From Clostridiales bacterium (GTDB lineage Bacteria; Bacillota; Clostridia; Christensenellales; Aristaeellaceae): DNA of 64,000 nt. Each line of letters begins with the position of its first letter. Within the stretch, counting starts at the first letter, position 1. The position numbers and the translations under genes were made by a program. Shown here one piece after another: positions 1 to 64,000 of the stretch. The DNA lies in NCBI GenBank assembly GCA_017569285.1, contig CP069419.1:930001-994000 (forward strand). The letters are read 5' to 3'. Under the pieces are notes generated by a model. That model worked only from the letters and a program-made list of their open reading frames with translations. It made no database searches and was not told the DNA's origin.

Positions 1-18
1 TCCTGCCATTTCCTTATC

Positions 19-651
19 TTACTTCACAACGTATTTCTTGCTGATAAAGCCTACGTCTCCGGTACTCTGGTCTTCCACCTGGTACCAGTTTTTCAGTTCC
101 TTGATCACCAGCAGCTTATCATTCTGTTTGTAGGTTGCCATGATTTCTGCGGACAGGCTGGGAGCCCACCGGAGGTTGACCCATCCGCTGGCGCGGGAAG
201 GCCTCACAGTCACGGTGAAAGGTTCCACATCCTTCGCACTCCTGAATTCCTTGTTCACGTCCGCCAGGGTGTCCGTGGAGGTGGAAGAAGAGGAAGAGGA
301 GGAAGAGGAGTCCGGCTTGGCCGCCGGCTTGCTCTTCTGCAGGTAGCGGTTGGAAACATAGCATGCGTATGTTCCATAACCGTATGTGGGATGATTGAAG
401 GTGTAATCAATCAGCGCCCATCCGTTACCTGTGTCCAGGTAGTAGCAGTAAACCCGGGCGCCGTATTTCAGGGAGCCGATTTTCTCACCGCCGGGGGTAA
501 AACGGACGTTCAGGCTCTTGCCGTTCTCGGTATATACATAGTAGTGACCGGCAGTAGTATCGATCGCCTGGTCTTCAGCCGTCACAGCGGGAATCAGCAG
601 CATCAGGGACATCATTGCAGCAAGGATCAGGGAGAAAATACGCTTGGTCAT
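19..651 (-). CDS. Secreted protein with two SH3-like domains
   Basis: A 210-residue exported protein. The N-terminus (MTKRIFSLILAAMMSLMLL...VTA) is a signal peptide cleaved near residue 25. Two SH3b-like segments follow, at about residues 36-85 and 147-208, each with the 'LNVR'/'VNLRWAPS' signature of bacterial SH3 domains. They are joined by a Ser-rich linker at about 113-127. SH3b domains usually bind cell-wall peptides, so a wall-associated role is inferred; there is no catalytic domain. AAGGAGG lies well placed upstream of the ATG. The gene is co-directional with and downstream of the Ig-like protein (37-bp gap), so the two probably share a transcript. Confidence 0.85.
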   Translation of the reverse strand: MTKRIFSLILAAMMSLMLLIPAVTAEDQAIDTTAGHYYVYTENGKSLNVRFTPGGEKIGSLKYGARVYCYYLDTGNGWALIDYTFNHPTYGYGTYACYVSNRYLQKSKPAAKPDSSSSSSSSSTSTDTLADVNKEFRSAKDVEPFTVTVRPSRASGWVNLRWAPSLSAEIMATYKQNDKLLVIKELKNWYQVEDQSTGDVGFISKKYVVK

Positions 652-688
652 GATGGGTAAACCTCCTTCTTATTCCTGTCTGTCCGGA

Positions 689-2482
689 TTACAGATGCAC
701 CGGGCATTTCTGGGTCGGCTGGTTGTTCTTCCGGATCACCTTGATCCAGTCATGGTCAATCTCAAACTCAGTGACCTTCACCACATATTCATGTACTGTC
801 GGAGAATCCGGAAGCTTGAAGTTAACCGTCTTCCAGTCCTTCTCTTTCGTGACGTCACCGGGTTCAAGCGTCTTTTTGTAAGTCATCACATAGGTGTTGC
901 TGTCATCCTTGCTGTTGCAGGGAACCGGTTTCCCTTCATTGTCGAAAACGGAAACCTCCACCTTGATGGATGTAATCGTCAGGTCGCTGACGTTCTTAAC
1001 CTTCAATAGCGCGTCCGCGCCTTTCACCTTGGCTTCCTGGATCTTCAGCGATTTTTCCCAGTGTCCGACCAGGACCGGAATGGATGTCTGGAATCCGCCG
1101 TCTTCCGTCGTGCCGGTAATTACGGTAACACCTTCGCTCACGCCGTAAATCGAAATCCGCTGCGGCTGATTCCGGATCGGTTCCACTGTCGCGATGGAAG
1201 GATCAGCGCTCACCCAGGTCATATTGTGGTTCGTGGCGGTATCCGGCTCCAGGATCGCGGTGGTGGTGGACTTGGTCCGCAGGTCAATATACGCTGTGTT
1301 CCGCTTCATATGCACGCCGGTCACATGCTGGTATACCCGGACCTTGATCTTGGCCTGGCGGTTGGATCCGTCGGTGCTCATCACGGTCACCCAGGTTTCA
1401 CCGGCTTTGATCCCGGTGATTGTCCCGTCCTCACTGACCGTCAGCACTTTTTCGTTTCCGGCTTTGAATGTGACCGACGGATTGCTGGCGTTGGCCGGTT
1501 CCGTGGTCCAGGACAGCTGTGCGGTTTCACCGGCATATACCGCCGGTGCCTCACCGAGCGTCACCTTGGTTACCGGCTGCTGTACATGGACAACCGCCGA
1601 TGCCTGGACCGTTCCGGTCTGCTTGTCCGTGCAGATGATCGTGCATTCACCCAGCGCCACACCGGTCACGCGCCCGTCCGCGTTCACCTTGGCAATGCTT
1701 TCATCGGAAGACGCCCACACCACATTTTTGTTGTTCGCATCCTTCGGAAGGACGGTGGCCCGTATTGCGGTGCTCCGCCCGGTATCGATGGTCAGCTCCG
1801 GCTTATCCAGCGTGATCTCCTCCGGGTTCTGGTTCACCTGGATGCTGATGCTGGCTTTGATATTGCTTCCATCCTTCGCCGTAGCGGTGATTCTCGCAGT
1901 CCCGCGCTTCACACCCGTCACATTTCCTTCTCCGTCCACGGTGGCGATCTTCTCATCCTGGGAAGCCCATTCCACTTCCTTCATCGCCGAGTTCTCCGGC
2001 AGGATATCCGCTGTCAGGCGGATCGTCTGCCCGACCGCCACTGCTTTCTCAGATGCGGTCACGGCAATCCGGGTCACCGGCTGGTAAACAATCACCCGGT
2101 ACTGCACCGCCGCGGCCGGATCCATCGCGCTGGCGATCGTCAGGATGGTCTCTCCGGCATTCCGCGTATACAATGTGGTTTCGCGGATCCGGGCGACTTC
2201 CTCATCGTCCACGGTCAGGACGCTCTTCCTGTTCTTCAGATCCTTCGGCATTACGGTTACGCGCAGCTCCAGGTTCTTCTTCAGCGGAACCAGCAGCACC
2301 GGCAGCGTGTTTTCCTCCGCTCCTTCTGCCCGGAACAGGTCCACGCCGGGATCGTTCGCTTCGTATAGCGGGAGCCTTGTGGTATTCAGCTCAACCGTGA
2401 TTGCTTCGTTCCCTTCCGCCAGTGCAGCCAGGCTGACACAGAGCAAAACCAGCACCAGCAGGGGAACCAGAATCTTCTTCAT
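689..2482 (-). CDS. Secreted multi-domain bacterial Ig-like (Big_2) protein
   Basis: About 597 residues from the ATG at 2482 (MKKILVPLLVLVLLCVSLAALA, a signal peptide). An upstream in-frame ATG at 2509 would put nine polar residues before the signal and is not preferred. The body is a string of ~80-residue Ig-like repeats with the Big_2 hallmark 'IATVDGEGNVTGVKRGTARITA' pattern: 'EWASQDEKIATV', 'VWASSDESIAKV', 'TFKAGNEKVLTV', 'TWVSADPSIATV'. A C-terminal ~110-residue beta-rich domain follows (from 'VKNVSDLTITSIKVEVSVFD'). Such proteins are extracellular adhesion or scaffold modules. No LPXTG motif or dockerin is visible, so attachment is unknown. Confidence 0.85.
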   Translation of the reverse strand: MKKILVPLLVLVLLCVSLAALAEGNEAITVELNTTRLPLYEANDPGVDLFRAEGAEENTLPVLLVPLKKNLELRVTVMPKDLKNRKSVLTVDDEEVARIRETTLYTRNAGETILTIASAMDPAAAVQYRVIVYQPVTRIAVTASEKAVAVGQTIRLTADILPENSAMKEVEWASQDEKIATVDGEGNVTGVKRGTARITATAKDGSNIKASISIQVNQNPEEITLDKPELTIDTGRSTAIRATVLPKDANNKNVVWASSDESIAKVNADGRVTGVALGECTIICTDKQTGTVQASAVVHVQQPVTKVTLGEAPAVYAGETAQLSWTTEPANASNPSVTFKAGNEKVLTVSEDGTITGIKAGETWVTVMSTDGSNRQAKIKVRVYQHVTGVHMKRNTAYIDLRTKSTTTAILEPDTATNHNMTWVSADPSIATVEPIRNQPQRISIYGVSEGVTVITGTTEDGGFQTSIPVLVGHWEKSLKIQEAKVKGADALLKVKNVSDLTITSIKVEVSVFDNEGKPVPCNSKDDSNTYVMTYKKTLEPGDVTKEKDWKTVNFKLPDSPTVHEYVVKVTEFEIDHDWIKVIRKNNQPTQKCPVHL

Positions 2483-2617
2483 TCCGAAGACCTCCTCTTG
2501 TCTTTCCATCGTGTCCCGGAAAAGTACCGGATGGCCGGTACATCTTCCACGAACATTATTTCATCAGTTGTCCAACAGATGTCCATCTGTAAAAAAAGTT
2601 TTTTCAATTTATTTTTC

Positions 2618-2647
2618 TTGCCTCCACGGTTGTTTTCCATGTATAAT
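2618..2647 (+). promoter_or_regulatory. Probable sigma-A promoter of glnS
   Basis: TTGCCT at 2618-2623 and TATAAT at 2642-2647 with an 18-bp spacer, about 60 bp upstream of the glnS start. The -10 is perfect and the -35 is weak. Confidence 0.55.
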
Positions 2648-2706
2648 GAAAGTTGTTATATTCCCGGATTTCGGGTGACCTTTTTTGGGCAAAGGAGCTG
2701 TGCGTG

Positions 2707-4389
2707 ATGGAAGAAAACGCGGTACGCAGTAATTTTATCTGGGACGCTATTGACCAGGATCTGGCGGAAGGCCGGTATACGGAAATACATACCCGGTTTC
2801 CCCCGGAACCGAATGGATATATGCATATTGGGCACTGCAAAGCCCTGATTATGGACTTTCTCACCGCGGAGAAATACGGCGGAAAGTGCAACCTGCGCTT
2901 TGACGATACCAACCCCGCCAAGGAAGACACGGAATACGTAAACGCCATCAAAAAGGATATCCACTGGCTCGGTTTCCACTGGACCGGCGGTGAGTTTTAC
3001 GCTTCCGATTATTATGACAAGTGTTACGAGATCGCGGAGGAGTGGATCCGTCGCGGCCTGGCCTATGTGGATGAGCTCAGCAAGGATGAGATGCGCGAAT
3101 ACCGCGGCACCCTCACCGAGCCCGGCAAAAACAGCCCCTGGCGCGACCGTCCCGCGGAAGAAAGCCTGGACCTGTTCCGCCGTATGAAGGCTGGTGAATT
3201 CCCGGAAGGCAGCAAAACCCTCCGTATGAAGATCGACATGGCCTCCCCGAATATCGTCATGCGCGATCCGGCCATGTACCGTATCCTGTATAAGGAACAC
3301 TGGCGCACCGGAAACAAGTGGTGCATCTATCCCATGTACGATTTCTCCCACCCCATCGGCGACGCGCTGGAAGGCATCAGCCACTCCATGTGCTCCCTGG
3401 AGTATGAGATTCACCGTCCCCTGTACGACTGGGTCGTGGAAAAGAGCGCGGACATGCTGCCTGCCCGTCCCCGCCAGATCGAGTTCTCCCGCCTCAACAT
3501 GACCGGCACGGTCATGTCCAAGCGCTACCTCCGCCAGCTGGTGGAGGGCGGCTATGTGGCCGGCTGGGACGATCCCCGGATGCCCACCCTCTCCGCCATG
3601 CGCCGCCGCGGCTATCCCGCGATGGCCATCCGGAATTTTGTGGACACCATCGGTATGAGCAAGGCGGATTCCACTGTGGACTACGCCGTACTGGAGCACT
3701 GCGTCCGCGATGTGCTGGGAAACACTGCCCCGCGCGCCATGGCGGTGCTGAATCCCCTCAAGGTGGTTCTCACCAACTGGCCGGAAGGCGAAACGAAGAC
3801 CATTACCCTCGAAAATCACCCGGATCATCCGGAAATGGGTGAACGCACGCTGGCCTTCGGCCGGGAACTCTGGATTGAGCAGGAAGACTTCATGGAAGTC
3901 CCCGCCAAAAAATACCAGCGCATGTTCCCCGGCAATGAAGTCCGGCTCAAGGGCGCCTACATCGTCCGTTGCGACGAGTGTGTAAAGGATGCCGACGGCA
4001 ACGTCACCGAAGTACACTGCACCGTGGACCTGGATTCCTTCTCCGGCAGCGCCGGCGCCGACCGGAAGATCAAGGGCAAAACCCTGCACTGGGTGCCCGC
4101 CGGGGACTGCATCCCCTTCGAAGCCCGGCTGTACGATCCCCTGCTGAACGATGAACTGCCCGAAGACGAGGAAGAAGCCGATAAAAAGGACTTCATCTCC
4201 CGCTTGAACCCGGAAAGCCTGAAGGTCTGCCGCGGCTACGCCGAAAAGGTCATCGCGGATGCCGAAACCGGCGCTTCCTTCCAGTTCCTGCGCACCGGCT
4301 ACTTCTGCAAGGATCCGGATTCCACCGCTGAACTGCCTGTTTATAATCGTTCTGTCGGTCTCAAAGACACTTTCGCGAAGCAAAAGTAA
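2707..4389 (+). CDS. glnS: Glutaminyl-tRNA synthetase
   Basis: Class I aminoacyl-tRNA synthetase of 560 residues charging tRNA-Gln. It shows the HIGH motif as 'PPEPNGYMHIGHCKA', the GlnRS-type KMSKS equivalent 'VMSKRYL', and the C-terminal anticodon-binding beta-barrels ('WVPAGDCIPFEARLYDPLL'). The start is ATG 2707, preceded by AAAGGAG at 2691. A longer frame to 2653 would run over the promoter and RBS. Many Firmicutes lack GlnRS and make Gln-tRNA by transamidation, so its presence beside gltX and the cognate tRNAs is notable. Confidence 0.95.
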   Translation: MEENAVRSNFIWDAIDQDLAEGRYTEIHTRFPPEPNGYMHIGHCKALIMDFLTAEKYGGKCNLRFDDTNPAKEDTEYVNAIKKDIHWLGFHWTGGEFYASDYYDKCYEIAEEWIRRGLAYVDELSKDEMREYRGTLTEPGKNSPWRDRPAEESLDLFRRMKAGEFPEGSKTLRMKIDMASPNIVMRDPAMYRILYKEHWRTGNKWCIYPMYDFSHPIGDALEGISHSMCSLEYEIHRPLYDWVVEKSADMLPARPRQIEFSRLNMTGTVMSKRYLRQLVEGGYVAGWDDPRMPTLSAMRRRGYPAMAIRNFVDTIGMSKADSTVDYAVLEHCVRDVLGNTAPRAMAVLNPLKVVLTNWPEGETKTITLENHPDHPEMGERTLAFGRELWIEQEDFMEVPAKKYQRMFPGNEVRLKGAYIVRCDECVKDADGNVTEVHCTVDLDSFSGSAGADRKIKGKTLHWVPAGDCIPFEARLYDPLLNDELPEDEEEADKKDFISRLNPESLKVCRGYAEKVIADAETGASFQFLRTGYFCKDPDSTAELPVYNRSVGLKDTFAKQK

Positions 4390-4450
4390 CTTTGAGAACT
4401 CTTCACCCTCAACTTTTCACTCTTCACTCAACCAAAAGGAGTTGTTTTCC

Positions 4451-5896
4451 ATGACAGTTCGTACCCGTTTCGCCCCCAGCCCCACCGGTTTCATGCACCT
4501 GGGCGGCGTGCGCACCGCGCTTTACGCATACCTCTTTGCCAAACAGAACGATGGTCAGTTTATCCTGCGCATTGAGGATACTGACCAGGAACGCTTTGTG
4601 GAAGGCGCCACCGAAGTGATCTACGATACCCTCCGCGCCTGCGGCCTCAACTGGGATGAAGGTCCCGATGTCGGCGGCCCCTGCGGTCCCTACATCCAGT
4701 CCCAGCGCAAGGATACCTATCTCCCCTATGCAAAGCAGCTGGTCAAATCCGGCCATGCATACTACTGCTTCTGCTCCAAGGAGGAAATTGAGGAGCGGAA
4801 GGCAAAGGTGGAAGCGGCGGGCGGCACCTGGAAATACGACAAGCACTGCCTGCACCTGAGCGAGGAAGAAGTACAGCAGAAGCTGGATGCCGGTATCCCG
4901 TGGACCATCCGGATGAATGCGCCCACCGAGGGCGAAACCAGCTATACCGACGCGGTTTTCGGCGAGATGACCTTCCAGAATTCGGAAGCCATGGACGACA
5001 TGGTCCTCATCAAGCAGGACGGCATGCCCACCTATAACTTCGCCAACGTGATTGACGACCACCTCATGGGCATCACCCATGTCATGCGCGGTATGGAGTA
5101 CCTTTCCTCCACACCCCGCTACAATTACCTGTACACGGCGCTGGGCTGGGAAATCCCGACCTATATTCACCTGCCCACCGTCATGCGGGATGCCACTCAC
5201 AAGCTTTCCAAACGGGACGGCGATGCCTATTATTCCGATTATATTGAGAAGGGCTTCCTCACCGAGGCGCTGATCAACTACCTGGCGCTGGTCGGCTGGA
5301 ACCCCGGCACGGATCAGGAATTCTTCACCCTGCCGGAGCTGGTGAAGGCGTTTGATATCCACCGCATCAACAAATCTCCCGGCATCTTCGATGTCAACAA
5401 GCTGGAGTGGATGAACACCCAGTATGTCGCCCAGATGGACTTCGAAAAATACCTGGCCATGGCCACCCCGTGGTTCGACAAGGTGCTGGCCGGGAAAAAC
5501 ATCGACTACCGCCGCCTGGCGGAGCTCATGCAGAGCCGCACGGACATCTTCTCCCGTATTCCGGAAAAGATTGCCTTCCTGGCGGAAATACCGGAATATG
5601 ACACTGCCATCTTTTTTAATAAGAAGCAGAAGAGCGATGAAACCGTGGCGAAGGAAGTCCTGCCCCTGCTGATCCCGGTGCTCGAAGGCATCAGCGACTG
5701 GACGGAGCAGAACATCCACGATGTGGTCATGGAGAACATCCAGGCCTGGGAGCGTAAAACCGGTTCCGTGCTCTGGCCCATGCGCATCGCGATTTCCGGC
5801 CAGGAATCCACTCCCGGCGGCGCGTTTGAAATTGCGTACCTGCTCGGCAAGGATGAAACCCTCGCCCGCATGAAAAAGTCCCTGGCGCGGCTGTAA
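4451..5896 (+). CDS. gltX: Glutamyl-tRNA synthetase
   Basis: GluRS of 481 residues. It begins MTVRTRFAPSPTGFMHLGGVRTAL, so the HIGH-type motif is at residues 8-20, and KLSKRDGD is the KMSKS loop. The helical anticodon-binding domain forms the last ~160 residues. The start ATG 4451 has AAAAGGAG just upstream. The frame stays open to 4259 inside glnS, but that extension has no family similarity. The 61-bp gap from glnS suggests one operon. With GlnRS present this is probably the discriminating type; the sequence alone does not settle that. Confidence 0.95.
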   Translation: MTVRTRFAPSPTGFMHLGGVRTALYAYLFAKQNDGQFILRIEDTDQERFVEGATEVIYDTLRACGLNWDEGPDVGGPCGPYIQSQRKDTYLPYAKQLVKSGHAYYCFCSKEEIEERKAKVEAAGGTWKYDKHCLHLSEEEVQQKLDAGIPWTIRMNAPTEGETSYTDAVFGEMTFQNSEAMDDMVLIKQDGMPTYNFANVIDDHLMGITHVMRGMEYLSSTPRYNYLYTALGWEIPTYIHLPTVMRDATHKLSKRDGDAYYSDYIEKGFLTEALINYLALVGWNPGTDQEFFTLPELVKAFDIHRINKSPGIFDVNKLEWMNTQYVAQMDFEKYLAMATPWFDKVLAGKNIDYRRLAELMQSRTDIFSRIPEKIAFLAEIPEYDTAIFFNKKQKSDETVAKEVLPLLIPVLEGISDWTEQNIHDVVMENIQAWERKTGSVLWPMRIAISGQESTPGGAFEIAYLLGKDETLARMKKSLARL

Positions 5897-5944
5897 GCAT
5901 CCGCCTTCCGGCCTTCTGCCGCAAGGCTTTTCCCCCATAAAAAG

Positions 5945-5989
5945 TCAAAAGGGGTGTCAGCAAAAAAACTGCTTGACACCCCTTTTCCT
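5945..5989 (+). terminator. Terminator of glnS-gltX
   Basis: Stem AAAGGGGTGTCA / TGACACCCCTTT with a ~13-nt loop and a T-rich 3' side, 50 bp after the gltX stop. Its 3' arm doubles as the -35 of the following tRNA promoter. Confidence 0.75.
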
Positions 5990-6001
5990 GTCTGCTATAA
6001 T
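5973..6001 (+). promoter_or_regulatory. Consensus promoter of the tRNA-Gln/tRNA-Glu genes
   Basis: TTGACA (5973-5978), 17-bp spacer, TATAAT (5996-6001): a perfect consensus promoter 22 bp before tRNA-Gln. Confidence 0.85.
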
Positions 6002-6022
6002 ATCGCCTGCGGCTAAAGCCGA

Positions 6023-6093
6023 TGGGGAATGGTGTAACGGCAGCACCTACGACTCTGACTCGTATTGTCTAGGTTCGAATCCTAGTTCCCCAG
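6023..6093 (+). tRNA. tRNA-Gln (CTG)
   Basis: Acceptor TGGGGAA pairs with TTCCCCA, the anticodon loop is CTCTGAC (CTG), and the T-arm is TAGG-TTCGAAT-CCTA. CCA is not encoded. It is the substrate of the adjacent glnS product. Confidence 0.9.
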
Positions 6094-6106
6094 CTTTTCT
6101 TTTTCT

Positions 6107-6179
6107 GGCTCCGTTGTCTAGAGGCCTAGGACGCGGCCCTCTCAAGGCTGAAACACGGGTTCGAATCCCGTCGGAGCTG
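6107..6179 (+). tRNA. tRNA-Glu (CTC), island integration site
   Basis: Acceptor GGCTCCG with CGGAGCT, anticodon loop CCTCTCA region (CTC), T-arm ACGGG-TTCGAAT-CCCGT. CCA is not encoded. Its last 20 nt plus one base are duplicated at 20164-20184, marking the attachment site of the 14-kb island; the 3' end now present is the copy reconstituted at this junction. Confidence 0.9.
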
Positions 6180-6180
6180 C
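6160..6180 (+). repeat. attL: 21-bp core in tRNA-Glu 3' end
   Basis: Identical over 21 bp to 20164-20184, from the T-loop TTCGAAT to the final GCTGC. This is the classic core of a tyrosine-recombinase element inserted at a tRNA 3' end. Confidence 0.9.
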
Positions 6181-6189
6181 TTTGAGAAA

Positions 6190-6220
6190 GCCCTGCAATC
6201 TCAACGGTTGCAGGGATTTT
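6190..6220 (+). terminator. Terminator after tRNA-Glu (island-borne)
   Basis: Stem CCCTGCAA/TTGCAGGG with loop TCTCAACGG followed by ATTTTTTG. It replaces the original terminator, which now lies beyond attR. Confidence 0.75.
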
Positions 6221-6239
6221 TTGTGTCTCAAAAACAGCG

Positions 6240-6266
6240 TTTGACCCTTAATTTGACCCTTTACAG
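6240..6266 (+). repeat. Left arm-type repeats (TTTGACCCTT x2)
   Basis: Two direct copies of TTTGACCCTT 12 bp apart, ending TTTACAGA. The same arrangement recurs at 19983-20019 next to the integrase. The positions just inside both att ends suggest integrase arm-binding sites. Confidence 0.6.
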
Positions 6267-6291
6267 AATCAAAAAGGCTTCAATAAGAATG

Positions 6292-6432
6292 CCTGCCTTC
6301 GAATTCTCCGACCGGGCTGTGGAAATGGCCCTCATCAACAAGATTACCCAGAAAACCCGGCAGGAAAAGCCGATTCCCCGTGGCCGCTCCATCAACGAAC
6401 TGATGGGACGGCTTTCTCTTTTGAAAAAATGA
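6292..6432 (+). CDS. Small phage-remnant ORF, doubtful
   Basis: A 46-residue frame (MPAFEFSDRAVEMALINKI...) ending 16 bp before the capsid-like start. Position and composition suggest the tail end of a phage head-region gene; no family is recognised and there is no strong RBS. Confidence 0.3.
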   Translation, partial: PAFEFSDRAVEMALINKITQKTRQEKPIPRGRSINELMGRLSLLKK

Positions 6433-6448
6433 CAGGAGGATGATCAGT

Positions 6449-7539
6449 ATGACTATCACTGAACTGCGCAACAAGCGCGCCAAGACCTGGGAAGCGGCAA
6501 AGGCTTCTTCTCGGGAACATGGACGAGTATATCCACGGCTGCCAATACCGCCTGGACCTCCTTCACATCGTGGATCAGCGGGGTGTGGAACGGGATCTCC
6601 TCTACAGCCAGCACTGTTTTCAACGGCATCAAGACTACGATCTCCGGGGTGTGGACTTCCATCAAGACCGGAGCGGAAACCGCATGGAATTCTTTCACCA
6701 CCTGGATCAGCGGCGTATGGACGGGCATCAGCAGCAAAGCCACAGAGGTGTGGAACGGCGTCACTTCGTTCTTCTCCACTACCTGGAATAACATCAAGAG
6801 CGGGGCCACGACCGGATGGAACAACATCAAATCCGGTATCGAAGGCACCTGGAACACGCTAAAGAGCAATGCCTCCACTGCCTGGACCAACATCACGAAC
6901 GCGGTGTCCACCGCCATCACCAACGCGAAGGCTGGCATCGTGAACGGCTGGACCAACATCAAGAACGGCGTGAAAGGCGCGTGGGACAGTGTCCTGGGCG
7001 TGATCAAAAGCCCCATCGAATCAGCAAAGACATGGTTGCAGGAGAAAGTCAACTACTTCAAGGGCCTGTTCAACTTCCAGTGGAAGCTGCCGGAGTTCAA
7101 GCTGCCGCGCATCAGCGTCACCTGGAACGACATTGGCTGGGGTATCAAGCTGCCGAAGCTGTCAGTCTCCTGGAACGCGCTGGGCGGGATTTTCGATAAG
7201 CCCACCATCCTGGGCAGCGCTGCCGGGCTGCAGGGCGTTGGCGAGGCTGGAGCTGAAGCCATCCTGCCGCTGGACACCCTGTGGTCAGAGATGTCCGCAA
7301 GGCTGAAGGCGGGCATGATTGATGTGATGTCCGGCTTCATGGGCGAACGCTCTACTGAGAATATGGAATCCCTGCTGCGCGATCTGATCGACGCGGTACG
7401 CGCCAACAATGGCGAGACTGAAACCGTACCTGCCGTGAACGTGGAAAACATGGTCATGGCCAATGATATGGACGCGCAGTCCCTCGCCGCCGAGATCAGC
7501 GCCATGACGCGCAGGCGGCAGCACGGGTACGGCTATTGA
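6449..7539 (+). pseudogene. Deletion scar: capsid N-terminus joined out of frame to tape-measure C-terminus
   Basis: A strong AGGAGG precedes ATG 6449, which opens MTITELRNKRAKTWEAAKA, a typical HK97-type major-capsid start. At about 6500-6508 homology switches to another frame (GFFSGTWTSISTAANTAW), which runs to 7539 as the C-terminal part of a siphophage tape-measure protein. This part has tandem ~30-residue repeats ('TAWTSFTSWISGVWNGISS', 'TAWNSFTTWISGVWTGISS') and the 'GVGEAGAEAILPLDTLW' module near the tail end. A deletion therefore removed the rest of the head and tail genes and made a frameshifted fusion. The tape-measure part has no proper start and is probably not made. Confidence 0.75.
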
Positions 7540-8264
7540 CGGAGGTGATCAATACGCATCCTTATTTTCTGTGGAACGGGGTAAGCTCTGAGAACTACGG
7601 TATTATGGTCTCTGAGTATCCCGCGATCTCCCGCCCGAAAGAGCGCGTGAGCCAGATCACTATTCCGGGCCGGTCCGGTGTGCTGATGCTGCCGGAGAAC
7701 GGCCTGCCAGTCTATGAACCAGTGCTGAGAGCGGCGCAGTGCTGGGTCAGGCCGGATGCCGACATCGACGCTATCTGTGCGTGGCTCCAGGGCTCGGGCA
7801 GCGTGGTGTTCGGAAACGAGCCGGACCGCTCCTATGACGCCCGGATCATCAACCAGATCGATTTCAGCAAAATCCTCCGTGGGCGGGGTTTCAGGAGCTT
7901 CGCTGTGCCTTTCCAGTGCCAGCCCTATAAGCGCCTGAACCCGCCTGCGGAAGATATCACCCTGACAGCCAGCGGTATGACGATACACAATCCGGGTACA
8001 GTCCCGGCATGGCCGAAGTTCACCCTGTACGGGAGCGGAACGATTACGCTGATTACTTACAGTGGCGCGGTCGTTTTGAGCGGTATCGGCAACGGCATCG
8101 TGCTGGACTGGGAGGCGCAGGAGTGTACCAGCCTGGATGGCGGCCAGCTGCTGAACGACAAGGTGGACGGCGATCCGCAGTACCTTCCGCCCGGGGATAG
8201 CGTTATTAGTTGGACTGGTACAGTGGCAAGGCTGGTAGTGACGCCGAATTGGCGGTATCTGTAA
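7536..8264 (+). CDS. Siphophage distal tail (Dit-like) protein, start unclear
   Basis: About 242 residues similar to tail proteins encoded right after tape measure (NTHPYFLWNGVSSENYGIMVSEYPAISRPKE...). It has an N-terminal baseplate-hub beta domain and a C-terminal galectin-like half ending VVTPNWRYL, the usual end of this family. The expected initiation point is odd: GGAGGTGATC lies at 7540-7549, but the codon where ATG would be expected (7548) is ATC. The only in-frame starts are TTG 7536, which overlaps the previous stop, and GTG 7545. With head, portal and terminase genes absent it is an orphan remnant. Confidence 0.7.
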   Translation: MTEVINTHPYFLWNGVSSENYGIMVSEYPAISRPKERVSQITIPGRSGVLMLPENGLPVYEPVLRAAQCWVRPDADIDAICAWLQGSGSVVFGNEPDRSYDARIINQIDFSKILRGRGFRSFAVPFQCQPYKRLNPPAEDITLTASGMTIHNPGTVPAWPKFTLYGSGTITLITYSGAVVLSGIGNGIVLDWEAQECTSLDGGQLLNDKVDGDPQYLPPGDSVISWTGTVARLVVTPNWRYL

Positions 8265-8290
8265 AGAATCTATACGATCACTATTTCATA

Positions 8291-8319
8291 TTGACAAAAA
8301 AGCTCCTATATGGTAGAAT
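8291..8319 (+). promoter_or_regulatory. Consensus promoter of the MarR/radical-SAM operon
   Basis: TTGACA (8291-8296), 17-bp spacer, TAGAAT (8314-8319), 32 bp ahead of the MarR start. Confidence 0.85.
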
Positions 8320-8342
8320 TTCAAAGTACTACTATGTAGGAG
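8303..8342 (+). promoter_or_regulatory. MarR operator: 14-bp inverted repeat over the -10
   Basis: Arms CTCCTATATGGTAG (8303-8316) and CTACTATGTAGGAG (8329-8342) match at 12 of 14 positions as an inverted repeat with a 12-bp gap. The left arm overlaps the spacer and -10, so binding would block RNA polymerase. The natural ligand is the MarR encoded immediately downstream. Confidence 0.7.
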
Positions 8343-8350
8343 TTGTTGTT

Positions 8351-8788
8351 ATGGTAACGAACGGTGGATTCCTGGTCACAAAGATCAAACAGCTTGGCGA
8401 CCGCATTTTTGAAAAGGTGCTGGCCGAAAAAGGCATTGACGCCTTTAACGGCCCGCAGGGACGGATTCTGTATGTCCTCTGGCAACAGGACGGTGTGCCG
8501 ATCAAAACAGTTTCCGACACATGCGGCCTTGCCATTACTTCTCTTACCACGATGCTTGAGCGTATGGAGCGGCAGGGGCTGATCCGCAGAGAGTCGGACA
8601 GCCGGGACAAGCGCAAAACGCTGCTCTTCCTGACGGATAAGGCGAGGACGCTGCAGGTGGATTATGATGCCGTTTCCAATCAGATGGGCGCGCTGTACTA
8701 CAAGGACTTCACGGAGGATGAAATCCGGCAGTTCGAGGCTTGCCTGCAGCGGATACAACGGAATCTGGAGGAGAAGCTGAAATCATGA
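8351..8788 (+). CDS. MarR-family regulator of the mobile radical-SAM pair
   Basis: A 145-residue winged-helix repressor: recognition region 'VPIKTVSDTCGLAITSLTTMLERMERQGLIRR', wing 'ESDSRDKRKTLLFLTDKA'. It resembles the MarR-type regulators that accompany radical SAM mobile pairs. The start is ATG 8351; the frame is open upstream to 8210, but this would run over the promoter and operator. The stop overlaps the next start (ATGA), so it is translationally coupled with the radical-SAM A gene. The operator over its own -10 implies autorepression relieved by an unknown ligand. Confidence 0.85.
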   Translation: MVTNGGFLVTKIKQLGDRIFEKVLAEKGIDAFNGPQGRILYVLWQQDGVPIKTVSDTCGLAITSLTTMLERMERQGLIRRESDSRDKRKTLLFLTDKARTLQVDYDAVSNQMGALYYKDFTEDEIRQFEACLQRIQRNLEEKLKS

Positions 8789-9486
8789 GCGTATGCATCA
8801 AGGATCTGATCCAGAACATGAACCTGGTGATCGGCTGCGCGGTTGGCTGTCCGTACTGTTATGCCCGGAACAACGTGAAGCGGTATCACATGATCGACGA
8901 CTTTTCACAGCCGGAATTCTTTCCCGGAAAGCTGCGGATGATGGACAAGCCGCGCCCACAGAACTTCCTGCTGACAGGTATGAGTGACCTGGCGGGCTGG
9001 AAACTGGAGTGGCGCGAGGAGGTATTCGCAAAGATTCGGGATAATCCCCGGCATCAGTTCCTGTTTCTCAGCAAACGCCCCGATCTGCTGGATATCAGTA
9101 CGGATCTGGACAATGCCTGGTTCGGCGTTACGGTCACCCGAAAAGCGGAGCTTTGGCGCATCGAAGCGCTTCGGGAAAAAATAAAGGCAAAACATTATCA
9201 CGTGACCTTCGAACCGTTGTTCGATGACCCCGGCACGGTCAACCTGTCTGGTATCGGCTGGATTGTCGTCGGCACCATGACCGGAGCTCAGAGTCGGAAG
9301 GTTCACACTGAGCCCGCGTGGGCATATTCCCTGACGGAACAGGCGCACAGCCATCACATACCTGTCTTCTGGAAAGAGGATCTCGTTCCGATCATGGGCG
9401 AAGAACAGATGATCCAGGAGCTGCCGGAGGCATTCAATCACGTACTGGAGGAACAGAGAGCATGGAACAGCCGGAAATCAAAGTAG
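8785..9486 (+). CDS. Radical SAM mobile pair protein A
   Basis: A 233-residue compact radical-SAM enzyme. The 4Fe-4S/SAM motif is C18-x3-C22-x2-C25 in 'IGCAVGCPYCYARNN'. A further segment 'FLFLSKRPDLL...NAWFGVTVT' is typical of the phage Gp37/Gp68-like radical-SAM branch. The C-terminus lacks auxiliary Cys clusters. It matches the family named 'radical SAM mobile pair protein A', always found with a B partner on mobile elements; the reaction is unknown. ATGA overlap with marR and a 25-bp overlap with the B gene indicate coupled synthesis. Confidence 0.85.
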   Translation: MSVCIKDLIQNMNLVIGCAVGCPYCYARNNVKRYHMIDDFSQPEFFPGKLRMMDKPRPQNFLLTGMSDLAGWKLEWREEVFAKIRDNPRHQFLFLSKRPDLLDISTDLDNAWFGVTVTRKAELWRIEALREKIKAKHYHVTFEPLFDDPGTVNLSGIGWIVVGTMTGAQSRKVHTEPAWAYSLTEQAHSHHIPVFWKEDLVPIMGEEQMIQELPEAFNHVLEEQRAWNSRKSK

Positions 9487-10385
9487 GATTTGTCCAGACG
9501 AAGAGCATCATGACCAAGTCGAATGGGCCGCTGGGCGGGTATTCGGTCAACCCGTATGTGGGCTGTCCCCATGCCTGCAAATACTGCTATGCCAGCTTTA
9601 TGAAGCGGTTTACCGGGCATACCGAGGATTGGGGCACCTTCATGGATGTGAAGGAATGGCCCGCCATCACCAATCCGCAGAAATATGCCGGGCAGAAGGT
9701 GATCGTCGGCACGGTGACCGACGGATATAACCCGTTGGAGGAGAAGTTCGGAAAGACCCGCCTTCTTCTGGAACAGCTGAAGGACAGCGGCGCGGATATC
9801 CTGATCTGCACCAAATCCGATCTCGTCCTGCGGGATATGGATCTGCTGACGGAGATCAACAAGCGGAACCGGCTGACGGTTTCATGGTCGGTGAACACGC
9901 TGGATGAAAATTTCAAAAACGATATGGACGCGGCGGTCAGCATCGAAAGACGTCTCGCGGCTATGAAGCAGGTCTACGACGCGGGCATCCGGACGGTATG
10001 CTTCATTTCGCCGGTATTTCCCGGGATCACGGACATTGAGGCGATCTTCGAACGGGCGAAGGATCAGTGCGACCTGGTCTGGCTGGAGAACCTGAACCTG
10101 CGCGGCGGATTCAAGAAGACGATCATGGACTATATCGCGGCGAAGTATCCGCATCTGATGCCGCTGTATGAGGAGATCTACGGAAAGCGGAATCGCGGCT
10201 ATTTTGAAGCCCTCGAAAAGAAAGCCGAAGAGATGGCTCACAGATACGGCTGCCGCTTCGTGGATAATGAAACGCCCTACGAGCGCGTACCGCAGGGGCA
10301 TCCGACCATCGTGGACTACTTCTATCATGAAGAGGTTCGAGGCTCCCAGAATACGGGAGTTCGAAATAAGAAGGAGGAAAACTGA
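9462..10385 (+). CDS. Radical SAM mobile pair protein B
   Basis: A 307-residue radical-SAM protein with C35-x3-C39-x2-C42 in 'VGCPHACKYCYASFM' and the SplB-like segments 'VIVGTVTDGYNPLEEKF', 'DILICTKSDLVLRDMDLL' and 'VSWSVNTLD'. ATG 9462 with GGAGG at 9447 is chosen; the frame is open to 9318 inside gene A. It is the partner of protein A. The fold is close to spore photoproduct lyase-like enzymes, but no DNA-repair role is shown. Substrate unknown. Confidence 0.85.
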   Translation: MEQPEIKVGFVQTKSIMTKSNGPLGGYSVNPYVGCPHACKYCYASFMKRFTGHTEDWGTFMDVKEWPAITNPQKYAGQKVIVGTVTDGYNPLEEKFGKTRLLLEQLKDSGADILICTKSDLVLRDMDLLTEINKRNRLTVSWSVNTLDENFKNDMDAAVSIERRLAAMKQVYDAGIRTVCFISPVFPGITDIEAIFERAKDQCDLVWLENLNLRGGFKKTIMDYIAAKYPHLMPLYEEIYGKRNRGYFEALEKKAEEMAHRYGCRFVDNETPYERVPQGHPTIVDYFYHEEVRGSQNTGVRNKKEEN

Positions 10386-10386
10386 C

Positions 10387-10740
10387 ATGGCAAACTTCAG
10401 CAAGTGGAACGCAAAGCAGGACCCGAGAACCGAACTGCACGACGTACTGGGACTGACCGGCGCGGAGATCAGCATCAACAACCTTCCCGCAGGCGCGGGT
10501 GTGCCTTTCGTACACACCCATAAGAAGAATGAGGAAATCTACATCATCCTGTCCGGCAAGGGCAGCGCTGTACTCGACGGCGAAAAAGTTGATTTTGCCG
10601 CCGGAGATGTGATCAGGGTAGCGCCCGCAGTGAAGCGGCAGTTCAGCGCCGCCGCCGATTCACCTGTCAGCTGGGCCTGTATTCAGGTTCGGGAGAATTC
10701 CCTCGAAGAGTATACTGCCGGGGATGCTGTCATCGGATAA
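10387..10740 (+). CDS. Small cupin protein
   Basis: A 117-residue single-domain cupin. Motif 1 is 'FVHTHKKNEEIYIILSGKG' (His, His and Glu metal ligands) and motif 2 is 'FAAGDVIRVAPAVKRQF', where the usual final His is a Lys/Arg region. AAGGAGG precedes ATG 10387, which follows the radical-SAM B stop by one base, so it is the fourth gene of this operon. It may be a sensor or a small metal-dependent enzyme acting with the pair; this is inference from position. Confidence 0.8.
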   Translation: MANFSKWNAKQDPRTELHDVLGLTGAEISINNLPAGAGVPFVHTHKKNEEIYIILSGKGSAVLDGEKVDFAAGDVIRVAPAVKRQFSAAADSPVSWACIQVRENSLEEYTAGDAVIG

Positions 10741-10744
10741 GACA

Positions 10745-11333
10745 GGATCACAGTCAACGAGAGTTTCATGGTAGAAACGTTACGATGTGGATTGTGGTAT
10801 TTTGCATGCTGTTCAATGGCGGAACCATTCCCTGGTACATGTGCATGAAGAATTATGGCATGATGGACAACATGGCTGGCCTGATCCTAAGTGGCAGTCT
10901 CCCCGTATATAATGTGATACTGATGATGAATTTTTTCAGAAACTTTCCGAAGGATGTCGAGGAGGCTGCCATAATGGATGGCGCAGGAAAATGGCGGACT
11001 CTTTTCCAAATTGTTGTTCCCTGCTCCAAATCCGTTATCGCTACAATTACCCTGTTCGTCAGTATTTACTATTGGAATGAATACTTTCAGGGGCTTGTGC
11101 TTTCCAATTCAGAATCACATTATCCACTGCAAACCTACATCCGCCAGATTGTTGTCAGTATCCCGATGGGAGTAAATCTGACAACGGAACAAATGATTAA
11201 GATGAACCAGCTGTCCAACAAGTCCCTGAATGCGGCGAAAGTATTTATTACGATTATTCCCATGCTCGCGGTTGATCCGTTTATTCAGAAATACTTCGTA
11301 ACGGGGATTATGATCGGTTCTGTTAAGGAATAA
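10745..11333 (+). pseudogene. 5'-truncated carbohydrate ABC permease (CUT1, LplC/MalG type)
   Basis: The reading frame encodes the C-terminal two-thirds of a sugar ABC permease, including the EAA loop 'EEAAIMDGAGKWRTLFQIVVP' and the end 'FIQKYFVTGIMIGSVKE'. Homology-like coding continues upstream of the first ATG (10785) as 'REFHGRNVT', without any start, to the cupin boundary at ~10745. The N-terminal ~110 residues are therefore gone, and so are its ABC partners. It is a joint between the radical-SAM cassette and a sugar-utilisation fragment. Confidence 0.75.
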
Positions 11334-11347
11334 AAGGGAGGCATGTC

Positions 11348-13144
11348 ATGAGTCACTGGGTTTTAGAAGAAAAAAACGGCTCTCTGGCAAAGATCACTTT
11401 TGCAGATGACCCATTCCGCATGAACTGGGTAAATGAGCCTCATCTCTGGGGAGAGATGGCTGCACCCAATGGCATCTCCTGCACCTCTGCTCGAACTATC
11501 CTTCAGGATGATACGCTTGAGGAAACCTATATCTTTACGAACGAATCGCAGGAAACCATTTTCTGTGATGCGGGTAGCGTGTCCATTTCGCTTCCGCTGA
11601 ATGATAATTATTTGGCTGCGGATATCTGCCTGCCCCAGCGCTGCCATGCTCATGTCTGGTGCGGCGGAGAAGTCTCCTGGGTGCTTGCGATTCGAATGGG
11701 CGGCCAAGCTCCACATTTGGGAATGATTCTCACACAGGGATCTTTGGAAAGCTACAGCATCCAGCGCAGTTTAACGGAAAGTCACTGTGTCAGCAATACG
11801 CGAGGGGTCATTTTGCTTCATCCAAAAGAGTTTTCTCTGGCTCCTGAAGAAAAAAAGATCCTTCGGTGGAGGCTGTTTCGCCATGAGGGAATAGAAGACT
11901 GGAAGCGCATTCTGAAAGCATACTTTGGTTCGCTTTACATCACTTCCGAGCAATGGGTCGCTTTTCATTACGATAAAGTAAAATGGAACGGAGGATTCGT
12001 GGACACTAGCCGAACGGGAGAGATTTGTCAAACGTTCCAGTCAAACGGAAAATCAACCACTGCTTGCTGGCGAATCATGCCGCCTGCAACTGAGTTGCTG
12101 CGCCGCCGGGCCCAGTTTATTGTAGAAAAGCAACAGTGTATGGATACTTCCTCCCATTTATGCGGGGCATATCTGATTTACGATAATGAAACAAACAAGC
12201 TGTGCTACAGTCATGACATTCCTGATCATAACAGCGCAAGAGAACGTTTGGGGATGGGTGCTTTAGTCGCTTTGGCCTGTCGGTATTTCCACGATGCTGC
12301 ATTGGAGAAGAGTCTCTGGAATTACGCAGATTTTATTCTCAGGGAAATCTATGAAGAAAAAATCCATACTGTCTATGACGATGCTGGCTATATGGAAGAA
12401 AGACACCGCCTGTATAACGAAGCATGGGTCGCTGTGTTCTTTATGGAACTATTCCGAGTTACTCATGAACCTGTATGGATAAAACGGGCCGCTGATGTAA
12501 TGGAAAACTATTATGATCGTGGTGGTGACAGATTCTATGCCATTGGCATTCCCATGACTAGTATTGTTGCGCTGCTAAAAGAAGCCGGCATGACTGACCG
12601 TGCAGAAGACATGCGGCACCTGTTTATCCATCATGCAGAGAAAATCGCAGACATTGGAATTCATTATCCTACAAGCGAAGTGGATTATGAGCAGAGTATC
12701 GTCGCACCTGCAGTGAACATGCTGCTAATGGGTTATCAGCTCAGTGGAAAGCAGGCATTACTTTCTGCAGCAAGGGAACAGATGAAACTTTTGATACTAT
12801 TCCAGGGAATGCAGCCTGATTATCATTTCAACGAGGTGGCGATCAGACACTGGGATGGATACTGGTTTGGAAAACGGCATATGCTGGGAGATACTTTTCC
12901 GCATTATTGGAGCAGCCTCAGCGGCTTGGCATTCGAACGTTATGGGCATATTACCGGTGAAAAGGAATGGCTGGTCAGGGCAGAAAAAAATCTTAGAGGA
13001 AGCCTTCCTCTCTTCTTTGAGGATGGAAGTGCAAGCTGTGCCATGGTTTATCCCAGAAGTGTAAACGGGGTCACCGCTCATTTCTACGACCCGTGGGCCA
13101 ATGATCAAGATTGGGGCCTATACTATTATTTTCAAAGAGAATAA
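11348..13144 (+). CDS. Putative glycoside hydrolase-like protein (beta-sandwich plus alpha/alpha toroid)
   Basis: A 598-residue cytoplasmic protein with no signal peptide. The N-terminal ~220 residues are beta-rich. From about 250 on, helix pairs resemble six-hairpin glycosidases ('AQFIVEKQQCMDTSSHLCGAYLIYD', 'MGALVALACRYF', 'LYNEAWVAVFFMELFRVT', 'HDPWANDQDW'-like end). GGGAGG precedes ATG 11348. It follows a sugar ABC permease by 14 bp, as such hydrolases do in oligosaccharide operons. No characterised family is recognised, so substrate and catalytic residues are not assigned. Confidence 0.6.
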   Translation: MSHWVLEEKNGSLAKITFADDPFRMNWVNEPHLWGEMAAPNGISCTSARTILQDDTLEETYIFTNESQETIFCDAGSVSISLPLNDNYLAADICLPQRCHAHVWCGGEVSWVLAIRMGGQAPHLGMILTQGSLESYSIQRSLTESHCVSNTRGVILLHPKEFSLAPEEKKILRWRLFRHEGIEDWKRILKAYFGSLYITSEQWVAFHYDKVKWNGGFVDTSRTGEICQTFQSNGKSTTACWRIMPPATELLRRRAQFIVEKQQCMDTSSHLCGAYLIYDNETNKLCYSHDIPDHNSARERLGMGALVALACRYFHDAALEKSLWNYADFILREIYEEKIHTVYDDAGYMEERHRLYNEAWVAVFFMELFRVTHEPVWIKRAADVMENYYDRGGDRFYAIGIPMTSIVALLKEAGMTDRAEDMRHLFIHHAEKIADIGIHYPTSEVDYEQSIVAPAVNMLLMGYQLSGKQALLSAAREQMKLLILFQGMQPDYHFNEVAIRHWDGYWFGKRHMLGDTFPHYWSSLSGLAFERYGHITGEKEWLVRAEKNLRGSLPLFFEDGSASCAMVYPRSVNGVTAHFYDPWANDQDWGLYYYFQRE

Positions 13145-13153
13145 GCAGTGAAT

Positions 13154-13180
13154 TACCCCAACTTGCGGGGGTATTTTTTG
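13154..13180 (+). terminator. Terminator after the putative hydrolase
   Basis: TACCCC / GGGGGTA stem with loop AACTTGC followed by TTTTTT, 10 bp after the stop codon. Confidence 0.75.
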
Positions 13181-13242
13181 CGGAAATCGCTTTTCTCTTC
13201 CGAGTTTTCTTGCCAACAGGTGTCCCGATAAGCTGGAAGTTG

Positions 13243-13742
13243 TCAGTTCAAATGGGTCTTGTAACAGAGATAATTTCCGATGCATTCAAGTCCACATTCC
13301 TTCGCAACTTTTTCATATTCCTCATCGCAAAAAAACGTCATCACGTTGCCCTTTCGATGCTTGGCATCAGACAACGCCGCCTGCAGTAATTCCTTAAACA
13401 CTTCCGCATCATAATGTAAGGCACAGATAGTGTATAATTATCACATTTATTCTCAATCCATGTAAGTTTATCTGTCCTGACTATTCTACACGTGCTATTA
13501 ATATAGTCGCTTTCTTCGCCTCTTTGATTAAACATGGCGGAACAATAAGGGAATAAATCTCCATTTTTAACACTTTTCAAATCTGGCATGTCTGAATTAT
13601 TTAGCCGTATTTCCAGAATGTTACTTTTATCTGGTGACACCGAAATTGCAATCAAATTTGGTGAGTCATCAGATAATACCCACTTCAAATAATCATCTTT
13701 TGCGATTGCAACAGAATCCTTCACATCCAGGGGGATGCCCAC
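13243..13742 (-). pseudogene. Frameshifted hypothetical gene, possible acetyltransferase end
   Basis: On the minus strand a frame from 13742 (MGIPLDVKDSVAIAKDDYLKW) runs to about 13430. The protein-like sequence then continues in another frame as 'HYDAEVFKELLQAALSDAK' and 'FFCDEEYEKVAKECGLECIG', ending at 13243 with 'NYLCYKTHLN'. A one-base shift lies within about 13413-13436. The tail looks like the last strand/helix of a GNAT-type protein, but this is weak. The gene is more AT-rich than the neighbouring GC-rich block and lies isolated in the island. Confidence 0.5.
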
Positions 13743-13825
13743 ACATTTGTTAATGTATGAAACTGGTAAAAACAGTTCAATACAATGCTTGAGATTTGGT
13801 ACAGCATTTACCGCATTTCGTTACC

Positions 13826-14975
13826 CTGGCGGCCCAAGGGCGCATCGCCGCCCAACACCGGGACGGTGTTTCCGCGTTTGGCCATATGCCAACCGGAACC
13901 GGGCCCGGTTTGTGGCGAGCACATGCGCCCACAGGCCGGGGGGAGGGGCGGGCGAAAAGCACGGGCAGTGCGGGCGGAGCAGCCGAGCTACCGAAGTGAG
14001 CGGGACCCGGCCGGCGGGCCGTTTGCGGCGCAGGCGCCGAAGGGGCTCCGGGGCCCCACGGCGACTATTGCGCCGCACCGGAAAGCCGGAGAGGGGCTCC
14101 GAGGAAGCGAGGCCCGCCCGTGCGCCCGTGCCTGAGCCGGCGGAGAGAGACTCCGACGAGGGAGCGAATGCCTTCTAGGGCGAAGCGACAGGACTCGCAG
14201 AGGAGGCGCACGCGATAGCTGGCGGGAGGCGAAGCGGCGGTGCGCAGACCGGCGGCGAAAAAAGCCCGGAGGAGAAGCGGGCGAACCGCCGACGACCGCC
14301 ATTGGCGGGAGTTTCGTCGGCGGTGAGGTCAACCGAGACAGAGCGGCGGCAGCCGTAATGCCGCCGCGACAATCGAGGTTGCGGAAAGCCGAACTACCGA
14401 CGCGAGCGGGACCCGGCCGCGCCGAACATGCGGAACACAAGCCGAAGGGGCTCCGGGGCCCCACGGCGCAGATGGGCCGCACAGACGGCGCGGAGAGGGG
14501 CTCCGAGGAAGTGAGGCCCGCGCCGACTACCGGGCCGCGCCGCCGGGCAAGAGAGCCTGCGCCACGACGGGCACCGCCAGCGGCTAGCGTGCAGACGACC
14601 TGCGGTCCTGGAGCGAGCCCTGACAGGAGCGACCGAGGAGGCGGCGGCGCGACAGCCGGCGAAGCTGTGTATGGATCCAAGCTCCTGCGGGTCATGCGAA
14701 TCGCAGCGCTGGCGACATAGCAGCATGACAATACAAGATTGGAAAAGGACACAAGCAGGGCCTACGGGCGCACAGCCGCCCAATGCCGGGGCGGTTTCCG
14801 CGTTTGGCAGAATGCCAATGCGGAACCGGAGCCGGATTGTGGCCAGGCTATGCGACCGCAGGCCCGGGGGATGCGGACAGAGCTGCACCCGGAGATCAGA
14901 TTGGAAAAGGCGTCAGGTTTGTGCGGGAGCCGGCGAGCGGAGCGGAGCGCAGCGCAGCGAGCCCTGAAGTCTTCC
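13826..14975. repeat. GC-rich, repeat-built, hairpin-rich block of unknown function
   Basis: About 1.15 kb of strongly G+C-biased sequence, between AT-rich flanks, with no convincing gene in six frames. It contains diverged direct repeats: R1 13826-13942 versus 14758-14870, R2 13982-14118 versus 14388-14520, and a short 'GATTGGAAAAGG' at 14737 and 14900. Strong hairpins occur in and between them: CCGCCGACGA...TCGTCGGCGG (14286-14322), GCGGCGGC...GCCGCCGC (14343-14368), CGGAG-AGGGG-CTCCG in both R2 copies, and TTGGC-N5-GCCAA in both R1 copies, where the loop differs but the stem is kept. This looks like structured RNA or a structured DNA element. Strand and function are unknown. Confidence 0.6.
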
Positions 14976-15112
14976 TGTTATGCTCCTGATCATGCTCATC
15001 AGGGAAATACCCGGAATCGTTATGAATCAATCATCGTGGCAGAGTCATTCGAAAAAAGGCCCTGTTAATCATCTGTTAGCAGGTATTATCCGGGCATATC
15101 GGTACCTATCCT

Positions 15113-15384
15113 GGCTGACAGTATGCTGACAGTAAAATGACAATGGTTTGGAACTACTGTCAGCTCCGGAGCCTTTGAAATATAAGGGCCTTTCCGGATT
15201 CACTGACAGTACTGACACTTTTTCCAATTCCTTTACCCACAGTTTTATAATCATCACCATATATTTGATTTTCGGATTCTTGCTGAGAAGTTCAAAAAAC
15301 TGTCAGAAGTGTCAGCCGATTCGCGTCCAACCCTTGTGTTTATTGCATTCTGTCGGCTGACAGTCTCCTGACAGAACTGACAGT
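15113..15384. other. Putative replication origin: CTGACAGT iterons flanking an AT-rich core
   Basis: At least eight copies of CTGACAGT or its reverse complement, some with one mismatch, form two clusters: 15115-15218 and 15299-15384. Between them lies an AT-rich stretch (about 15228-15298) with the TTTTATAATCATCACC and ATATATTTGATTTT tracts. The block abuts the 3' end of the primase-helicase gene. This is the arrangement of staphylococcal pathogenicity-island origins, where Rep binds iterons on both sides of an AT-rich melting site. Function is inferred from layout. Confidence 0.7.
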
Positions 15385-15387
15385 TTA

Positions 15388-17664
15388 TCAGAAGAAACCG
15401 TATTCCGCATTCGTTTCCGCATTGAGCATCAGATTCCGGTAGTATGTTCCGGATTCCTTGTGGACTGTCATCCCCGCATAAGAGGTGCCCAGGTGAGAGG
15501 CCAGAATGTCCCGGAATTCCTTGGCTGTTTTCGCATATCCGTTGTTGTTATCAGCACACCATTGCCGATATGCCCGGTAGATCTGGCTGACAGTCATATT
15601 ACTGCGCTTATTTCCTGTACACTCGCACATGCATTCTTCATAGAACCCAACGACCGTACTGTTGTCCTTTATGTATTCCTGCCGAGCGGCTTTCACGCTT
15701 TCCGGCTCAGAAAAGCGATAGCCATTCCGCAGAACTTCCTGGAGGGCGCGGACCGCTTTATACAGGATCCCCTCCCGCTCTTCATACAGTTTGTCCACCA
15801 GGTTTTTGTCCTGTTTCTCTTTCGGAATGGTGTTAGGACAGCGGACGATCATAATCCGGTCATAGACCCATTTGCCATCATCCCCGCCGAACTTCGGAGG
15901 ACGGTTCATACAGAACCACAGAAGACCGTTATAGGTATACTCAAAACCATGCTGGCCTTTGAATTCCGCAAAGAGGCTGTCTCCGCCGGTGATCATCTTG
16001 AACGTCTTCAGCTCCGCCATGGTCATGAAGCTCATGTCTGAACTGCCGGCGAGGCGCTTGTCGTATATCATCCCGGTACCGAAACGCGCCTCAATCTGCT
16101 GCAGGTCGATTCCGATGAAGTTCCCACGGCCGAGGATCTTCTCCACCAGGCTCTTCAGAACCGATTTGCCGCAGTCCCCGTCGCCGACCAGGAACAGAGC
16201 TTTCTTCATCCGCCAGCCTTTTACATTGGACACACAGGCCCCAATGAATTCCAGCAGAAGCTGTTTAACTTCCGGATCCCCGTTTGTGAGCGTATCCATA
16301 TACCGATCAAAAATGGGTGTGGGGATATCTTCCCCGGACCAGTCACAGGGAATCTGGATGGTCGAATTTAAATCCGGGGAATGCGGAAAAAGCATCAGCT
16401 TATCCGGAGTGACCTGCAGAATACCATTCCGGAAATTGATCAGGCTTTCATCCGCGTTCAAATCATCCTGGGCGACGTAGTTCAGGTCGGTGGTGAGCAG
16501 GCTGTACACTTCGTTGATCTTATTCATGGTGATCAGTTTCTCGTTATATTCCGCCACCGGCGCTTTGATGATCCCAAGCATCATTTCCCTGGAATACAGG
16601 CTGTAGCATCCGTTCTCATACACAAAGACCAGTGTTCCCTGCCGGCTGCTGTCCCGGACCAGGATATACGGAACGGTCTCCCGGATATACTTTGCAAGCA
16701 GCGGCGCGTCCAGGACCGCTTCCCCTTTCTTTGTGAACACAATGAAAGATGGATGATCCATCACGGACGGATGGAAAGAGCCGGTGCAGGATTCGATTGC
16801 TTTCCGGATCGTATCCCTGCGGTAATCCGGCCGGGACAGCCATTTTTCCCGGCAGAGGGCTGAAGCATTGAATATCGCTTCGATCAGGGCCGGATTGTTG
16901 CCGGCCCGGTATGCGATAATGCTGCACAGAGCCAGGTCCGCCTCGGAGGCGGAATTGTAACCAGATATATCCCCTTTATCATAAAGCTTTGAGAACTTGG
17001 CGCCGTTCTTCTGCCGCTGCAGGGACGCAACCACATCAAAGGCCGCAGCCTCAATTTCCTCCGCCGTCATCTCCGGAGTATTCTCCTCCGCCTGAACAGG
17101 GGCAGCCGGCAGATCCGTCTTCATTTCCTTTTCCAGCGTCAGGAGAACAGCATTCGTGCAGTCCCCGACCGGAATATCCCGGATCGGCATATCAGAAAAG
17201 GTCGCATACCGGTTTGTGAGCCCGCCGATGTACAGCTCCATCCCGTTATGGGGATTCTTCGTGTAGTACCCGGGAGCCAAGATGCGCTTCCCATCCTCAT
17301 CTACAGCCGTCGGAATGCGGGACAGGTCACACTTCCCGATAATGTGAACCCCTCCGCCGCTGACGGATACTTCCGCATAGGACGAAAACCGCGCCAGCAG
17401 TTCCTGCACGAGCGGATCATCCTGCGTCCGGTGGTCCACGTCCAGGAGAAAGTACCCTTTCGGAATCACAAAACCGATGCCGCTGTACCTCTTATCCTTC
17501 GCGGCTTTCTTTGCCGCGTCATACAGGACCCATTGCCGGCGGAATTTCCGGGTGGTTCCGGTCCGATAGCCGGTAACGGAGTACGGAACCTTCGCGTTCT
17601 CCCTGCCATTACTGTTTTCATATCGCCAGATGAGCCAGATCGGCTGATTCCTGAGTTCCTTCAT
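15388..17664 (-). CDS. Primase-helicase (primpol/D5_N plus SF3 helicase)
   Basis: About 758 residues. The N-terminal bifunctional primase-polymerase region carries 'FLLDVDHR' (acidic DxD pair), 'EVSVSGGGVHIIG' and 'ILAPGYYTKNPH'. The middle is a D5_N-type domain. The C-terminal superfamily-3 helicase has Walker A 'GDGDCGKSVLKSL', 'SDMSFM' and 'LLWFCMNRPPKF'. Such proteins start and unwind replication of phages, plasmids and satellite islands. ATG 17664 is preferred because GGAGGA lies ~9 bp upstream; the first ATG (17682) overlaps that RBS. It lies immediately beside the iteron block and downstream of the excisionase, as in phage satellites. Confidence 0.85.
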   Translation of the reverse strand: MKELRNQPIWLIWRYENSNGRENAKVPYSVTGYRTGTTRKFRRQWVLYDAAKKAAKDKRYSGIGFVIPKGYFLLDVDHRTQDDPLVQELLARFSSYAEVSVSGGGVHIIGKCDLSRIPTAVDEDGKRILAPGYYTKNPHNGMELYIGGLTNRYATFSDMPIRDIPVGDCTNAVLLTLEKEMKTDLPAAPVQAEENTPEMTAEEIEAAAFDVVASLQRQKNGAKFSKLYDKGDISGYNSASEADLALCSIIAYRAGNNPALIEAIFNASALCREKWLSRPDYRRDTIRKAIESCTGSFHPSVMDHPSFIVFTKKGEAVLDAPLLAKYIRETVPYILVRDSSRQGTLVFVYENGCYSLYSREMMLGIIKAPVAEYNEKLITMNKINEVYSLLTTDLNYVAQDDLNADESLINFRNGILQVTPDKLMLFPHSPDLNSTIQIPCDWSGEDIPTPIFDRYMDTLTNGDPEVKQLLLEFIGACVSNVKGWRMKKALFLVGDGDCGKSVLKSLVEKILGRGNFIGIDLQQIEARFGTGMIYDKRLAGSSDMSFMTMAELKTFKMITGGDSLFAEFKGQHGFEYTYNGLLWFCMNRPPKFGGDDGKWVYDRIMIVRCPNTIPKEKQDKNLVDKLYEEREGILYKAVRALQEVLRNGYRFSEPESVKAARQEYIKDNSTVVGFYEECMCECTGNKRSNMTVSQIYRAYRQWCADNNNGYAKTAKEFRDILASHLGTSYAGMTVHKESGTYYRNLMLNAETNAEYGFF

Positions 17665-17754
17665 AGGTATGCATTCCTCCATTGGTTCATGATTCGGGTA
17701 GCGGCAAAACCGGCAACTGTCATATAAGCGGCTGCAGCGGGCGCCGGAGCGCTG

Positions 17755-17958
17755 TCAGCCCATCTGGTCGATGACGGTCCCCATGCCGGTCACATTGCGG
17801 TCCATCCAGGCTTCCAGCTGCTTCCTGGGCACCAGCACGCGCCTGCCGATATGCAGAGTCGGGAAATCCGCCCGGCGGCTCAACTGGTACGCGATCTGGC
17901 GGGAAACTCCCAGCAGCTTTCCGGCTTCCTCCACAGAGAGGGTCAGTTTCTCGGTCAT
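17755..17958 (-). CDS. Excisionase-type helix-turn-helix protein
   Basis: A 67-residue MerR-like 'excisionase family' DNA-binding protein (LSVEEAGKLLGVSRQIAYQLSRRADFPTLHIGRRVLVPRKQLEAW). It is divergent from the repressor and leads the primase-helicase transcript, where such a protein directs excision or activates the early module. GGAAGG lies upstream of the ATG. Confidence 0.85.
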   Translation of the reverse strand: MTEKLTLSVEEAGKLLGVSRQIAYQLSRRADFPTLHIGRRVLVPRKQLEAWMDRNVTGMGTVIDQMG

Positions 17959-18002
17959 GTTTTTTACCTTCCTTCTGCCGGTTTTCCCGGCTTAATATTT
18001 AT

Positions 18003-18074
18003 TTGTGCCAAACACTTGCATTTGGCACAATGTTATGATAATATGTTTGTGTGCCATTGTCAAGATTATGGCAC
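18003..18074. promoter_or_regulatory. Divergent operator region between xis and the repressor
   Basis: Two inverted repeats share TGCCA/TGGCA half-sites: TTGTGCCAAA...TTTGGCACAA (18003-18030, perfect 10-bp arms) and GTGCCAT...ATGGCAC (18051-18074, perfect 7-bp arms). They lie in the 158-bp gap between xis and the CI-like gene and are probably the operators of that repressor, controlling both directions. Confidence 0.75.
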
Positions 18075-18116
18075 GGCATTGTCAAAATGAACCATTATTG
18101 AAGGAGGGAAAGCAGT

Positions 18117-18773
18117 ATGGCACGGACAGCAGAAAAGCCCAAGGAAGGAATGGGAGCCCGGGTTGAAAGGGAGAGAATCAAAAGAGGATGGTCTCAGGAG
18201 GATCTGGCGGCAAGGCTGAACACCACAAGGAGTTCGATTAAAAACAAGGAACTGGGTGAACGACCGTTCTCACTGGATGAAGCAAAGATCCTGTGTGAAG
18301 CGTTCCATGTGACGCTGGACTATCTGGTAAACGGAAATGAGACGGAGAACGTCCCGGTCAGCGAAATCCTCGGACTGAGCGATGAAGCAATCTACAGCCT
18401 GCGGTATATCAATGAAAGGGCGCACAGCAGGCTGAAGGGCCTGGATATGGCGCTTTCCTCCCCTGCGCTGCTGATCGCGCTCTCCAGGTATATGACCTAT
18501 ACCCCGGCGGATAAAGGCTATTACCTGTCAGAAAGCGGTTCCTATGAGCGCGGTAAATTGATCGAATGCCGGATGAGCCAGGAATTGTTTGGAGATGTGC
18601 TGAAGCAGAACATTCTGCATATGGCCGAAAATGCAAAGGCCGGCAATTATAACGCCACACGATACTTCGAAGCATATGAGGATTTTGCCTTTGATGATGA
18701 GCTCAATGCCAAGCTAGCTGAGCCTTCAGAACCGGATTATGACAGGGGGAAAGGAAATGCCGAGAAAGAGTAA
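18117..18773 (+). CDS. CI-like XRE-family repressor
   Basis: 218 residues. The N-terminal HTH 'RVERERIKRGWSQEDLAARLNTTRSSIKNKELGERPFSLDEAKILCEAF' (13-62) is followed by a ~150-residue C-terminal domain without the Ser-Lys S24 protease motifs, so simple RecA-driven self-cleavage is not expected. GAAGGAGGG precedes ATG 18117. The gene is divergent from xis and overlaps the integrase by 17 bp. In phage-satellite terms it occupies the Stl position, where derepression by a helper phage protein is the known mechanism; whether that applies here is untested. Confidence 0.8.
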   Translation: MARTAEKPKEGMGARVERERIKRGWSQEDLAARLNTTRSSIKNKELGERPFSLDEAKILCEAFHVTLDYLVNGNETENVPVSEILGLSDEAIYSLRYINERAHSRLKGLDMALSSPALLIALSRYMTYTPADKGYYLSESGSYERGKLIECRMSQELFGDVLKQNILHMAENAKAGNYNATRYFEAYEDFAFDDELNAKLAEPSEPDYDRGKGNAEKE

Positions 18774-19971
18774 TACCCGGGGCGCTCAAGGCGACGGAAC
18801 GATCCGGAAGCGGAAAGACGGCCGCTGGGAGGCCCGATTTACGCTGGGCGTCGATCCGGGATCCGGAAAGCAGCTTCAGAAATCCGTGTACGGGAAATCT
18901 CAGGATGAAGTCAGGAAAAAGCTGAAGGAAATCACGACCGACGTTGACCGGGGAATCTATATGGAACCGACAAAAATGACTGTCGGCCAGTGGCTGGATA
19001 TCTGGATCGCCGAATACAATTCTGATATAAAAGACACGACGAAGCACCAGTATCAGTACCAGATCAACACGCATCTGAAGCCGGGGATCGGGATGGTGAA
19101 ACTGCAGGAGCTGACGGCAGTCGTGCTCCAGAAGTTCATCAACAGCCGCAGCAAGCCCTTTGTCATCACCCAGCTCTCGAAGAGTGGAAAACCGATTAAA
19201 GTTAAGAAGAACGGCCTCTCCGCCAAATCCATCCACAACATGCACAGCGTACTCCATGAGGCGCTGGTAAAGGCAATGAAGCTGGGATATATCCGGGTCA
19301 ATGTCTGTGACGCCATCACTCTTCCGCGGGCGCAGAAGGTGGATATGCATCCCATTACCGGAGCGAACGTCAAAAAGTTCCTGGCAGCCATCAAAGGCGA
19401 CCCGTATGAGGATCTGTACTACGTAACGATGTTCACCGGCCTCCGGGAGGGAGAAGTGCTGGGGCTCACCTGGGACTGTATTGACTTCGGAAAGTCCACG
19501 ATGAAGATATACCGGCAGCTGCAGCGGGATCGGCACCGCAACGGCCCGTATAAGTTTACCCCGCTGAAGAACAGCAAGACCAGATCCTTCATGATCCCGG
19601 ACAATGTGAAGGCTGTATTGCTGAAAGTGAAACGGGAGCAGGCGGAAAAGCGGCTCCAGTGCGGCAGCCGCTGGGAGAACGATGAAGGCTATGTCTTTAC
19701 CAATGACTCCGGCCATTTCCTGATGTACAGCACGGTATATGCGCGCTTCAAGCAGTATGTGAAGAGAATCGGCATACCGGAGACCCGGTTCCATGATCTG
19801 CGGCACACCTACGCCACGCTTGCGCTCCAGCAGGGTGTAGACGTAAAGACGGTTTCAGAGAACCTGGGCCATGCGACAGTGGCTTTCACACTGGATGTAT
19901 ATGGTCATGTTACAGAGGAAATGCAGAAGAAAAGTGCCAGCCTCATGCAGGCATATCTGGAGGCGCTGTAA
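18757..19971 (+). CDS. int: Tyrosine-recombinase integrase
   Basis: 404 residues from ATG 18757 with AGGGGGAAAGG upstream. An N-terminal AP2-like arm-binding domain ('GDGTIRKRKDGRWEARFTLG...GKQLQKSVYGKSQDEV') is followed by a SAM-like core-binding domain and the catalytic domain. The catalytic residues appear as 'TGLREGEVLGL' (Arg), 'FHDLRHTYATL' (H-x-x-R), 'LGHATVAFTLDVYGHV' (His and nucleophile Tyr). The gene points towards attR (193 bp away), as in most tRNA-targeting islands. It is probably responsible for insertion in tRNA-Glu. Confidence 0.95.
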   Translation: MPRKSNTRGAQGDGTIRKRKDGRWEARFTLGVDPGSGKQLQKSVYGKSQDEVRKKLKEITTDVDRGIYMEPTKMTVGQWLDIWIAEYNSDIKDTTKHQYQYQINTHLKPGIGMVKLQELTAVVLQKFINSRSKPFVITQLSKSGKPIKVKKNGLSAKSIHNMHSVLHEALVKAMKLGYIRVNVCDAITLPRAQKVDMHPITGANVKKFLAAIKGDPYEDLYYVTMFTGLREGEVLGLTWDCIDFGKSTMKIYRQLQRDRHRNGPYKFTPLKNSKTRSFMIPDNVKAVLLKVKREQAEKRLQCGSRWENDEGYVFTNDSGHFLMYSTVYARFKQYVKRIGIPETRFHDLRHTYATLALQQGVDVKTVSENLGHATVAFTLDVYGHVTEEMQKKSASLMQAYLEAL

Positions 19972-19982
19972 GGCGATTTTGA

Positions 19983-20019
19983 TGACCCTTTTTGACCCTT
20001 ATTTTGACCCTTTACAGAT
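19983..20019 (+). repeat. Right arm-type repeats (TGACCCTT x3)
   Basis: Three direct copies of TTTGACCCTT-like sequence ending TTTACAGA, matching 6240-6266 in order and orientation; probable integrase arm sites starting 12 bp after the int stop. Apart from these, attR and a terminator, nothing else was seen in 19972-20400. Confidence 0.6.
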
Positions 20020-20163
20020 TGTTATCGACGTATATCTCCAAGTAATCCGTTGTCATGAACGATGGATAGCAATTTCCTGAAGTCCTTGTAAATCAACGCT
20101 CAAAGCCACTCAACGATATTCGATGACACACCCTGGAATATGGGTTTTAGATATTTTTCGAGA

Positions 20164-20184
20164 TTCGAATCCCGTCGGAGCTGC
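20164..20184 (+). repeat. attR: 21-bp copy of the tRNA-Glu 3' end
   Basis: Identical to 6160-6180. It is followed by GCAAA-TCATC-GTTTGC plus T8 (20198-20226), most likely the original terminator of tRNA-Glu before insertion. Confidence 0.9.
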
Positions 20185-20401
20185 TTTTTTTATGCCATGC
20201 AAATCATCGTTTGCAGGTTTTTTTTATTTCATCAAATATCATTTTCCATGCATCCCCTGTGCGATGGATTTCCCTTCATATACCGGGATCTGTGCATCAT
20301 AAAAATATTCAAAAAAACCTTGACCTTTCACTGAACTGCAATGATACCCTTCATCTGCAGGAACGAAAGAACACCCGTTATTCAGTGAGGAGGTATGGAG
20401 A

Positions 20402-20575
20402 ATGTTCAGATGGAAGTGCAGAAAAAGGGAGCGGAGTCTGGAGGAAATCATCCGCATTCGGGAGATCCTGGAGGAAGCACGCATGAAGTATCGAATTTAT
20501 TGCAGTGGCCGGTCTCTGGCAGGTCACTTCATGTTTCCTGCCTATGAGAACCATGCTGAAATCCGGTTCCGGTGA
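20402..20575 (+). CDS. Small basic protein of unknown function
   Basis: A 57-residue frame (MFRWKCRKRERSLEEIIRIR...) with GAGGAGG about 10 bp ahead of ATG 20402. It is rich in Arg/Glu with a helical stretch at residues 10-30. It is too short for a confident family assignment. It lies just outside the island and upstream of the MBL hydrolase. Confidence 0.45.
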   Translation: MFRWKCRKRERSLEEIIRIREILEEARMKYRIYCSGRSLAGHFMFPAYENHAEIRFR

Positions 20576-20691
20576 AACCGGTCATTTGGCAGCAGTCCGG
20601 ATACGGGAGTCTTTTTCGCGCCCGGCCGGTCTTTCGGAGGAAGAGACCGTTCCCGGGCTGCCTGCCGGTGATGAAAGGAGAGAATTGCTTT

Positions 20692-21459
20692 ATGGATGCC
20701 CCGTTTCTCAGAAGTCCTGCTGTTACGCAGGTTAACGACCACATCTGGCTGATGGATGACAATCAGGAAGCCACCTGGTTTGTCGTCGCCGGAAAAGAAA
20801 AAGCAATGGTGATCGACACCTCCATCGGTATGTCGGCGATCCGCGCGGAGGCGGCAAAGGTCACAAACCTTCCCGCCATCTGTGTCAATACCCACGGCCA
20901 CGGCGATCACATGGGCGGCAACTGGAGCTTTGACAAGGCATACATGCATCCGGCCGACCTGCCGCTGGCCGAGGAAACCATCAACTATCCGGAGCTGAAA
21001 AACGCGCTGGAGCAGTTCGGTCTGGGCTTCCCGCCCTTTGAGACGGTGGAGGACGGCCAGGTTTTCGACCTGGGCGGTCTGGTAATCGAGGCAATCCACT
21101 TCCCGGGGCATACCCCCGGCGAAATCGTCCTGCTGGACCGGCAGGACAGGATCCTGTTCTCAGGTGACGGCATCCTGGAGCACCTGTGGCTGCAGCTGGA
21201 GGAATCCCTGCCGGTGGAAACGCAGATCGCCAGTATGGAAAAGCTCCTGCCCCTGCGGGACCAGTTCGACACCATCCTGCACGGCCACTGCCACAATCCC
21301 CGCAGCGCAAAGCTGTTTGACGCCCTGCTCGCCGCCCTCCGGGACCTGGCTGCCGGAAATACGGCCGGGGATGTGGATTATCCGTGGCATGGCTATATCA
21401 GCCGGGCGTATCCCTATGCGTATGAGGATGAACCCCGGTGCTTCATCGTCCATAAATGA
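20692..21459 (+). CDS. Metallo-beta-lactamase-fold hydrolase
   Basis: 255 residues with the zinc motif 'NTHGHGDHMGG' (H-x-H-x-D-H), 'IHFPGHTPGEIVLLD', 'FSGDG' and the late His in 'LHGHCHNP'. This is the MBL-fold group of glyoxalase-II/lactonase-like hydrolases; the substrate cannot be named. ATG 20692 has AAAGGAGAG upstream; the open frame to 20572 lacks an RBS. Confidence 0.85.
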   Translation: MDAPFLRSPAVTQVNDHIWLMDDNQEATWFVVAGKEKAMVIDTSIGMSAIRAEAAKVTNLPAICVNTHGHGDHMGGNWSFDKAYMHPADLPLAEETINYPELKNALEQFGLGFPPFETVEDGQVFDLGGLVIEAIHFPGHTPGEIVLLDRQDRILFSGDGILEHLWLQLEESLPVETQIASMEKLLPLRDQFDTILHGHCHNPRSAKLFDALLAALRDLAAGNTAGDVDYPWHGYISRAYPYAYEDEPRCFIVHK

Positions 21460-21471
21460 TTCCGTTATGCT

Positions 21472-21503
21472 AAAAAGCCGTCTCCTGCCGGAGGCGGCTT
21501 TTT
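21472..21503. terminator. Bidirectional terminator between MBL gene and purF
   Basis: AAAAAGCCG / CGGCTTTTT with an inner CTCCTGCCGGAG hairpin. T-runs on both strands serve the two convergent genes. Confidence 0.85.
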
Positions 21504-21518
21504 GATATGCTGTTTTCG

Positions 21519-22946
21519 TCAGTCCGCGGTGTTCCCCGCCGCGGCGGAGATTTTCTGCTCAAAGCGGTTTTTCGCGTTATGCTCCGGTATGGCCGTCGGA
21601 TACTTTCCGACAAAGCACGCGCTGCAGCACGGGCGTCCGCCGTTCAGCTCCGGCAGCCGTTCTGCCGGGAAGAACCCCAGCGAGTCCGCCCCGATAATCT
21701 CCGCGATCTCCGGCACAGTATGTTTGCAGGCGATCAGGTTCTCCTGGGAATCGATATCCGTCCCGTAATAGCACGGATACAGGAACGGCGGTGCGGAAAT
21801 CCGCATATGGATTTCCTTTGCGCCGGCTTCCCGCAGCAGCCGTACAATCCGCCCGCTGGTCGTGCCGCGCACAATGGAGTCGTCCACCAGCACCACCCGT
21901 TTGCCGCGCACGGTATTCTCCACCGCGGACAGCTTGATCTTCACCTGGTCCAGCCGGTGGTCCGGCGCGATGAATGTCCGGCCGATATACTTGTTCTTGA
22001 TCAGGCCGATCTCATATGGAATACCGGATTCCATGCTGAAACCCAGCGCCGCGTCCAGTCCGGAATCCGGCACACCGATCACGACGTCCGCCTCTGCCGG
22101 ATGGGTTTTCGCCAGGATCCGTCCGGCCAGCACCCGCGCGTCATGGACGGATATTCCCTCAATCACCGAGTCCGGCCGGGCAAAGTAGATATACTCAAAG
22201 ACGCACATGCGCCTTTCCTTCCTGCCGCAGTGTTCCCGCCGGGACTGGATTCCATCCTCGCTGAATACCAGGATTTCACCCGGTTCCACATCCCGGATCA
22301 CTTCCCCGCCCACCGCGCGGATCGCGCAGCTTTCGGAGGCGATCACATACATGCCGTCCGGTGTCTTTCCGTAGCACAGAGGCCGGAATCCGTTCGGATC
22401 CCGGGCGCAGATCAGCTTCCGGGGCGACATCAGGATCAGGGAATATGCGCCGTCCAGCGTGTTCATCGCCCGGCTGAGGGCTTCCTCGATGGAAGGTGCC
22501 GTCAGCCGTTCCCGTGTCACAATATACGCGATGGTCTCCGTATCGCTGGTCGTATGGAAAATCGCACCGGTCAGCTCCAGGCCGCTCCGCAGCTCCGCCG
22601 CGTTGGACAGGTTCCCGTTGTGTGCGATGGCCATCCGGCCCTTCTGATGGTTCACTTCTATCGGCTGGCAGTTGTTCCGGTTGGTGGAGCCGGTGGTCCC
22701 GTACCGGGTATGCGCCACCGCCATCTTCCCTTTCGGGAAAGCTGAAAGCTCCTCGCCCGTAAACACCTCGTGCACCAGGCCGAGGTCCTTGTGGGAGTGG
22801 AACAGCCCGTCTTCGTTCACCACAATTCCGCAGCTTTCCTGTCCCCGGTGCTGCAGTGCGTACAGGCCGTAGTAGCAGATGCCCGCCACGTCCGTTTCCT
22901 GCTCGCTGTATACGCCGAAAACCCCGCATTCCTCATGAACTGCCAT
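21519..22946 (-). CDS. purF: Amidophosphoribosyltransferase
   Basis: 475 residues; first step of purine synthesis (PRPP plus glutamine to phosphoribosylamine). The N-terminal nucleophile Cys7 in 'MAVHEECGVFGVY' is exposed after removal of a six-residue propeptide. The PRPP loop is 'VVLVDDSIVRGTT'. Cysteines for a B. subtilis-type 4Fe-4S cluster are visible ('MCVFEYIYF', 'GGRPCCSACFVGKYP'). No other pur gene is adjacent; the gene is upstream-adjacent to gltD on the same strand, both using glutamine/glutamate. Confidence 0.95.
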   Translation of the reverse strand: MAVHEECGVFGVYSEQETDVAGICYYGLYALQHRGQESCGIVVNEDGLFHSHKDLGLVHEVFTGEELSAFPKGKMAVAHTRYGTTGSTNRNNCQPIEVNHQKGRMAIAHNGNLSNAAELRSGLELTGAIFHTTSDTETIAYIVTRERLTAPSIEEALSRAMNTLDGAYSLILMSPRKLICARDPNGFRPLCYGKTPDGMYVIASESCAIRAVGGEVIRDVEPGEILVFSEDGIQSRREHCGRKERRMCVFEYIYFARPDSVIEGISVHDARVLAGRILAKTHPAEADVVIGVPDSGLDAALGFSMESGIPYEIGLIKNKYIGRTFIAPDHRLDQVKIKLSAVENTVRGKRVVLVDDSIVRGTTSGRIVRLLREAGAKEIHMRISAPPFLYPCYYGTDIDSQENLIACKHTVPEIAEIIGADSLGFFPAERLPELNGGRPCCSACFVGKYPTAIPEHNAKNRFEQKISAAAGNTAD

Positions 22947-22980
22947 GTTTCCGCCTTCTGCTTCCCGGTTTCCCGGTTTT

Positions 22981-24396
22981 TTATTCTGCCCTGCCTGCAG
23001 ATGCCAGATACAGGTTTACTTCCCCGGCTGCCGCCCGGCCGTCCGCCAGGGCCCGCACCACCAGGGACTGCCCGGTCCGCATATCGCCTGCGGAGAACAG
23101 GTTCCCCGCCAGGTGATGGCTTCCGTCCCCGGGCATCATGCGGCCGCGGGTGTCCGGGTTTGCGTGGAATGCGCCGGCAGTCTTTGCCTCGCATCCGGTA
23201 AAGCCGGCTGCGATCAGCAGCAGCTCGCACGGGATTTCCTGCTCCGTGCCGGGTACATTCTCGAATCCCTTTTCACCCCGGCGCACTTTTACGATCACCA
23301 CCGCGCGGATATGTCCGGCGTCATCGGTTTTGATCTCTTTGATGGTCGTTTCAAAAATCCTGGGATCCGTCCCCTGCTTCCAGGCGGCTTCCAGCTGGCC
23401 GTAATCGGTCCGCAGGGTTCGCGGCCATTCCGGCCACGGATTGTTGGCCGGCCGGGTTCCCGGTGCCGGGGGCATCAGCTCCAGCTCTGTCACCTGGGCG
23501 CATCCCTGCCGCAGCACGGAACCGACGCAGTCATTGCCCGTATCGCCGCCGCCGACCACCACCACGTGTTTCCCTTTGGCGCTCATGGAGGATTCCCGTT
23601 TTTCCAGCAGGGAGCGGGTGGTTTCCGTCAGGTAATCCACCGCGAAATGCACGCCCTCCGCGTCACTGTCTGTCACCCCAAGTCCGCGGGGTGTCCGCGC
23701 GCCGCAGGAGAGAAGCACCGCGTCATATTCCGCAAGAATCGCGCCATCCGGTTCCGTGTTCAGCAGGAAACGTATGCCCTCCTGCTCCATCAGGCGGATC
23801 CGGCGCTCCACGATCTCCTTCGGCAGTTTCATGTTCGGGATCCCGTACATCAGCAGTCCGCCCGGCCGGTCCGACCGCTCGATGACCGTCACGGTATGCC
23901 CGCTGCGGTTCAGCAGGTCCGCCGCTGCCAGGCCGGAAGGCCCGCTGCCGACCACAGCAATGGTTTTCCCGGTACGCACAGCGGGAATCCTCGGCCGGAT
24001 CCAGCCGTTGGCAAACGCGGCTTCGATCAGGTACAGCTCATTGTCCCGGTTCGTCACCCCGTTATCCGCCAGGTTGCAGGCCTTCTCGCACAGGGCGGGG
24101 CACACCCGACCGGTGAATTCGGGGAACGGGGCAGTCATCAGCAGACGGCCGAAGGCTTCCCGCTCAAATCCGTCCTCCAGCAGGATGTTCCACTCGGGAA
24201 TCAGGTTGTGCAGCGGGCATCCGAAATCCGACTGGCAGAACGGCACACCGCAGTTCATGCAGCGGGATGCCTGCCGGCAGCGGATCTCCTGCCCCTGTGC
24301 CGTATGCAGGTCTTCAAAGTCCAGCACCCGTTCTGCCTCAGGGCGCAGCGGATTCTCGCACCGCGTATATTCCAGAAAACCGGCTGTGTTTCCCAT
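22981..24396 (-). CDS. gltD: Glutamate synthase small subunit (GltD-like)
   Basis: 471 residues. The N-terminal 'CMNCGVPFC...GCPLHNLIPEWN' binds 4Fe-4S clusters, 'VVGSGPSGLAAADLL' is the FAD loop and 'VVVVGGGDTGNDCVG' the NADPH loop. It transfers electrons from NADPH to the synthase subunit or another partner. ATG 24396 is chosen because AAAGGAG lies 8 bp ahead; an ATG 6 bp upstream is too close to it. No gltB is nearby, so the partner is elsewhere or it acts as a stand-alone GltD-like oxidoreductase. Confidence 0.9.
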   Translation of the reverse strand: MGNTAGFLEYTRCENPLRPEAERVLDFEDLHTAQGQEIRCRQASRCMNCGVPFCQSDFGCPLHNLIPEWNILLEDGFEREAFGRLLMTAPFPEFTGRVCPALCEKACNLADNGVTNRDNELYLIEAAFANGWIRPRIPAVRTGKTIAVVGSGPSGLAAADLLNRSGHTVTVIERSDRPGGLLMYGIPNMKLPKEIVERRIRLMEQEGIRFLLNTEPDGAILAEYDAVLLSCGARTPRGLGVTDSDAEGVHFAVDYLTETTRSLLEKRESSMSAKGKHVVVVGGGDTGNDCVGSVLRQGCAQVTELELMPPAPGTRPANNPWPEWPRTLRTDYGQLEAAWKQGTDPRIFETTIKEIKTDDAGHIRAVVIVKVRRGEKGFENVPGTEQEIPCELLLIAAGFTGCEAKTAGAFHANPDTRGRMMPGDGSHHLAGNLFSAGDMRTGQSLVVRALADGRAAAGEVNLYLASAGRAE

Positions 24397-24431
24397 ATCC
24401 ATGCTCCTTTCGCGGATGAACTCCGGCGAAA

Positions 24432-24477
24432 TAAAAAACAAGGCATGGGATTGTGTTCCAAAACACCCTTGCCTTGT
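24432..24477 (-). terminator. Leader hairpin/attenuator before gltD
   Basis: ACAAGGCA...TGCCTTGT outer stem with inner GTGTT-TTGG-AACAC, then T6 on the minus strand. It lies between the gltD promoter and start codon and would stop most transcripts unless overcome. Confidence 0.65.
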
Positions 24478-24484
24478 TGGAGGC

Positions 24485-24513
24485 ATCATACCACCGCGGA
24501 AAACCGCCGTCAA
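24485..24513 (-). promoter_or_regulatory. Promoter of gltD
   Basis: On the minus strand TTGACG, 17-bp spacer, TATGAT, just upstream of the leader hairpin. Confidence 0.65.
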
Positions 24514-24544
24514 TGACCGCATTGTTTTTTGCGTGTTTTCCGGG

Positions 24545-24573
24545 TTGACAAATCCGGCAGGTCCGGGTAGAAT
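24545..24573 (+). promoter_or_regulatory. Promoter of the amt-PII gene
   Basis: TTGACA (24545-24550), 17-bp spacer, TAGAAT (24568-24573), about 100 bp upstream of the ATG. Confidence 0.75.
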
Positions 24574-24587
24574 GCCCGCAACCGGTG

Positions 24588-24630
24588 AGGCGCAAGGGTG
24601 TGCAAAAACACCCTGGCGCCTTTTTCTTTT
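24588..24630 (+). terminator. Leader hairpin/attenuator before amt-PII
   Basis: AGGCGC-A-AGGGTGT / ACACCCT-G-GCGCCT with hexaloop GCAAAA, followed by TTTTTCTTTT. This is an intrinsic-terminator structure placed between promoter and start codon. Confidence 0.7.
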
Positions 24631-24674
24631 GCCGGGGTGCCGGAATTCTACACACGGAAAGGATCGTGATCTGA

Positions 24675-26393
24675 ATGACATTCTCTCCCGCAAACACTAT
24701 CTGGGTGCTGCTCGGTGCGGCATTGGTCTTCTTCATGCAGGCAGGCTTTGCCATGTGCGAAGCCGGCTTTACCCGAGCCAAGAATACCGGCAATATCCTG
24801 ATGAAAAACCTGATGGACTTCTGTATCGGTACTCCCCTCTACTGGCTCTTCGGCTACGGCATCATGTTCGGCGCGGGCACAGCGCTGTTCGGCTGGATTG
24901 ATCCCTTCATCATGGGAGATTACAGCCATATTCTCCCGGCGGGCGTTCCGCTGTGGGCATTCGCGATTTTCCAGACGGTCTTCTGTGCCACCTCGGCAAC
25001 CATCGTTTCCGGTGCCATGGCCGAGCGCACGAAGTTCTCCGCCTACTGCATCTACTCCGCCGCGATTTCCCTGTTCATCTATCCGGTCTCCGGCCACTGG
25101 ATCTGGGGCGGCGGCTGGCTGGCGGAAATGGGCTTCCATGACTTTGCCGGTTCCACGGCTGTTCACATGGTCGGCGGTGTCTGCGCACTCATCGGTGCGA
25201 AGATCCTGGGGCCGCGGCTTGGAAAGTACGGGCCGGACGGGAAGCCGAAGGCGTTCCTTGGACATAACCTGTCCATCGCGGCCCTGGGCGTCTTTATCCT
25301 GTGGTTCTGCTGGTTCGGCTTCAACGGTGCCTCCACCGTCGGCATGGACAGCGATGAACTGATCGCATCGGCCAGCCTCGTCTTCTTCAACACCAACCTG
25401 GCCGCTGCGCTGGCTACCTTCGCCGCAATGGCCTTCACCTGGATCCGTTACGGCAAGCCGGATGTCTCCATGACCTTCAACGCCGCCCTGGCCGGCCTGG
25501 TCGGCATCACTGCCGGCTGCGACGCCGTCAATCCCTTCGGTGCGGCGGTTATCGGCCTGGTCTGCGGCATTGTCGTGGTCCTCTCCGTGGAACTGTTCGA
25601 CAAGGTGATCAAAATCGATGACCCGGTCGGCGCTATCTCCGTGCACGGCGTATGCGGTGCTCTCGGCACCATCCTCACCGGTTTCTTCGCCACCGGTGTT
25701 TCCACCATGAAGGGTGTCTTCTACGGCGGCGGTTTCCGGTTCCTGGGTGTCCAGGCGCTGGGTGTCCTGGCCACCATTGCCTGGACCGGTACGGTGATCG
25801 CCATCGTGTTTGTCCTGATCAAAAAGACAATCGGCCTGCGGGCGGATGCTGCAGACGAGATCATCGGTATGGACCGTTCTGAGCACGGCCTGCCGACGGC
25901 CTATGCCGGCTTTGCCCTCATGCCGGATGACAGTGTTCCCGCCGGCATGCTGCCGGTGGCTGCTCCGGCTGCCGCAGCCGCTGCCGATATGGCTGTGACG
26001 GCGCCCGCCGCAGCTGCGGAACGTCCCGCTGTTCCGGCTTACACCCGCGTGCAGATCATCTGCCGCCCCTCTGCCCTCGAAGGCCTGAAGACCGCTATGA
26101 ACCGGATCGGCATCACCGGCATGACCGTCACCAATGTCATGGGCTACGGCATGCAGAAGGGCAAGCCCGAGTACTACCGCGGCATTCCAGTCGAAGCCAC
26201 CCTGCTGCCAAAGGTACAGGTGGATATCGTGGTCAGCAGCATCCCGGTCCGCACCGTGGTGGATACTGCCCGCAGTGCGCTGCACACCGGCCATATCGGG
26301 GACGGCAAGATCTTCGTCCAGGTGGTCGACAATGTCATCCGCGTCCGGACCGGCGAGGAGGGCTTCGATGCCCTGCAGCAGGCCGATGAATAA
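24675..26393 (+). CDS. amt: Ammonium transporter fused to a PII signalling domain
   Basis: 572 residues. Residues 1-~400 are an Amt/MEP/Rh channel with 11 helices and the family segments 'AGFAMCEAGFTRAKN', 'AISLFIYPVSGHWIWGGG', 'GSTAVHMVGG' and 'VHGVCGALGTILTGFFA'. An Ala/Pro-rich linker (~415-455) leads to a complete PII domain: 'VQIICRPSALEGLKTAMNRIGITGMTVTNV', T-loop 'GKPEYYRGIPVEATLLPK' with the conserved Tyr, and 'GDGKIFVQVVDNVIRVRTGE'. PII normally plugs Amt when nitrogen is plentiful, so covalent fusion implies built-in gating. It is divergent from gltD, and both have attenuator-like leaders. Confidence 0.95.
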   Translation: MTFSPANTIWVLLGAALVFFMQAGFAMCEAGFTRAKNTGNILMKNLMDFCIGTPLYWLFGYGIMFGAGTALFGWIDPFIMGDYSHILPAGVPLWAFAIFQTVFCATSATIVSGAMAERTKFSAYCIYSAAISLFIYPVSGHWIWGGGWLAEMGFHDFAGSTAVHMVGGVCALIGAKILGPRLGKYGPDGKPKAFLGHNLSIAALGVFILWFCWFGFNGASTVGMDSDELIASASLVFFNTNLAAALATFAAMAFTWIRYGKPDVSMTFNAALAGLVGITAGCDAVNPFGAAVIGLVCGIVVVLSVELFDKVIKIDDPVGAISVHGVCGALGTILTGFFATGVSTMKGVFYGGGFRFLGVQALGVLATIAWTGTVIAIVFVLIKKTIGLRADAADEIIGMDRSEHGLPTAYAGFALMPDDSVPAGMLPVAAPAAAAAADMAVTAPAAAAERPAVPAYTRVQIICRPSALEGLKTAMNRIGITGMTVTNVMGYGMQKGKPEYYRGIPVEATLLPKVQVDIVVSSIPVRTVVDTARSALHTGHIGDGKIFVQVVDNVIRVRTGEEGFDALQQADE

Positions 26394-26424
26394 CCGGACC
26401 GATCCCCCCATATACGTTCCTGTG

Positions 26425-26461
26425 CCCGCCGGGTTTTCCCCCGGCGGGTTTCTCTTTTTTG
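26425..26461 (+). terminator. Terminator of amt-PII
   Basis: CCCGCCGGG / CCCGGCGGG stem then TTTCTCTTTTTT. Confidence 0.85.
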
Positions 26462-26503
26462 TCCGTTTTGGCTGTGTTCTTGGTTTGTTTGCTTAATTTG
26501 GTA

Positions 26504-26532
26504 TTGAAGTGCTCCGGTTTTTCCATTATAAT
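26504..26532 (+). promoter_or_regulatory. Promoter of the malic enzyme operon
   Basis: TTGAAG (26504-26509), 17-bp spacer, TATAAT (26527-26532). Confidence 0.7.
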
Positions 26533-26567
26533 ATAAGAAATAAAATCACTATAAGGAGGGAGCCCCC

Positions 26568-27737
26568 TTGAATTATGCCGAGGAGTCCCTGCGCCTGCAT
26601 GGCGAATGGAAGGGCAAAATTGAGGTTATTTCCCGTGTGCCTGTTCAGAACAAAGATGACCTGTCCCTGGCTTATACGCCCGGCGTCGCCCAGCCCTGCC
26701 TGGAGATTCAGAAGGACTATAACAAGTCCTTCACGCTGACCCGCCGCAGCAATCTGGTTGCCGTCATTACAGACGGTACCGCCGTGCTCGGCCTGGGGGA
26801 TATCGGTCCGGAAGCGGGCATGCCCGTTATGGAAGGCAAATGCGCACTGTTCAAATCCTTCGGCGATGTGGATGCCTTCCCGATCTGCATCCGCAGCAAG
26901 GATGTGGATGAGATCGTCCGCACCATCTACCTGATCTCCGGTTCCTTCGGCGGTATCAACCTGGAAGACATCGCCGCGCCGCGCTGCTTCGAAATCGAGC
27001 GCCGGCTGAAGGAAATCTGCGATATCCCGATCTTCCATGACGACCAGCACGGCACCGCCATCGTAGTCGGCGCTGCAATGATCAACGCCCTGCGCGTGGT
27101 CGGCAAGGATATCGGCGAAGTCAAAGTCGTCATCAACGGTGCCGGCAGCGCCGGTATCGCGATCGGCCGTCATATCATGGACCTGGGCGTCAAGCACCTG
27201 AAGATGGTTGACCGCTGCGGCATCCTGTGTGAAGGCGCCGATATGAATCCCGCGCAGGCGGAGATGGCGAAGATCACCAATCCGGAGCACTTCTCCGGCA
27301 AGCTGGCAGACGCGATGAAGGGCGCGGATGTGTTCATCGGCGTCAGCGCGCCGCATATCGTCAGCAAGGAAATGGTGCAGTCGATGGCCAATCGTCCTAT
27401 CGTGTTCCCGATGGCCAACCCGACACCTGAAATTGAACCGGATGAAGCGCTGGAAGCCGGCGCCGCCGTGGTCGGAACCGGCCGCAGCGACCATCCGAAC
27501 CAGATCAACAACGTACTGGTCTTCCCCGGCCTGTTCCGCGGCGCGCTGGATGTGCGTGCACGGGATATCAACCAGCCCATGAAGCTTGCCGCCTCCCATG
27601 CCCTGGCTGAACTGGTCACGGAGGACGAGCTGAACGACAAGTACATCCTGCCCGCTGCCTTTGATCCCAGGGTCGGTCCCGCGGTTGCCAAAGCCGTTGC
27701 ACAGGCCGCGCGGGACAGCGGCGTGGCCCGGATATAA
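26568..27737 (+). CDS. Malic enzyme, NAD(P)-dependent
   Basis: 389 residues; oxidative decarboxylation of malate to pyruvate. It is the short bacterial form: 'YTPGVAQPC', '[26 protein letters not shown]', catalytic Lys in that segment, '[13 protein letters not shown]' (metal-binding Asp), NAD(P) fold '[16 protein letters not shown]', '[10 protein letters not shown]'. The start is TTG 26568 with AAGGAGGG ahead; no ATG is suitable. It is followed by a malate/citrate-type transporter 33 bp later, giving an uptake-plus-decarboxylation unit. Confidence 0.92.
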
Positions 27738-27770
27738 CCACCCCACAACCATGAAAAGGAGAGATGCGTT

Positions 27771-29231
27771 ATGACCACGGCAGCCCAGCCCAAGGAAAAG
27801 AAACCGTTATCCTTCTTCAACCTTCCCTGGTATATCTTCCTGATCATTGCCGTTATTGTCTTCGGCGCGACCTACCTCGGTGTACTGCCCCTGGGCATGA
27901 CCGGGTGCTTCGCATTCATGATTGTGCTGGGAGCGATCTTTAACTGGATCGGTGACCATACGCCGATCATCAAGAGCTACCTGGGCGGCGGCGCCATCGT
28001 CTGTATTTTCGGTGCGGCCCTGCTGGTTTATTTCCACATCCTGCCCGACGGCACATACGACCTGCCCCTGAAAGCCGGCTTCAACCTGGTCGGTGCAATC
28101 AACAGCTTCTTCAAGGGCGACGGCGGATTCCTGGATTGGTATATCGCCGCGCTGATCACCGGCTCGATCCTGGGCATGAACCGCAAACTGCTCGTGAAAG
28201 CGGCGGCCCGTTACTTCCCGGCCATCTTCGGCGGCCTGATCCTGGCTTTCGGCCTGTGCTGCGGCATTGCGGCCCTGATGGGCTACCCGGTCATGAACGC
28301 GCTGCTGCTGATCGCCCTGCCGATCATGGGCGGCGGCATGGGTGCCGGTGCGACTCCCCTGTCCAAGATCTTTGAAACCAGCAGCTCCATGAGCGCTGCG
28401 GAAGCGCTGTCCATCATGACGCCCGCAGTCGCCATCGGCAATGCGGTCTCCATCGTGCTGGCCGGTGTCCTGGTGAAGGTAATCAGGGGCAAGATGAACG
28501 GCAACGGTTCCCTGATGCGGGCCGGCTCCGTGGATCCCAAGGAACTGGAAATCAGCCCTGAGATGAAAGAAAAGCGCGAAAAGATCTCTGTTACGAACCT
28601 GGGCATCGGCCTGCTGACCTCCGGCGCGTTCTTCGCCTGGGGCTTCATCCTGGCCGGTATCTGGAAGGCCCTGGTTCCGAGCATCACGATTCACGCCTAT
28701 GCCTGGATGATCATCACCGTGGCAATCTGCAAGGTCACGAACATTGTTCCCGAGCGGATCGAGATCGCCTGCTATCAGTGGTTCCAGTTCATCATGAAGA
28801 ACCTGACCCCGATGCTGCTGATCGGTATTGGTATCTGCTACCTGGATATCGGAACCGTAATCTCCAGCTTCAGCGTAACCTACCTGATCCTGTGCGCGGC
28901 CACCTGTATCGGCGCTTTCGTTGGTGCGGCGCTCATCGGCCGGCTGGTTGGCTTCTATCCCTTCGAAGCCGGCGTCACTGCGGGCCTGTGCATGTCCAAC
29001 ATGGGCGGTACCGGCGACGTGGCAGTGCTCTCCGCCTCCAACCGGATGGAGCTCATGCCCTTTGCACAGATCTCCTCCCGTCTGGGCGGCGCAATCATCC
29101 TGCTGCTTGCCAGCCTGATGCTGTCCGTTCTGGCACAGTATATTGTAACCGCAGCGCCTGCGGCGGAAGAAGTGGTGGAAGGCGCCGTCAACCTTATCAA
29201 GACCGGCGCGCTTCACCTGCCATTCTGCTGA
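27771..29231 (+). CDS. 2-hydroxycarboxylate transporter (Na+/malate or citrate symporter)
   Basis: 486 residues, about 11 membrane spans, 2HCT/CitS family. Both re-entrant GGxG motifs are present ('PIMGGGMGAGATPLSKIF' and 'NMGGTGDVAVLSASNRMELMPFAQISSRLGG'); the latter includes the conserved Arg for carboxylate binding. With malic enzyme upstream the substrate is most likely malate; citrate is possible. ATG 27771 has AAAAGGAG ahead. Confidence 0.92.
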   Translation: MTTAAQPKEKKPLSFFNLPWYIFLIIAVIVFGATYLGVLPLGMTGCFAFMIVLGAIFNWIGDHTPIIKSYLGGGAIVCIFGAALLVYFHILPDGTYDLPLKAGFNLVGAINSFFKGDGGFLDWYIAALITGSILGMNRKLLVKAAARYFPAIFGGLILAFGLCCGIAALMGYPVMNALLLIALPIMGGGMGAGATPLSKIFETSSSMSAAEALSIMTPAVAIGNAVSIVLAGVLVKVIRGKMNGNGSLMRAGSVDPKELEISPEMKEKREKISVTNLGIGLLTSGAFFAWGFILAGIWKALVPSITIHAYAWMIITVAICKVTNIVPERIEIACYQWFQFIMKNLTPMLLIGIGICYLDIGTVISSFSVTYLILCAATCIGAFVGAALIGRLVGFYPFEAGVTAGLCMSNMGGTGDVAVLSASNRMELMPFAQISSRLGGAIILLLASLMLSVLAQYIVTAAPAAEEVVEGAVNLIKTGALHLPFC

Positions 29232-29246
29232 TCCTGAGTTAACCCG

Positions 29247-29284
29247 GGGGAACGGGAAGGATATCCGTCCCGTTCCCTTTCCTT
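29247..29284 (+). terminator. Terminator of the malate operon
   Basis: GGGAACGGGA / TCCCGTTCCC hairpin followed by TTTCCTTTT. Confidence 0.85.
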
Positions 29285-29332
29285 TTGCCTGTCTGGAAGG
29301 CTCATTCATCTCCGGGAAGGAGTGTCCGATCC

Positions 29333-29956
29333 ATGTCCGAACCGTGTATCCGCTGCGGGGAGCCCGCATCCCGCGAACTCCGCGCCCTGCAGGTGCGCAC
29401 CCTGCCGATCCGCAGCCTGGCCGGGGAAAAGCGCGTCCAGGCCCTTGGAGAAGAAGTCACCGCGCATGTCTGCGAAGCATGCGCCGCAAAGCAGCTGTCC
29501 TTCCTGAAGGATGTGCGCGGCGCCGTCCGGAAAAAGGTGCTAATCTTCGACGGTGTCCTGGTCGGCGGTATCATCATCACCGCGCTGACCCTCCTGCTGA
29601 ACCGGGAGCGGATTCTCCTTATGCCGGGCATCGGCGCCGTCGTCTGCGGTGTGCTGGGCATTGCGGAAGCCATACAGAAGGCGCGGGAAAAGGCCGCCGC
29701 GCTCCGCTCCATGCCGGAAGCGGAAGCCATGGAAGAGGCCGCCTTTGATGTCATGGTCTCCTCCCTGCCGTCTAAAAATGGCAGCGACGATCTGACGTAT
29801 ATCCCGATCAATGAAAAAACTCTTGCCCGGAAAAACGGGGATCTGATGATCCTCTACCGGCTCCTCCCGGAAATCGCAAAGCAGGCATGGAACCGGATAC
29901 ACGGAATCAGCGATGAAGAGAAACCGCCGGAACAGAACGGCCCGGTGATTGACTGA
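29333..29956 (+). CDS. Membrane protein with N-terminal zinc-ribbon, unknown function
   Basis: 207 residues. 'CIRCGE' at 5-10 and 'CEACAAK' at 48-54 form a likely zinc ribbon. Two membrane helices ('IFDGVLVGGIIITALTLLL' and 'MPGIGAVVCGVLGIAEAI') and a cytoplasmic C-terminal region follow. GGGAAGGAG precedes ATG 29333. No function is recognised. Confidence 0.7.
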   Translation: MSEPCIRCGEPASRELRALQVRTLPIRSLAGEKRVQALGEEVTAHVCEACAAKQLSFLKDVRGAVRKKVLIFDGVLVGGIIITALTLLLNRERILLMPGIGAVVCGVLGIAEAIQKAREKAAALRSMPEAEAMEEAAFDVMVSSLPSKNGSDDLTYIPINEKTLARKNGDLMILYRLLPEIAKQAWNRIHGISDEEKPPEQNGPVID

Positions 29957-29973
29957 TATTTCGGTTATGGAAG

Positions 29974-29998
29974 CAGTGATGTGATTCACTGTTTTTTT
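29974..29998 (+). terminator. Terminator after zinc-ribbon membrane protein
   Basis: CAGTGA-TGTGAT-TCACTG followed by T7. Confidence 0.75.
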
Positions 29999-30207
29999 AT
30001 TTGCCCGTTTCTGTCAGGACCGGATCTGCAGCAGTCTCCGTCACCACGGTCAGCGGGCTCGCTTCATCCATATGGATCCATACGCCGCTGTACAGCGGTA
30101 CCGGCGGCAGGCCTTCCAGGTTATCCCGGGCTCTTGCACGGAATCCCGATCTGTGCGAAAATGGAAAAAAACCGCGCGACAGGCGAATGAGAACAGGATG
30201 GATCCGG

Positions 30208-31080
30208 ATGAAGTTTGAACGCAAAGCCAGGGAAAGCCGGCCGGTACTGGCCATATGTTATGATTTTGACCATACCCTCACGCCGGATGATATGCAGGCG
30301 CAGGGCTATATCCAGAGCGTCGGTTATAACGTTGCGGAATTCTGGGCGGAAACCGACGCCCTGGCCCGCACGCACGGTATGGATTCCAATCTGGCGTACA
30401 TGTTCAAGATGGTGCAGGAGGCCGAAGGCAACCTGGTCCTGAACCTGAAGGCGCTGATGGATTACGGTGCGAAGGTTCGGCTCTTTCCCGGGGTGGAAGG
30501 TTGGTTTGAGCGCCTGCGGGAATACGGCCGGGATCACGGCGTCATTGTGGAGCACTATATCATCTCATCCGGTCTCCGGGAGATGATCGAAGGCACCGAA
30601 ATGGCCAGGCAGGGCGCCTTTGAGCGGATCTACGCCAGCTCTTTCTATTACAATGAGCGCGGCCTGGCCAAGTGGCCGGCCCAGGCGGTCAACTACACCA
30701 ACAAAACCCAGTTCCTCTTCCGCATCGAGAAAGGCACGCTGGATGTCAATGATCCGGCAGTCAACGATTATTTTCCCCCGGATCAGCTCCGTGTTCCCTT
30801 CCGGAATATGGTGTACATCGGCGACAGTGATACGGATATCCCCTGCATGAAGCTGGTCAACGCCAACGGCGGTCATTCCATCGGGGTATACGATCCCGAT
30901 ACCCGCGACAAAACCAAAGTGCTGAAAATGATGGCGGACAACCGCATCCGCTATTACGCCCCTGCGGATTATTCCGACGGAAGTGAGCTGGATTCCCTGC
31001 TGAAAAGCATCATCCGGCGCACCGCGGCGAATGAGGAGCTGGAAGACCGGCATAACGCCTGCCTTCCCGGCGCGGATTAA
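30208..31080 (+). CDS. HAD-superfamily hydrolase
   Basis: 290 residues. Motif I 'ICYDFDHTLTPDD' (D-x-D-x-T), motif II 'EHYIISSGL', motif III/IV 'NMVYIGDSDTDIPCMKLV'. A helical cap lies between motifs I and II. It is related to HAD-IB phosphoserine phosphatase-like enzymes; the substrate is unknown. ATG 30208 is the first in-frame start near the family N-terminus; upstream in-frame sequence is not coding-like. Confidence 0.8.
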   Translation: MKFERKARESRPVLAICYDFDHTLTPDDMQAQGYIQSVGYNVAEFWAETDALARTHGMDSNLAYMFKMVQEAEGNLVLNLKALMDYGAKVRLFPGVEGWFERLREYGRDHGVIVEHYIISSGLREMIEGTEMARQGAFERIYASSFYYNERGLAKWPAQAVNYTNKTQFLFRIEKGTLDVNDPAVNDYFPPDQLRVPFRNMVYIGDSDTDIPCMKLVNANGGHSIGVYDPDTRDKTKVLKMMADNRIRYYAPADYSDGSELDSLLKSIIRRTAANEELEDRHNACLPGAD

Positions 31081-31113
31081 TCCGCCAGCTGAAAAGAATC
31101 GACTGAATACTTC

Positions 31114-31147
31114 AGCCGGACAGTTTTGCGAAACTGTCCGGCTTTTA
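31114..31147 (+). terminator. Terminator of the HAD gene
   Basis: AGCCGGACAGTTT / AAACTGTCCGGCT hairpin followed by TTTAT. Confidence 0.8.
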
Positions 31148-31252
31148 TCTATGCATATAGTTTTAAGTTCATTTTAGGTTAGGCAGGTAATATAGCATTG
31201 CAGCTTAATTGGGATTTCGGCTGGCTGCCGGTTCCCGAAAAGGAGTGGAAGT

Positions 31253-32338
31253 ATGGAAGAAAAGAACACTGAACAGGTACAGCTGTCCCCGGTACCCGGA
31301 AAGAAAAAGCGCGGGAAAAAGCGGAAAACAATCCGCCGGATCATTCTTGCGCTCATACTGGTCGTAATCCTTGGCGGAGCTGCCTGGCTGGGTATTATGT
31401 CCCTCCGGCAGGAGTATACCGTCACCTATGATGAATACAACGCGACAACCGGCACCATCTCCAATGCCCTGTCCTTCAGCGGATCCCTGCAGGCGCGCAG
31501 CAATGTAACGTACACAGCGTCTTCTCCCGCCACAGTCCGGGCGGTATATGTCACCCGGGAGCAGGACGTAAAGGCCGGGGATGCCCTGATGCGCCTCAGC
31601 AGCGGGCAGACCGTGGAGGCGGAGTTCGACGGCCGGATCAACCAGCTGTATGTTGCGGAAGGCGATAAGGTCTCCTCCGGCGCCAATCTGGTCCAGGTGG
31701 TGGATTTTGAGCACCTGCAGGTTTCCGTCCGGGTGGATGAGTATGACATTTCCTCCGTTCGCGCCGGCGATCAGTGCCGGGTGTCCACGGTTGCGACAGA
31801 GAATACATTCACCACCACCATTGATTCAATCAACTACGTTTCCTCTTCGACCGGCTCTGTCGCCTACTACACAGCCACCGCCTATGTGGATGTGGCGGAA
31901 GGCATATACCCGGGCATGCAGGTAACGGTAACAATCCCGAAAGAGGAAGCCGCCGATGTGGTCATCCTGCGGGAAGCTGCCCTCAGCTTTGACCTGAACA
32001 ACCAGGCCTTTGTCTACACGGTGAATGAGAGCGGCGAGCTGGAAACCACCTATGTAAAGACCGGCGTCAGCAACGGCAATTACGTGGAAATCAGGGACGG
32101 CCTGAAGAGCGGCGACACTGTTTACGTCGCTGTAGAAACCACTACGGACAGCTTCAGCAGCCTGCTGTCCGGTCTGTTCGGCAGCCAGCAGTTCAACCGC
32201 CAGCAGAACCGGACCCGGAATACCAATAACAGCGAGCGCTGGAATAACAGCAATCCGGGCAGCGGAAATCCCGGAAGCGGCGGCGGTTTCACCCCGCCGT
32301 CCGGAGGAAGCAACGGATCGGGCGGTGGCGGACGATGA
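31253..32338 (+). CDS. Periplasmic-adaptor-type (HlyD/MacA) subunit of an ABC exporter
   Basis: 361 residues. A Lys-rich N-terminus and one membrane helix (~23-43, IILALILVVILGGAAWLGIM) are followed by two lipoyl half-motifs around 'ATVRAVYVTREQDVKAGDALMRL' and 'DGRINQLYVAEGDKVSSGANLVQV' and beta-barrel domains. A low-complexity Asn/Gly/Ser tail (~300-361) ends the protein. AAAAGGAG precedes the ATG. The stop overlaps the ATPase start (ATGA), so the three genes form a MacA-MacB-like operon. Confidence 0.88.
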   Translation: MEEKNTEQVQLSPVPGKKKRGKKRKTIRRIILALILVVILGGAAWLGIMSLRQEYTVTYDEYNATTGTISNALSFSGSLQARSNVTYTASSPATVRAVYVTREQDVKAGDALMRLSSGQTVEAEFDGRINQLYVAEGDKVSSGANLVQVVDFEHLQVSVRVDEYDISSVRAGDQCRVSTVATENTFTTTIDSINYVSSSTGSVAYYTATAYVDVAEGIYPGMQVTVTIPKEEAADVVILREAALSFDLNNQAFVYTVNESGELETTYVKTGVSNGNYVEIRDGLKSGDTVYVAVETTTDSFSSLLSGLFGSQQFNRQQNRTRNTNNSERWNNSNPGSGNPGSGGGFTPPSGGSNGSGGGGR

Positions 32339-33030
32339 GCGGAAACCGCCTGCTTGAAATGCAGGATATCAACAAATACTACCCGATGGGCGAGGAGCTT
32401 TCCCATGTCCTGAAGGATGTCTGCCTGTCCATCGATGAAGGGGAATACCTGTCCGTGCTCGGCCCTTCCGGCAGCGGCAAGAGTACCCTGATGAACATCA
32501 TCGGGTGCCTGGATACCGCTTCCTCCGGCCGATATATCTTGCACGGCCGGGAGATTGAAGACCTGTCCGAGGCGGAGCTGGCCGCGATCCGCTCCCGGGA
32601 AATCGGATTCGTATTCCAGAATTCCCAGCTGTTGCCCCGGCTGACCGCGCTGAAGAACGTGGAAATGCCCCTGATCTATGCGGGAGTCTCCCCCGGGGAA
32701 CGGCGGAAGCGTGCCCGCGCCATGCTGGAACGCGTAGGGCTCAGCGACCGTATGGGACATTATCCCAATCAGCTTTCCGGCGGCCAGCAGCAGCGTGTGG
32801 CCATCGCCCGGGCGCTGGTCGGCAATCCCTCCCTGCTTCTGGCGGATGAACCCACCGGCGCGCTGGACCAGAAAACCGGCAGGCAGGTCATGGCGCTCTT
32901 CCGGGAACTGAATGAGGAAGGCCGCACCATCATTATGATCACGCATGATATCAATATTGCCGCCAACGCACGCCGCACCGTGCATATCATCGATGGGATG
33001 CTGACGGAAGGAGGCGGTGCGGATGCTTAA
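32335..33030 (+). CDS. ABC transporter ATPase (MacB/LolD type)
   Basis: 231 residues with Walker A 'GPSGSGKST', Q-loop '[12 protein letters not shown]', signature '[15 protein letters not shown]', Walker B '[12 protein letters not shown]' and H-loop 'ITHD'. It powers the FtsX-type permease encoded next, with which it overlaps by 8 bp. Confidence 0.95.
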
Positions 33031-34234
33031 GCGCCTCAGAAAAACGCTGGTCATGCTGGGCGAATGTTTCCGGATGTCCCTCAGCAATATCCTGGGCAAC
33101 CGGGTCCGCTCCTTCCTGACCGTCCTCGGCATCCTGATCGGCGTTACCGCCGTCATCGCCCTGATCACCACTGTTACTGGTTTCTCCGGAACCCTGTCTT
33201 CTTCATTCCAGAGCATGGGTGCCGGCACGCTGAGCGTCAGCGTCACCGGCAGTGACCTGAAGTCCGGTATGTCTGCCGAAGACCTGCAGGAGATCGCTTC
33301 CCTGGAGATGGTGGAAGGGGTCACGCCGAATGTTTCCCTGCGTACCCGGATTGCCCGGGGAGGAAGCTACAAAACCAGCGTATCGGTTTCCGGCAAGAAC
33401 TTCTACTATTTCTACCGGAATGCAGATGCCCTGAAGCGCGGCCGCCCCATCCACCCCACGGATGAGGAAAGCATGACCTTTGTCTGCCTCATCAGCCAGG
33501 ATATCGTGGATGAGCTGTTCTTTGGTGTGGACCCTGTCGGGGAAAATATGTTCATTGACGGCGTTCCGTTCACTGTTGTCGGCCTGCTTTCCGACAGCAC
33601 CAGCGGCAGTATCGCCTCCCTGATGAGCGGCAGCGCGGACATCATCATTCCCTACACCACCGCCCTGAAGCTGAACAACGCCAACGTGGTCACGTCCTTC
33701 ACCGTCAACCTCACGGAAGGTTCAGACTCGGAAAAGGCTTCCTCCGCCATTACGGAGGTTATGGATGCGATGTTCAGCTATGAGGAGGATACCTTCACCG
33801 TCACCACCATGAGCAGTATCGAGGATACGATGAACACCATGCTCTCCATGGTCAGCACGCTGTTGGCCGGTATTGCGTCCATTGCCCTGATCGTCGGCGG
33901 TATCGGCATCATGAACATGATGCTGACCACCGTCACGGAACGCACTATGGAAATCGGCCTGAAGAAAGCGCTTGGCGCGCTCCCCTGGCAGATTCAGATC
34001 CAGTTCCTGATCGAATCATTCCTGCTGTCCATGATCGGCGGCATCCTGGGGGTATTTCTCGGTCTTTCGCTGTCGTACGCGCTCTGCAGGGTCATCGGAA
34101 TGACCTTCTTTATCTCCACCGATGCCATCGTCCTGGGCGTCACCTTCTCAGCGGCAGTGGGCATCATCTTTGGCTGGGCGCCTGCCCGTAAGGCCAGCAG
34201 ACTGAACCCGATTGATGCACTCAGGGCGATATGA
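33023..34234 (+). CDS. MacB-type ABC permease (FtsX fold)
   Basis: 403 residues with four membrane helices. An N-terminal helix ('[21 protein letters not shown]') is followed by a ~200-residue extracytoplasmic MacB_PCD domain and the FtsX domain ('[36 protein letters not shown]'), ending '[15 protein letters not shown]'. Start ATG 33023 lies 8 bp after GGAGG; GTG 33017 is an alternative. Such complexes export peptides or drugs across the envelope; the substrate is unknown. Confidence 0.93.
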
Positions 34235-34434
34235 GGAAGCACACGCACTTTAGTGCGTATCGTGCTTCCCATGCTACAGCCGTCTGTCGTTTCGAGCCGA
34301 AGGCGATGAAAGGACAGGTAACGGCGATCGCATAAGGAAGCACACGCACTTTAGTGCGTATCGTGCTTCCCATGCTACAGCCGTCTGTCGTTTCGAGCCG
34401 AAGGCAATGAAAGGACAGGTAACGGCGATCGCAG
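34235..34434 (+). repeat. Two tandem ~101-bp repeats with a strong hairpin
   Basis: Copy 1 34235-34335, copy 2 34336-34434, with a single substitution (GGCGATG to GGCAATG) in the shared part. Each starts with a hairpin (GGAAGCAC-ACGCAC-TTTA-GTGCGT-ATC-GTGCTTCC) and ends in the palindrome GCGATCGC. The array begins at the permease stop codon and separates the exporter from a second adaptor gene. Confidence 0.85.
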
Positions 34435-34493
34435 TGCGATACTGTTTAATTTGGACCAGACCAATCAATATTGATTATATAGGAGGTTCCACC

Positions 34494-35603
34494 ATGAAGA
34501 AATTGTTTTCCGTCCTTCTGCTTGTAGTTCTTTCCCTGTCCGTTGCCTCCACTGCCATGGCCCGTACCGTCACTGCGGATGGCACCGTTGTCAGCACGGG
34601 GACGGTTATTGTCAGCTCTGATGTCGGCGGTACCGTCGCAGAAGTATTTGTTTCCGCAGGCGATGCGGTCACTGCTGGCGATGTACTCGTCACGCTGGCC
34701 CCGTCCAGGGTATATGCCCTGCAGGACGGGACCGTCCGCCTCTTCGGCAGCGTCGGGGATGACGCGGCTGATGTTGCTTCGCAGTACGGCGCGGTTGCTT
34801 ATGTGGAGCCCGCCCTGCGGTACACCATTTCCGCATCAACCCGCAATGCCTACTCCTCGGAGGAAAACAAGATCATCCATCCCGGTGAAACGGTTTATCT
34901 CCGGGCCACGGAGAATACCCAGCTCACCGGCACCGGCCGGGTTACCACGGTATCCGGCACTAGCTACACTGTGGAAGTGCTCACCGGCAATCTGGAGAGC
35001 GGCTACAGTGTCAACATTTTCCGCTCAGAAGACTATGCTGCCACATCCCGGATCGGCCGCGCATCTGTTTCCCTGAAGGATCCTGTGGCTTACACTGCCG
35101 AAGGCCTGATCACTGCTTTCTGTGTAAAGGACGGTGCCCAGGTAAAGAAAGGCGATGCACTTTTTGAAACCGTCAGCGCTTCCTGGCCGGTAGATACTTC
35201 CACCCTCACGCAGGTCATTGCACCTGTGAATGGCGTGGTTTCTTCCATCTCCCTGAACAAAGGCAGCACATTGTCCGCCGGTTCAGCCGTTGCTGAAATC
35301 TGGCCGGATGAAAATCTCCGCATTGAGGCATCCGTACCGGAATCCGACCTGGCGCTTTTCACCGTCGGCAAGGAGGTTTCCGTTGAGCTGAATTACCTCA
35401 GTAACGGAGAGTACACATTCTCCGGCACAGTCGAAAAAGTATCATGTATTGGCACTGCTTCAGCGTCTGCCGAATCGGAAGAAGCGGTGTTCAGCGTATG
35501 GATCAGGCCGAACAGCACCGAGCACCTTTCCTACGGCCTGCATGCAATCGTCACTGTGTCGGATGCGCAGGCAAAAACCGAAACTCCGGCGCCTGAAGAA
35601 TAA
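34494..35603 (+). CDS. Secreted HlyD-like adaptor protein
   Basis: 369 residues with a signal peptide (MKKLFSVLLLVVLSLSVASTAMA). Lipoyl-like halves ('DVGGTVAEVFVSAGDAVTAGDVLVTL' and 'VAPVNGVVSSISLNKGSTLSAGSAVAEI') and beta-barrel segments ('VEVLTGNLESGYSVNIFR', 'ASVPESDLALFTVGKEVSVEL') are typical of membrane-fusion proteins. The long coiled hairpin is absent, so it is not a full AcrA-like adaptor. AGGAGG precedes ATG 34494. It probably joins the MacAB-type exporter just upstream. Confidence 0.8.
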   Translation: MKKLFSVLLLVVLSLSVASTAMARTVTADGTVVSTGTVIVSSDVGGTVAEVFVSAGDAVTAGDVLVTLAPSRVYALQDGTVRLFGSVGDDAADVASQYGAVAYVEPALRYTISASTRNAYSSEENKIIHPGETVYLRATENTQLTGTGRVTTVSGTSYTVEVLTGNLESGYSVNIFRSEDYAATSRIGRASVSLKDPVAYTAEGLITAFCVKDGAQVKKGDALFETVSASWPVDTSTLTQVIAPVNGVVSSISLNKGSTLSAGSAVAEIWPDENLRIEASVPESDLALFTVGKEVSVELNYLSNGEYTFSGTVEKVSCIGTASASAESEEAVFSVWIRPNSTEHLSYGLHAIVTVSDAQAKTETPAPEE

Positions 35604-35612
35604 TCCAGTAAA

Positions 35613-35649
35613 AAACGAGGTCCGGCATTTCTTTGCCGGACCTCGTTTC
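35613..35649. terminator. Bidirectional terminator
   Basis: AAACGAGGTCCGGC / GCCGGACCTCGTTT hairpin between convergent adaptor and esterase genes. Confidence 0.85.
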
Positions 35650-35657
35650 CGTTTTCC

Positions 35658-36443
35658 TTATTCTTCCCGGTTTTTATAGATGAAGTCAATGAACACCTTG
35701 ATCTGTTCATCCCAGAAGCCCCATTCATGAACGGCATCCGGCTTCTCATAGGCAGTAACATCCCATCCGTTCTTCTCCAGTTCCGGAACCACCGTCAGGT
35801 GGGTTTGATACAGGAAGTCCTTCGTGCCGCAACTGATATACAGCTTCGGCTTTTTCGGTGCCTTCGCGTTTTTCTTCATCATGTACATGTTGTCCACTTC
35901 GGTGCCCGCCACCTTCTCCGGATCGCCGAACACGTTCTCCCACATCAGCCGGCGTTCCTTCGGCAGGTTCTTCAGGTGGCCCATGATGTCCACCGCACCG
36001 CTGAAGCTGGCAGCCGCGGCAAAGCGTTCCGGGTAGGTCAGCGCCAGGCGCATCGCACCGTATCCACCCATGCTCAGACCGGCCACATACGTATCCTCCG
36101 GCTTGTCGCTCAGCCGCAGGAACCGGTGCATCGTCTTCGGCAGTTCCTCGCTCACATAATCCCAGTAGCGTTCCCCATGCAGCTCGTTGCAGTAGAAGCT
36201 GTGGTTCACCGCCGGCATGATCACCGCCAGGTTATGGTCCGCGGCATACCGCTCCACGGAAGTGCGCCGCATCCAGATGGAATGGTCATCGCTGTATCCG
36301 TGCAGCAGGTACAGCACCTGGGGCAGCTCCTTCGCGGCGGACGCGCCCATGCCGATGCCCTGGTTGGCCTCCGGCAGGATCACGTTCACCATGGAGGCCA
36401 CATTCAGCACGGCCGAGAAAAACTGGATCTGTAAAAATGCCAC
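35658..36443 (-). CDS. Alpha/beta-hydrolase esterase (esterase D/tributyrin-esterase type)
   Basis: 261 residues, no signal peptide. Oxyanion 'YLLHGYSDDHSIWMRRT', nucleophile elbow 'VAGLSMGGYGAMR' (G-x-S-x-G), late His in 'DAVHEWGFWDEQI'. It is close to acetyl-xylan/feruloyl-type and S-formylglutathione hydrolase-like esterases. In a genome with xylanases, deacetylation of xylan oligosaccharides is possible but not shown. Confidence 0.88.
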   Translation of the reverse strand: MAFLQIQFFSAVLNVASMVNVILPEANQGIGMGASAAKELPQVLYLLHGYSDDHSIWMRRTSVERYAADHNLAVIMPAVNHSFYCNELHGERYWDYVSEELPKTMHRFLRLSDKPEDTYVAGLSMGGYGAMRLALTYPERFAAAASFSGAVDIMGHLKNLPKERRLMWENVFGDPEKVAGTEVDNMYMMKKNAKAPKKPKLYISCGTKDFLYQTHLTVVPELEKNGWDVTAYEKPDAVHEWGFWDEQIKVFIDFIYKNREE

Positions 36444-36476
36444 TGGTCATCTCTCCTTTTCAATATCCGTACGGGC

Positions 36477-37088
36477 TTAGCCTGCCCGCTCAAAAACCAT
36501 ATCCGTCCGGGCCAGTTCCGCCAGCCGGTCTGCCGGGCTGTCCGGCCGGATCCATTCATCGATCCGGTCCTCCGGAAGGATCAGCGGCATCCGGTCATGG
36601 ATAAAGTGGATCGGTTCTGCCGCCTCCCGGGTCAGGATTACAAACACCGGCAGCCCTTCCTCAATCCGGTACAGGCCGCCCATCCAGACCACCGGCGTAT
36701 CCTTCGGCTGGATCAGGAATTTGTCGCCGGTTTCCTTCTTTCCGTCATTCCTTGTCCGGTGCTCCCATTCATAGTACCAGCTGGCCGGCACAATGCAGCG
36801 GTGCGCGTTCCATGCCTCCCGGAACATTGGCTTCTCGCCGGCCGTTTCCGTACGGGCGTTGATCTGCAGCGGCCTTCCCGGCACTGTAAATCCCCATTTC
36901 ATCGGGAATACCGCCCGCTTTCCGGCCTTGCTGCTGGCAATCACCGGCACCACATTGGTCGGCCGCATCTCCCCGGAGGACAGCACTGCGGTGGTTTCCT
37001 GGAAACGGCGCACCAGCGGCGACCGGTTCATCTCTTCCACGATCGGCCGCAGCTCCGGCGACAGCTCCACAAAATACCGGCAGCACAT
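36477..37088 (-). CDS. yedK: SRAP/HMCES-type abasic-site protein
   Basis: 203 residues. The start is fixed by the catalytic Cys2 in 'MCCRYF' (ATG 37088), which must become N-terminal to crosslink abasic sites in single-stranded DNA. Family features 'NARTETAGEKPMFREAW', 'RCIVPASWYYEW' and 'HDRMPLIL' are all present. In-frame sequence upstream of 37088 is not part of the protein. Confidence 0.92.
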   Translation of the reverse strand: MCCRYFVELSPELRPIVEEMNRSPLVRRFQETTAVLSSGEMRPTNVVPVIASSKAGKRAVFPMKWGFTVPGRPLQINARTETAGEKPMFREAWNAHRCIVPASWYYEWEHRTRNDGKKETGDKFLIQPKDTPVVWMGGLYRIEEGLPVFVILTREAAEPIHFIHDRMPLILPEDRIDEWIRPDSPADRLAELARTDMVFERAG

Positions 37089-37181
37089 CCTGTTTTCCCT
37101 CCGTGTCATCTGATTGTCTTTCTTGTCCAAATCATACAAAAAAAACGGGAAAAGGGCAAGGAGGTTTTTTCGTGATAACCC

Positions 37182-37211
37182 TTGACGGCTTCCCCCGCTT
37201 CATGATAAGAT
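37182..37211 (+). promoter_or_regulatory. Probable promoter of the tRNA-Ser pair
   Basis: TTGACG (37182-37187), 18-bp spacer, TAAGAT (37206-37211), about 20 bp before the first tRNA-Ser. Confidence 0.5.
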
Positions 37212-37230
37212 AATCGGGCTGGTTAGCTCT

Positions 37231-37319
37231 GGAGCGATGGCCGAGCGGTTGAAGGCGCTGGTCTTGAAAACCAGTGATACCGAAAGGTACCGGGGGTTCG
37301 AATCCCTCTCGCTCCGCCA
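37231..37319 (+). tRNA. tRNA-Ser (TGA)
   Basis: Class II tRNA with acceptor GGAGCGA/TCGCTCC, anticodon loop CTTGAAA (TGA), long variable arm, T-arm GGGGG-TTCGAAT-CCCTC and encoded CCA. Confidence 0.92.
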
Positions 37320-37329
37320 GCCTTGACAT

Positions 37330-37420
37330 GGAGAAGTACCCAAGTGGCCGAAGGGGCTCCCCTGCTAAGGGAGTAGTGTCAGTGATGGCAGCCCGGGTTC
37401 AAATCCCGGCTTCTCCGCCA
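37330..37420 (+). tRNA. tRNA-Ser (GCT), insertion site of the MMPL element
   Basis: Acceptor GGAGAAG/CTTCTCC, anticodon loop CTGCTAA (GCT), long variable arm, encoded CCA. The last 24 nt are repeated at 42596-42619. Confidence 0.92.
37397..37420 (+). repeat. attL of the tRNA-Ser element (24 bp)
   Basis: T-loop to CCA of tRNA-Ser(GCT), identical to 42596-42619. A new terminator (CCTCAGGA...TCCTGGGG then T6, 37427-37459) follows it on the element side. Confidence 0.88.
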
Positions 37421-37475
37421 ATAAGACCTCAGGAAAATCAACGCTCCTGGGGTTTTTTGATGCCAAAAAACAGGC

Positions 37476-37498
37476 TTGTACCTTTTACTGTACCCTTT
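37476..37498 (+). repeat. Left arm-type repeats (GTACCTTT/GTACCCTT)
   Basis: Two direct copies, TTGTACCTTT and CTGTACCCTT, in the same spacing as at 42479-42502. The layout mirrors the TTTGACCCTT arms of the tRNA-Glu island. Nothing else was seen from here to 37660. Confidence 0.55.
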
Positions 37499-37660
37499 AA
37501 AGAGAATGACCAAATTGTACAAATTATTACGCTTGAATAACAAAATCGCGCGGCGTTAGTGTTGTCAAACCGCTCGCACCGCGCTATATCATCCTATTGT
37601 TCCAAGCGAAATTTATAACCGGGAATAGATTTGTTGACTCGCAGATCCTATTTCAATCTA

Positions 37661-39496
37661 TTATTTCAAATCTGTCCGAATAATATATACCGTCTCTTCA
37701 TCCATACCCTCCGGTTTGAGGTCATATCCGGTATCGATCAGTTGATCCTTTGTGGTCTTCCAGGCATTCGAAGCGCCAGCCAGATCCTTTTCCATGAGCG
37801 GAAGCAGCTTCTCTGCCGCACTCTTTTCGGCGGTAAGAATGCTGTCTTTCAGCGTTTTTGTTCCGGTTTCCTGCAGTGTGGACGCGCCGGTTGATACCAG
37901 CGTTGCGCCGGCGGAAAGCGTTACTGCAGCGTCAGAAGCCTGGGCCACACCGTCCGTATAATCTTTCAGACCGGTTACAAAAGTGTTCACCTGATCAAGC
38001 TTCTCTTTCAGAGCCAGGAGCTGCTCCCGGGCCGCTGCCGCCTGTGCCAGTTTCGCAGTAATCGTTTCGTCCTTCGACAGATAAGCTTCCGTGTTCTCCG
38101 TCACCAGTTTTTCAATCTGTTCCTGCACGGCTGCTTCGGTCTGAGCCAGTATTTCTTCGCTGTTCATCTGAGCTTCCACAGCGGTATCTACCTGCGCGGC
38201 TTGTTCCTTTGTCACCAGCCCGCCTTTCAGGGCGGCGGCATACTGTTCGGCAGTCATCTCAAAGCCGGCAGCTTTCAGGACGGCTTCCAGTACCTTGCCC
38301 TTTACGGCTTCCTGAACGCCTGCCCTGATCTGGTCTTCTTTGGCCGTAACCTGTTTACGGACTTCCTCCGCGACTTTGGCGGAAGCGGCGGCTTTCAGTG
38401 TATCGGGTTCAAGCTGTGCAGTCACGCCATCCAGGATTTCAGCATAGCTCTCCGCGGTCAGTGCCGGTACTGTAACACCGGCGTCCGCCAGACCGGAAGC
38501 AGCAATCTGGTCATTGGCTGTATTCAGGATCGCGGCAAAAATCTGTTCCGCGCCGCTGTTCAGGGCCTCGTTATTCTTCTCCAGCGTACCCAGCCCGGTA
38601 TTCAGGGCTGCCGCGCCGTCCGATACCTGCTGCGCCCCTTCCGCCAGCTGTAAAGCGCCGGCATCCAGGTCATTCAATCCTTTGTTCAGTTCATTGATCT
38701 TATCAGTGATTTCTTTCGTCTTTCCCTCAGTTGCCGGCAGCTCCGTGCCGTCCTTCAGGGCAGTCAGCAATGCTGTGGCTTCCTTCAGCAGCGTTTCGGG
38801 ATCACTGTCGCCAACCCGTGCGTCTATCTCACGGCAGACGGCTTCCAGCGGATCGGAGGAGCAGAAAGTCATCATCCAGCCAAGATCCGCGTGATCCGCG
38901 TGGAACGTTGCGGAGAAGGATGCCGGCAGCTGCAGGGTAGCGTCCATGTTCGGCACAGCCCAGCCCACCAGAACGGACCGTTCTGCTTCCGTAAGCACAG
39001 CCGCGTTTTCCGCTTTCAGGTCCGAAATGCCTTCTTCCGGCAGTGGCAGTACGGAAAGCACCAGTGCGGGTGCCTGTCCCTCCGTCCGGTAGGTTACGGT
39101 CAGGACCGCTTCGCCGGTCTTTTCTTTCAGGTCTGACGCGGAGATCTCTTCCCCGTCCAGCGTCAGGGTCACGACCGGCAGCACAGCCGGGGCTTTAGCC
39201 GATGCTCCCTGATAGATCACGTTCTTTCCGTTTGCTTTCCAGACGAGTGTTTCGCCTTCCAGGGTAAAGGTTTCATTCCCGCCAACGTTCAGAATGTCTG
39301 TCAGCATAGTACGGTCAGTCAGTTCATCCAGCCCGTCCGTGTTCTCCAGGCGGATACTGTCGGTAATGCTTTTCACAGAGCCGTCAGCGCCTGCGACCAC
39401 ATAAACCCTCTCATGCTTCGTATTCTCGGCCAGCGCGCCGGTACATCCGAGTATCATGACCAGCGCTGTCAGCATCGCAATAATCTTCTTACTCAT
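37661..39496 (-). CDS. Secreted coiled-coil protein (YhgE/Pip-like repeats)
   Basis: 611 residues with a signal peptide (MSKKIIAMLTALVMILGCTGALA). The N-terminal ~220 residues are beta-rich. From ~250 on the protein is almost fully helical, with 'LDAGALQLAEGAQQVSDGAAALNTGLGTL' repeats as in YhgE/Pip and MMPL-partner extracytoplasmic stalks. No catalytic motif. It lies 20 bp downstream of the MMPL exporter on the same strand, so it is probably an envelope partner of that pump. Confidence 0.8.
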   Translation of the reverse strand: MSKKIIAMLTALVMILGCTGALAENTKHERVYVVAGADGSVKSITDSIRLENTDGLDELTDRTMLTDILNVGGNETFTLEGETLVWKANGKNVIYQGASAKAPAVLPVVTLTLDGEEISASDLKEKTGEAVLTVTYRTEGQAPALVLSVLPLPEEGISDLKAENAAVLTEAERSVLVGWAVPNMDATLQLPASFSATFHADHADLGWMMTFCSSDPLEAVCREIDARVGDSDPETLLKEATALLTALKDGTELPATEGKTKEITDKINELNKGLNDLDAGALQLAEGAQQVSDGAAALNTGLGTLEKNNEALNSGAEQIFAAILNTANDQIAASGLADAGVTVPALTAESYAEILDGVTAQLEPDTLKAAASAKVAEEVRKQVTAKEDQIRAGVQEAVKGKVLEAVLKAAGFEMTAEQYAAALKGGLVTKEQAAQVDTAVEAQMNSEEILAQTEAAVQEQIEKLVTENTEAYLSKDETITAKLAQAAAAREQLLALKEKLDQVNTFVTGLKDYTDGVAQASDAAVTLSAGATLVSTGASTLQETGTKTLKDSILTAEKSAAEKLLPLMEKDLAGASNAWKTTKDQLIDTGYDLKPEGMDEETVYIIRTDLK

Positions 39497-39516
39497 AATG
39501 ATCCTTCCTTTCCAAA

Positions 39517-41586
39517 TCAGCAGGTAGCTTTTTTCATTCCGGCTGTCGTGTGTACAATGACTTTATCCATGATCAGCAGTACCGCCGGCAGGAGCAGCAA
39601 TACAACTGCCACGCTCAGCAGCGCGCCGCGGGCAATCAGCCTGCACATGGAGGAGATAATAGCCACGTTGGAATAGAGGCCCACGCCGTAGGTGGCCGCA
39701 AAGAAGCCCAGGCCGCTGACCAGCACGCTCTGCGCGGCGGAAGCGACAGCGTCCTGAACCGCTTCTTTTTTATCCTTGCCCGCAAGCCGGTTCTGCTTGT
39801 AGCGGGTCGTCATCAGGATGGCGTAGTCCACCGTGGCGCCCAGCTGGATGGTGGAGATCAGGATTGGCCCCACGAAGGGCAGTTCCTGCTTCAGGTAATA
39901 CGGGATGCACAGATTGGCCGCAATGGCCAGTTCGATCACTGCCACCAGCAGTACAGGCAGCGAGACGGACCGCTGCACCAGCATGATGATCACAAAGATC
40001 GCGATAATCGAGATCAGGCTGACAACCGTGAAGTCCCGGTCCGTACAGGCAATCAGGTCCTTCGTGCAGGGTGCTTCGCCGATCAGAATGCCGCCCTTGT
40101 CATATTTCTTCAGGATTGCGTTCAGGCTGTCGATCTGCGCATTCACTTCATCCGAAGAGATAACGTAAGCGCTGTTCACCAGCATCAGCTGGTACCGGTC
40201 TCCTTTTACCACGGACAGCACATCCTCCGGCAGGATCGATTCCGGAATCCCGGCGCCCAACAGGCTGTCGATCCCGACGACGCTTTTCACGCCGTCCACC
40301 TGCTGCATTTCTTTCGTCATGTCCCGGACATCCTTCTGGGATACATCCGCGTCGACAAGCAGCAGATGCGTGGTGGACATATCAAAGGTTTCTTCCAGCT
40401 TTTTATTGGCCTGGACAGACTCCAGTTCCGGCGGCATGACCTTGCTCATATCGTAGTAGACATTCACATTCCGGTATCCGTAGAACGCCGGGATGATCAT
40501 AACCAGCAGGATCACAGCTAGCACTTTATAGTGTTTCGTAACGAACCGGCCGATGCCGCTCACATCAGGCAGCAGCGGTTTGTGGCTCGTTTTTTCGATC
40601 GCGCCGTCCAGCGCCCGGATCACACAGGGCAGCAGCGTCACCGTGCCAAGCACGCCCAGGATTACGCCCTTGCTCATCACAATGCCCAGGTCTTTGCCCA
40701 GGGTGAAACTCATGAAGCAGATGCTCACAAAGCCGGCGATCGTGGTCAGGGAGGAGCCCAGGATGGAAGTGAAGGTCAGCCGGATGGCATTCGCCATGGC
40801 TTCATCCTTGTCGTCCGTCAGGGCTTTCTGCTCCTTGTAGCTGTGCCACAGGAAAATGGAATAGTCCAGCGTCACAGCCAGCTGCAGCACGGCAGCCACC
40901 GCCTTGGTGATATAGCTGATCTCGCCCAGGAAATAATTGCTGCCCATGTTCCACAGTACAGAAACAGCAATGCAGAGCAGGAAGATCAGCGGCAGCAGGA
41001 ACGAGTCCATGGTCAGCATCAGCACAACGGCGCACAGCGCCACGGCAATGGCGACATAGATCGCTTCCTGGTCTTCCACCAGCTGCCTGGTATCGGTCAC
41101 GACCGCGGAAAGGCCGCTTACAAAGGTCTTTTCACCGGCAACCTTCCGTACCTGACTGATAGCTTCCATGGTTTCCTCAGAGGAGGAACCTTCATCAAAG
41201 AAGACGGCGGAAAGCATACAGTCGCCCCGCTGGAACTTCTCCCGAATATCATCCGGGATGATTTCCACGGGCAGCGTTCCCTTTGTCAGGGAAGCGTACC
41301 CGATGACGGAATCCACATGCGGTATTTCCTTCAGGGCGTTTTCCATGTCCGCCTGCTCCTTCAGGTTCATGCCCTCCGTAACCAGCAGGGAAAAAGCGCC
41401 CTTGCCGAAATCCTTCAGCAGAATCTCCTGGCCCTGGACAGTTTCCAGGTCCTGCGGCAGATAATACAGCAGGTCATATTTGGTCTTTGTCCGGACCATG
41501 CCCAGCACAGACGGCACCACCAGCGCAATGCACAGGACGATGACCAGTATCCGGTGCTGAACCAGTCCCTTGGTAAATCCTTTCAT
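39517..41586 (-). CDS. MMPL/RND-family exporter
   Basis: 689 residues with 12 membrane helices in two halves, each with a large extracytoplasmic loop ('TKYDLLYYLPQDLETVQGQEILLKDFG' and 'MSKVMPPELESVQANKKLEETF'). 'LAVTLDYSIFLWHSY' and 'LGATVDYAILMTTRY' carry the paired transmembrane Asp-Tyr of MMPL/HpnN-like pumps. ATG 41586 has AGGAGG ahead; the frame open to 41640 has no RBS. Likely exports lipids or amphipathic toxins under control of the divergent TetR. Confidence 0.9.
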   Translation of the reverse strand: MKGFTKGLVQHRILVIVLCIALVVPSVLGMVRTKTKYDLLYYLPQDLETVQGQEILLKDFGKGAFSLLVTEGMNLKEQADMENALKEIPHVDSVIGYASLTKGTLPVEIIPDDIREKFQRGDCMLSAVFFDEGSSSEETMEAISQVRKVAGEKTFVSGLSAVVTDTRQLVEDQEAIYVAIAVALCAVVLMLTMDSFLLPLIFLLCIAVSVLWNMGSNYFLGEISYITKAVAAVLQLAVTLDYSIFLWHSYKEQKALTDDKDEAMANAIRLTFTSILGSSLTTIAGFVSICFMSFTLGKDLGIVMSKGVILGVLGTVTLLPCVIRALDGAIEKTSHKPLLPDVSGIGRFVTKHYKVLAVILLVMIIPAFYGYRNVNVYYDMSKVMPPELESVQANKKLEETFDMSTTHLLLVDADVSQKDVRDMTKEMQQVDGVKSVVGIDSLLGAGIPESILPEDVLSVVKGDRYQLMLVNSAYVISSDEVNAQIDSLNAILKKYDKGGILIGEAPCTKDLIACTDRDFTVVSLISIIAIFVIIMLVQRSVSLPVLLVAVIELAIAANLCIPYYLKQELPFVGPILISTIQLGATVDYAILMTTRYKQNRLAGKDKKEAVQDAVASAAQSVLVSGLGFFAATYGVGLYSNVAIISSMCRLIARGALLSVAVVLLLLPAVLLIMDKVIVHTTAGMKKATC

Positions 41587-41624
41587 GTTTGTCTTCCTCC
41601 TGTTCGGTGCTCGTTTTGAACACC

Positions 41625-41705
41625 GTGTTGACTTTCTCAACGCCGTGAATTATAATGACCCCCGTGATCGAAATCAATAATCAGATTGATTATCGATCGT
41701 TTGTT
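41625..41705. promoter_or_regulatory. Divergent promoter/operator region of the pump and TetR
   Basis: Inverted repeats GTTGA-CTTTC-TCAAC (41630-41644) and ATCAAT-AATCAG-ATTGAT lie in the 192-bp gap between the divergent pump and regulator genes. They are plausible TetR operators. Confidence 0.5.
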
Positions 41706-41778
41706 AATCAACACCGGTTCAACCGCCATCCGGATAATCAACAAAAAAGCCAATATTGTTCAGGAAAGAAGGAGACCC

Positions 41779-42354
41779 ATGGAAGAGCAAAAAAAAGAAG
41801 ACCGGCGTGTGAGGCGCACCAAAAAGATGCTGACCCAGGCCCTGACTCAGCTCATGCAGGAAAAACAGATCAAGGAGATCACAGTCAAGGAGCTGACAGA
41901 CCTTGCGGATATGAACCGGGGTACTTTCTACCTGTATTACAGGGATGTGTACGACATGCTGGAAAAGCTGGAGGACAGCATGTTTGAGGCCCTGGACAGC
42001 ATTGCCGCCCTGCATGAAACTGACGCGGCCCGACAGGAAACCAAACCGATCCTGCTGGATGTATTCCGTTTTATCGAAGAAAACCAGGAGATTGTCCGGG
42101 TATTGCTCAGCCCCTACGGCGACATGAAATTCCTGCACCGCCTGTACGATGTGATCCGGGAAAAATGTCTCACCGGATTTCCATACGCCGCCGCGGTGGA
42201 CAAAAAAAATGAAGCGGATTTTGATTACCGCTTCAGTTTTGTGATCTATGGTGCTGCCGGGCTGATCCGCGCCTGGGTGAACCGAAACTGCGCCGAACCC
42301 GCCGTTCAGATGGCCGAACTGGCCGACGCTCTGATCCGCCGCGGGAGCCTGTGA
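41779..42354 (+). CDS. TetR/AcrR-family regulator
   Basis: 191 residues. HTH 'LTQLMQEKQIKEITVKELTDLADMNRGTFYLYYRDVYDML', then a helical ligand/dimer domain. AAGGAG precedes ATG 41779. Divergent from the MMPL operon, hence likely its repressor. Confidence 0.9.
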   Translation: MEEQKKEDRRVRRTKKMLTQALTQLMQEKQIKEITVKELTDLADMNRGTFYLYYRDVYDMLEKLEDSMFEALDSIAALHETDAARQETKPILLDVFRFIEENQEIVRVLLSPYGDMKFLHRLYDVIREKCLTGFPYAAAVDKKNEADFDYRFSFVIYGAAGLIRAWVNRNCAEPAVQMAELADALIRRGSL

Positions 42355-42415
42355 TCCCGCGCCATCGCGTCGTTTCCTTCCCGCCTGCGCAGCCCCGGCT
42401 TCCCTGCCATGCAAA

Positions 42416-42445
42416 AACGCCGTATCCGATACGGCGTTTCAGACT
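42416..42445 (+). terminator. Hairpin after tetR
   Basis: AAACGCCGTAT-CCG-ATACGGCGTTT, 60 bp after the TetR stop; the T-tract is short. Confidence 0.6.
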
Positions 42446-42478
42446 GTCTCTTTGACAGCCTCTTTTGTAAGCAGAGAA

Positions 42479-42502
42479 TTGTACCCTTATCTGTACCCTT
42501 AT
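42479..42502 (+). repeat. Right arm-type repeats (GTACCCTT x2)
   Basis: TTGTACCCTT and CTGTACCCTT in direct orientation, matching 37476-37498. Confidence 0.55.
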
Positions 42503-42595
42503 AAAACTATAACATTTGGCGTGAAAATGAAACTATTGTCCCGTGAATGGATTGATTTTACTACGTTCCCCAATAAATTAGCATTGAGTAATATA

Positions 42596-42619
42596 GTTCA
42601 AATCCCGGCTTCTCCGCCA
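42596..42619 (+). repeat. attR: copy of tRNA-Ser(GCT) 3' end
   Basis: 24 bp identical to 37397-37420, from the T-loop to CCA. The displaced tRNA terminator follows at 42629-42660. Confidence 0.88.
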
Positions 42620-42628
42620 GATAAAAAC

Positions 42629-42660
42629 GCCCTGTGAGTTTTGCTCACAGGGTTTTTGTT
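42629..42660 (+). terminator. Original tRNA-Ser terminator beyond attR
   Basis: CCCTGTGAG-TTTT-GCTCACAGGG plus TTTTTG. Nothing else was seen between here and the phosphatase gene. Confidence 0.75.
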
Positions 42661-42790
42661 TTATCTTGTGTCCTTACAGTTTACTCCTGGCCCTGACGTT
42701 TGTTGTCTGGCTGATCTTTTCTACCGTCTGCTTTTGCCTGGCAGGTTTTCTCCGTTTCCGGAGGCTGAGTGTTATAATCCCCTCCGGGAT

Positions 42791-43936
42791 TTATTTCCCG
42801 AGATTCGTGCGGATCTGCGCAATCTCATCCGCAGAGAGACCGATCTCCAGCAGGTAAGCTTCCGCCTCCGCCTGCAGGTCAGCTTCCCGAATGTCCGCGA
42901 TATCGAATGCGGCGGCCAGGGATTTGCAGATATTGCTGTTGGCAATGATGTCGTACTGTTCGGTTTCCGGCTGTACGCCGTAGTAGTTGAAGAAAGTGAC
43001 CATGTAATCAGCAATCACTTCGTCAGCGGAGGCGCCCATCAGGCATTCCAGCACAGCGCTTACAAACCCTGCCCGGTCCTTGCCTTCGGTGCAGTGAACC
43101 AGATACGGCGCTTCGTTGGCGGCGATGAAACGGAGCCCTTCCGCCAGGCCGGCCCGGAATTCTTCCGCCATGAAGTCCACGCCCAGGTTCAGCGGGATAA
43201 TTGCCTGTTTGCTGTAATAGGATGCGTCAAAGCCTTCATAACCGCGCATAACTTCCTCGTTGTCCGCCAGGTTAATGAAGGTCTTCACCCCGGCAGCGGA
43301 CGCTGCCTGATCAGCAATCAGGTTCCGGCTGATCTCGGGATTCACCGGTGAGGAAGACCGATAGAGTTTTCCGGTGCCGACACCGGTGGTGGTAACGGCC
43401 CGGAAATTCGCAAACTCCTCATCGCTCAGTTCCGGATAGTCCTCCCGGTTTTCACTGCGCACCAGCTGGTGAATGATGTACTGGTCGTAATATCCGCCTG
43501 GTTCCTTCATGGCGATGGAAATGCGGATCGGTTCCGTAACGCCCTCATTCAGATGCCAGATGTATCCGGGATCCGCTTCCGTCTTTTCCTTTGTGGCAAT
43601 TCCGGAAGTGGTAGCCAGATCGCCCATGTTGATTGCCAGGATAATCATGTCCTCATTGGTATCCGGCTTGATGACCACGCGGCAGATCATACTGCCCTGG
43701 TCCACATCGGAATAGTTGGAACCGACCGGCATTTCATATTCGTTTCCGTTGATCGTGACTGTCGTAATATCGCCGTAAGTATAACCGGCCTCCAGCAGCT
43801 CGGAACCCTTCAGGGAAAGAACAAGGTTGCCGTATTTCTGGATTTCGGTAACGTCCGCTTCCGTTTCTTCCGCAAATACGGAAACAGCAGACAGTGCCAG
43901 TATCAGCACAAGTACCAGAGAAAGAAGTTTTTTCAT
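42791..43936 (-). CDS. Secreted tyrosine-protein phosphatase-like enzyme
   Basis: 381 residues with a signal peptide (MKKLLSLVLVLILALSAVSVFA). The N-terminal ~130 residues carry a SAM hydroxide adenosyltransferase-like or beta domain ('GYTYGDITTVTINGNEYEMPVGSNYSDVD'). The C-terminal phosphatase has the P-loop 'VHCTEGKDRAGFV' (H-C-x5-R) and 'LYRSSSPVNP'. ATG 43936 has GGAGGGG ahead. It is extracytoplasmic and may act on phosphotyrosine/phosphoserine or inositol phosphates; the substrate is unknown. Confidence 0.88.
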   Translation of the reverse strand: MKKLLSLVLVLILALSAVSVFAEETEADVTEIQKYGNLVLSLKGSELLEAGYTYGDITTVTINGNEYEMPVGSNYSDVDQGSMICRVVIKPDTNEDMIILAINMGDLATTSGIATKEKTEADPGYIWHLNEGVTEPIRISIAMKEPGGYYDQYIIHQLVRSENREDYPELSDEEFANFRAVTTTGVGTGKLYRSSSPVNPEISRNLIADQAASAAGVKTFINLADNEEVMRGYEGFDASYYSKQAIIPLNLGVDFMAEEFRAGLAEGLRFIAANEAPYLVHCTEGKDRAGFVSAVLECLMGASADEVIADYMVTFFNYYGVQPETEQYDIIANSNICKSLAAAFDIADIREADLQAEAEAYLLEIGLSADEIAQIRTNLGK

Positions 43937-44154
43937 CGTCAACCCCTCCGATCATATGATATTTTTTGGTAAACCCCTGTGGATATTTTACCGGAAAAGC
44001 AGGCAAATCACAACCCGTTTTCACGGAATCTGGCTTTGATTTTCGCATACCCATACAAAGCAGCGAATCACAGAATCACATCTGTGAAATAAGATAGGGC
44101 TTTCCTTCGTTATATAGGCAGATGAACGCCAATGGCAGGACAGGAGGCTGGAAC

Positions 44155-45495
44155 ATGATGCGGATCCGGAAAATGCTGTGCGCGGCACTGGCTGTGTGCG
44201 TGCTTGGTTCTGTTCTGCCGTCCCTGGCTGAAGGAACAGCCATGAAGGCCCTGCAGGAGCGGCTGATCTCCCTGGGATACGAGATCGGAACCGCGGACGG
44301 GATTGTCGGGAAGAAGACTTCTGCGGCGATAATGCTGGCCCAGGAGGCCTTGCGGGAAAACGGGCATGATGTCCGGCCTTCAGGCACCCCGGATCCGGAA
44401 ACCGTTTCCCTGATCATGCAGGAGGAAAATGCAGACCTGCTGCGGACCCTGCGGCCGGGAAGCTGGGGCAGCCAAGTGAAACAGGTCCAGAAACAGCTGG
44501 CAGGCCTGAATCTCCTGCAGGATAGTGCGGACGGTAAATACGGTGCGAACACGGAGGCTGCAGTGAAAGCCTTTGAGGACGCAATGGCAAAGCAGGTTCC
44601 GGAGAAGATAACAGCCGACGGAAGATTGACGCCGGATGAATATGACCTGCTGATGGGAGACCTGCGTGCATATGGATTTGAGGCCCCGATCTGTTTTGAT
44701 GACAGCCATCCGGAAAAGCTGAACGGTAATTATCTTTACGCGAAGCATGCCTGCCTCATCAATGCGGTGACCGGGGAATCCCTGCTGGAAAAGGATGCGG
44801 ATACCCCGGCTGAACCGGCCAGCACAACAAAGATCATGACGCTGATCACGGCGCTTCCCCTGTGCGATCCGGACAAGGTAATCGTGATACCGGAAGAAGC
44901 GCTGGATATTCCGGCCGACAGCACCCGGGTGCCGGTATATCCCGGGGAAAAGATGACCATGAAGGATCTTCTTTACGGAATGATGATCCGTTCCGGGAAT
45001 GACGCAGCAAATTCCGTCGCGGTGCTGTGTTCCGGAAGCGTGGATGCTTTTGCGGAAGAAATGAATAAAAAGGCAAAAGAACTGGGAATGGCAAACTCCC
45101 GTTTCGTGAATCCGCATGGCTATACGGCGGAAGGGCACTCCACCAGCGCCCGGGACCTGGTGACGGCAGCACGGTACGGCCTGACGCAGCCGCTGTTCAG
45201 GGAAATCGTGACCTGTATGTACTACACGCTGCCGGTAACGGAGCAGCGGAAAGACCCGCTGATCTCCCTGAAATGGGAAATCTTTGATCCCGGCTCCGAA
45301 TACTATATTCCCCACGCAGCCGGTGGAAAGAGCGGTTATACTTCCACGGCGGGATTCTGCTACGTGGGGGCATACCAGGAAGACGGGATTACACTGATCG
45401 CAGCGGTAATGGGCGGAAGAGGAAGGAATATGGCCTGGACGGACCTGCGCCGGTTGTTTGCATATGGCATGGCCATGGAAAAAGCTGCTGAATAA
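44155..45495 (+). CDS. D-alanyl-D-alanine carboxypeptidase with two peptidoglycan-binding domains
   Basis: About 446 residues. Signal peptide, then two PG_binding_1 repeats at ~22-65 and ~98-150, then the S11 peptidase domain with 'PASTTKIM' (S-x-x-K), 'RSGNDAANS' (S-x-N) and 'GGKSGYT' (K-S-G). It trims the last D-Ala of peptidoglycan stem peptides outside the membrane. AGGAGG lies ahead of ATG 44155; the next codon is also ATG. The order of wall-binding repeats before the catalytic domain is less usual than the reverse. Confidence 0.92.
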   Translation: MMRIRKMLCAALAVCVLGSVLPSLAEGTAMKALQERLISLGYEIGTADGIVGKKTSAAIMLAQEALRENGHDVRPSGTPDPETVSLIMQEENADLLRTLRPGSWGSQVKQVQKQLAGLNLLQDSADGKYGANTEAAVKAFEDAMAKQVPEKITADGRLTPDEYDLLMGDLRAYGFEAPICFDDSHPEKLNGNYLYAKHACLINAVTGESLLEKDADTPAEPASTTKIMTLITALPLCDPDKVIVIPEEALDIPADSTRVPVYPGEKMTMKDLLYGMMIRSGNDAANSVAVLCSGSVDAFAEEMNKKAKELGMANSRFVNPHGYTAEGHSTSARDLVTAARYGLTQPLFREIVTCMYYTLPVTEQRKDPLISLKWEIFDPGSEYYIPHAAGGKSGYTSTAGFCYVGAYQEDGITLIAAVMGGRGRNMAWTDLRRLFAYGMAMEKAAE

Positions 45496-45523
45496 AAAAC
45501 CAAAGCATGTGCTGCTTTGGTAT
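45496..45523 (-). terminator. Terminator downstream of the deformylase gene
   Basis: ACCAAAGCA / TGCTTTGGT hairpin with T6 on the minus strand, about 55 bp after the peptide deformylase stop. Confidence 0.65.
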
Positions 45524-45576
45524 CCAGTTGATTCCCCGTCATATATGGGGCTTTTGCCCGTTTGCATATCTGTGCT

Positions 45577-45987
45577 TTATATCAGAATACCGTCACAGTG
45601 ATCCACTTCGTGCTGGACAATCTGTGCCTCAAAGCCATCCATCACCCCGGTATGCTGTTTCATATTCACATCCTGCCATGAGAGGCGGATGCTCTGATAA
45701 CGTTTTGTTTTTCTCGTTCCTGCCAGGGAAAGGCAGCCTTCTTCTGCTTCATATTCTCCGGATTTGCTCAGGATCTTCGGATTCATCATGGTGATGATCA
45801 TCGGTCCTTTTACAATGGCAATAATTCTCTTCCTCTGCCCGATCATATTGGCAGCCATACCGACGCACCGGTCCAGGTTGGCCCGCAAAGTATCAGCGAG
45901 GTCCCGGGCAATATGCACATCCTCTGCGGTTGCTTCCTCAGATTTCTGGCCCAGGAAAATCGGATCATGATTGATTTCGCAGATCAT
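45577..45987 (-). CDS. def: Peptide deformylase-like protein
   Basis: 136 residues. Motif 2 'EEGCLSLAG' and motif 3 'IVQHEVDHCDGIL' (HEx2H zinc site) are intact. Motif 1, normally GxGxAAxQ, reads 'VGMAANMIG', with Asn where the catalytic-loop Gln normally sits. This is the short class of deformylases; it may be an accessory rather than the housekeeping enzyme. It heads a minus-strand cluster with the kinase and sfsA genes upstream of it. Confidence 0.85.
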   Translation of the reverse strand: MICEINHDPIFLGQKSEEATAEDVHIARDLADTLRANLDRCVGMAANMIGQRKRIIAIVKGPMIITMMNPKILSKSGEYEAEEGCLSLAGTRKTKRYQSIRLSWQDVNMKQHTGVMDGFEAQIVQHEVDHCDGILI

Positions 45988-45990
45988 CTG

Positions 45991-46785
45991 TTATTCTCTC
46001 CTGCTTGTTTTTGCACTGCCGTCCACGGCTCTTTCCGTTTTATATGTCCGCCGGACATATTCCCCGTCATTGTCAATCTCCAGCTGCAGGTCTGCCGGCA
46101 TGGAGCAGTTCAGGCACAGTCTCACATTCGGCATGTCGCTGAAATCCACAAACCGGATCGACTCATCCCTGGAGACACCGGTTTTCATTTTTCTGTCGAT
46201 CAGGCGTTCCCGCAGCATTTCCTCATCTGCTCGGATGGATATCGTATAATCGGCGCAGGATCTCAGGTCCCGCCATCCGTCCATGTCCAGCAGCAGGTAG
46301 TTTCCTTCCAGGATCACGATATCCCCGTCCACCCGCACAGCGTCTTCCACCGGGTTATGGAGCAGCCGGTCATAGACCGGCCATCCGGTGACCTCCCCGG
46401 CTGCCAGGGATTTCACCCGCCGCGTCAGGGATTCCAGGTCAAAAGTCTCCGGCGCCCCTTTGACCTCCACCATCCGGATCTTCTTTCCGTCCCGCTCGGT
46501 ATCATGGCTCAGCAGGTATTCCTGCCTCCGGTGGAAGCCGTCCATCCCGATGGTCTGGATTTTTCCAATACCTTCTGTTTCTCCTGCCAGCCGGCTCAGG
46601 AAGCTGAGCAGCGTGCTCTTGCCGGCTCCGGGCGGAGCGGCCAGCATCACCAGGATCCGCCTGCCGGCTTCCTGCTGCATCGCGGTAAGTTTTCGCAGGA
46701 GCGGCAGGAAAATCCCGTTCACCGCGCTTTCGCTGTACCGTGCGGCAACCTCGATGCCATTGATCTTCACTGTGTGGGTAATCAT
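45991..46785 (-). CDS. P-loop nucleoside/sugar kinase-like protein
   Basis: 264 residues, uridine kinase/pantothenate kinase-like fold. Walker A 'LAAPPGAGKSTLLSFL', 'IGMDGFHRRQEYL' (substrate DGFH), 'VEVKGAPETFDLESL', 'VILEGNYLLL' and lid 'RERLIDRKMKTGVS'. This DGFH/GAPETFD pattern is that of the fructose transport kinase FrcK/YggC group. ATGA overlap with the sfsA stop shows coupling. Confidence 0.88.
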   Translation of the reverse strand: MITHTVKINGIEVAARYSESAVNGIFLPLLRKLTAMQQEAGRRILVMLAAPPGAGKSTLLSFLSRLAGETEGIGKIQTIGMDGFHRRQEYLLSHDTERDGKKIRMVEVKGAPETFDLESLTRRVKSLAAGEVTGWPVYDRLLHNPVEDAVRVDGDIVILEGNYLLLDMDGWRDLRSCADYTISIRADEEMLRERLIDRKMKTGVSRDESIRFVDFSDMPNVRLCLNCSMPADLQLEIDNDGEYVRRTYKTERAVDGSAKTSRRE

Positions 46786-47468
46786 CTTCCCTGCTGCCCC
46801 TTCAGTATTTCCATTCCCGGCACCTTACGAAAAGTCAGTTCATCGGTCTCCACATGGCACGGCAGGAACAGGATCTTCACGCCGGCCTTCCGGGCATTCT
46901 CCAGCGCTTCGCAGAAGGCCGGGTCTGTTTCCCGGTTCCCACGCACTTCCGTAATCCCGTCCATCTGGATCACAAACGTCAGGATAGGTTGGTATCCCTT
47001 TGCGTCGGCCAGTTCCCGCAGGTGCTTTGCGCCCCGTTCCGTCGGTGAGTCCGGGAAATATCCGATTCCGTCCCGTTCCAGGGTGCAGCCCTTAACCTCC
47101 ATCAGGAACCGTTCATTGCCCCGTTCCATCATATAATCCAGCCGGGACTGCCCATATACATATTCCGGACGGATCACGTCAAAGTGCTGCGTTTCCAGCC
47201 ATTCCCGGGCGACGGCATTCGGTGCCTGGCTGTCAATATTGACCAGCAGGCCGTTGGATTTCCTCACCGCAATCAGGTCAAATGCGGTCTTCCGGGCCGG
47301 GTTTTCCGATCCGCTCAGCCACACTTCCGCACCGGGAAGCAGCAGTTCCCGGCATCGGCCGGTATTCTTCACATGGACCGTTTCCCTGCGGCCTTCAATG
47401 TTCACATGGGCAGTAAACCGGTTCGGTCGGTCCACAAACACCGCCGGAATCACATTCCTGTACTTCAT
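46782..47468 (-). CDS. sfsA: SfsA-family DNA/RNA nuclease
   Basis: 228 residues with the family signatures 'RPNRFTAHV', 'HVKNTGRCRELLLPGAEVWL', 'VNIDSQAPNAVAREWL', 'GNERFLMEVKGCTLERDGIGYFPDSPTERG' (the E-x-K catalytic motif). SfsA proteins are PD-(D/E)xK-type nucleases also linked to sugar fermentation. Confidence 0.93.
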   Translation of the reverse strand: MKYRNVIPAVFVDRPNRFTAHVNIEGRRETVHVKNTGRCRELLLPGAEVWLSGSENPARKTAFDLIAVRKSNGLLVNIDSQAPNAVAREWLETQHFDVIRPEYVYGQSRLDYMMERGNERFLMEVKGCTLERDGIGYFPDSPTERGAKHLRELADAKGYQPILTFVIQMDGITEVRGNRETDPAFCEALENARKAGVKILFLPCHVETDELTFRKVPGMEILKGQQGR

Positions 47469-47522
47469 ATCATTCTTCCGTAAAACTCGTTTGTATAATC
47501 GCCTGCAGCCGGAATCACGCTG

Positions 47523-48062
47523 TCATCCGATCCATTTTTCCAGTCCGCGGTCCGTCCATACCTGGACCTCCACATAGCATTCCGGTCCGTACCGGAAATC
47601 GGGATTCCAGTCCTGCGGAAGTCCGTACCGGTCAATCACCGGCAGGATCTCTTCATACGTATAGAGCCGGTTGCGGTATTCCTTCCCGTCCCGGATCTTT
47701 CCGCTGAACGTTGGATGGGAATCCCCATAGGTGAAGGACAGCGTTCTCAGGTCCAGGTCATCCGTATCAACGGTGATCCAGGCCGTATGCTCATACCATT
47801 TCTCAAAAAATGGACACGCTTCCACCACCATATAGTGCGGTGTTTCGCGCTCGATCAGGCCGCCCTTTTTGATGAATTCTTCCCGCAGGATTCCTTCAAA
47901 CCGTCTCCTCTTCTGCAGGTAATCCTCCGGCCGTTTTGCCAGGAAGATATCCGGATGATCCGTCCGGATCCGCTGAAGCACTGCCTCTGCATCCCGGTCC
48001 GGAAGGTCCGATATGTTCCGGAAAGGGCCGTTGCTCTTTTCGTAATAATGATACAGTTTCAA
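47523..48062 (-). CDS. Hypothetical protein, 179 aa
   Basis: A soluble protein (MKLYHYYEKSNGPFRNISDLPD...) with conserved-looking motifs 'YMVVEACPFFEKWYEHTAWITVD' and 'SFTYGDSHPTFSGKIRDGKEYRNRLYTYEEI'. The family is not recognised. It lies 28 bp from pepF on the same strand. Confidence 0.7.
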   Translation of the reverse strand: MKLYHYYEKSNGPFRNISDLPDRDAEAVLQRIRTDHPDIFLAKRPEDYLQKRRRFEGILREEFIKKGGLIERETPHYMVVEACPFFEKWYEHTAWITVDTDDLDLRTLSFTYGDSHPTFSGKIRDGKEYRNRLYTYEEILPVIDRYGLPQDWNPDFRYGPECYVEVQVWTDRGLEKWIG

Positions 48063-48090
48063 TGCCGGCTCCCTGCTGTCAGATGTTTTT

Positions 48091-49905
48091 TCAGTCTACC
48101 TTGATACCGTCGATTTCCTCGGTCAGCTGGCAGATTTCGTCGATCAGGGAACCGATATAATCGATGGTCGCGTTCAGCGGCGCGTCCGTCGTGATATCGA
48201 ATCCGGCAATCTTCGCCAGTCCGATCGGATCCTGGGTGGCACCGGCCGTAAGGAAGTTCTTCCAGTCCTTTACAGCGGCTTCGCCTTCCTTTTCGATCCG
48301 CAGCAGTTCCTGGGTGGCTACGGTCAGGCCGGCGCTGTAGGTATAGGGGTAGAGTCCCATATAGTAGTGCGGCTGGCGCATCCAGGTCAGTTCCGCACCT
48401 TCCGGAAGTTCCACGTCGTTCCCCCAGAACAGTTCCAGGTTCTTCCGGAACAGGTCGCTGAGGATATCCGCGTTCACGCTGCCGCCCTCATCGATGATCC
48501 GATACACCTCGCGCTGGTACCAGGCTTCCCGCAGATGCGTCACAAAGTTGTGATAGTAGGTATTGCTCACGACATTGGAGAGTACCCACCGGCGGAACCG
48601 TTTGTCCGTGCTGGTTTTGGTCAGGTGGTGGGCCAGCAGCAGCTCGTTCATCGTGGAAGGCGCTTCGACCAGGTAGGTGGAAACCCAGGTGTCATAATAG
48701 GACTGTGCCGCATCGGTGTACATCTCCTGTCCGGCATGTCCCAGCTCGTGCGCCAGGGTAAATACGTCCGCCATCCGCTCGTTCCAGTTCAGCAGGATGA
48801 AGGAATTCTTCCGGTACTGGCCGGAGCAGAAACCGCCCGTGCTCTTGCCGGTGTTCCGGGCGAAGTCCACCCAGCGTTCCCGGTATGCCCGGTCCACCAT
48901 CTCCACATAGTCTTCGCCGAGGATTGCCAGGGCATCCCGGATATACTTATGCGATTCCGCAATCGTCACCTTCGGGTCATACTCAGGGTCCACTGCGATC
49001 TTGAGGTCGGCAAAGGTCATCCTGTCCAGGTTGTGCTTTTTCTTCAGGAGCCGGGCGTAGCGGCGCATATGCGGTGCCAGGCGCTCGGTAATCACGTCGA
49101 TCTGGCGGTCATACATTTCCCGCGTAACCTTCTGTTCAAACAGCAGGCTGTCAAACACGTTGTCAAATCCGCGCAGTTCCGCCATGGTTTGCTCCTGGGC
49201 CACGCAGGCGTTATACGCGGCGGCCGTGGTGTTTTTGTACTGTGCGATTTTGTCGGAGAAGGCGCGGAAAGCAGCGCGCCGTACCGCGGTATCCGCTTCC
49301 AGCTCATAGTTATCCTCAAACAGGGAATAGCCCAGCGGATATTCCTTCCCGTCCACGGTAAAGGGATCAAATTCAATATCCGCAAGCTTCATCGTGTTAT
49401 AGATGGTATAGGGCACGTCCAGCGTTTTTCCGAGTGCCGCCAGCACTTTTTCGGTTTCCTTGGAGAGCATATGCGCTTTTTTCGCAATCAGGTCCTGCAG
49501 GTAAACCCGGCATCCCTTTGCCTTTTCCACCGCGGCCTTCAGCACGTCCTCCGGTGCCAGCAGGATCTCACTGTCCACAAAGGACGTGTCCGTATCCAGG
49601 TCGGTCAGCTCATCGCTCACCTTCTCGTCCAGTTCGCGAAGCTTGTTGTCCGTGTAATCGGTTTCCACCGCCAGTCCGGTATAGCTCCAGAGCTTCTGCA
49701 TGGAAATCCGGATCTGCTCCATCGCGTCCAGGCAGCTGACGATATTCTCCGCGGTATTCAGTTTCCCCGCGTAGGTGTCAACGACGTTCTTCACCGCCGC
49801 CTTGGTTTGTTCCAGTGTGTCCCACATCTGCTGTTCGTTTTCAAAAATCAGGGACAGGTCCCATGTCTCCTCCACGGGAACGTCTTTACGTGCTTTCAGT
49901 TCCAT
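48091..49905 (-). CDS. pepF: Oligoendopeptidase F
   Basis: 604-residue M3B metallopeptidase hydrolysing 7-17-residue peptides in the cytoplasm. The zinc site is 'TLAHELGHAGQEMYT' (HExxH), and the N-terminus 'VPVEETWDLSLIFENEQQMWD' and C-terminal 'TYSAGLTVATQELLRIEKEGEAAVKDWKNFLTAGATQDPIGLAKIAG' are typical. A degraded second copy of its C-terminal segment and of its leader is at 52812-52998. Confidence 0.95.
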   Translation of the reverse strand: MELKARKDVPVEETWDLSLIFENEQQMWDTLEQTKAAVKNVVDTYAGKLNTAENIVSCLDAMEQIRISMQKLWSYTGLAVETDYTDNKLRELDEKVSDELTDLDTDTSFVDSEILLAPEDVLKAAVEKAKGCRVYLQDLIAKKAHMLSKETEKVLAALGKTLDVPYTIYNTMKLADIEFDPFTVDGKEYPLGYSLFEDNYELEADTAVRRAAFRAFSDKIAQYKNTTAAAYNACVAQEQTMAELRGFDNVFDSLLFEQKVTREMYDRQIDVITERLAPHMRRYARLLKKKHNLDRMTFADLKIAVDPEYDPKVTIAESHKYIRDALAILGEDYVEMVDRAYRERWVDFARNTGKSTGGFCSGQYRKNSFILLNWNERMADVFTLAHELGHAGQEMYTDAAQSYYDTWVSTYLVEAPSTMNELLLAHHLTKTSTDKRFRRWVLSNVVSNTYYHNFVTHLREAWYQREVYRIIDEGGSVNADILSDLFRKNLELFWGNDVELPEGAELTWMRQPHYYMGLYPYTYSAGLTVATQELLRIEKEGEAAVKDWKNFLTAGATQDPIGLAKIAGFDITTDAPLNATIDYIGSLIDEICQLTEEIDGIKVD

Positions 49906-49959
49906 TCCTTTATCCTCTTTCCCGCCCTTCCGGGCGTTTCATTTGCTGCTGCTTTTCTA

Positions 49960-50046
49960 TATTAACGCCTGCACGGGCTTTCTTCAATCTTTTTTCATAT
50001 GGTTCAAAAGGAGCTTCTGTCACGGAAAAATACTGCACCCGGTTCG
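49960..50046. repeat. pepF leader segment duplicated at 52911-52998
   Basis: About 87 bp (TTAACGCCTGCACGGGCTTT ... CCGGTTCG) almost identical to 52911-52998. The rest of 49906-50301 shows only the GH4 RBS (AAAGGAGG at ~50287) and no gene. Confidence 0.85.
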
Positions 50047-50301
50047 TACTGCCTTTATATTACCCGGAATTCTGCCTGTTTCAACCTGTTCTGTTCCGTG
50101 CGCCGCTGTACAGATTCCCGGGTGCCGGGCAACAAAATAAGGTAAGCCAATCCACGAACAGGAGCCTGTATTTCTCTGGTAAAAAGTCATTTTCTATGAT
50201 ATACTGCCTGCAAAGCGAGAATGCCATATGATCAGAGCCGAATAATTGTTCAACGTTCCCTTCCCGGAGAATTTTGATTCGTCTCAAAGGAGGATCTGGA
50301 T

Positions 50302-51609
50302 ATGCCGAAAATTACATTTATGGGCGCAGGTTCCACCGTGTTCGCAAGGAACGTGCTGGGGGACAGCATGCTCACCCCGGCGCTGGAGGACAGCGTAATC
50401 TCCCTGTATGATATCGATCCCCAGCGCCTGAAGGAATCTGAAATGATGCTGACGGCCATCAACAACAACCTGGGCGGCAAAGCTGAAATTGAAGCCTGGT
50501 GCGGAGTGGAGAACCGCAGGGCCGCCCTGCGCGGAGCCAATTATGTGGTCAACGCCATTCAGGTGGGATTCTACAAGCCCTGTACCGTCACTGATTTCGA
50601 AATCCCCAAAAAATACGGCCTGCGCCAGACCATCGGCGATACCCTGGGGATCGGAGGCATCTTCCGGGCCCTGCGCACGATCCCGGTAATGTTTGATTTT
50701 GCCAGGGACATGGAAGAAGTGTGCTCTGACGCCTGGTTCCTCAACTACACCAACCCCATGGCCATGCTGACCGGCGCGATGCAGCGGTTTACCGGCGTCA
50801 AAACGGTCGGCCTTTGCCACAGCGTGCAGCACTGCGTCCCGAAGCTGATGGAACGGGTTGGAATGGAATATGACAGCCGGGTGCAGTGGAAGATCGCGGG
50901 CATCAACCACCAAGCCTGGCTGCTGGAGGTTACCAAGAACGGAGAGGACCTGTATCCCGAGATCAAGCGTCGCTGCGCGGCCATCACGGAAAAGCACGAT
51001 GACATGGTCCGGCTCGAAATCATGAAGCGCTTCGGCTATTATGTGACCGAATCCAGCGAACACAGTTCGGAATATATGCCCTATTTCATCAAGGATAAGT
51101 ATCCGGAGCTGATTGACCGGTTCAACATTCCCCTGGATGAATATCCCCGCCGCTGTGAAAACCAGATCGCCCGCTGGGAAAAGCAGCGAGACGAACTCAC
51201 CCGCAATCCGAACCTGACCCATACCCGGAGCAATGAGTACGCCAGCCGGATCATGGAAGCGATGGAGATCAATGAACCGTACAAATTCGGCGGCAACGTG
51301 CTCAATACCGGTCTGATCACCAACCTGCCCCAGGATGCCTGCGTGGAGGTCGCCTGCTTTGCTGACGCTTCCGGTGTGACTCCCGCCTTTGTGGGTGCCC
51401 TGCCCGAGCAGTGCGCTGCCATGAACCGCACCAACATCAACGTCCAGCTGCTTACCATCCTGGCCGCCGTTACGCTGAAAAAGGATTACATCTACCAGGC
51501 TGCCATGATGGATCCCCATTGCCAGAGCGAACTGTCCATCGACGATATCGTCGCCATGTGCGATGACCTGATTGAAGCCCACCGGGGTTGGCTGCCGGAA
51601 TATCACTGA
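50302..51609 (+). CDS. melA: Family GH4 alpha-galactosidase/alpha-glucosidase
   Basis: 435 residues, NAD- and Mn-dependent GH4 enzyme. Rossmann loop 'FMGAGSTVFARNV', 'YDIDPQRL', 'WFLNYTNPMAMLTGAM', metal ligand Cys in 'VGLCHSVQH' and His in 'AGINHQAWLL'. The 'CHS' sequence is that of the MelA/LplD branch. It opens glycosidic bonds by a redox-elimination route. It is followed by a TIM-barrel epimerase 57 bp later. Confidence 0.9.
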   Translation: MPKITFMGAGSTVFARNVLGDSMLTPALEDSVISLYDIDPQRLKESEMMLTAINNNLGGKAEIEAWCGVENRRAALRGANYVVNAIQVGFYKPCTVTDFEIPKKYGLRQTIGDTLGIGGIFRALRTIPVMFDFARDMEEVCSDAWFLNYTNPMAMLTGAMQRFTGVKTVGLCHSVQHCVPKLMERVGMEYDSRVQWKIAGINHQAWLLEVTKNGEDLYPEIKRRCAAITEKHDDMVRLEIMKRFGYYVTESSEHSSEYMPYFIKDKYPELIDRFNIPLDEYPRRCENQIARWEKQRDELTRNPNLTHTRSNEYASRIMEAMEINEPYKFGGNVLNTGLITNLPQDACVEVACFADASGVTPAFVGALPEQCAAMNRTNINVQLLTILAAVTLKKDYIYQAAMMDPHCQSELSIDDIVAMCDDLIEAHRGWLPEYH

Positions 51610-51666
51610 TGTTCAGCATAGCGCCATATCCGGGATAAAAAGAAAGCGCAAACGGGAGGCCGTTTC

Positions 51667-52599
51667 ATGAAAAGGCGAATCAGTGTGCAGACAGACGGAA
51701 TTTTCCAGCCCTGCGGCGTCGATGAAGGCATGCGGCTGATCAGCCGGGCAGGCTTTGACTGCGTGGACCTGGACCTGATTTATATTTCGTCCGGCAGCAT
51801 CCGCAAGGGAATCATCGAGGGAGAATTTACCCTGCCGGAGGAACAGTTTATGGACGAGGTGATCCGGCCCATCCGCGATGCGGGCCGGAAATACGGCGTT
51901 GGTTTCGGGCAGGCGCATGCTCCCTTCCCCTCGTGGGTTCCCCTGGATGAGGAGATGAATGCCCATCTGATGCGGGCCTTCAGGATGTGCCTGGATGCAT
52001 GCAGTTTCCTGGACTGTCCTTACCTGGTGATCCATCCCGCGTTCACGGATTATAAAAACAGGCTGGATGCTGCCACGGAACACGAGATCAATATCCGGCT
52101 CTTTTCTTCCCTGATTCCCGATGCGAAGCGCACAGGCGTAAAGATCCTGCTGGAGAATATGTTTGTCTCCTGGAAAGCAAAGCGCATCGAAGCCATCTGC
52201 GCCGACATGGGCGAAGCCTGCGCGTACATCGACGAGCTGAATGCCATCGCCGGGGAGGAAATTTTCGGCTTCTGCTATGACAGCGGTCATGCCGCCCTGC
52301 TGGGAAAGAACCAGGAAAAAGCCATTCGTACCCTGGGACACCGGCTCCTTGCCCTGCACCTGCACGACAACGACGGCGTCAGCGACAGCCACCGTTTTCC
52401 CTACTACGGAATCACTGACTGGGAAACGGTGCTCCGCGCCCTTCATGAGATCGGCTACAGCGGTACCCTCAATTTTGAAACCTTCAACGAAATGGACTCC
52501 CACGACCCTGCTCTCATTCCGAAGCTGCTGGAACTGCTGGGAGAAACCGGGCGCCTGTTCGCGTCCAGGATGGACGGTGAAGATTCTTCTGCCGGATAA
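51667..52599 (+). CDS. Sugar phosphate isomerase/epimerase (xylose-isomerase-like TIM barrel)
   Basis: 310 residues with the AP_endonuclease_2/IolE-type fold: 'GFGQAHAPF', 'YLVIHPAF', 'ILLENMF', 'FGFCYDSGHAALLG' and 'LALHLHDNDGVSDSHRFPYYGITDW', giving the Glu/His/Asp metal site. It probably isomerises a sugar released by the GH4 enzyme. Hairpin AAGCGGCGGGAAATG/CATTTCCCGCCGCTT (52604-52637) follows. Confidence 0.87.
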   Translation: MKRRISVQTDGIFQPCGVDEGMRLISRAGFDCVDLDLIYISSGSIRKGIIEGEFTLPEEQFMDEVIRPIRDAGRKYGVGFGQAHAPFPSWVPLDEEMNAHLMRAFRMCLDACSFLDCPYLVIHPAFTDYKNRLDAATEHEINIRLFSSLIPDAKRTGVKILLENMFVSWKAKRIEAICADMGEACAYIDELNAIAGEEIFGFCYDSGHAALLGKNQEKAIRTLGHRLLALHLHDNDGVSDSHRFPYYGITDWETVLRALHEIGYSGTLNFETFNEMDSHDPALIPKLLELLGETGRLFASRMDGEDSSAG

Positions 52600-52811
52600 C
52601 ACAAAGCGGCGGGAAATGAACACATTTCCCGCCGCTTCGTATATGGGGCAGATCCGGATCAGAAGTTTTACGCGAACCCGCGGAACACCCGGATATGGCG
52701 CAGCGCGTTTTCCCTTCATTCCGTTCGTCATCGCGGTGTTCAGCTCAAAATTGCTGTGTTTTCCCTCAGCAACCAGGTATTCCTGGGCGAACCGGGTCAC
52801 ATTGTTGAAGC

Positions 52812-52998
52812 TGGCCGTGAGGAAGTTCTTCCAATCCTTTACAGCGGTTTCGCCTTCCTTTTCGATCCGCAGCAGTTCCTTGGTGGCTACGGTCAGGCCG
52901 GCACTGTAGGTATTTAACGCCTGCACGGGCTTTCTTCAATCTTTTTTCATATGGTTCGAAGGGAGCTTCTTTCACAAAAAAATACTGCATCCGGTTCG
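52812..52998 (-). pseudogene. pepF remnant: C-terminal ~34 codons fused to pepF leader
   Basis: 52812-52913 matches pepF 48243-48343 (coding TYSAGLTVATKELLRIEKEG... with a few changes). It joins directly to a copy of the pepF upstream region (52911-52998 versus 49960-50046), so the middle ~1.6 kb is missing. Coding-like sequence continues to ~52640 (SFNNVTRFAQEYLVAEGKHSNF) without a recognised family. This is the only content of the 52640-53026 gap besides the xylanase terminator. Confidence 0.8.
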
Positions 52999-53009
52999 GA
53001 TGCAGTATT
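52974..53009 (-). terminator. Terminator of the GH10 xylanase gene
   Basis: AATACTGCATCCG / CGGATGCAGTATT hairpin with a T-run on the minus strand, 18 bp after the stop. Confidence 0.8.
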
Positions 53010-53026
53010 TTCAATTGTGCCTTGTT

Positions 53027-54580
53027 TTACGGCTGGACCGCTTCCAGTACGCCGTAGAAGGCGGGCTTCGGATTCCGGTTGTTGTCAAACAGCAGCGCGT
53101 ACTGGCCGGTCCGCCAACTCATGTCGTCCGTCAGGCCCCACACCTGCACCGCTTCCGTCTGGTCCGCATACTGCAGCATCAGCTGCATGATCTCCTTGAA
53201 TCTCGCCTTCTGCTGCATGAGGCCGCTTTCCGACATGCTTGCGCCAATGTCCAGCTCGCTCACGCGCAGCTTCAGCCCGAGGTCGGCGATCTGGCTCACC
53301 GCGTTGGAAATCTGCTCGATGGACGGATCATTGTTGCTGTAGTGCATCTGGAATCCGTAACCGTCAATGTTGCCTTCCTCCATCAGTTGCTTCAGCAGCT
53401 TCGTGATTCCGGCCAGCTTCGCGGGAACAGGCGTGTTGTAATCGTTGTAGTACAGCAGTACGCCCTCCGGGGCATACTTCCGGGCAAATTCAAACGCGCG
53501 CAGCACATGGTCTTCGCCGATGGTCCGGGTCCAGGGGGATGTTTTCCGCAGCCAGTTGGTCCCGTCGTCAATTGCCTCGTTCACCACGTCCCAGCTCACA
53601 ATCACACCCGGATACATCTCTTCGGTCTTTGTCAGAACTTCCCGGATGTAGTTTTCCAGCCGGCCGAGCATCACCTCGCGGCTGACCTGCGGCTTGCTCC
53701 GGTCGTATCCTTCATGGAAGAATTCCTCCGGCGTCTGGCTGTGCCATACCAGCACATGGCCGTGTACCTTCATCCCGTTCGCTTTGGCAAAGCTCAGCAC
53801 GCCCTTCGCCGAGTCAAAATGGACGGCAACAGATGTCTCATCACCCGTATTCCGCACCAGGCTCTTGCTGGCCTGCACGTCCAGCACGAAATCCGGCTTC
53901 AGCTCGTTTTCCGGCGTCAGGATGCTGAACTGCGTCTGCATCAGCGCCTTCAGCTTCGCATCCATAAACGCGCGCTGCGGCACCGCCACACCAAAGTCGA
54001 ACTTTCCTTCATACGCTTCCCGGATGCTGGGCATGTCCTCGATAGCTACCGCCGGGATTTCCATCGGAGGTTCTGCGGGCTTCGGCTTCGGAATGCCGTT
54101 CGGAGCGTCCACAATGAAGTTTTTGATTTCAAAGCTCAGCTGCGGCGCGCCTGTCGTTTCGACGTACAGCACGCTGCGGTCGTAGTCTCCGGCTGTATAG
54201 GTACCCTCGATCTTTGTCCACTCGCCTTTCTTTACGGTGCCGCGGGCCGGGTTCTCATATGTCTCATTCCCATCCTTTGAGTGTGCGACAGAAATCATGA
54301 ACGCGGCGCTGTCCACCTCGTTCTGGTACACTTCCACGCTCAGCTTGTACAGGCAGCCATCTACCAGCACGAAATCCCGGCCGGGAGAATGCCAGTCGCT
54401 GGTTCTTCCCTCCGTCCGCAGGGTTCCCTCTGTGGTCCGGTATATGGCCTGGGCTCCGCGGGCATACCATCCGTCCGTTCCCGCGGTGAATTTGGAAGAA
54501 TAATACTGAACTGCCATTGCCGGACCGATACATGCGGTCAGCATCACCAGTACCAGCAGCGCAATCACAAGTTTCTTCAT
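53027..54580 (-). CDS. Secreted GH10 endo-beta-1,4-xylanase with N-terminal CBM
   Basis: About 517 residues. Signal peptide MKKLVIALLVLVMLTACIGPAMA; a Cys in the signal could suggest a lipoprotein but no clear lipobox is present. A carbohydrate-binding module of the CBM4/9/22 type follows (~25-155). Then the GH10 barrel: 'FSILTPENELKPD', 'VHGHVLVWHSQTP', acid/base Glu in 'SWDVVNEAID', nucleophile Glu in 'RVSELDIG', ending 'NPKPAFYGVLE'. ATG 54580 starts the signal; the upstream frame adds an unlikely polar leader. It cleaves xylan outside the cell. Confidence 0.93.
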   Translation of the reverse strand: MKKLVIALLVLVMLTACIGPAMAVQYYSSKFTAGTDGWYARGAQAIYRTTEGTLRTEGRTSDWHSPGRDFVLVDGCLYKLSVEVYQNEVDSAAFMISVAHSKDGNETYENPARGTVKKGEWTKIEGTYTAGDYDRSVLYVETTGAPQLSFEIKNFIVDAPNGIPKPKPAEPPMEIPAVAIEDMPSIREAYEGKFDFGVAVPQRAFMDAKLKALMQTQFSILTPENELKPDFVLDVQASKSLVRNTGDETSVAVHFDSAKGVLSFAKANGMKVHGHVLVWHSQTPEEFFHEGYDRSKPQVSREVMLGRLENYIREVLTKTEEMYPGVIVSWDVVNEAIDDGTNWLRKTSPWTRTIGEDHVLRAFEFARKYAPEGVLLYYNDYNTPVPAKLAGITKLLKQLMEEGNIDGYGFQMHYSNNDPSIEQISNAVSQIADLGLKLRVSELDIGASMSESGLMQQKARFKEIMQLMLQYADQTEAVQVWGLTDDMSWRTGQYALLFDNNRNPKPAFYGVLEAVQP

Positions 54581-54685
54581 TTTGTTTTGTCCTTTCCCCG
54601 GGCTTTCCCGGTTCATACTGACATCATTTTACCCGGAACAGCATCCGATTTCAACCCGCTCTTCCCCGGCCGCCGCCTGTTTTCC

Positions 54686-54940
54686 TCACAGCACCTTTGC
54701 CTTCTTCGGCTTGTCCGAACGGTACCTCACGTGCACGGTGTCCCCCACTTTGGGCACCGGATGCCCCGCATTGATCCAGACCAGCTTGCTGTATTCAGTC
54801 CCGTCCACGGAATACTTCACCTTCGCGATATGCGGAAATGTCGCACCGTCCAGCGGTCCCATCCGCAGCATCTTCGTATTGACCTTCAGCCACCATTGTT
54901 TTTTGACGGAAACGACCGTTCCTTCTGTCTGCTTATCCAT
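54686..54940 (-). CDS. Small hypothetical OB/SH3-like protein
   Basis: 84 residues from ATG 54940 (MDKQTEGTVVSVKKQWWLKV...) with AAGGAGG ahead. It is mostly beta strand ('VWINAGHPVPKVGDTVHVRYRSDKPKKAKVL'), like small OB-fold proteins. Function unknown; third gene of the XRE operon. Confidence 0.7.
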   Translation of the reverse strand: MDKQTEGTVVSVKKQWWLKVNTKMLRMGPLDGATFPHIAKVKYSVDGTEYSKLVWINAGHPVPKVGDTVHVRYRSDKPKKAKVL

Positions 54941-54950
54941 ATAAACCTCC

Positions 54951-55157
54951 TTAAAAGTAAAACAGTTCTTCAAATTTACGGTCCAGGGCGATGCATAGAA
55001 TCAGGGCCAGTTTCGCGGTGGGATTGAACTGCCCCGTCTCAATGGAGCTGATTGTATTGCGGGATACTCCCACCAGGTCCGCCAGCTGCTGCTGGGACAG
55101 CCCTTTCTCAGCGCGCCGTTCTTTGATGTTGTTTTTCAGTATCAGCTTCTCGTTCAC
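54951..55157 (-). CDS. Small XRE-family regulator
   Basis: About 68 residues, almost entirely one HTH ('NNIKERRAEKGLSQQQLADLVGVSRNTISSIETGQFNPTAKLALILCIALDRKFEELFYF'). GTG 55157, one base after the previous stop, is preferred over ATG 55172, which overlaps that gene. This compact regulator type commonly sits with a small membrane protein and represses its own operon. Confidence 0.88.
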   Translation of the reverse strand: MNEKLILKNNIKERRAEKGLSQQQLADLVGVSRNTISSIETGQFNPTAKLALILCIALDRKFEELFYF

Positions 55158-55158
55158 T

Positions 55159-55494
55159 TTACCGCATCCCACTCTTTGTCACGATCAACGCAATGCAGAA
55201 GCCGATGGAAGCAGCCGCTGTCACAATCCCCCAGAACAGATTGCGCCGGTTCCCCAGCTTCCTGAACATCACGAAATTGCCGGCGGCGTACATGGCGAAA
55301 TACACCATCCATCCGGCAAAGCTGATTTCAGGAAGCTTCAGGATGAACTTCCCGATGAACGCCAGCGCCACACATACAAGCCCTCCGGCCAGCATGCCGG
55401 CTTTCGCCGCTGTGCTCGTTGCCGCCATTTCGTATTCATCCCGCCGGCCTTCGTTCTCCTCGCGGCTCATCTTCAGGATTTCCTCTTTATTCAT
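55159..55494 (-). CDS. DUF6442-like small membrane protein
   Basis: 111 residues: charged N-terminus 'MNKEEILKMSREENEGRRDEYE', then three to four membrane helices. ATG 55494 has AAAGGAGG ahead. It is the typical partner of small XRE regulators; function unknown. Confidence 0.75.
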   Translation of the reverse strand: MNKEEILKMSREENEGRRDEYEMAATSTAAKAGMLAGGLVCVALAFIGKFILKLPEISFAGWMVYFAMYAAGNFVMFRKLGNRRNLFWGIVTAAASIGFCIALIVTKSGMR

Positions 55495-55507
55495 GCCATC
55501 CTCCTTT

Positions 55508-55559
55508 GCCAAGTTTTCTTGGCATGTCTGATTATATATTTGCCAAGTATACTTGTCAA
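55508..55559 (-). promoter_or_regulatory. Consensus promoter and twin XRE operators
   Basis: On the minus strand TTGACA, 17 bp, TATAAT (55531-55559), perfect consensus. GCCAAG-TTTT-CTTGGC (55508-55523) and TGCCAAG-TATA-CTTGTCA (55541-55558) are two copies of the same palindrome, one overlapping the -35/spacer, the other downstream of the -10. Autorepression by the XRE protein of this operon is likely. Confidence 0.8.
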
Positions 55560-55762
55560 CATCTTTTTTGCCGGATTGGCCGTTTTTAAACCAGGTTTCC
55601 CGGGGGAAAAAGAAGCGGCAAAAATATACCTGAAAAAACCCCGGGGATATGCTATCATTGAAACCGAAAAGCCTGATTGGCTTTCTGAAAAATACTCAAT
55701 GATCTGAACGAATGACAAATCGAAATCCGGGGAAGTGTTTATGATAGCAAGATTAGGGATGC

Positions 55763-56425
55763 ATGTACAAATTCAACAAGGGAGGTGTTCTTATTTCGGC
55801 TTATCAAAGAATGATTTGGTTTCACAATAGAGTTGTGGAGAACGCATATCCGAATGCCGGAACTCTGGCGGAACAATTTGAGATTTCTAACAGGCAGGCA
55901 CAGCGGGATATTGAATATATGAGGGATTCCATGAACGCGCCGCTTCTGTATTGTGCGCGGAAACGAGGATATCGGTATGAGAAAGAGTATGTGTTGCCGA
56001 GTTTCTTTCTGTCGGAAAGTGAGAAGGAGACAGTACGGCTGCTGGCAAAGCAGAGTAAGGAATTAAGTTCCTTTGGGTACGGAAAGTATGAGGGACAGGC
56101 TGAGATTTTGTCTAAGATATCTGCAGAGCCGGGAAATGTCGAGGATGAAAGCGCCATGACAAGAGAACCGTACTTTGCGGAAATTGAGATGCTGGGCGGA
56201 AGAGCATCGGCAGCACCGCTGGAATATTTTCTTTGTGGGAAGGCGGAAGGTCACACCTATACCTATGCGTTTTTCGATCCGGATGTTTTTTATCAGCGTA
56301 TTGATTGCCGGCGGTTTGGATTTTCGTATTATAAAACCAAATTGGTTAAGAGAGTATATGAAAGAAAGGCTTTCCGGAATTTTAAAATTGCTATGACATT
56401 ATATGTCATACCTCCTGTGGGATAA
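55763..56425 (+). CDS. HTH (DeoR/WYL-like) transcriptional regulator
   Basis: 220 residues. The N-terminal HTH 'YQRMIWFHNRVVENAYPNAGTLAEQFEISNRQAQRDIEYMRDSMNAPLLYCARKRGYRY' is typical of WYL-domain regulators. The ligand domain is unusual and short. The start is uncertain: AGGGAGG at ~55780 lies inside this frame, pointing to initiation near the 'LISAYQ' segment at a non-ATG codon. More AT-rich than its surroundings; followed 31 bp later by the BtrH-like protein. Confidence 0.7.
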   Translation: MYKFNKGGVLISAYQRMIWFHNRVVENAYPNAGTLAEQFEISNRQAQRDIEYMRDSMNAPLLYCARKRGYRYEKEYVLPSFFLSESEKETVRLLAKQSKELSSFGYGKYEGQAEILSKISAEPGNVEDESAMTREPYFAEIEMLGGRASAAPLEYFLCGKAEGHTYTYAFFDPDVFYQRIDCRRFGFSYYKTKLVKRVYERKAFRNFKIAMTLYVIPPVG

Positions 56426-56456
56426 TAGGGTCAGAAAGAAAAAGGAGGGGTTTGCT

Positions 56457-57440
56457 ATGGCAAAAAAGAAGCTGGACATTGAGGTGTTTTCTGCGTGGAA
56501 CACTTATGCGGTCAGTATGATGAGTGTACTGGAGCACTGTGGAATGTGGAATAAGGAGTACACTTTTCAGAGGTTCTTAAATGTAACGGGCATTGCATCG
56601 CAGTTTTGTGTGGATGAAAATTGCAGTGCGCTGCCGATTACGGATTATGACTGGATGGAGGAACATGCTCGTTTTACGGAGCGAATCGGTGTACGGACGA
56701 AGAAGTACTATGCCGCACCGGGTGCAGAGGAGTATTCCGTAAAGCAGAAGGAAGCGATTACGGCAATCAAAAAAAGTATCGAGGATGGCAAAGCCTGCGT
56801 AGTATGGGGCATCGATACAGGTGAGTTTGGCGTGATTTACGGTTACGACGATGAGGACAAGGTGTTCTTTTCGAAAGGAATCGGGAGTCGGAATGTGAAT
56901 GCCAGCATGCCGGTTTTATACAATAATCTGGGGAAAACCTTTGAATGGGCCCCGGTGTTATATTGCGAAATTCCGGAAGCCGCACAAGAGGCAGATTGGA
57001 ATCAGGCTTATGCGGAGGCGCTTCGTCTGTATGTACAGGGGATGAAAGCAATCTGTGATAATGGACGATCATACGGTTTGGCAGTGTATGAAACAATTGT
57101 GAAAGCAATACGGGAGGATCGATTGGATTCCTTTGGTTTTAAGTATTGCATCGGGATTTTTTATGAAAGAAAGGAAGCATTATTACTGTATCTGGAGGAG
57201 CAGCAAAAGGGTCAGACGAATGAATTACTGGAGAAGCTGACAGAGTCGTTCCGGACGACAGTTGAGTTATACCGCAGGTTAATGTTTGAGATACTCGGCG
57301 GAGGAACCGAAGGATGGAATTCCCTGTTTGAACCGGTGGATAAGACGTGTTATCCGGAGATTGTTCATGTGCTGGAAGAGTTAAAAGCAAGTGAGGAACG
57401 GAACGTGGAGCTTGCGGAGCATGTGGCAGACAGGATATAA
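56457..57440 (+). CDS. BtrH_N-like cysteine-peptidase-fold protein
   Basis: 327 residues, soluble. N-terminal 'SAWNTYAVSMMSVLEHCGMWNKEYTFQRFLNVTGIASQF' resembles C39/BtrH_N domains, with 'ACVVWGIDTGEFGVIYGYDDEDKVFF' as the second half. A helical C-terminal region follows. AAGGAGG precedes ATG 56457. Probably controlled by the preceding regulator; substrate unknown. The 230 bp downstream hold no feature. Confidence 0.6.
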   Translation: MAKKKLDIEVFSAWNTYAVSMMSVLEHCGMWNKEYTFQRFLNVTGIASQFCVDENCSALPITDYDWMEEHARFTERIGVRTKKYYAAPGAEEYSVKQKEAITAIKKSIEDGKACVVWGIDTGEFGVIYGYDDEDKVFFSKGIGSRNVNASMPVLYNNLGKTFEWAPVLYCEIPEAAQEADWNQAYAEALRLYVQGMKAICDNGRSYGLAVYETIVKAIREDRLDSFGFKYCIGIFYERKEALLLYLEEQQKGQTNELLEKLTESFRTTVELYRRLMFEILGGGTEGWNSLFEPVDKTCYPEIVHVLEELKASEERNVELAEHVADRI

Positions 57441-57670
57441 AACAAAACAGTAAGTACTTGAAATTATGCGGAAATGCTTGGATGCCTGATGGTAACATGC
57501 GAGATCCCCGTAGGAGACCAATCGTATTACGGCTGGCTTATATCCGTGGATGATTTGTCTTTTGATCCACGGCTTATGCTTCCATCAATATGGACGGAAG
57601 GATAATGGTCCCTTAATGAAAAGCAAAATCGGAAGATATATTTTGATGTTCCGTTTCATTGGAGGCAGAG

Positions 57671-58225
57671 ATGAAAGACTTCAATTCGTATTTTGAATCG
57701 ATTCCTGAGTTGGAAACAGAGCGGTTGCGATTAACTGCATTTACAAGAGAAGATATGGACGCTTATTTTGACATATTGCGAGATCCTAAAGTACAAGAAT
57801 ATCTTGGAGGAGGAGTTCCGGTTTTTGACAAAGAGCCGCATATCAGCAATTGGCTGAGGAATATAAACGATCGGCTGTTGAAAAGGAAGATTGTTTTTAC
57901 CTGGTGTATAAGGGACAAAGAAAGCAATCGGGTGGTTGGTCGTATTGATTTGGGAGGCTTTGTAAAGAAAACAGCAGCTGAGATTTCGTATCACCTATCA
58001 AGTGATTTTTGGGGCCGTGAGATTGCCACAGAGGCCGTAGAAAGGGTGACCAGGTTCGGCTTGGATGAGCTGGGACTTGCGAGAATACAAGGCCTTGTCA
58101 GGATAGAGAATCAAGCATCAATTCGCGTATTGGAAAAGAATGGATATCTCAGGGAAGGCTTGCTGCATCATTATCCTTTCGGGCGTGAATTTCATGATGT
58201 GGTGATGCTTGCAATCGTCAGATGA
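57671..58225 (+). CDS. GNAT acetyltransferase (RimJ/RimL type)
   Basis: 184 residues: 'LETERLRLTAFTREDMDAYFDIL', 'GRIDLGGFV', acetyl-CoA region 'SSDFWGREIATEAVERVTRFGLDELGLARIQGLV' and 'NQASIRVLEKNGYLREG'. GGAGGCAG precedes ATG 57671. Target unknown. Confidence 0.85.
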   Translation: MKDFNSYFESIPELETERLRLTAFTREDMDAYFDILRDPKVQEYLGGGVPVFDKEPHISNWLRNINDRLLKRKIVFTWCIRDKESNRVVGRIDLGGFVKKTAAEISYHLSSDFWGREIATEAVERVTRFGLDELGLARIQGLVRIENQASIRVLEKNGYLREGLLHHYPFGREFHDVVMLAIVR

Positions 58226-58236
58226 ATTCCAGTTTT

Positions 58237-58296
58237 TCGGAGTTTGAGAAAAAATCCGATGAAATTACCGCCACTGGCGGTCATCGGATTCTTTCC
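58237..58296 (-). terminator. Hairpin next to the left GTGTTCA module
   Basis: AATCCGATGA / TCATCGGATT with inner CCGCC-AGT-GGCGG and T6 on the minus strand. It may be the old terminator of a minus-strand tRNA displaced by the insertion. Confidence 0.55.
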
Positions 58297-58300
58297 CCCG

Positions 58301-58481
58301 TCGATGTGAACGATGTGCTCTGCCCAGGCGTACGAGTTGTCAAACGAATCCAGATGAGTGGACACTCTTCCGTAGCCCTTGAAATATGGGCTTTTTTCAT
58401 TTTTGGGGGTGTTCACCGGAGGGGTGTTCAAAGGGGTGTTCACGAAGATGAACACGGGGGTGTTCAAGGGTGTTCAGGGGG
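58301..58481 (+). repeat. Left copy of a ~185-bp integration module with GTGTTCA repeats
   Basis: Near-identical to 62812-63002. It begins TCGATGTGAACGATGTGCTC, which is antisense to the anticodon arm of tRNA-Val(CAC), and continues with a shared 70-bp stretch. AGCCC...GGGCT plus T6 and six GTGTTCA motifs (one inverted) follow. Likely an att site plus integrase arm repeats. Confidence 0.75.
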
Positions 58482-58484
58482 GGG

Positions 58485-59138
58485 TCATGCACTGGATCCA
58501 TTCAGATGATCTGCAGACCGTCCGCATGATTCTTCGCTCGCATCGGACGTTGACCGTCCGTAATACGGCGAATCACCATAATACCGGTCTTTCAGAGTAC
58601 AGCCAGACCAATATCTGCGAAAATAGTAATAATCATCGCAGTACCGGTTATAGTGATAATCATAGACAGTTCTCTTTTCAAAAAGCCGGAATCCGCTCTT
58701 CTCCGCTGTTCTGCGGGATGCCGGATTGTCTGTGTCCATGACCACAGTCAGATAATCAACTCCGTGTGCCCGGCAGAAATCCTCAGCAAATGCCTCTGCA
58801 GCTTCGGATGCATAACCCTTTCCGGTATAGGTGCCGATCATCATCCAACCAAGGTCATACTCATGGAGCATATTCTGCTTGCAGAAAGAAAGAGCCCCCA
58901 TGACTTCGCCGGTTCCCTTGTTTTCAATGGCATAGCATCGCCATGCATCAGTGTCGCCGTCTTCCTCAATCTTTCGGAAGGCGCGGATATACCCCTGCAT
59001 ATCAGCTGGTCCTGCATCAACATCCAGAAAATCCGGGCAGAATTCCATCACCTGTGGATCAGTTTTGATCCTGTACAGCGCCTCAGTCTCTTCCTCACGG
59101 AACGTACGGACGATCAACCTTGCCGTCTCAATCATCAT
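58485..59138 (-). CDS. GNAT acetyltransferase
   Basis: About 217 residues: 'IETARLIVRTFREEETEALYRI', 'GWMMIGTYTGKGYASEAAEAFAEDFCRAHGVDYLTVVMDTDNPASRRTAEKSGFRLFEKR'. The C-terminal ~45 residues are Tyr/Ser-rich and read into the GTGTTCA module boundary, so the native end may be altered. ATG 59138 has GGAG ahead; GTG 59147 overlaps the GH10 stop. Confidence 0.8.
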   Translation of the reverse strand: MMIETARLIVRTFREEETEALYRIKTDPQVMEFCPDFLDVDAGPADMQGYIRAFRKIEEDGDTDAWRCYAIENKGTGEVMGALSFCKQNMLHEYDLGWMMIGTYTGKGYASEAAEAFAEDFCRAHGVDYLTVVMDTDNPASRRTAEKSGFRLFEKRTVYDYHYNRYCDDYYYFRRYWSGCTLKDRYYGDSPYYGRSTSDASEESCGRSADHLNGSSA

Positions 59139-59143
59139 TATTT

Positions 59144-60292
59144 TCACTCCGCGCCTTTTTCGCGGTCGTATTTCCCGGAAAAGGCTTCAATATATTTCAT
59201 AGCAAAGGACTTCAGATCACAGTTAGAATCCACCAGAGACGCTTCCTCTCCATGGAGCCATGAAACAATGTCGTTCAGCCCCCATGTTGTAAAAACCTCA
59301 ATACCGTTTTGTTTTGCGACCTCCGGGAAACTGGTGAAAATAGATTCCTGAATCATTTTCGTACTGTGGTTGCTTACGTCAAATTCCGTAATCTGCAGTT
59401 CCACGCCCAGGCGTTTGCAATGGTCGAACATTTCCTCTATATATTGCCGGGTTTCATTTTCAGATCCCCAGAAATGGCACTGCATTCCGAATCCGTCGAT
59501 CAGCCTGACTCCGTGTTCCTGCTCATACGCTTTGATCCGGCTAATCACTTTTTTGAAAATGATATGTTTTTCCCTGTTTCCCTCATTGTTATCATTATAG
59601 AACAGCTTGATCTGATCCCCAAACACTTCCCGAGCCAGGCGGAAGATCTCAACATAATAGTCCTTTCCTAACAATTTATACCAGTCGTCAATTCGGACGC
59701 CCTCGTCATCCACATCATATACGGGCTTTCCTTCTTCCCGGAGGATTCTGATTTCATCAGGATCTGCCGCAATCTCATTGATCAGTTCCACACTGTACGC
59801 GTCCGGGTACCGCTCCTTCAGACACTGCATATAGGTTTTGATAAACAAAAACGTCAGCCTTTTCCTGTCTTCTGCGTTTCTGCTTTCCAGATATTCCGTT
59901 AACTGCCTGGGAACATGCCAGTACCAGATAATCGTATGAATCCTGATATTCAGACCTTTTTCCTGCGCAAACGCATAGACCTTGTCAGCATATGAAAAGT
60001 TGAAAAGATGCGTATTGACTTTATCATCGATAAACGCCGGCTGATCCTGATTGAAGTAGATCTCCATCTTCATTTCGTTCTCAGGCGTCACGCTGTCCAG
60101 GTACCGGTCAATAAACCGGATGATCTTCTCCATCCTGATATAGTCCAGCTGACGGTAATAGGATGCATCCGGCGGATTTTCAGCAGCCAGATATCTGTCC
60201 CTCTTTTCTGCGAAATCATCCTCGTCGCTGGATTTCCAGATCCCGATCAGATCAACGGTCAGATAACTGATGCCGCTTCCGAACATTTTCAT
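59144..60292 (-). CDS. GH10-family glycosidase without signal peptide
   Basis: 382 residues. GH10 landmarks: 'DSVTPENEMKME', 'IHTIIWYWHVP', acid/base Glu in 'SVELINEIA', 'GFGMQCHFWG' and nucleophile Glu in 'LQITEFDV'. ATG 60292 follows the toxin stop by one base. Lacking an export signal, it would act on imported xylo-oligosaccharides. Placement in a toxin-antitoxin operon is odd. Confidence 0.87.
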   Translation of the reverse strand: MKMFGSGISYLTVDLIGIWKSSDEDDFAEKRDRYLAAENPPDASYYRQLDYIRMEKIIRFIDRYLDSVTPENEMKMEIYFNQDQPAFIDDKVNTHLFNFSYADKVYAFAQEKGLNIRIHTIIWYWHVPRQLTEYLESRNAEDRKRLTFLFIKTYMQCLKERYPDAYSVELINEIAADPDEIRILREEGKPVYDVDDEGVRIDDWYKLLGKDYYVEIFRLAREVFGDQIKLFYNDNNEGNREKHIIFKKVISRIKAYEQEHGVRLIDGFGMQCHFWGSENETRQYIEEMFDHCKRLGVELQITEFDVSNHSTKMIQESIFTSFPEVAKQNGIEVFTTWGLNDIVSWLHGEEASLVDSNCDLKSFAMKYIEAFSGKYDREKGAE

Positions 60293-60293
60293 A

Positions 60294-60671
60294 TCATGGT
60301 ACCTCTTTTCCCATGGCTGACAGTGTAATCTTTTTATAACTGTTGGTTTTGTCATCCGGATGTGGCTCCAGGCCGATGATCGTGATGCTGCCTTTATCCG
60401 GGCCATAGCACCAGAAGATCCTGCCGGCTTTCGGCGTATCGTTCTCCAGATAGGATTCCCAGACCCTTTGGCCATACCGGGCCGTCAGTGAGGTAATCTC
60501 ATGCGAGTGGAGCCCGGGATGCCTGGGATTTCCGGATAACAGCGCCATCGTTTTTCCCATTTGCCTGCGCAGTTTTTCTTCTGCTTTCGTGGCGGAACCA
60601 TTCTGATGCCTGTTTTCCAGCCTGTTCCACAGTTCTTCCATTTCAGGAATACCAAGATGAATCTCAAACAT
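60294..60671 (-). CDS. RelE/ParE-like toxin of a type II module
   Basis: 125 residues: 'MEELWNRLENRHQNGSATKAEEKLRRQMGKTMALLSGNPRHPGLHSHEITSLTARYGQRVWESYLENDTPKAGRIFWCYGPDKGSITIIGLEPHP' has the ParE-like helix pair and strand pattern. It starts 3 bp after the antitoxin stop. Confidence 0.7.
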   Translation of the reverse strand: MFEIHLGIPEMEELWNRLENRHQNGSATKAEEKLRRQMGKTMALLSGNPRHPGLHSHEITSLTARYGQRVWESYLENDTPKAGRIFWCYGPDKGSITIIGLEPHPDDKTNSYKKITLSAMGKEVP

Positions 60672-60674
60672 CTT

Positions 60675-60923
60675 TTACTCCTCAAATTCGGACAGATCAA
60701 GGGCGGGTGAAACTTTCCCCTTTTTCATGTTGTCAACAGAGCTGTCCATCATCTTCAGCGTATTGGCGGATACTTCAAAAGGAGTTGTCAGTACCCGCGG
60801 CTCCAACACGATCCTCTGATCCGGAAGCACGGAAACATGATAGTACTCATATCCGGCTTCCCTCAGGGTCAGCCTCTTTTTTGAATCCAGCTTGGCGTCA
60901 TATTCCCGGATTGCTGATTCCAT
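60675..60923 (-). CDS. Antitoxin of the RelE/ParE-like module
   Basis: 82 residues from ATG 60923 (MESAIREYDAKLDSKKRLTLREAGYEYYHV...), with GGAGGAAT ahead. 'DSKKRLTLR' begins a swapped-hairpin/AbrB-like DNA-binding strand pair and the acidic tail 'SPALDLSEFEE' is suited to toxin binding. Confidence 0.7.
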   Translation of the reverse strand: MESAIREYDAKLDSKKRLTLREAGYEYYHVSVLPDQRIVLEPRVLTTPFEVSANTLKMMDSSVDNMKKGKVSPALDLSEFEE

Positions 60924-60947
60924 ACTTATTCCTCCACAAATAATGTT

Positions 60948-60993
60948 GTGGGATATCCCACCCAATAATACAGAAAAAAGTGCCGTTTGTCAA
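60948..60993 (-). promoter_or_regulatory. Promoter and 14-bp palindromic operator of the TA operon
   Basis: Minus-strand TTGACA, 17 bp, TATTAT (60965-60993). Just downstream is the perfect palindrome GTGGGATATCCCAC (60948-60961), ideal for autorepression by the antitoxin. The next 350 bp (to 61358) hold a 9-bp hairpin at ~61200-61235 but no gene. Confidence 0.8.
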
Positions 60994-61358
60994 TTGACAG
61001 GCAATGAAGCCATAGCTTAAAACTGATTCTGATGATGGAACAGAATGCCGGCTTCTTTGGGAAATCATTACAGTATCATAAAGAGAAGACTTTCGGTTAT
61101 GCCGGTAACGCAACCATCAGAAATCAGCTTTGTTGCAGACTCGACCAATACGTCCTGCCGACTGAACCATGCCACCGTGTATATAAATTATGATGGCTAT
61201 GCCGCTGGCGTTCTTCTGTTGATGAATGCCAGCGGCGAAAATTTTCTGCCAAAAATACAGAGGATATGTTAAAATTGGGATCGGTAGCCAATATGGGCTT
61301 GCCAAAATATCTTTTGAGATAAACGACTATCGACAAACCGGGATTTGCGAAGGTGAAC

Positions 61359-61883
61359 ATGATGCTGGCAATACTTAAAACGAGATTTTCAGAGCATAAG
61401 GAACTGCATCCGGATTTGGAATGGTCCGAGGTGGAGCGTCGGCTACGCGAGGTTCCCGCTGCCATCGCGGTTTTGCAAAGGATGGAAGAAAGCGGCGGTG
61501 AGCCGGACACCATCGGCTATGACGCAGAGACAGGAAAACTCATTTTCTGTGACTGCGCAAAGGAATCGCCCGCCGGGCGCAGAAGCCTGTGTTATGACGA
61601 AAAGGCTTTGCAAGGGCGCGCCAAAAATCCGCCGTCCGGTAGCGCCGAACGAAAAGCGAAAGAGATCGGCGTTTCGATGATGACGGAGGAACTCTATCGC
61701 AGACTGCAGAGTCTTGGTTCATTTGATCTAAAAACGTCAAGCTGGATCGCTACGCCGGATGATATCCGCGGCCAAGGCGGTGCGCTGTTCTGCGAACGGC
61801 GCTACAATACTGTGTTCACTTTTCACAACGGGGCAGATTCCTACTATTCAGTGCGTGGATTCAGAGGGTATCTTCTTATCTGA
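61359..61883 (+). CDS. DUF4256-family protein
   Basis: About 174 residues: 'MLAILKTRFSEHKELHPDLEWSEVERRL', 'DTIGYDAETGKLIFCDCAKESPAGRRSLCYD', ending 'KTSSWIATPDDIRGQGGALFCERRYNTVFTFHNGADSYYSVRGFRG'. This is the full pattern of DUF4256. Function unknown. GAAGG lies ahead of ATG 61359. Confidence 0.85.
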   Translation: MMLAILKTRFSEHKELHPDLEWSEVERRLREVPAAIAVLQRMEESGGEPDTIGYDAETGKLIFCDCAKESPAGRRSLCYDEKALQGRAKNPPSGSAERKAKEIGVSMMTEELYRRLQSLGSFDLKTSSWIATPDDIRGQGGALFCERRYNTVFTFHNGADSYYSVRGFRGYLLI

Positions 61884-62066
61884 ATACCGGACAGGAAGGG
61901 GAAATCAGAATCATGGACCCTGTCTTGGCTTACGGGCGGCTATCCGGAGAGAGTATCCGATCTGGCTGATGTTTGTTTTACAGGCTTGCAAATCGGGATT
62001 TGGCTTTTGCAATCATCGATTTGCTGTTACGGAACGCAATATCAAGTTATGGGTGGAAAGGCAAAT

Positions 62067-62477
62067 ATGGAAGACTGTGTGTTTTGCAAAATAGGTTCCG
62101 GCGAGATACAGGGACTCAGGATCTGTGAAGATGACGAGGCTCTCGCATTCATGGACATCTCGAATGATTATGACGGACATATTCTTGTTATACCCAAGAA
62201 GCACTATCGATATGTGACCGATTGTCCCGAGAATGTGGCTTGTAAGGTTTGGTTCATGGCACAGAAGGTCAGTAAACACCTGATTGAAGACTGCGGTTAC
62301 GACGGAGCCGACATCATGTCAGCCAACAGTCCCGTGAGCCAATCACTCCCTCATTTTCATGTACACATAATCCCGAGAAAAATCGGGGATCGACTGGGCA
62401 ATCCAGGAGAATGGCCTACGCCAACAGGGGCTAAGGAAGATGTGCGCGTTATGCATGAAAGGCTGAAAATGATCTGA
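62067..62477 (+). CDS. HIT-family nucleotide hydrolase
   Basis: 136 residues: zinc-type start 'MEDCVFCKIGSGE', 'GHILVIPKKHY', and histidine triad 'SLPHFHVHIIPRK'. It hydrolyses nucleotide phosphoramidates or related compounds. ATG 62067 is used; the frame open to 61986 is unrelated. Confidence 0.92.
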   Translation: MEDCVFCKIGSGEIQGLRICEDDEALAFMDISNDYDGHILVIPKKHYRYVTDCPENVACKVWFMAQKVSKHLIEDCGYDGADIMSANSPVSQSLPHFHVHIIPRKIGDRLGNPGEWPTPTGAKEDVRVMHERLKMI

Positions 62478-62629
62478 TATATTCAAGGATGACTGGAAAG
62501 AAAAGCATTTTCTTCCCTGTTCATTTCCCTTTGAATGACAAATTCCCGTTTATCAGGATACCTTGGCACGCAAAATCGGAAGTTATACGGGCTAACGGTC
62601 ATTGGTTGATGTGAACGAGTCGCCTACAA

Positions 62630-62733
62630 GGGTACGCAGTTTTCAGGTGATCTGCGTACCCTTTTGCGTACCCCTCTGACAAAAAAAGTGCGTACTCCTG
62701 GCTTCGAAAAGTGCGTACCCTTGAGGGGTACGC
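62630..62733 (-). repeat. GTACGC/GCGTAC arm-type repeats downstream of tRNA-Val remnant
   Basis: Six GGGTACGCA/TGCGTACCC-type motifs, some divergent, in both orientations, between the HIT gene and the tRNA-Val terminator. The layout equals the arms inside the tRNA-Glu and tRNA-Ser insertions. Confidence 0.6.
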
Positions 62734-62772
62734 AAAAAATCCGGTAGGCGTTGATCTTGAACGCCTACCGGA
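62733..62772 (-). terminator. Terminator of the minus-strand tRNA-Val
   Basis: ATCCGGTAGGCGTT / AACGCCTACCGGAT hairpin and T6 on the minus strand, directly after the tRNA CCA. Confidence 0.8.
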
Positions 62773-62776
62773 TGTG

Positions 62777-62831
62777 TGGTGGTGACAGTTGGACTCGAAC
62801 CAACGACCCCATCGATGTGAACGATGTGCTC
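62777..62831 (-). tRNA. tRNA-Val (CAC), 3' half with non-canonical 5' half
   Basis: On the minus strand the anticodon arm CATCG-TTCACAT-CGATG (CAC), T-arm GTTGG-TTCGAGT-CCAAC, acceptor strand TGTCACC, A and CCA are perfect. The expected 5' acceptor GGTGACA and D-arm are missing: upstream sequence reads TTTGACAACTCGTACGCCTG, pairing at only 5 of 7 acceptor positions with a poor D-stem. Probably a tRNA split by integration near the anticodon; unlikely to be functional as it stands. Confidence 0.6.
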
Positions 62832-63002
62832 CGCCCAGGCGTACGAGTTGTCAAACGAATCCAGATGAGTGGACACTCTTCTGTAGCCCTTGAAATATGG
62901 GCTTTTTTCATTTTTTTGGGGTGTTCACCGGAGGGGTGTTCAGGGGTGTTCAAAGGGGTGTTCACGAAGATGAACACGGGGGTGTTCAAGGGTGTTCAGG
63001 GG
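62812..63002 (+). repeat. Right copy of the ~185-bp integration module
   Basis: Matches 58301-58481 with few differences but has two more GTGTTCA motifs (seven plus one variant, GTGTTTA). It is fused to the tRNA-Val 3' half on its left. Confidence 0.75.
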
Positions 63003-63052
63003 GTGTTTACGATCAGAGGTGTTCATTCTTCTTTGTCTTGTCAAGGGCATTC

Positions 63053-63415
63053 TCAACAGACTTGAATTTGGCGACGTATCAAAACGCCTTTCATATACTG
63101 CGTTTCATTATGGGTTTTATATACTTCCATTTTTTCCTCTTCTGTACAGCCAATCAGTATCTTGATCTCAGAGTCTCGCTTCATCAAATCGACAATGCAC
63201 ATGATGGCATCAACTGTTTTCTTACCGCTGCCGACCCATACGTCAATTCCTGCTCCATCCATAGAGGAAGTATCTCTCAGGTAACCGTAGTCAACGCGAT
63301 ATATGAAATCCGGAAATCTTGGATGGGCAGATCCTTTTGGTCTGTCGATTACAATTTCGGATGTGTTCACCAACTCATCTAACGCATTCCAAAAATCCTC
63401 ATTATAATCATTCAC
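63053..63415 (-). CDS. Inorganic pyrophosphatase-like protein
   Basis: 120 residues: 'SEIVIDRPKGSAHPRFPDFIYRVDYGYLRDTSSMDGAGIDVWVGS' carries the family-I PPase substrate/metal pattern (K, R, Y, D-x-x-x-x-D) in a short variant lacking the N-terminal strands. 'VDLMKRDSEIKILIGCTEEE' closes the domain. Activity is not certain. Confidence 0.78.
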   Translation of the reverse strand: MNDYNEDFWNALDELVNTSEIVIDRPKGSAHPRFPDFIYRVDYGYLRDTSSMDGAGIDVWVGSGKKTVDAIMCIVDLMKRDSEIKILIGCTEEEKMEVYKTHNETQYMKGVLIRRQIQVC

Positions 63416-63523
63416 CTTGTTTTCCTCCGCGAAAATCCGAATTATCGATAATCATATAACTCAAAAGATAATGTCTGAATGAGATTCCCATTATCGTCTT
63501 CCTAAAAACAGAAATTGTTTTCT

Positions 63524-63844
63524 TTACTTCCGGATAAACTTCCCGTCCGTTCCGAGATCTTCCGATATGTATCTTTCCGCATGCATGTGGAGATCGTATT
63601 TCTCCCTCAGCGCGGCGATCGCGGCCATCATGGGCGTCGCGTGGTGGATATCAATTGCGGCTTGGTCGGTCCAGGAATCCACCAGCAGGATTGTGTCCGG
63701 GTCATTCACAGGCTGGAAATACTCGTACCGTAGATTGCCCGGCTCCTGCCGGATCTGCGCCGCGGTGCCGGACGCTTCCATTTCTTCCGCAAAGGCTTTG
63801 GCTGCCCCGGGTTTTCCCGTATAGTAAAGGTTCAGTGTAATCAT
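63524..63844 (-). CDS. ABM-domain monooxygenase (YgiN-like)
   Basis: 106-residue dimeric alpha/beta barrel protein: 'NLYYTGKPGAAKAFAEEMEASGTAAQIRQEPGNLRYEYFQPVNDPDTILLVDSWTDQAAIDIHHATPMM' is the antibiotic biosynthesis monooxygenase pattern. Putative quinol monooxygenase; substrate unknown. Confidence 0.87.
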   Translation of the reverse strand: MITLNLYYTGKPGAAKAFAEEMEASGTAAQIRQEPGNLRYEYFQPVNDPDTILLVDSWTDQAAIDIHHATPMMAAIAALREKYDLHMHAERYISEDLGTDGKFIRK

Positions 63845-63944
63845 ATTTCCCTCCGGATTCAGGTCGGCGCGGAGCCTGCTGTTCAGTTTCCTCTGTATTC
63901 ACATTCTTGTTTCTTTTATTGTAACTGATTCCGGGCAGATGATC

Positions 63945-63984
63945 AATGACCCGCGGGATTTCCCCGCGGGTCATTGTTTTTGCT
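63945..63984. terminator. Hairpin at the right edge
   Basis: AATGACCCGCGGG / CCGCGGGTCATT with loop ATTTCC and TGTTTTT on the plus strand. Probably terminates a gene outside the window or acts between convergent units. Confidence 0.6.
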
Positions 63985-64000
63985 GTTTGCTGCGGATGCA

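Follow-up and report, generated by a model that had tools for sequence, protein, structure and literature searches.

The G+C-rich block at positions 13826-14970 of the analysed stretch of 64,000 nucleotides (the window) is one copy of a homologous family of strongly folded sequences that is uncatalogued in Rfam. We favour, at a probability of roughly 0.55, the reading that it is the gene of a large modular non-coding RNA, about 1.15 kb long here, which is specified by the + strand and serves the element in which it resides. The block would then be an RNA gene carried by the integrative elements and the phages of a single bacterial genus, and it would be transcribed, probably during excision or replication of the element. 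Its RNA would fold into a chain of stable domains, with an H hairpin at each end and the duplicated R2 module between them.

Composition, repeats and coding capacity

In 300-base windows the G+C content is 0.63-0.74 across 13750-14949 as compared with 0.37-0.47 at 12850-13749 and 0.43-0.51 at 14950-15849, and the block as a whole has about 70% G+C over its ~1.15 kb. This sharp contrast with the flanks (0.37-0.51) was part of the original prediction, as were two repeat families and a pair of hairpins, and all were recovered. The first family, called R1 there and the H motif here, comprises three stretches in 13831-13944 that are repeated in 14759-14871 with 80-88% identity and a spacing of 926-928. 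The second, R2, comprises three stretches in 13981-14132 that return in 14387-14536 with 75-91% identity and a spacing of 404-406. The TTGGC-loop-GCCAA hairpins, located at 13878-13892 and 14804-14818, proved to form the tip of a longer hairpin with several tiers. Of the strong stems that had also been claimed between the repeats, the one at 14279-14384 belongs to a separate element. Part of the block is thus a copy of a genome-wide hairpin element, which the original prediction had missed. The features of the block are as follows.

13757..13786, +: weak promoter-like site, about 40 nt upstream of the block (9/12 consensus matches)
13826..13945, +: H motif, 5' copy; long multi-tier hairpin (covariance model 73.3 bits; 10-copy alignment)
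13981..14117, +: R2 module, first copy (covariance model 123.4 bits; 8-copy alignment)
14118..14278, +: linker downstream of R2, duplicated along with R2 as a unit of about 285-295 nt (block self-alignment)
14279..14384, +: inserted copy of the dispersed 105-nt double-hairpin element (covariance model 108.2 bits)
14387..14521, +: R2 module, second copy (covariance model 133.7 bits)
14756..14872, +: H motif, 3' copy (covariance model 80.7 bits)
14867..14970, +: 3' terminal part common to the copy in genome G036 (69.5% over 105 nt to L067/L117, E 1e-6 to 1e-7)

A convincing promoter or terminator was not found on the + strand of the window copy. Promoter-like sites number eight in the region versus 1.9 expected from shuffles, and that at 13757..13786 is no evidence by itself.

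That the block encodes a protein is hardly credible, and no convincing protein gene was seen in it. Open reading frames of up to 254 amino acids would speak for coding, yet none of the five that were tested (three smaller ones were left out) matched Pfam at E 0.1, and in the alignment with the closest relative, L057, 10 of the 12 gaps are not multiples of three, only two being so. Since the gap pattern and the Pfam result reveal no conserved coding frame, a protein gene was rejected, in agreement with the earlier statement that there is no credible reading frame.

Relatives and conserved structure

Covariance models were built for three parts of the block: the H motif, the internal R2 module and the dispersed element. 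The H motif was found in at least 7 of 45 genomes of the same genus and R2 in at least 5 of the same 45, giving 7 genomes in all. When all 308 genomes of the family were scanned, the same 7 (H) and 5 (R2) genomes were found; among the candidates scored, none of the 263 family genomes outside the genus had the block, the 45 genus genomes being counted within the 308. These genome counts are lower bounds because the family and genus scans used stricter filters and only some candidates were scored per genome. BLAST with the block also returned relatives within the genus. A scan of the order with R2 hit 1 of 297 genomes, which was the block's own, in a list that names only five same-genus genomes. 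In this genome H and R2 have two matches each, all of them inside the block. Primase relatives from other genera had no G+C-rich stretch after the primase (eight fetched and seven examined, L056 being omitted as partial and L051 and L053 having only about 0.8 kb of flank).

Outside cellular genomes, the R2 module is found in one phage, within a block of about 1.8 kb that gave no match to the H covariance model. Two IMG/VR contigs with 99.9% identity over 8.7 kb stand for this phage and were counted once. Three further viral contigs from a pattern search were unsupported by the covariance model (best 16.1 bits, E 0.44). The other pattern searches of viral contigs for the block yielded nothing or the same two contigs again, and blastn against named phages and plasmids gave no match to it. 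The original prediction had counted a lack of homologues outside this genome against itself; such homologues exist, within the genus and in one phage. Literature searches turned up no paper that we recognised as a description of the family, which is not proof of absence.

Conservation of structure was assessed on sequence-based alignments from which the structures themselves were predicted, with shuffle statistics that ignore relatedness. For H, all 10 + strand copies were aligned; 89.1% of the cells of 33 pairs are paired, 17 of the 33 pairs show two-sided changes, and none of 500 shuffles reached any of the five measures. Slid versions of the structure had 33-53% of cells paired, in a test that favours the unslid version because the structures were predicted from the same alignments. 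For R2, eight of nine copies were used (L073 was dropped as near-identical to L072), with 37 pairs, 94.6% of cells paired and two-sided changes in 6 of 37 pairs. Its covariation score was reached by 0/500 shuffles and three of the five measures exceed all shuffles, but it fails the other two, the count of compensated pairs being reached by 25/500 shuffles and the number of pair types by 384/500. Hence the structure of the block is conserved at the level of modules, strongly for H and partly for R2, and the expectation of covariation above background held on all five measures for H and on three for R2.

Over 846 columns aligned between the block and its closest relative, the consensus fold has an energy of -268.6 versus -202.8 (sd 6.6) for 15 column shuffles, and 75 of 269 pairs are broken when the fold of the window copy is projected on L057. 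Among the copies the modules are duplicated and shuffled, and an H on the 5' side and the order of R2 recur in several of them.

Genetic setting and strand

In the window the block lies in an integrative element of about 14 kb that is inserted at a tRNA-Glu gene and extends from about 6158 to 20184. The island of the original prediction thus stands, with a larger extent than the part on which that prediction had focused. Its main features are listed here.

6107..6180, +: tRNA-Glu (ARAGORN), whose 3' end at 6158-6180 is the likely left attachment site (22/23 bases repeated at 20162-20184)
15116..15383, +: iteron-like TGACAG/CTGTCA repeats, probable replication origin (repeat density)
15388..17682, -: primase-helicase with NrS-1 polymerase HBD, DUF5906, D5_N and Pox_D5 (Pfam)
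17755..17958, -: small HTH_17 protein (Pfam)
18117..18773, +: HTH_3 repressor-like protein (Pfam)
18739..19971, +: tyrosine integrase (Pfam)
20162..20184, +: likely right attachment site, repeating the 3' end of tRNA-Glu (22/23 match to 6158-6180)

No shuffle out of 100 had two matches to the attachment-site pair. Direct repeats near the block had been tried as attachment sites and none was convincing; the likely pair was later located at the tRNA. A phage satellite would be expected to have integrase, repressor and primase genes and no capsid genes of its own. Beside the integrase, HTH and primase genes the island has cargo genes (radical SAM, DUF5131, cupin and a transporter), and no capsid gene was seen among the part of its open reading frames that was scanned. 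The empty site was not obtained via the neighbouring gene because that gene, found in 3 of 45 genus genomes, is itself cargo. The TGACAG/CTGTCA motif occurs 8 times in 381 nt beside the block versus 46 times in the whole 64 kb.

The same set of genes, with integrase, repressor-like protein, primase and a convergent block, is present in L057, L061 and L117 (mirrored, in G036). In all four integrative elements, the window's included, block and primase gene flank the probable origin on opposite sides and the block is directed at that gene, with spaced repeats in between (counted in the window, L057 and L061, judged by eye in L117). In G036 a DUF3800 gene stands between the repeats and the block of L117, and type I restriction genes follow. 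Further copies are found in a prophage, L060, with terminase, portal and head genes, where the block lies between terminase and portal; in the L072 phage, with portal, terminase and RusA genes, where it is far from the terminase; in a mobilisable element with MobA/MobL (L059); and, in L058, as a short copy close to a tRNA-like repeat of 46 bp. The position beside a replication origin, as originally described, is therefore true of the integrative elements examined, but not of the prophage and phage copies, which had no such adjacent origin in the regions read.

Three observations were made in passing at these loci. A skipping-rope RNA (RF02924, 48.8 bits) lies at L067 239-318 in G036, near the 3' end of the block; a further G+C-rich folded stretch at L072 11145-11745, beside the portal gene, has a 3' end resembling that of the window block; and a ToxN type III toxin gene is found at L058 7564-8277, near the short block copy.

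The arrangement in the integrative elements, where the block points to the spaced repeats and is convergent with the primase gene, would suit a + strand transcript that enters the origin and there, in the role of an antisense or primer RNA, controls replication or primes it. We regard this as very unlikely, as the prophage and phage copies have no such origin beside them in the regions read and the DUF3800 gene separates repeats from block in G036. Rather unlikely, too, is that the block works as DNA, namely as a folded site that acts in cis in replication, strand transfer or packaging and whose hairpins are recognised in single-stranded form. In the integrative elements its position beside the spaced repeats and the primase gene agrees with such a site, and so does the prophage copy, since packaging sites may lie between terminase and portal; the L072 copy, far from its terminase, does not. 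A sequence of more than 1 kb with conserved domains would also be long for a site.

The strand evidence bears on the choice between RNA and DNA. The + strand of window 13826-14690 folds with -493.4 kcal/mol (z -6.7) and the - strand with -458.3 (z -4.9); z-scores were calculated from 20 dinucleotide shuffles per strand, none of which reached the observed value. Eight stretches were folded in total, and on the + strand 39-54% of their unpaired bases are A and 3-17% T, a strand asymmetry with A in the loops that argues against a DNA site. The + strand is the more stable in seven of the eight, the exception being L072b, which folds better on the - strand and is overlapped by a 322-aa open reading frame; the 3' end of L072c, judged by eye, was the sole ground for assigning it to the block family.

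The covariation strand test is mixed. Consensus energies for the + and - strands are -48.0 and -43.5 for the dispersed element, -47.1 and -46.4 for R2, and -28.3 and -30.9 for H, favouring the + strand in the first, neither in the second and the - strand in the third. This lack of a clear strand preference would be expected of DNA, as would the rarity of G.U in R2 stems. In R2, a module with little T in any case, G.U makes up 1.1% of pairs (3/278); the share is likewise 1.1% in the dispersed element and 7.8% in H, the reference being 12 of 120 pairs in the predicted folds of five window tRNAs. The projection of the window fold on L057 gave 17 G.U versus 15 A.C, thus no excess of G.U. Taken together, the A-rich predicted loops and the stronger folding of the + strand favour a large non-coding RNA transcribed from that strand. 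The original prediction had left the choice between a large non-coding RNA and structured DNA; homologues and covariation support a large, structured, non-coding element linked to mobile elements, and composition and folding tilt the choice to RNA while the strand test stays mixed.

To our knowledge, large ornate phage RNAs are few and of unknown function. By Rfam the block belongs to neither of the two families that the original prediction had named and set aside, GOLLD and ROOL: no Rfam match to it was obtained at the gathering score in the window or in eight loci with block copies, and neither family was among the matches up to E 10 in 13000-15500. Overall, the Rfam matches comprised only tRNAs, the one skipping-rope RNA of the G036 locus and five weak unrelated ones. 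GOLLD is described as a large ornate RNA of phages and prophages, longer than 800 nt in many members, with a less conserved 5' and a conserved 3' region (PMC12286853). The block resembles it in size and setting, but differs in lacking a match to its Rfam model, in residing in small integrative elements with a primase, and in its duplicated modules and invading hairpin repeat. ROOL is likewise described as large, phage and prophage encoded and extensively structured (PMC12286853); the block has no match to it and is G+C-rich, modular and about 1.1-1.8 kb long within the limits set here. Abundant orf-less transcripts have been described for PLE phage satellites (IIR) and for phage ICP1 (an ncRNA of ~800 nt), the latter likened by its authors to GOLLD and ROOL (PMC7567579). 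Their hosts and elements are unrelated to those of the block, and their transcription was shown, whereas that of the block is predicted; the likeness is one of description. By analogy with GOLLD and ROOL, the block RNA might oligomerise and might act in trans as a scaffold or complex that serves the element.

If this is a further such RNA family, its members would be compact natural systems in which a large RNA can be deleted and tested. They would be of modular build and found not just in small integrative elements but also in a prophage and a phage of the same setting. A wider idea we consider unlikely: a new class of large modular RNAs, common to small integrative elements and the phages of their host and duplicated and re-assorted by module, might mediate interaction of the element with phage replication or packaging.

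The dispersed double-hairpin element

The element at 14279-14384 is 105 nt long, consists of two adjacent hairpins and is separate from the block. This genome has at least 43 matches to it, 150 of 1400 candidates having been scored, the two weakest with 43.7 and 30.3 bits; a weak match with 43.7 bits lies at window 58209-58297 (-). BLAST with the block, whose matches are nearly all to this part, reached 31 of the 45 genomes of the genus and one of 55 from elsewhere. Within the family the covariance model detected it in 35 of 160 genomes and in 18 of 50 genera. Among viral contigs, 22 pattern matches were obtained, of which one was confirmed by the model and none was accompanied by H.

The alignment comprises 38 of 69 match rows, the other 31 being same-place repeats or partial, extra or weaker copies. 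Its 32 pairs are 98.0% paired, 27 of them with two-sided changes, and all measures lie above 500/500 shuffles. Both stems have tandem G.A mismatches where some copies, judged by eye, show Watson-Crick pairs instead. The low share of G.U suits DNA hairpins, and the element may act as DNA.

In the window and in L057 the element lies between the two R2 units; it is absent at the corresponding place of L072 and follows H in L058. These differing positions we read as at least two insertions. Copies occur in tandem at places. The element looks mobile.

Its presence inside the block, and at another spot in L058, together with modules that are duplicated and shuffled between copies, could be taken to mean that the whole block has accumulated from mobile or selfish hairpin repeats and has no function of its own. 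This we deem unlikely. H and R2 are not dispersed, with their two matches each in the block as against at least 43 for the dispersed element, and the 5' H and the R2 order are retained in several copies.

In its many short dispersed hairpin copies the element is akin to the REP/REPIN sequences described together with RAYT transposases (PMC3116915), and as a palindromic repeat with at least 43 matches it is dispersed in the same sense. It differs in not flanking a RAYT gene of its own. Three RAYT-like Y1 transposase genes were read (G000:C1:1810930, 2899018 and 2935271), and by eye their flanks have their own, different short repeats. A copy of the element was seen within 2 kb of one gene but not in the sequence read around the other two; RAYT or IS200 genes were unsupported as its movers. 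With its many compensated pairs and its scarcity of G.U, this second uncatalogued element prompts one to ask what copies it. At L029 ~1504-1609 a copy is located directly before a sequence that, by eye, resembles a tRNA or tmRNA 3' end.
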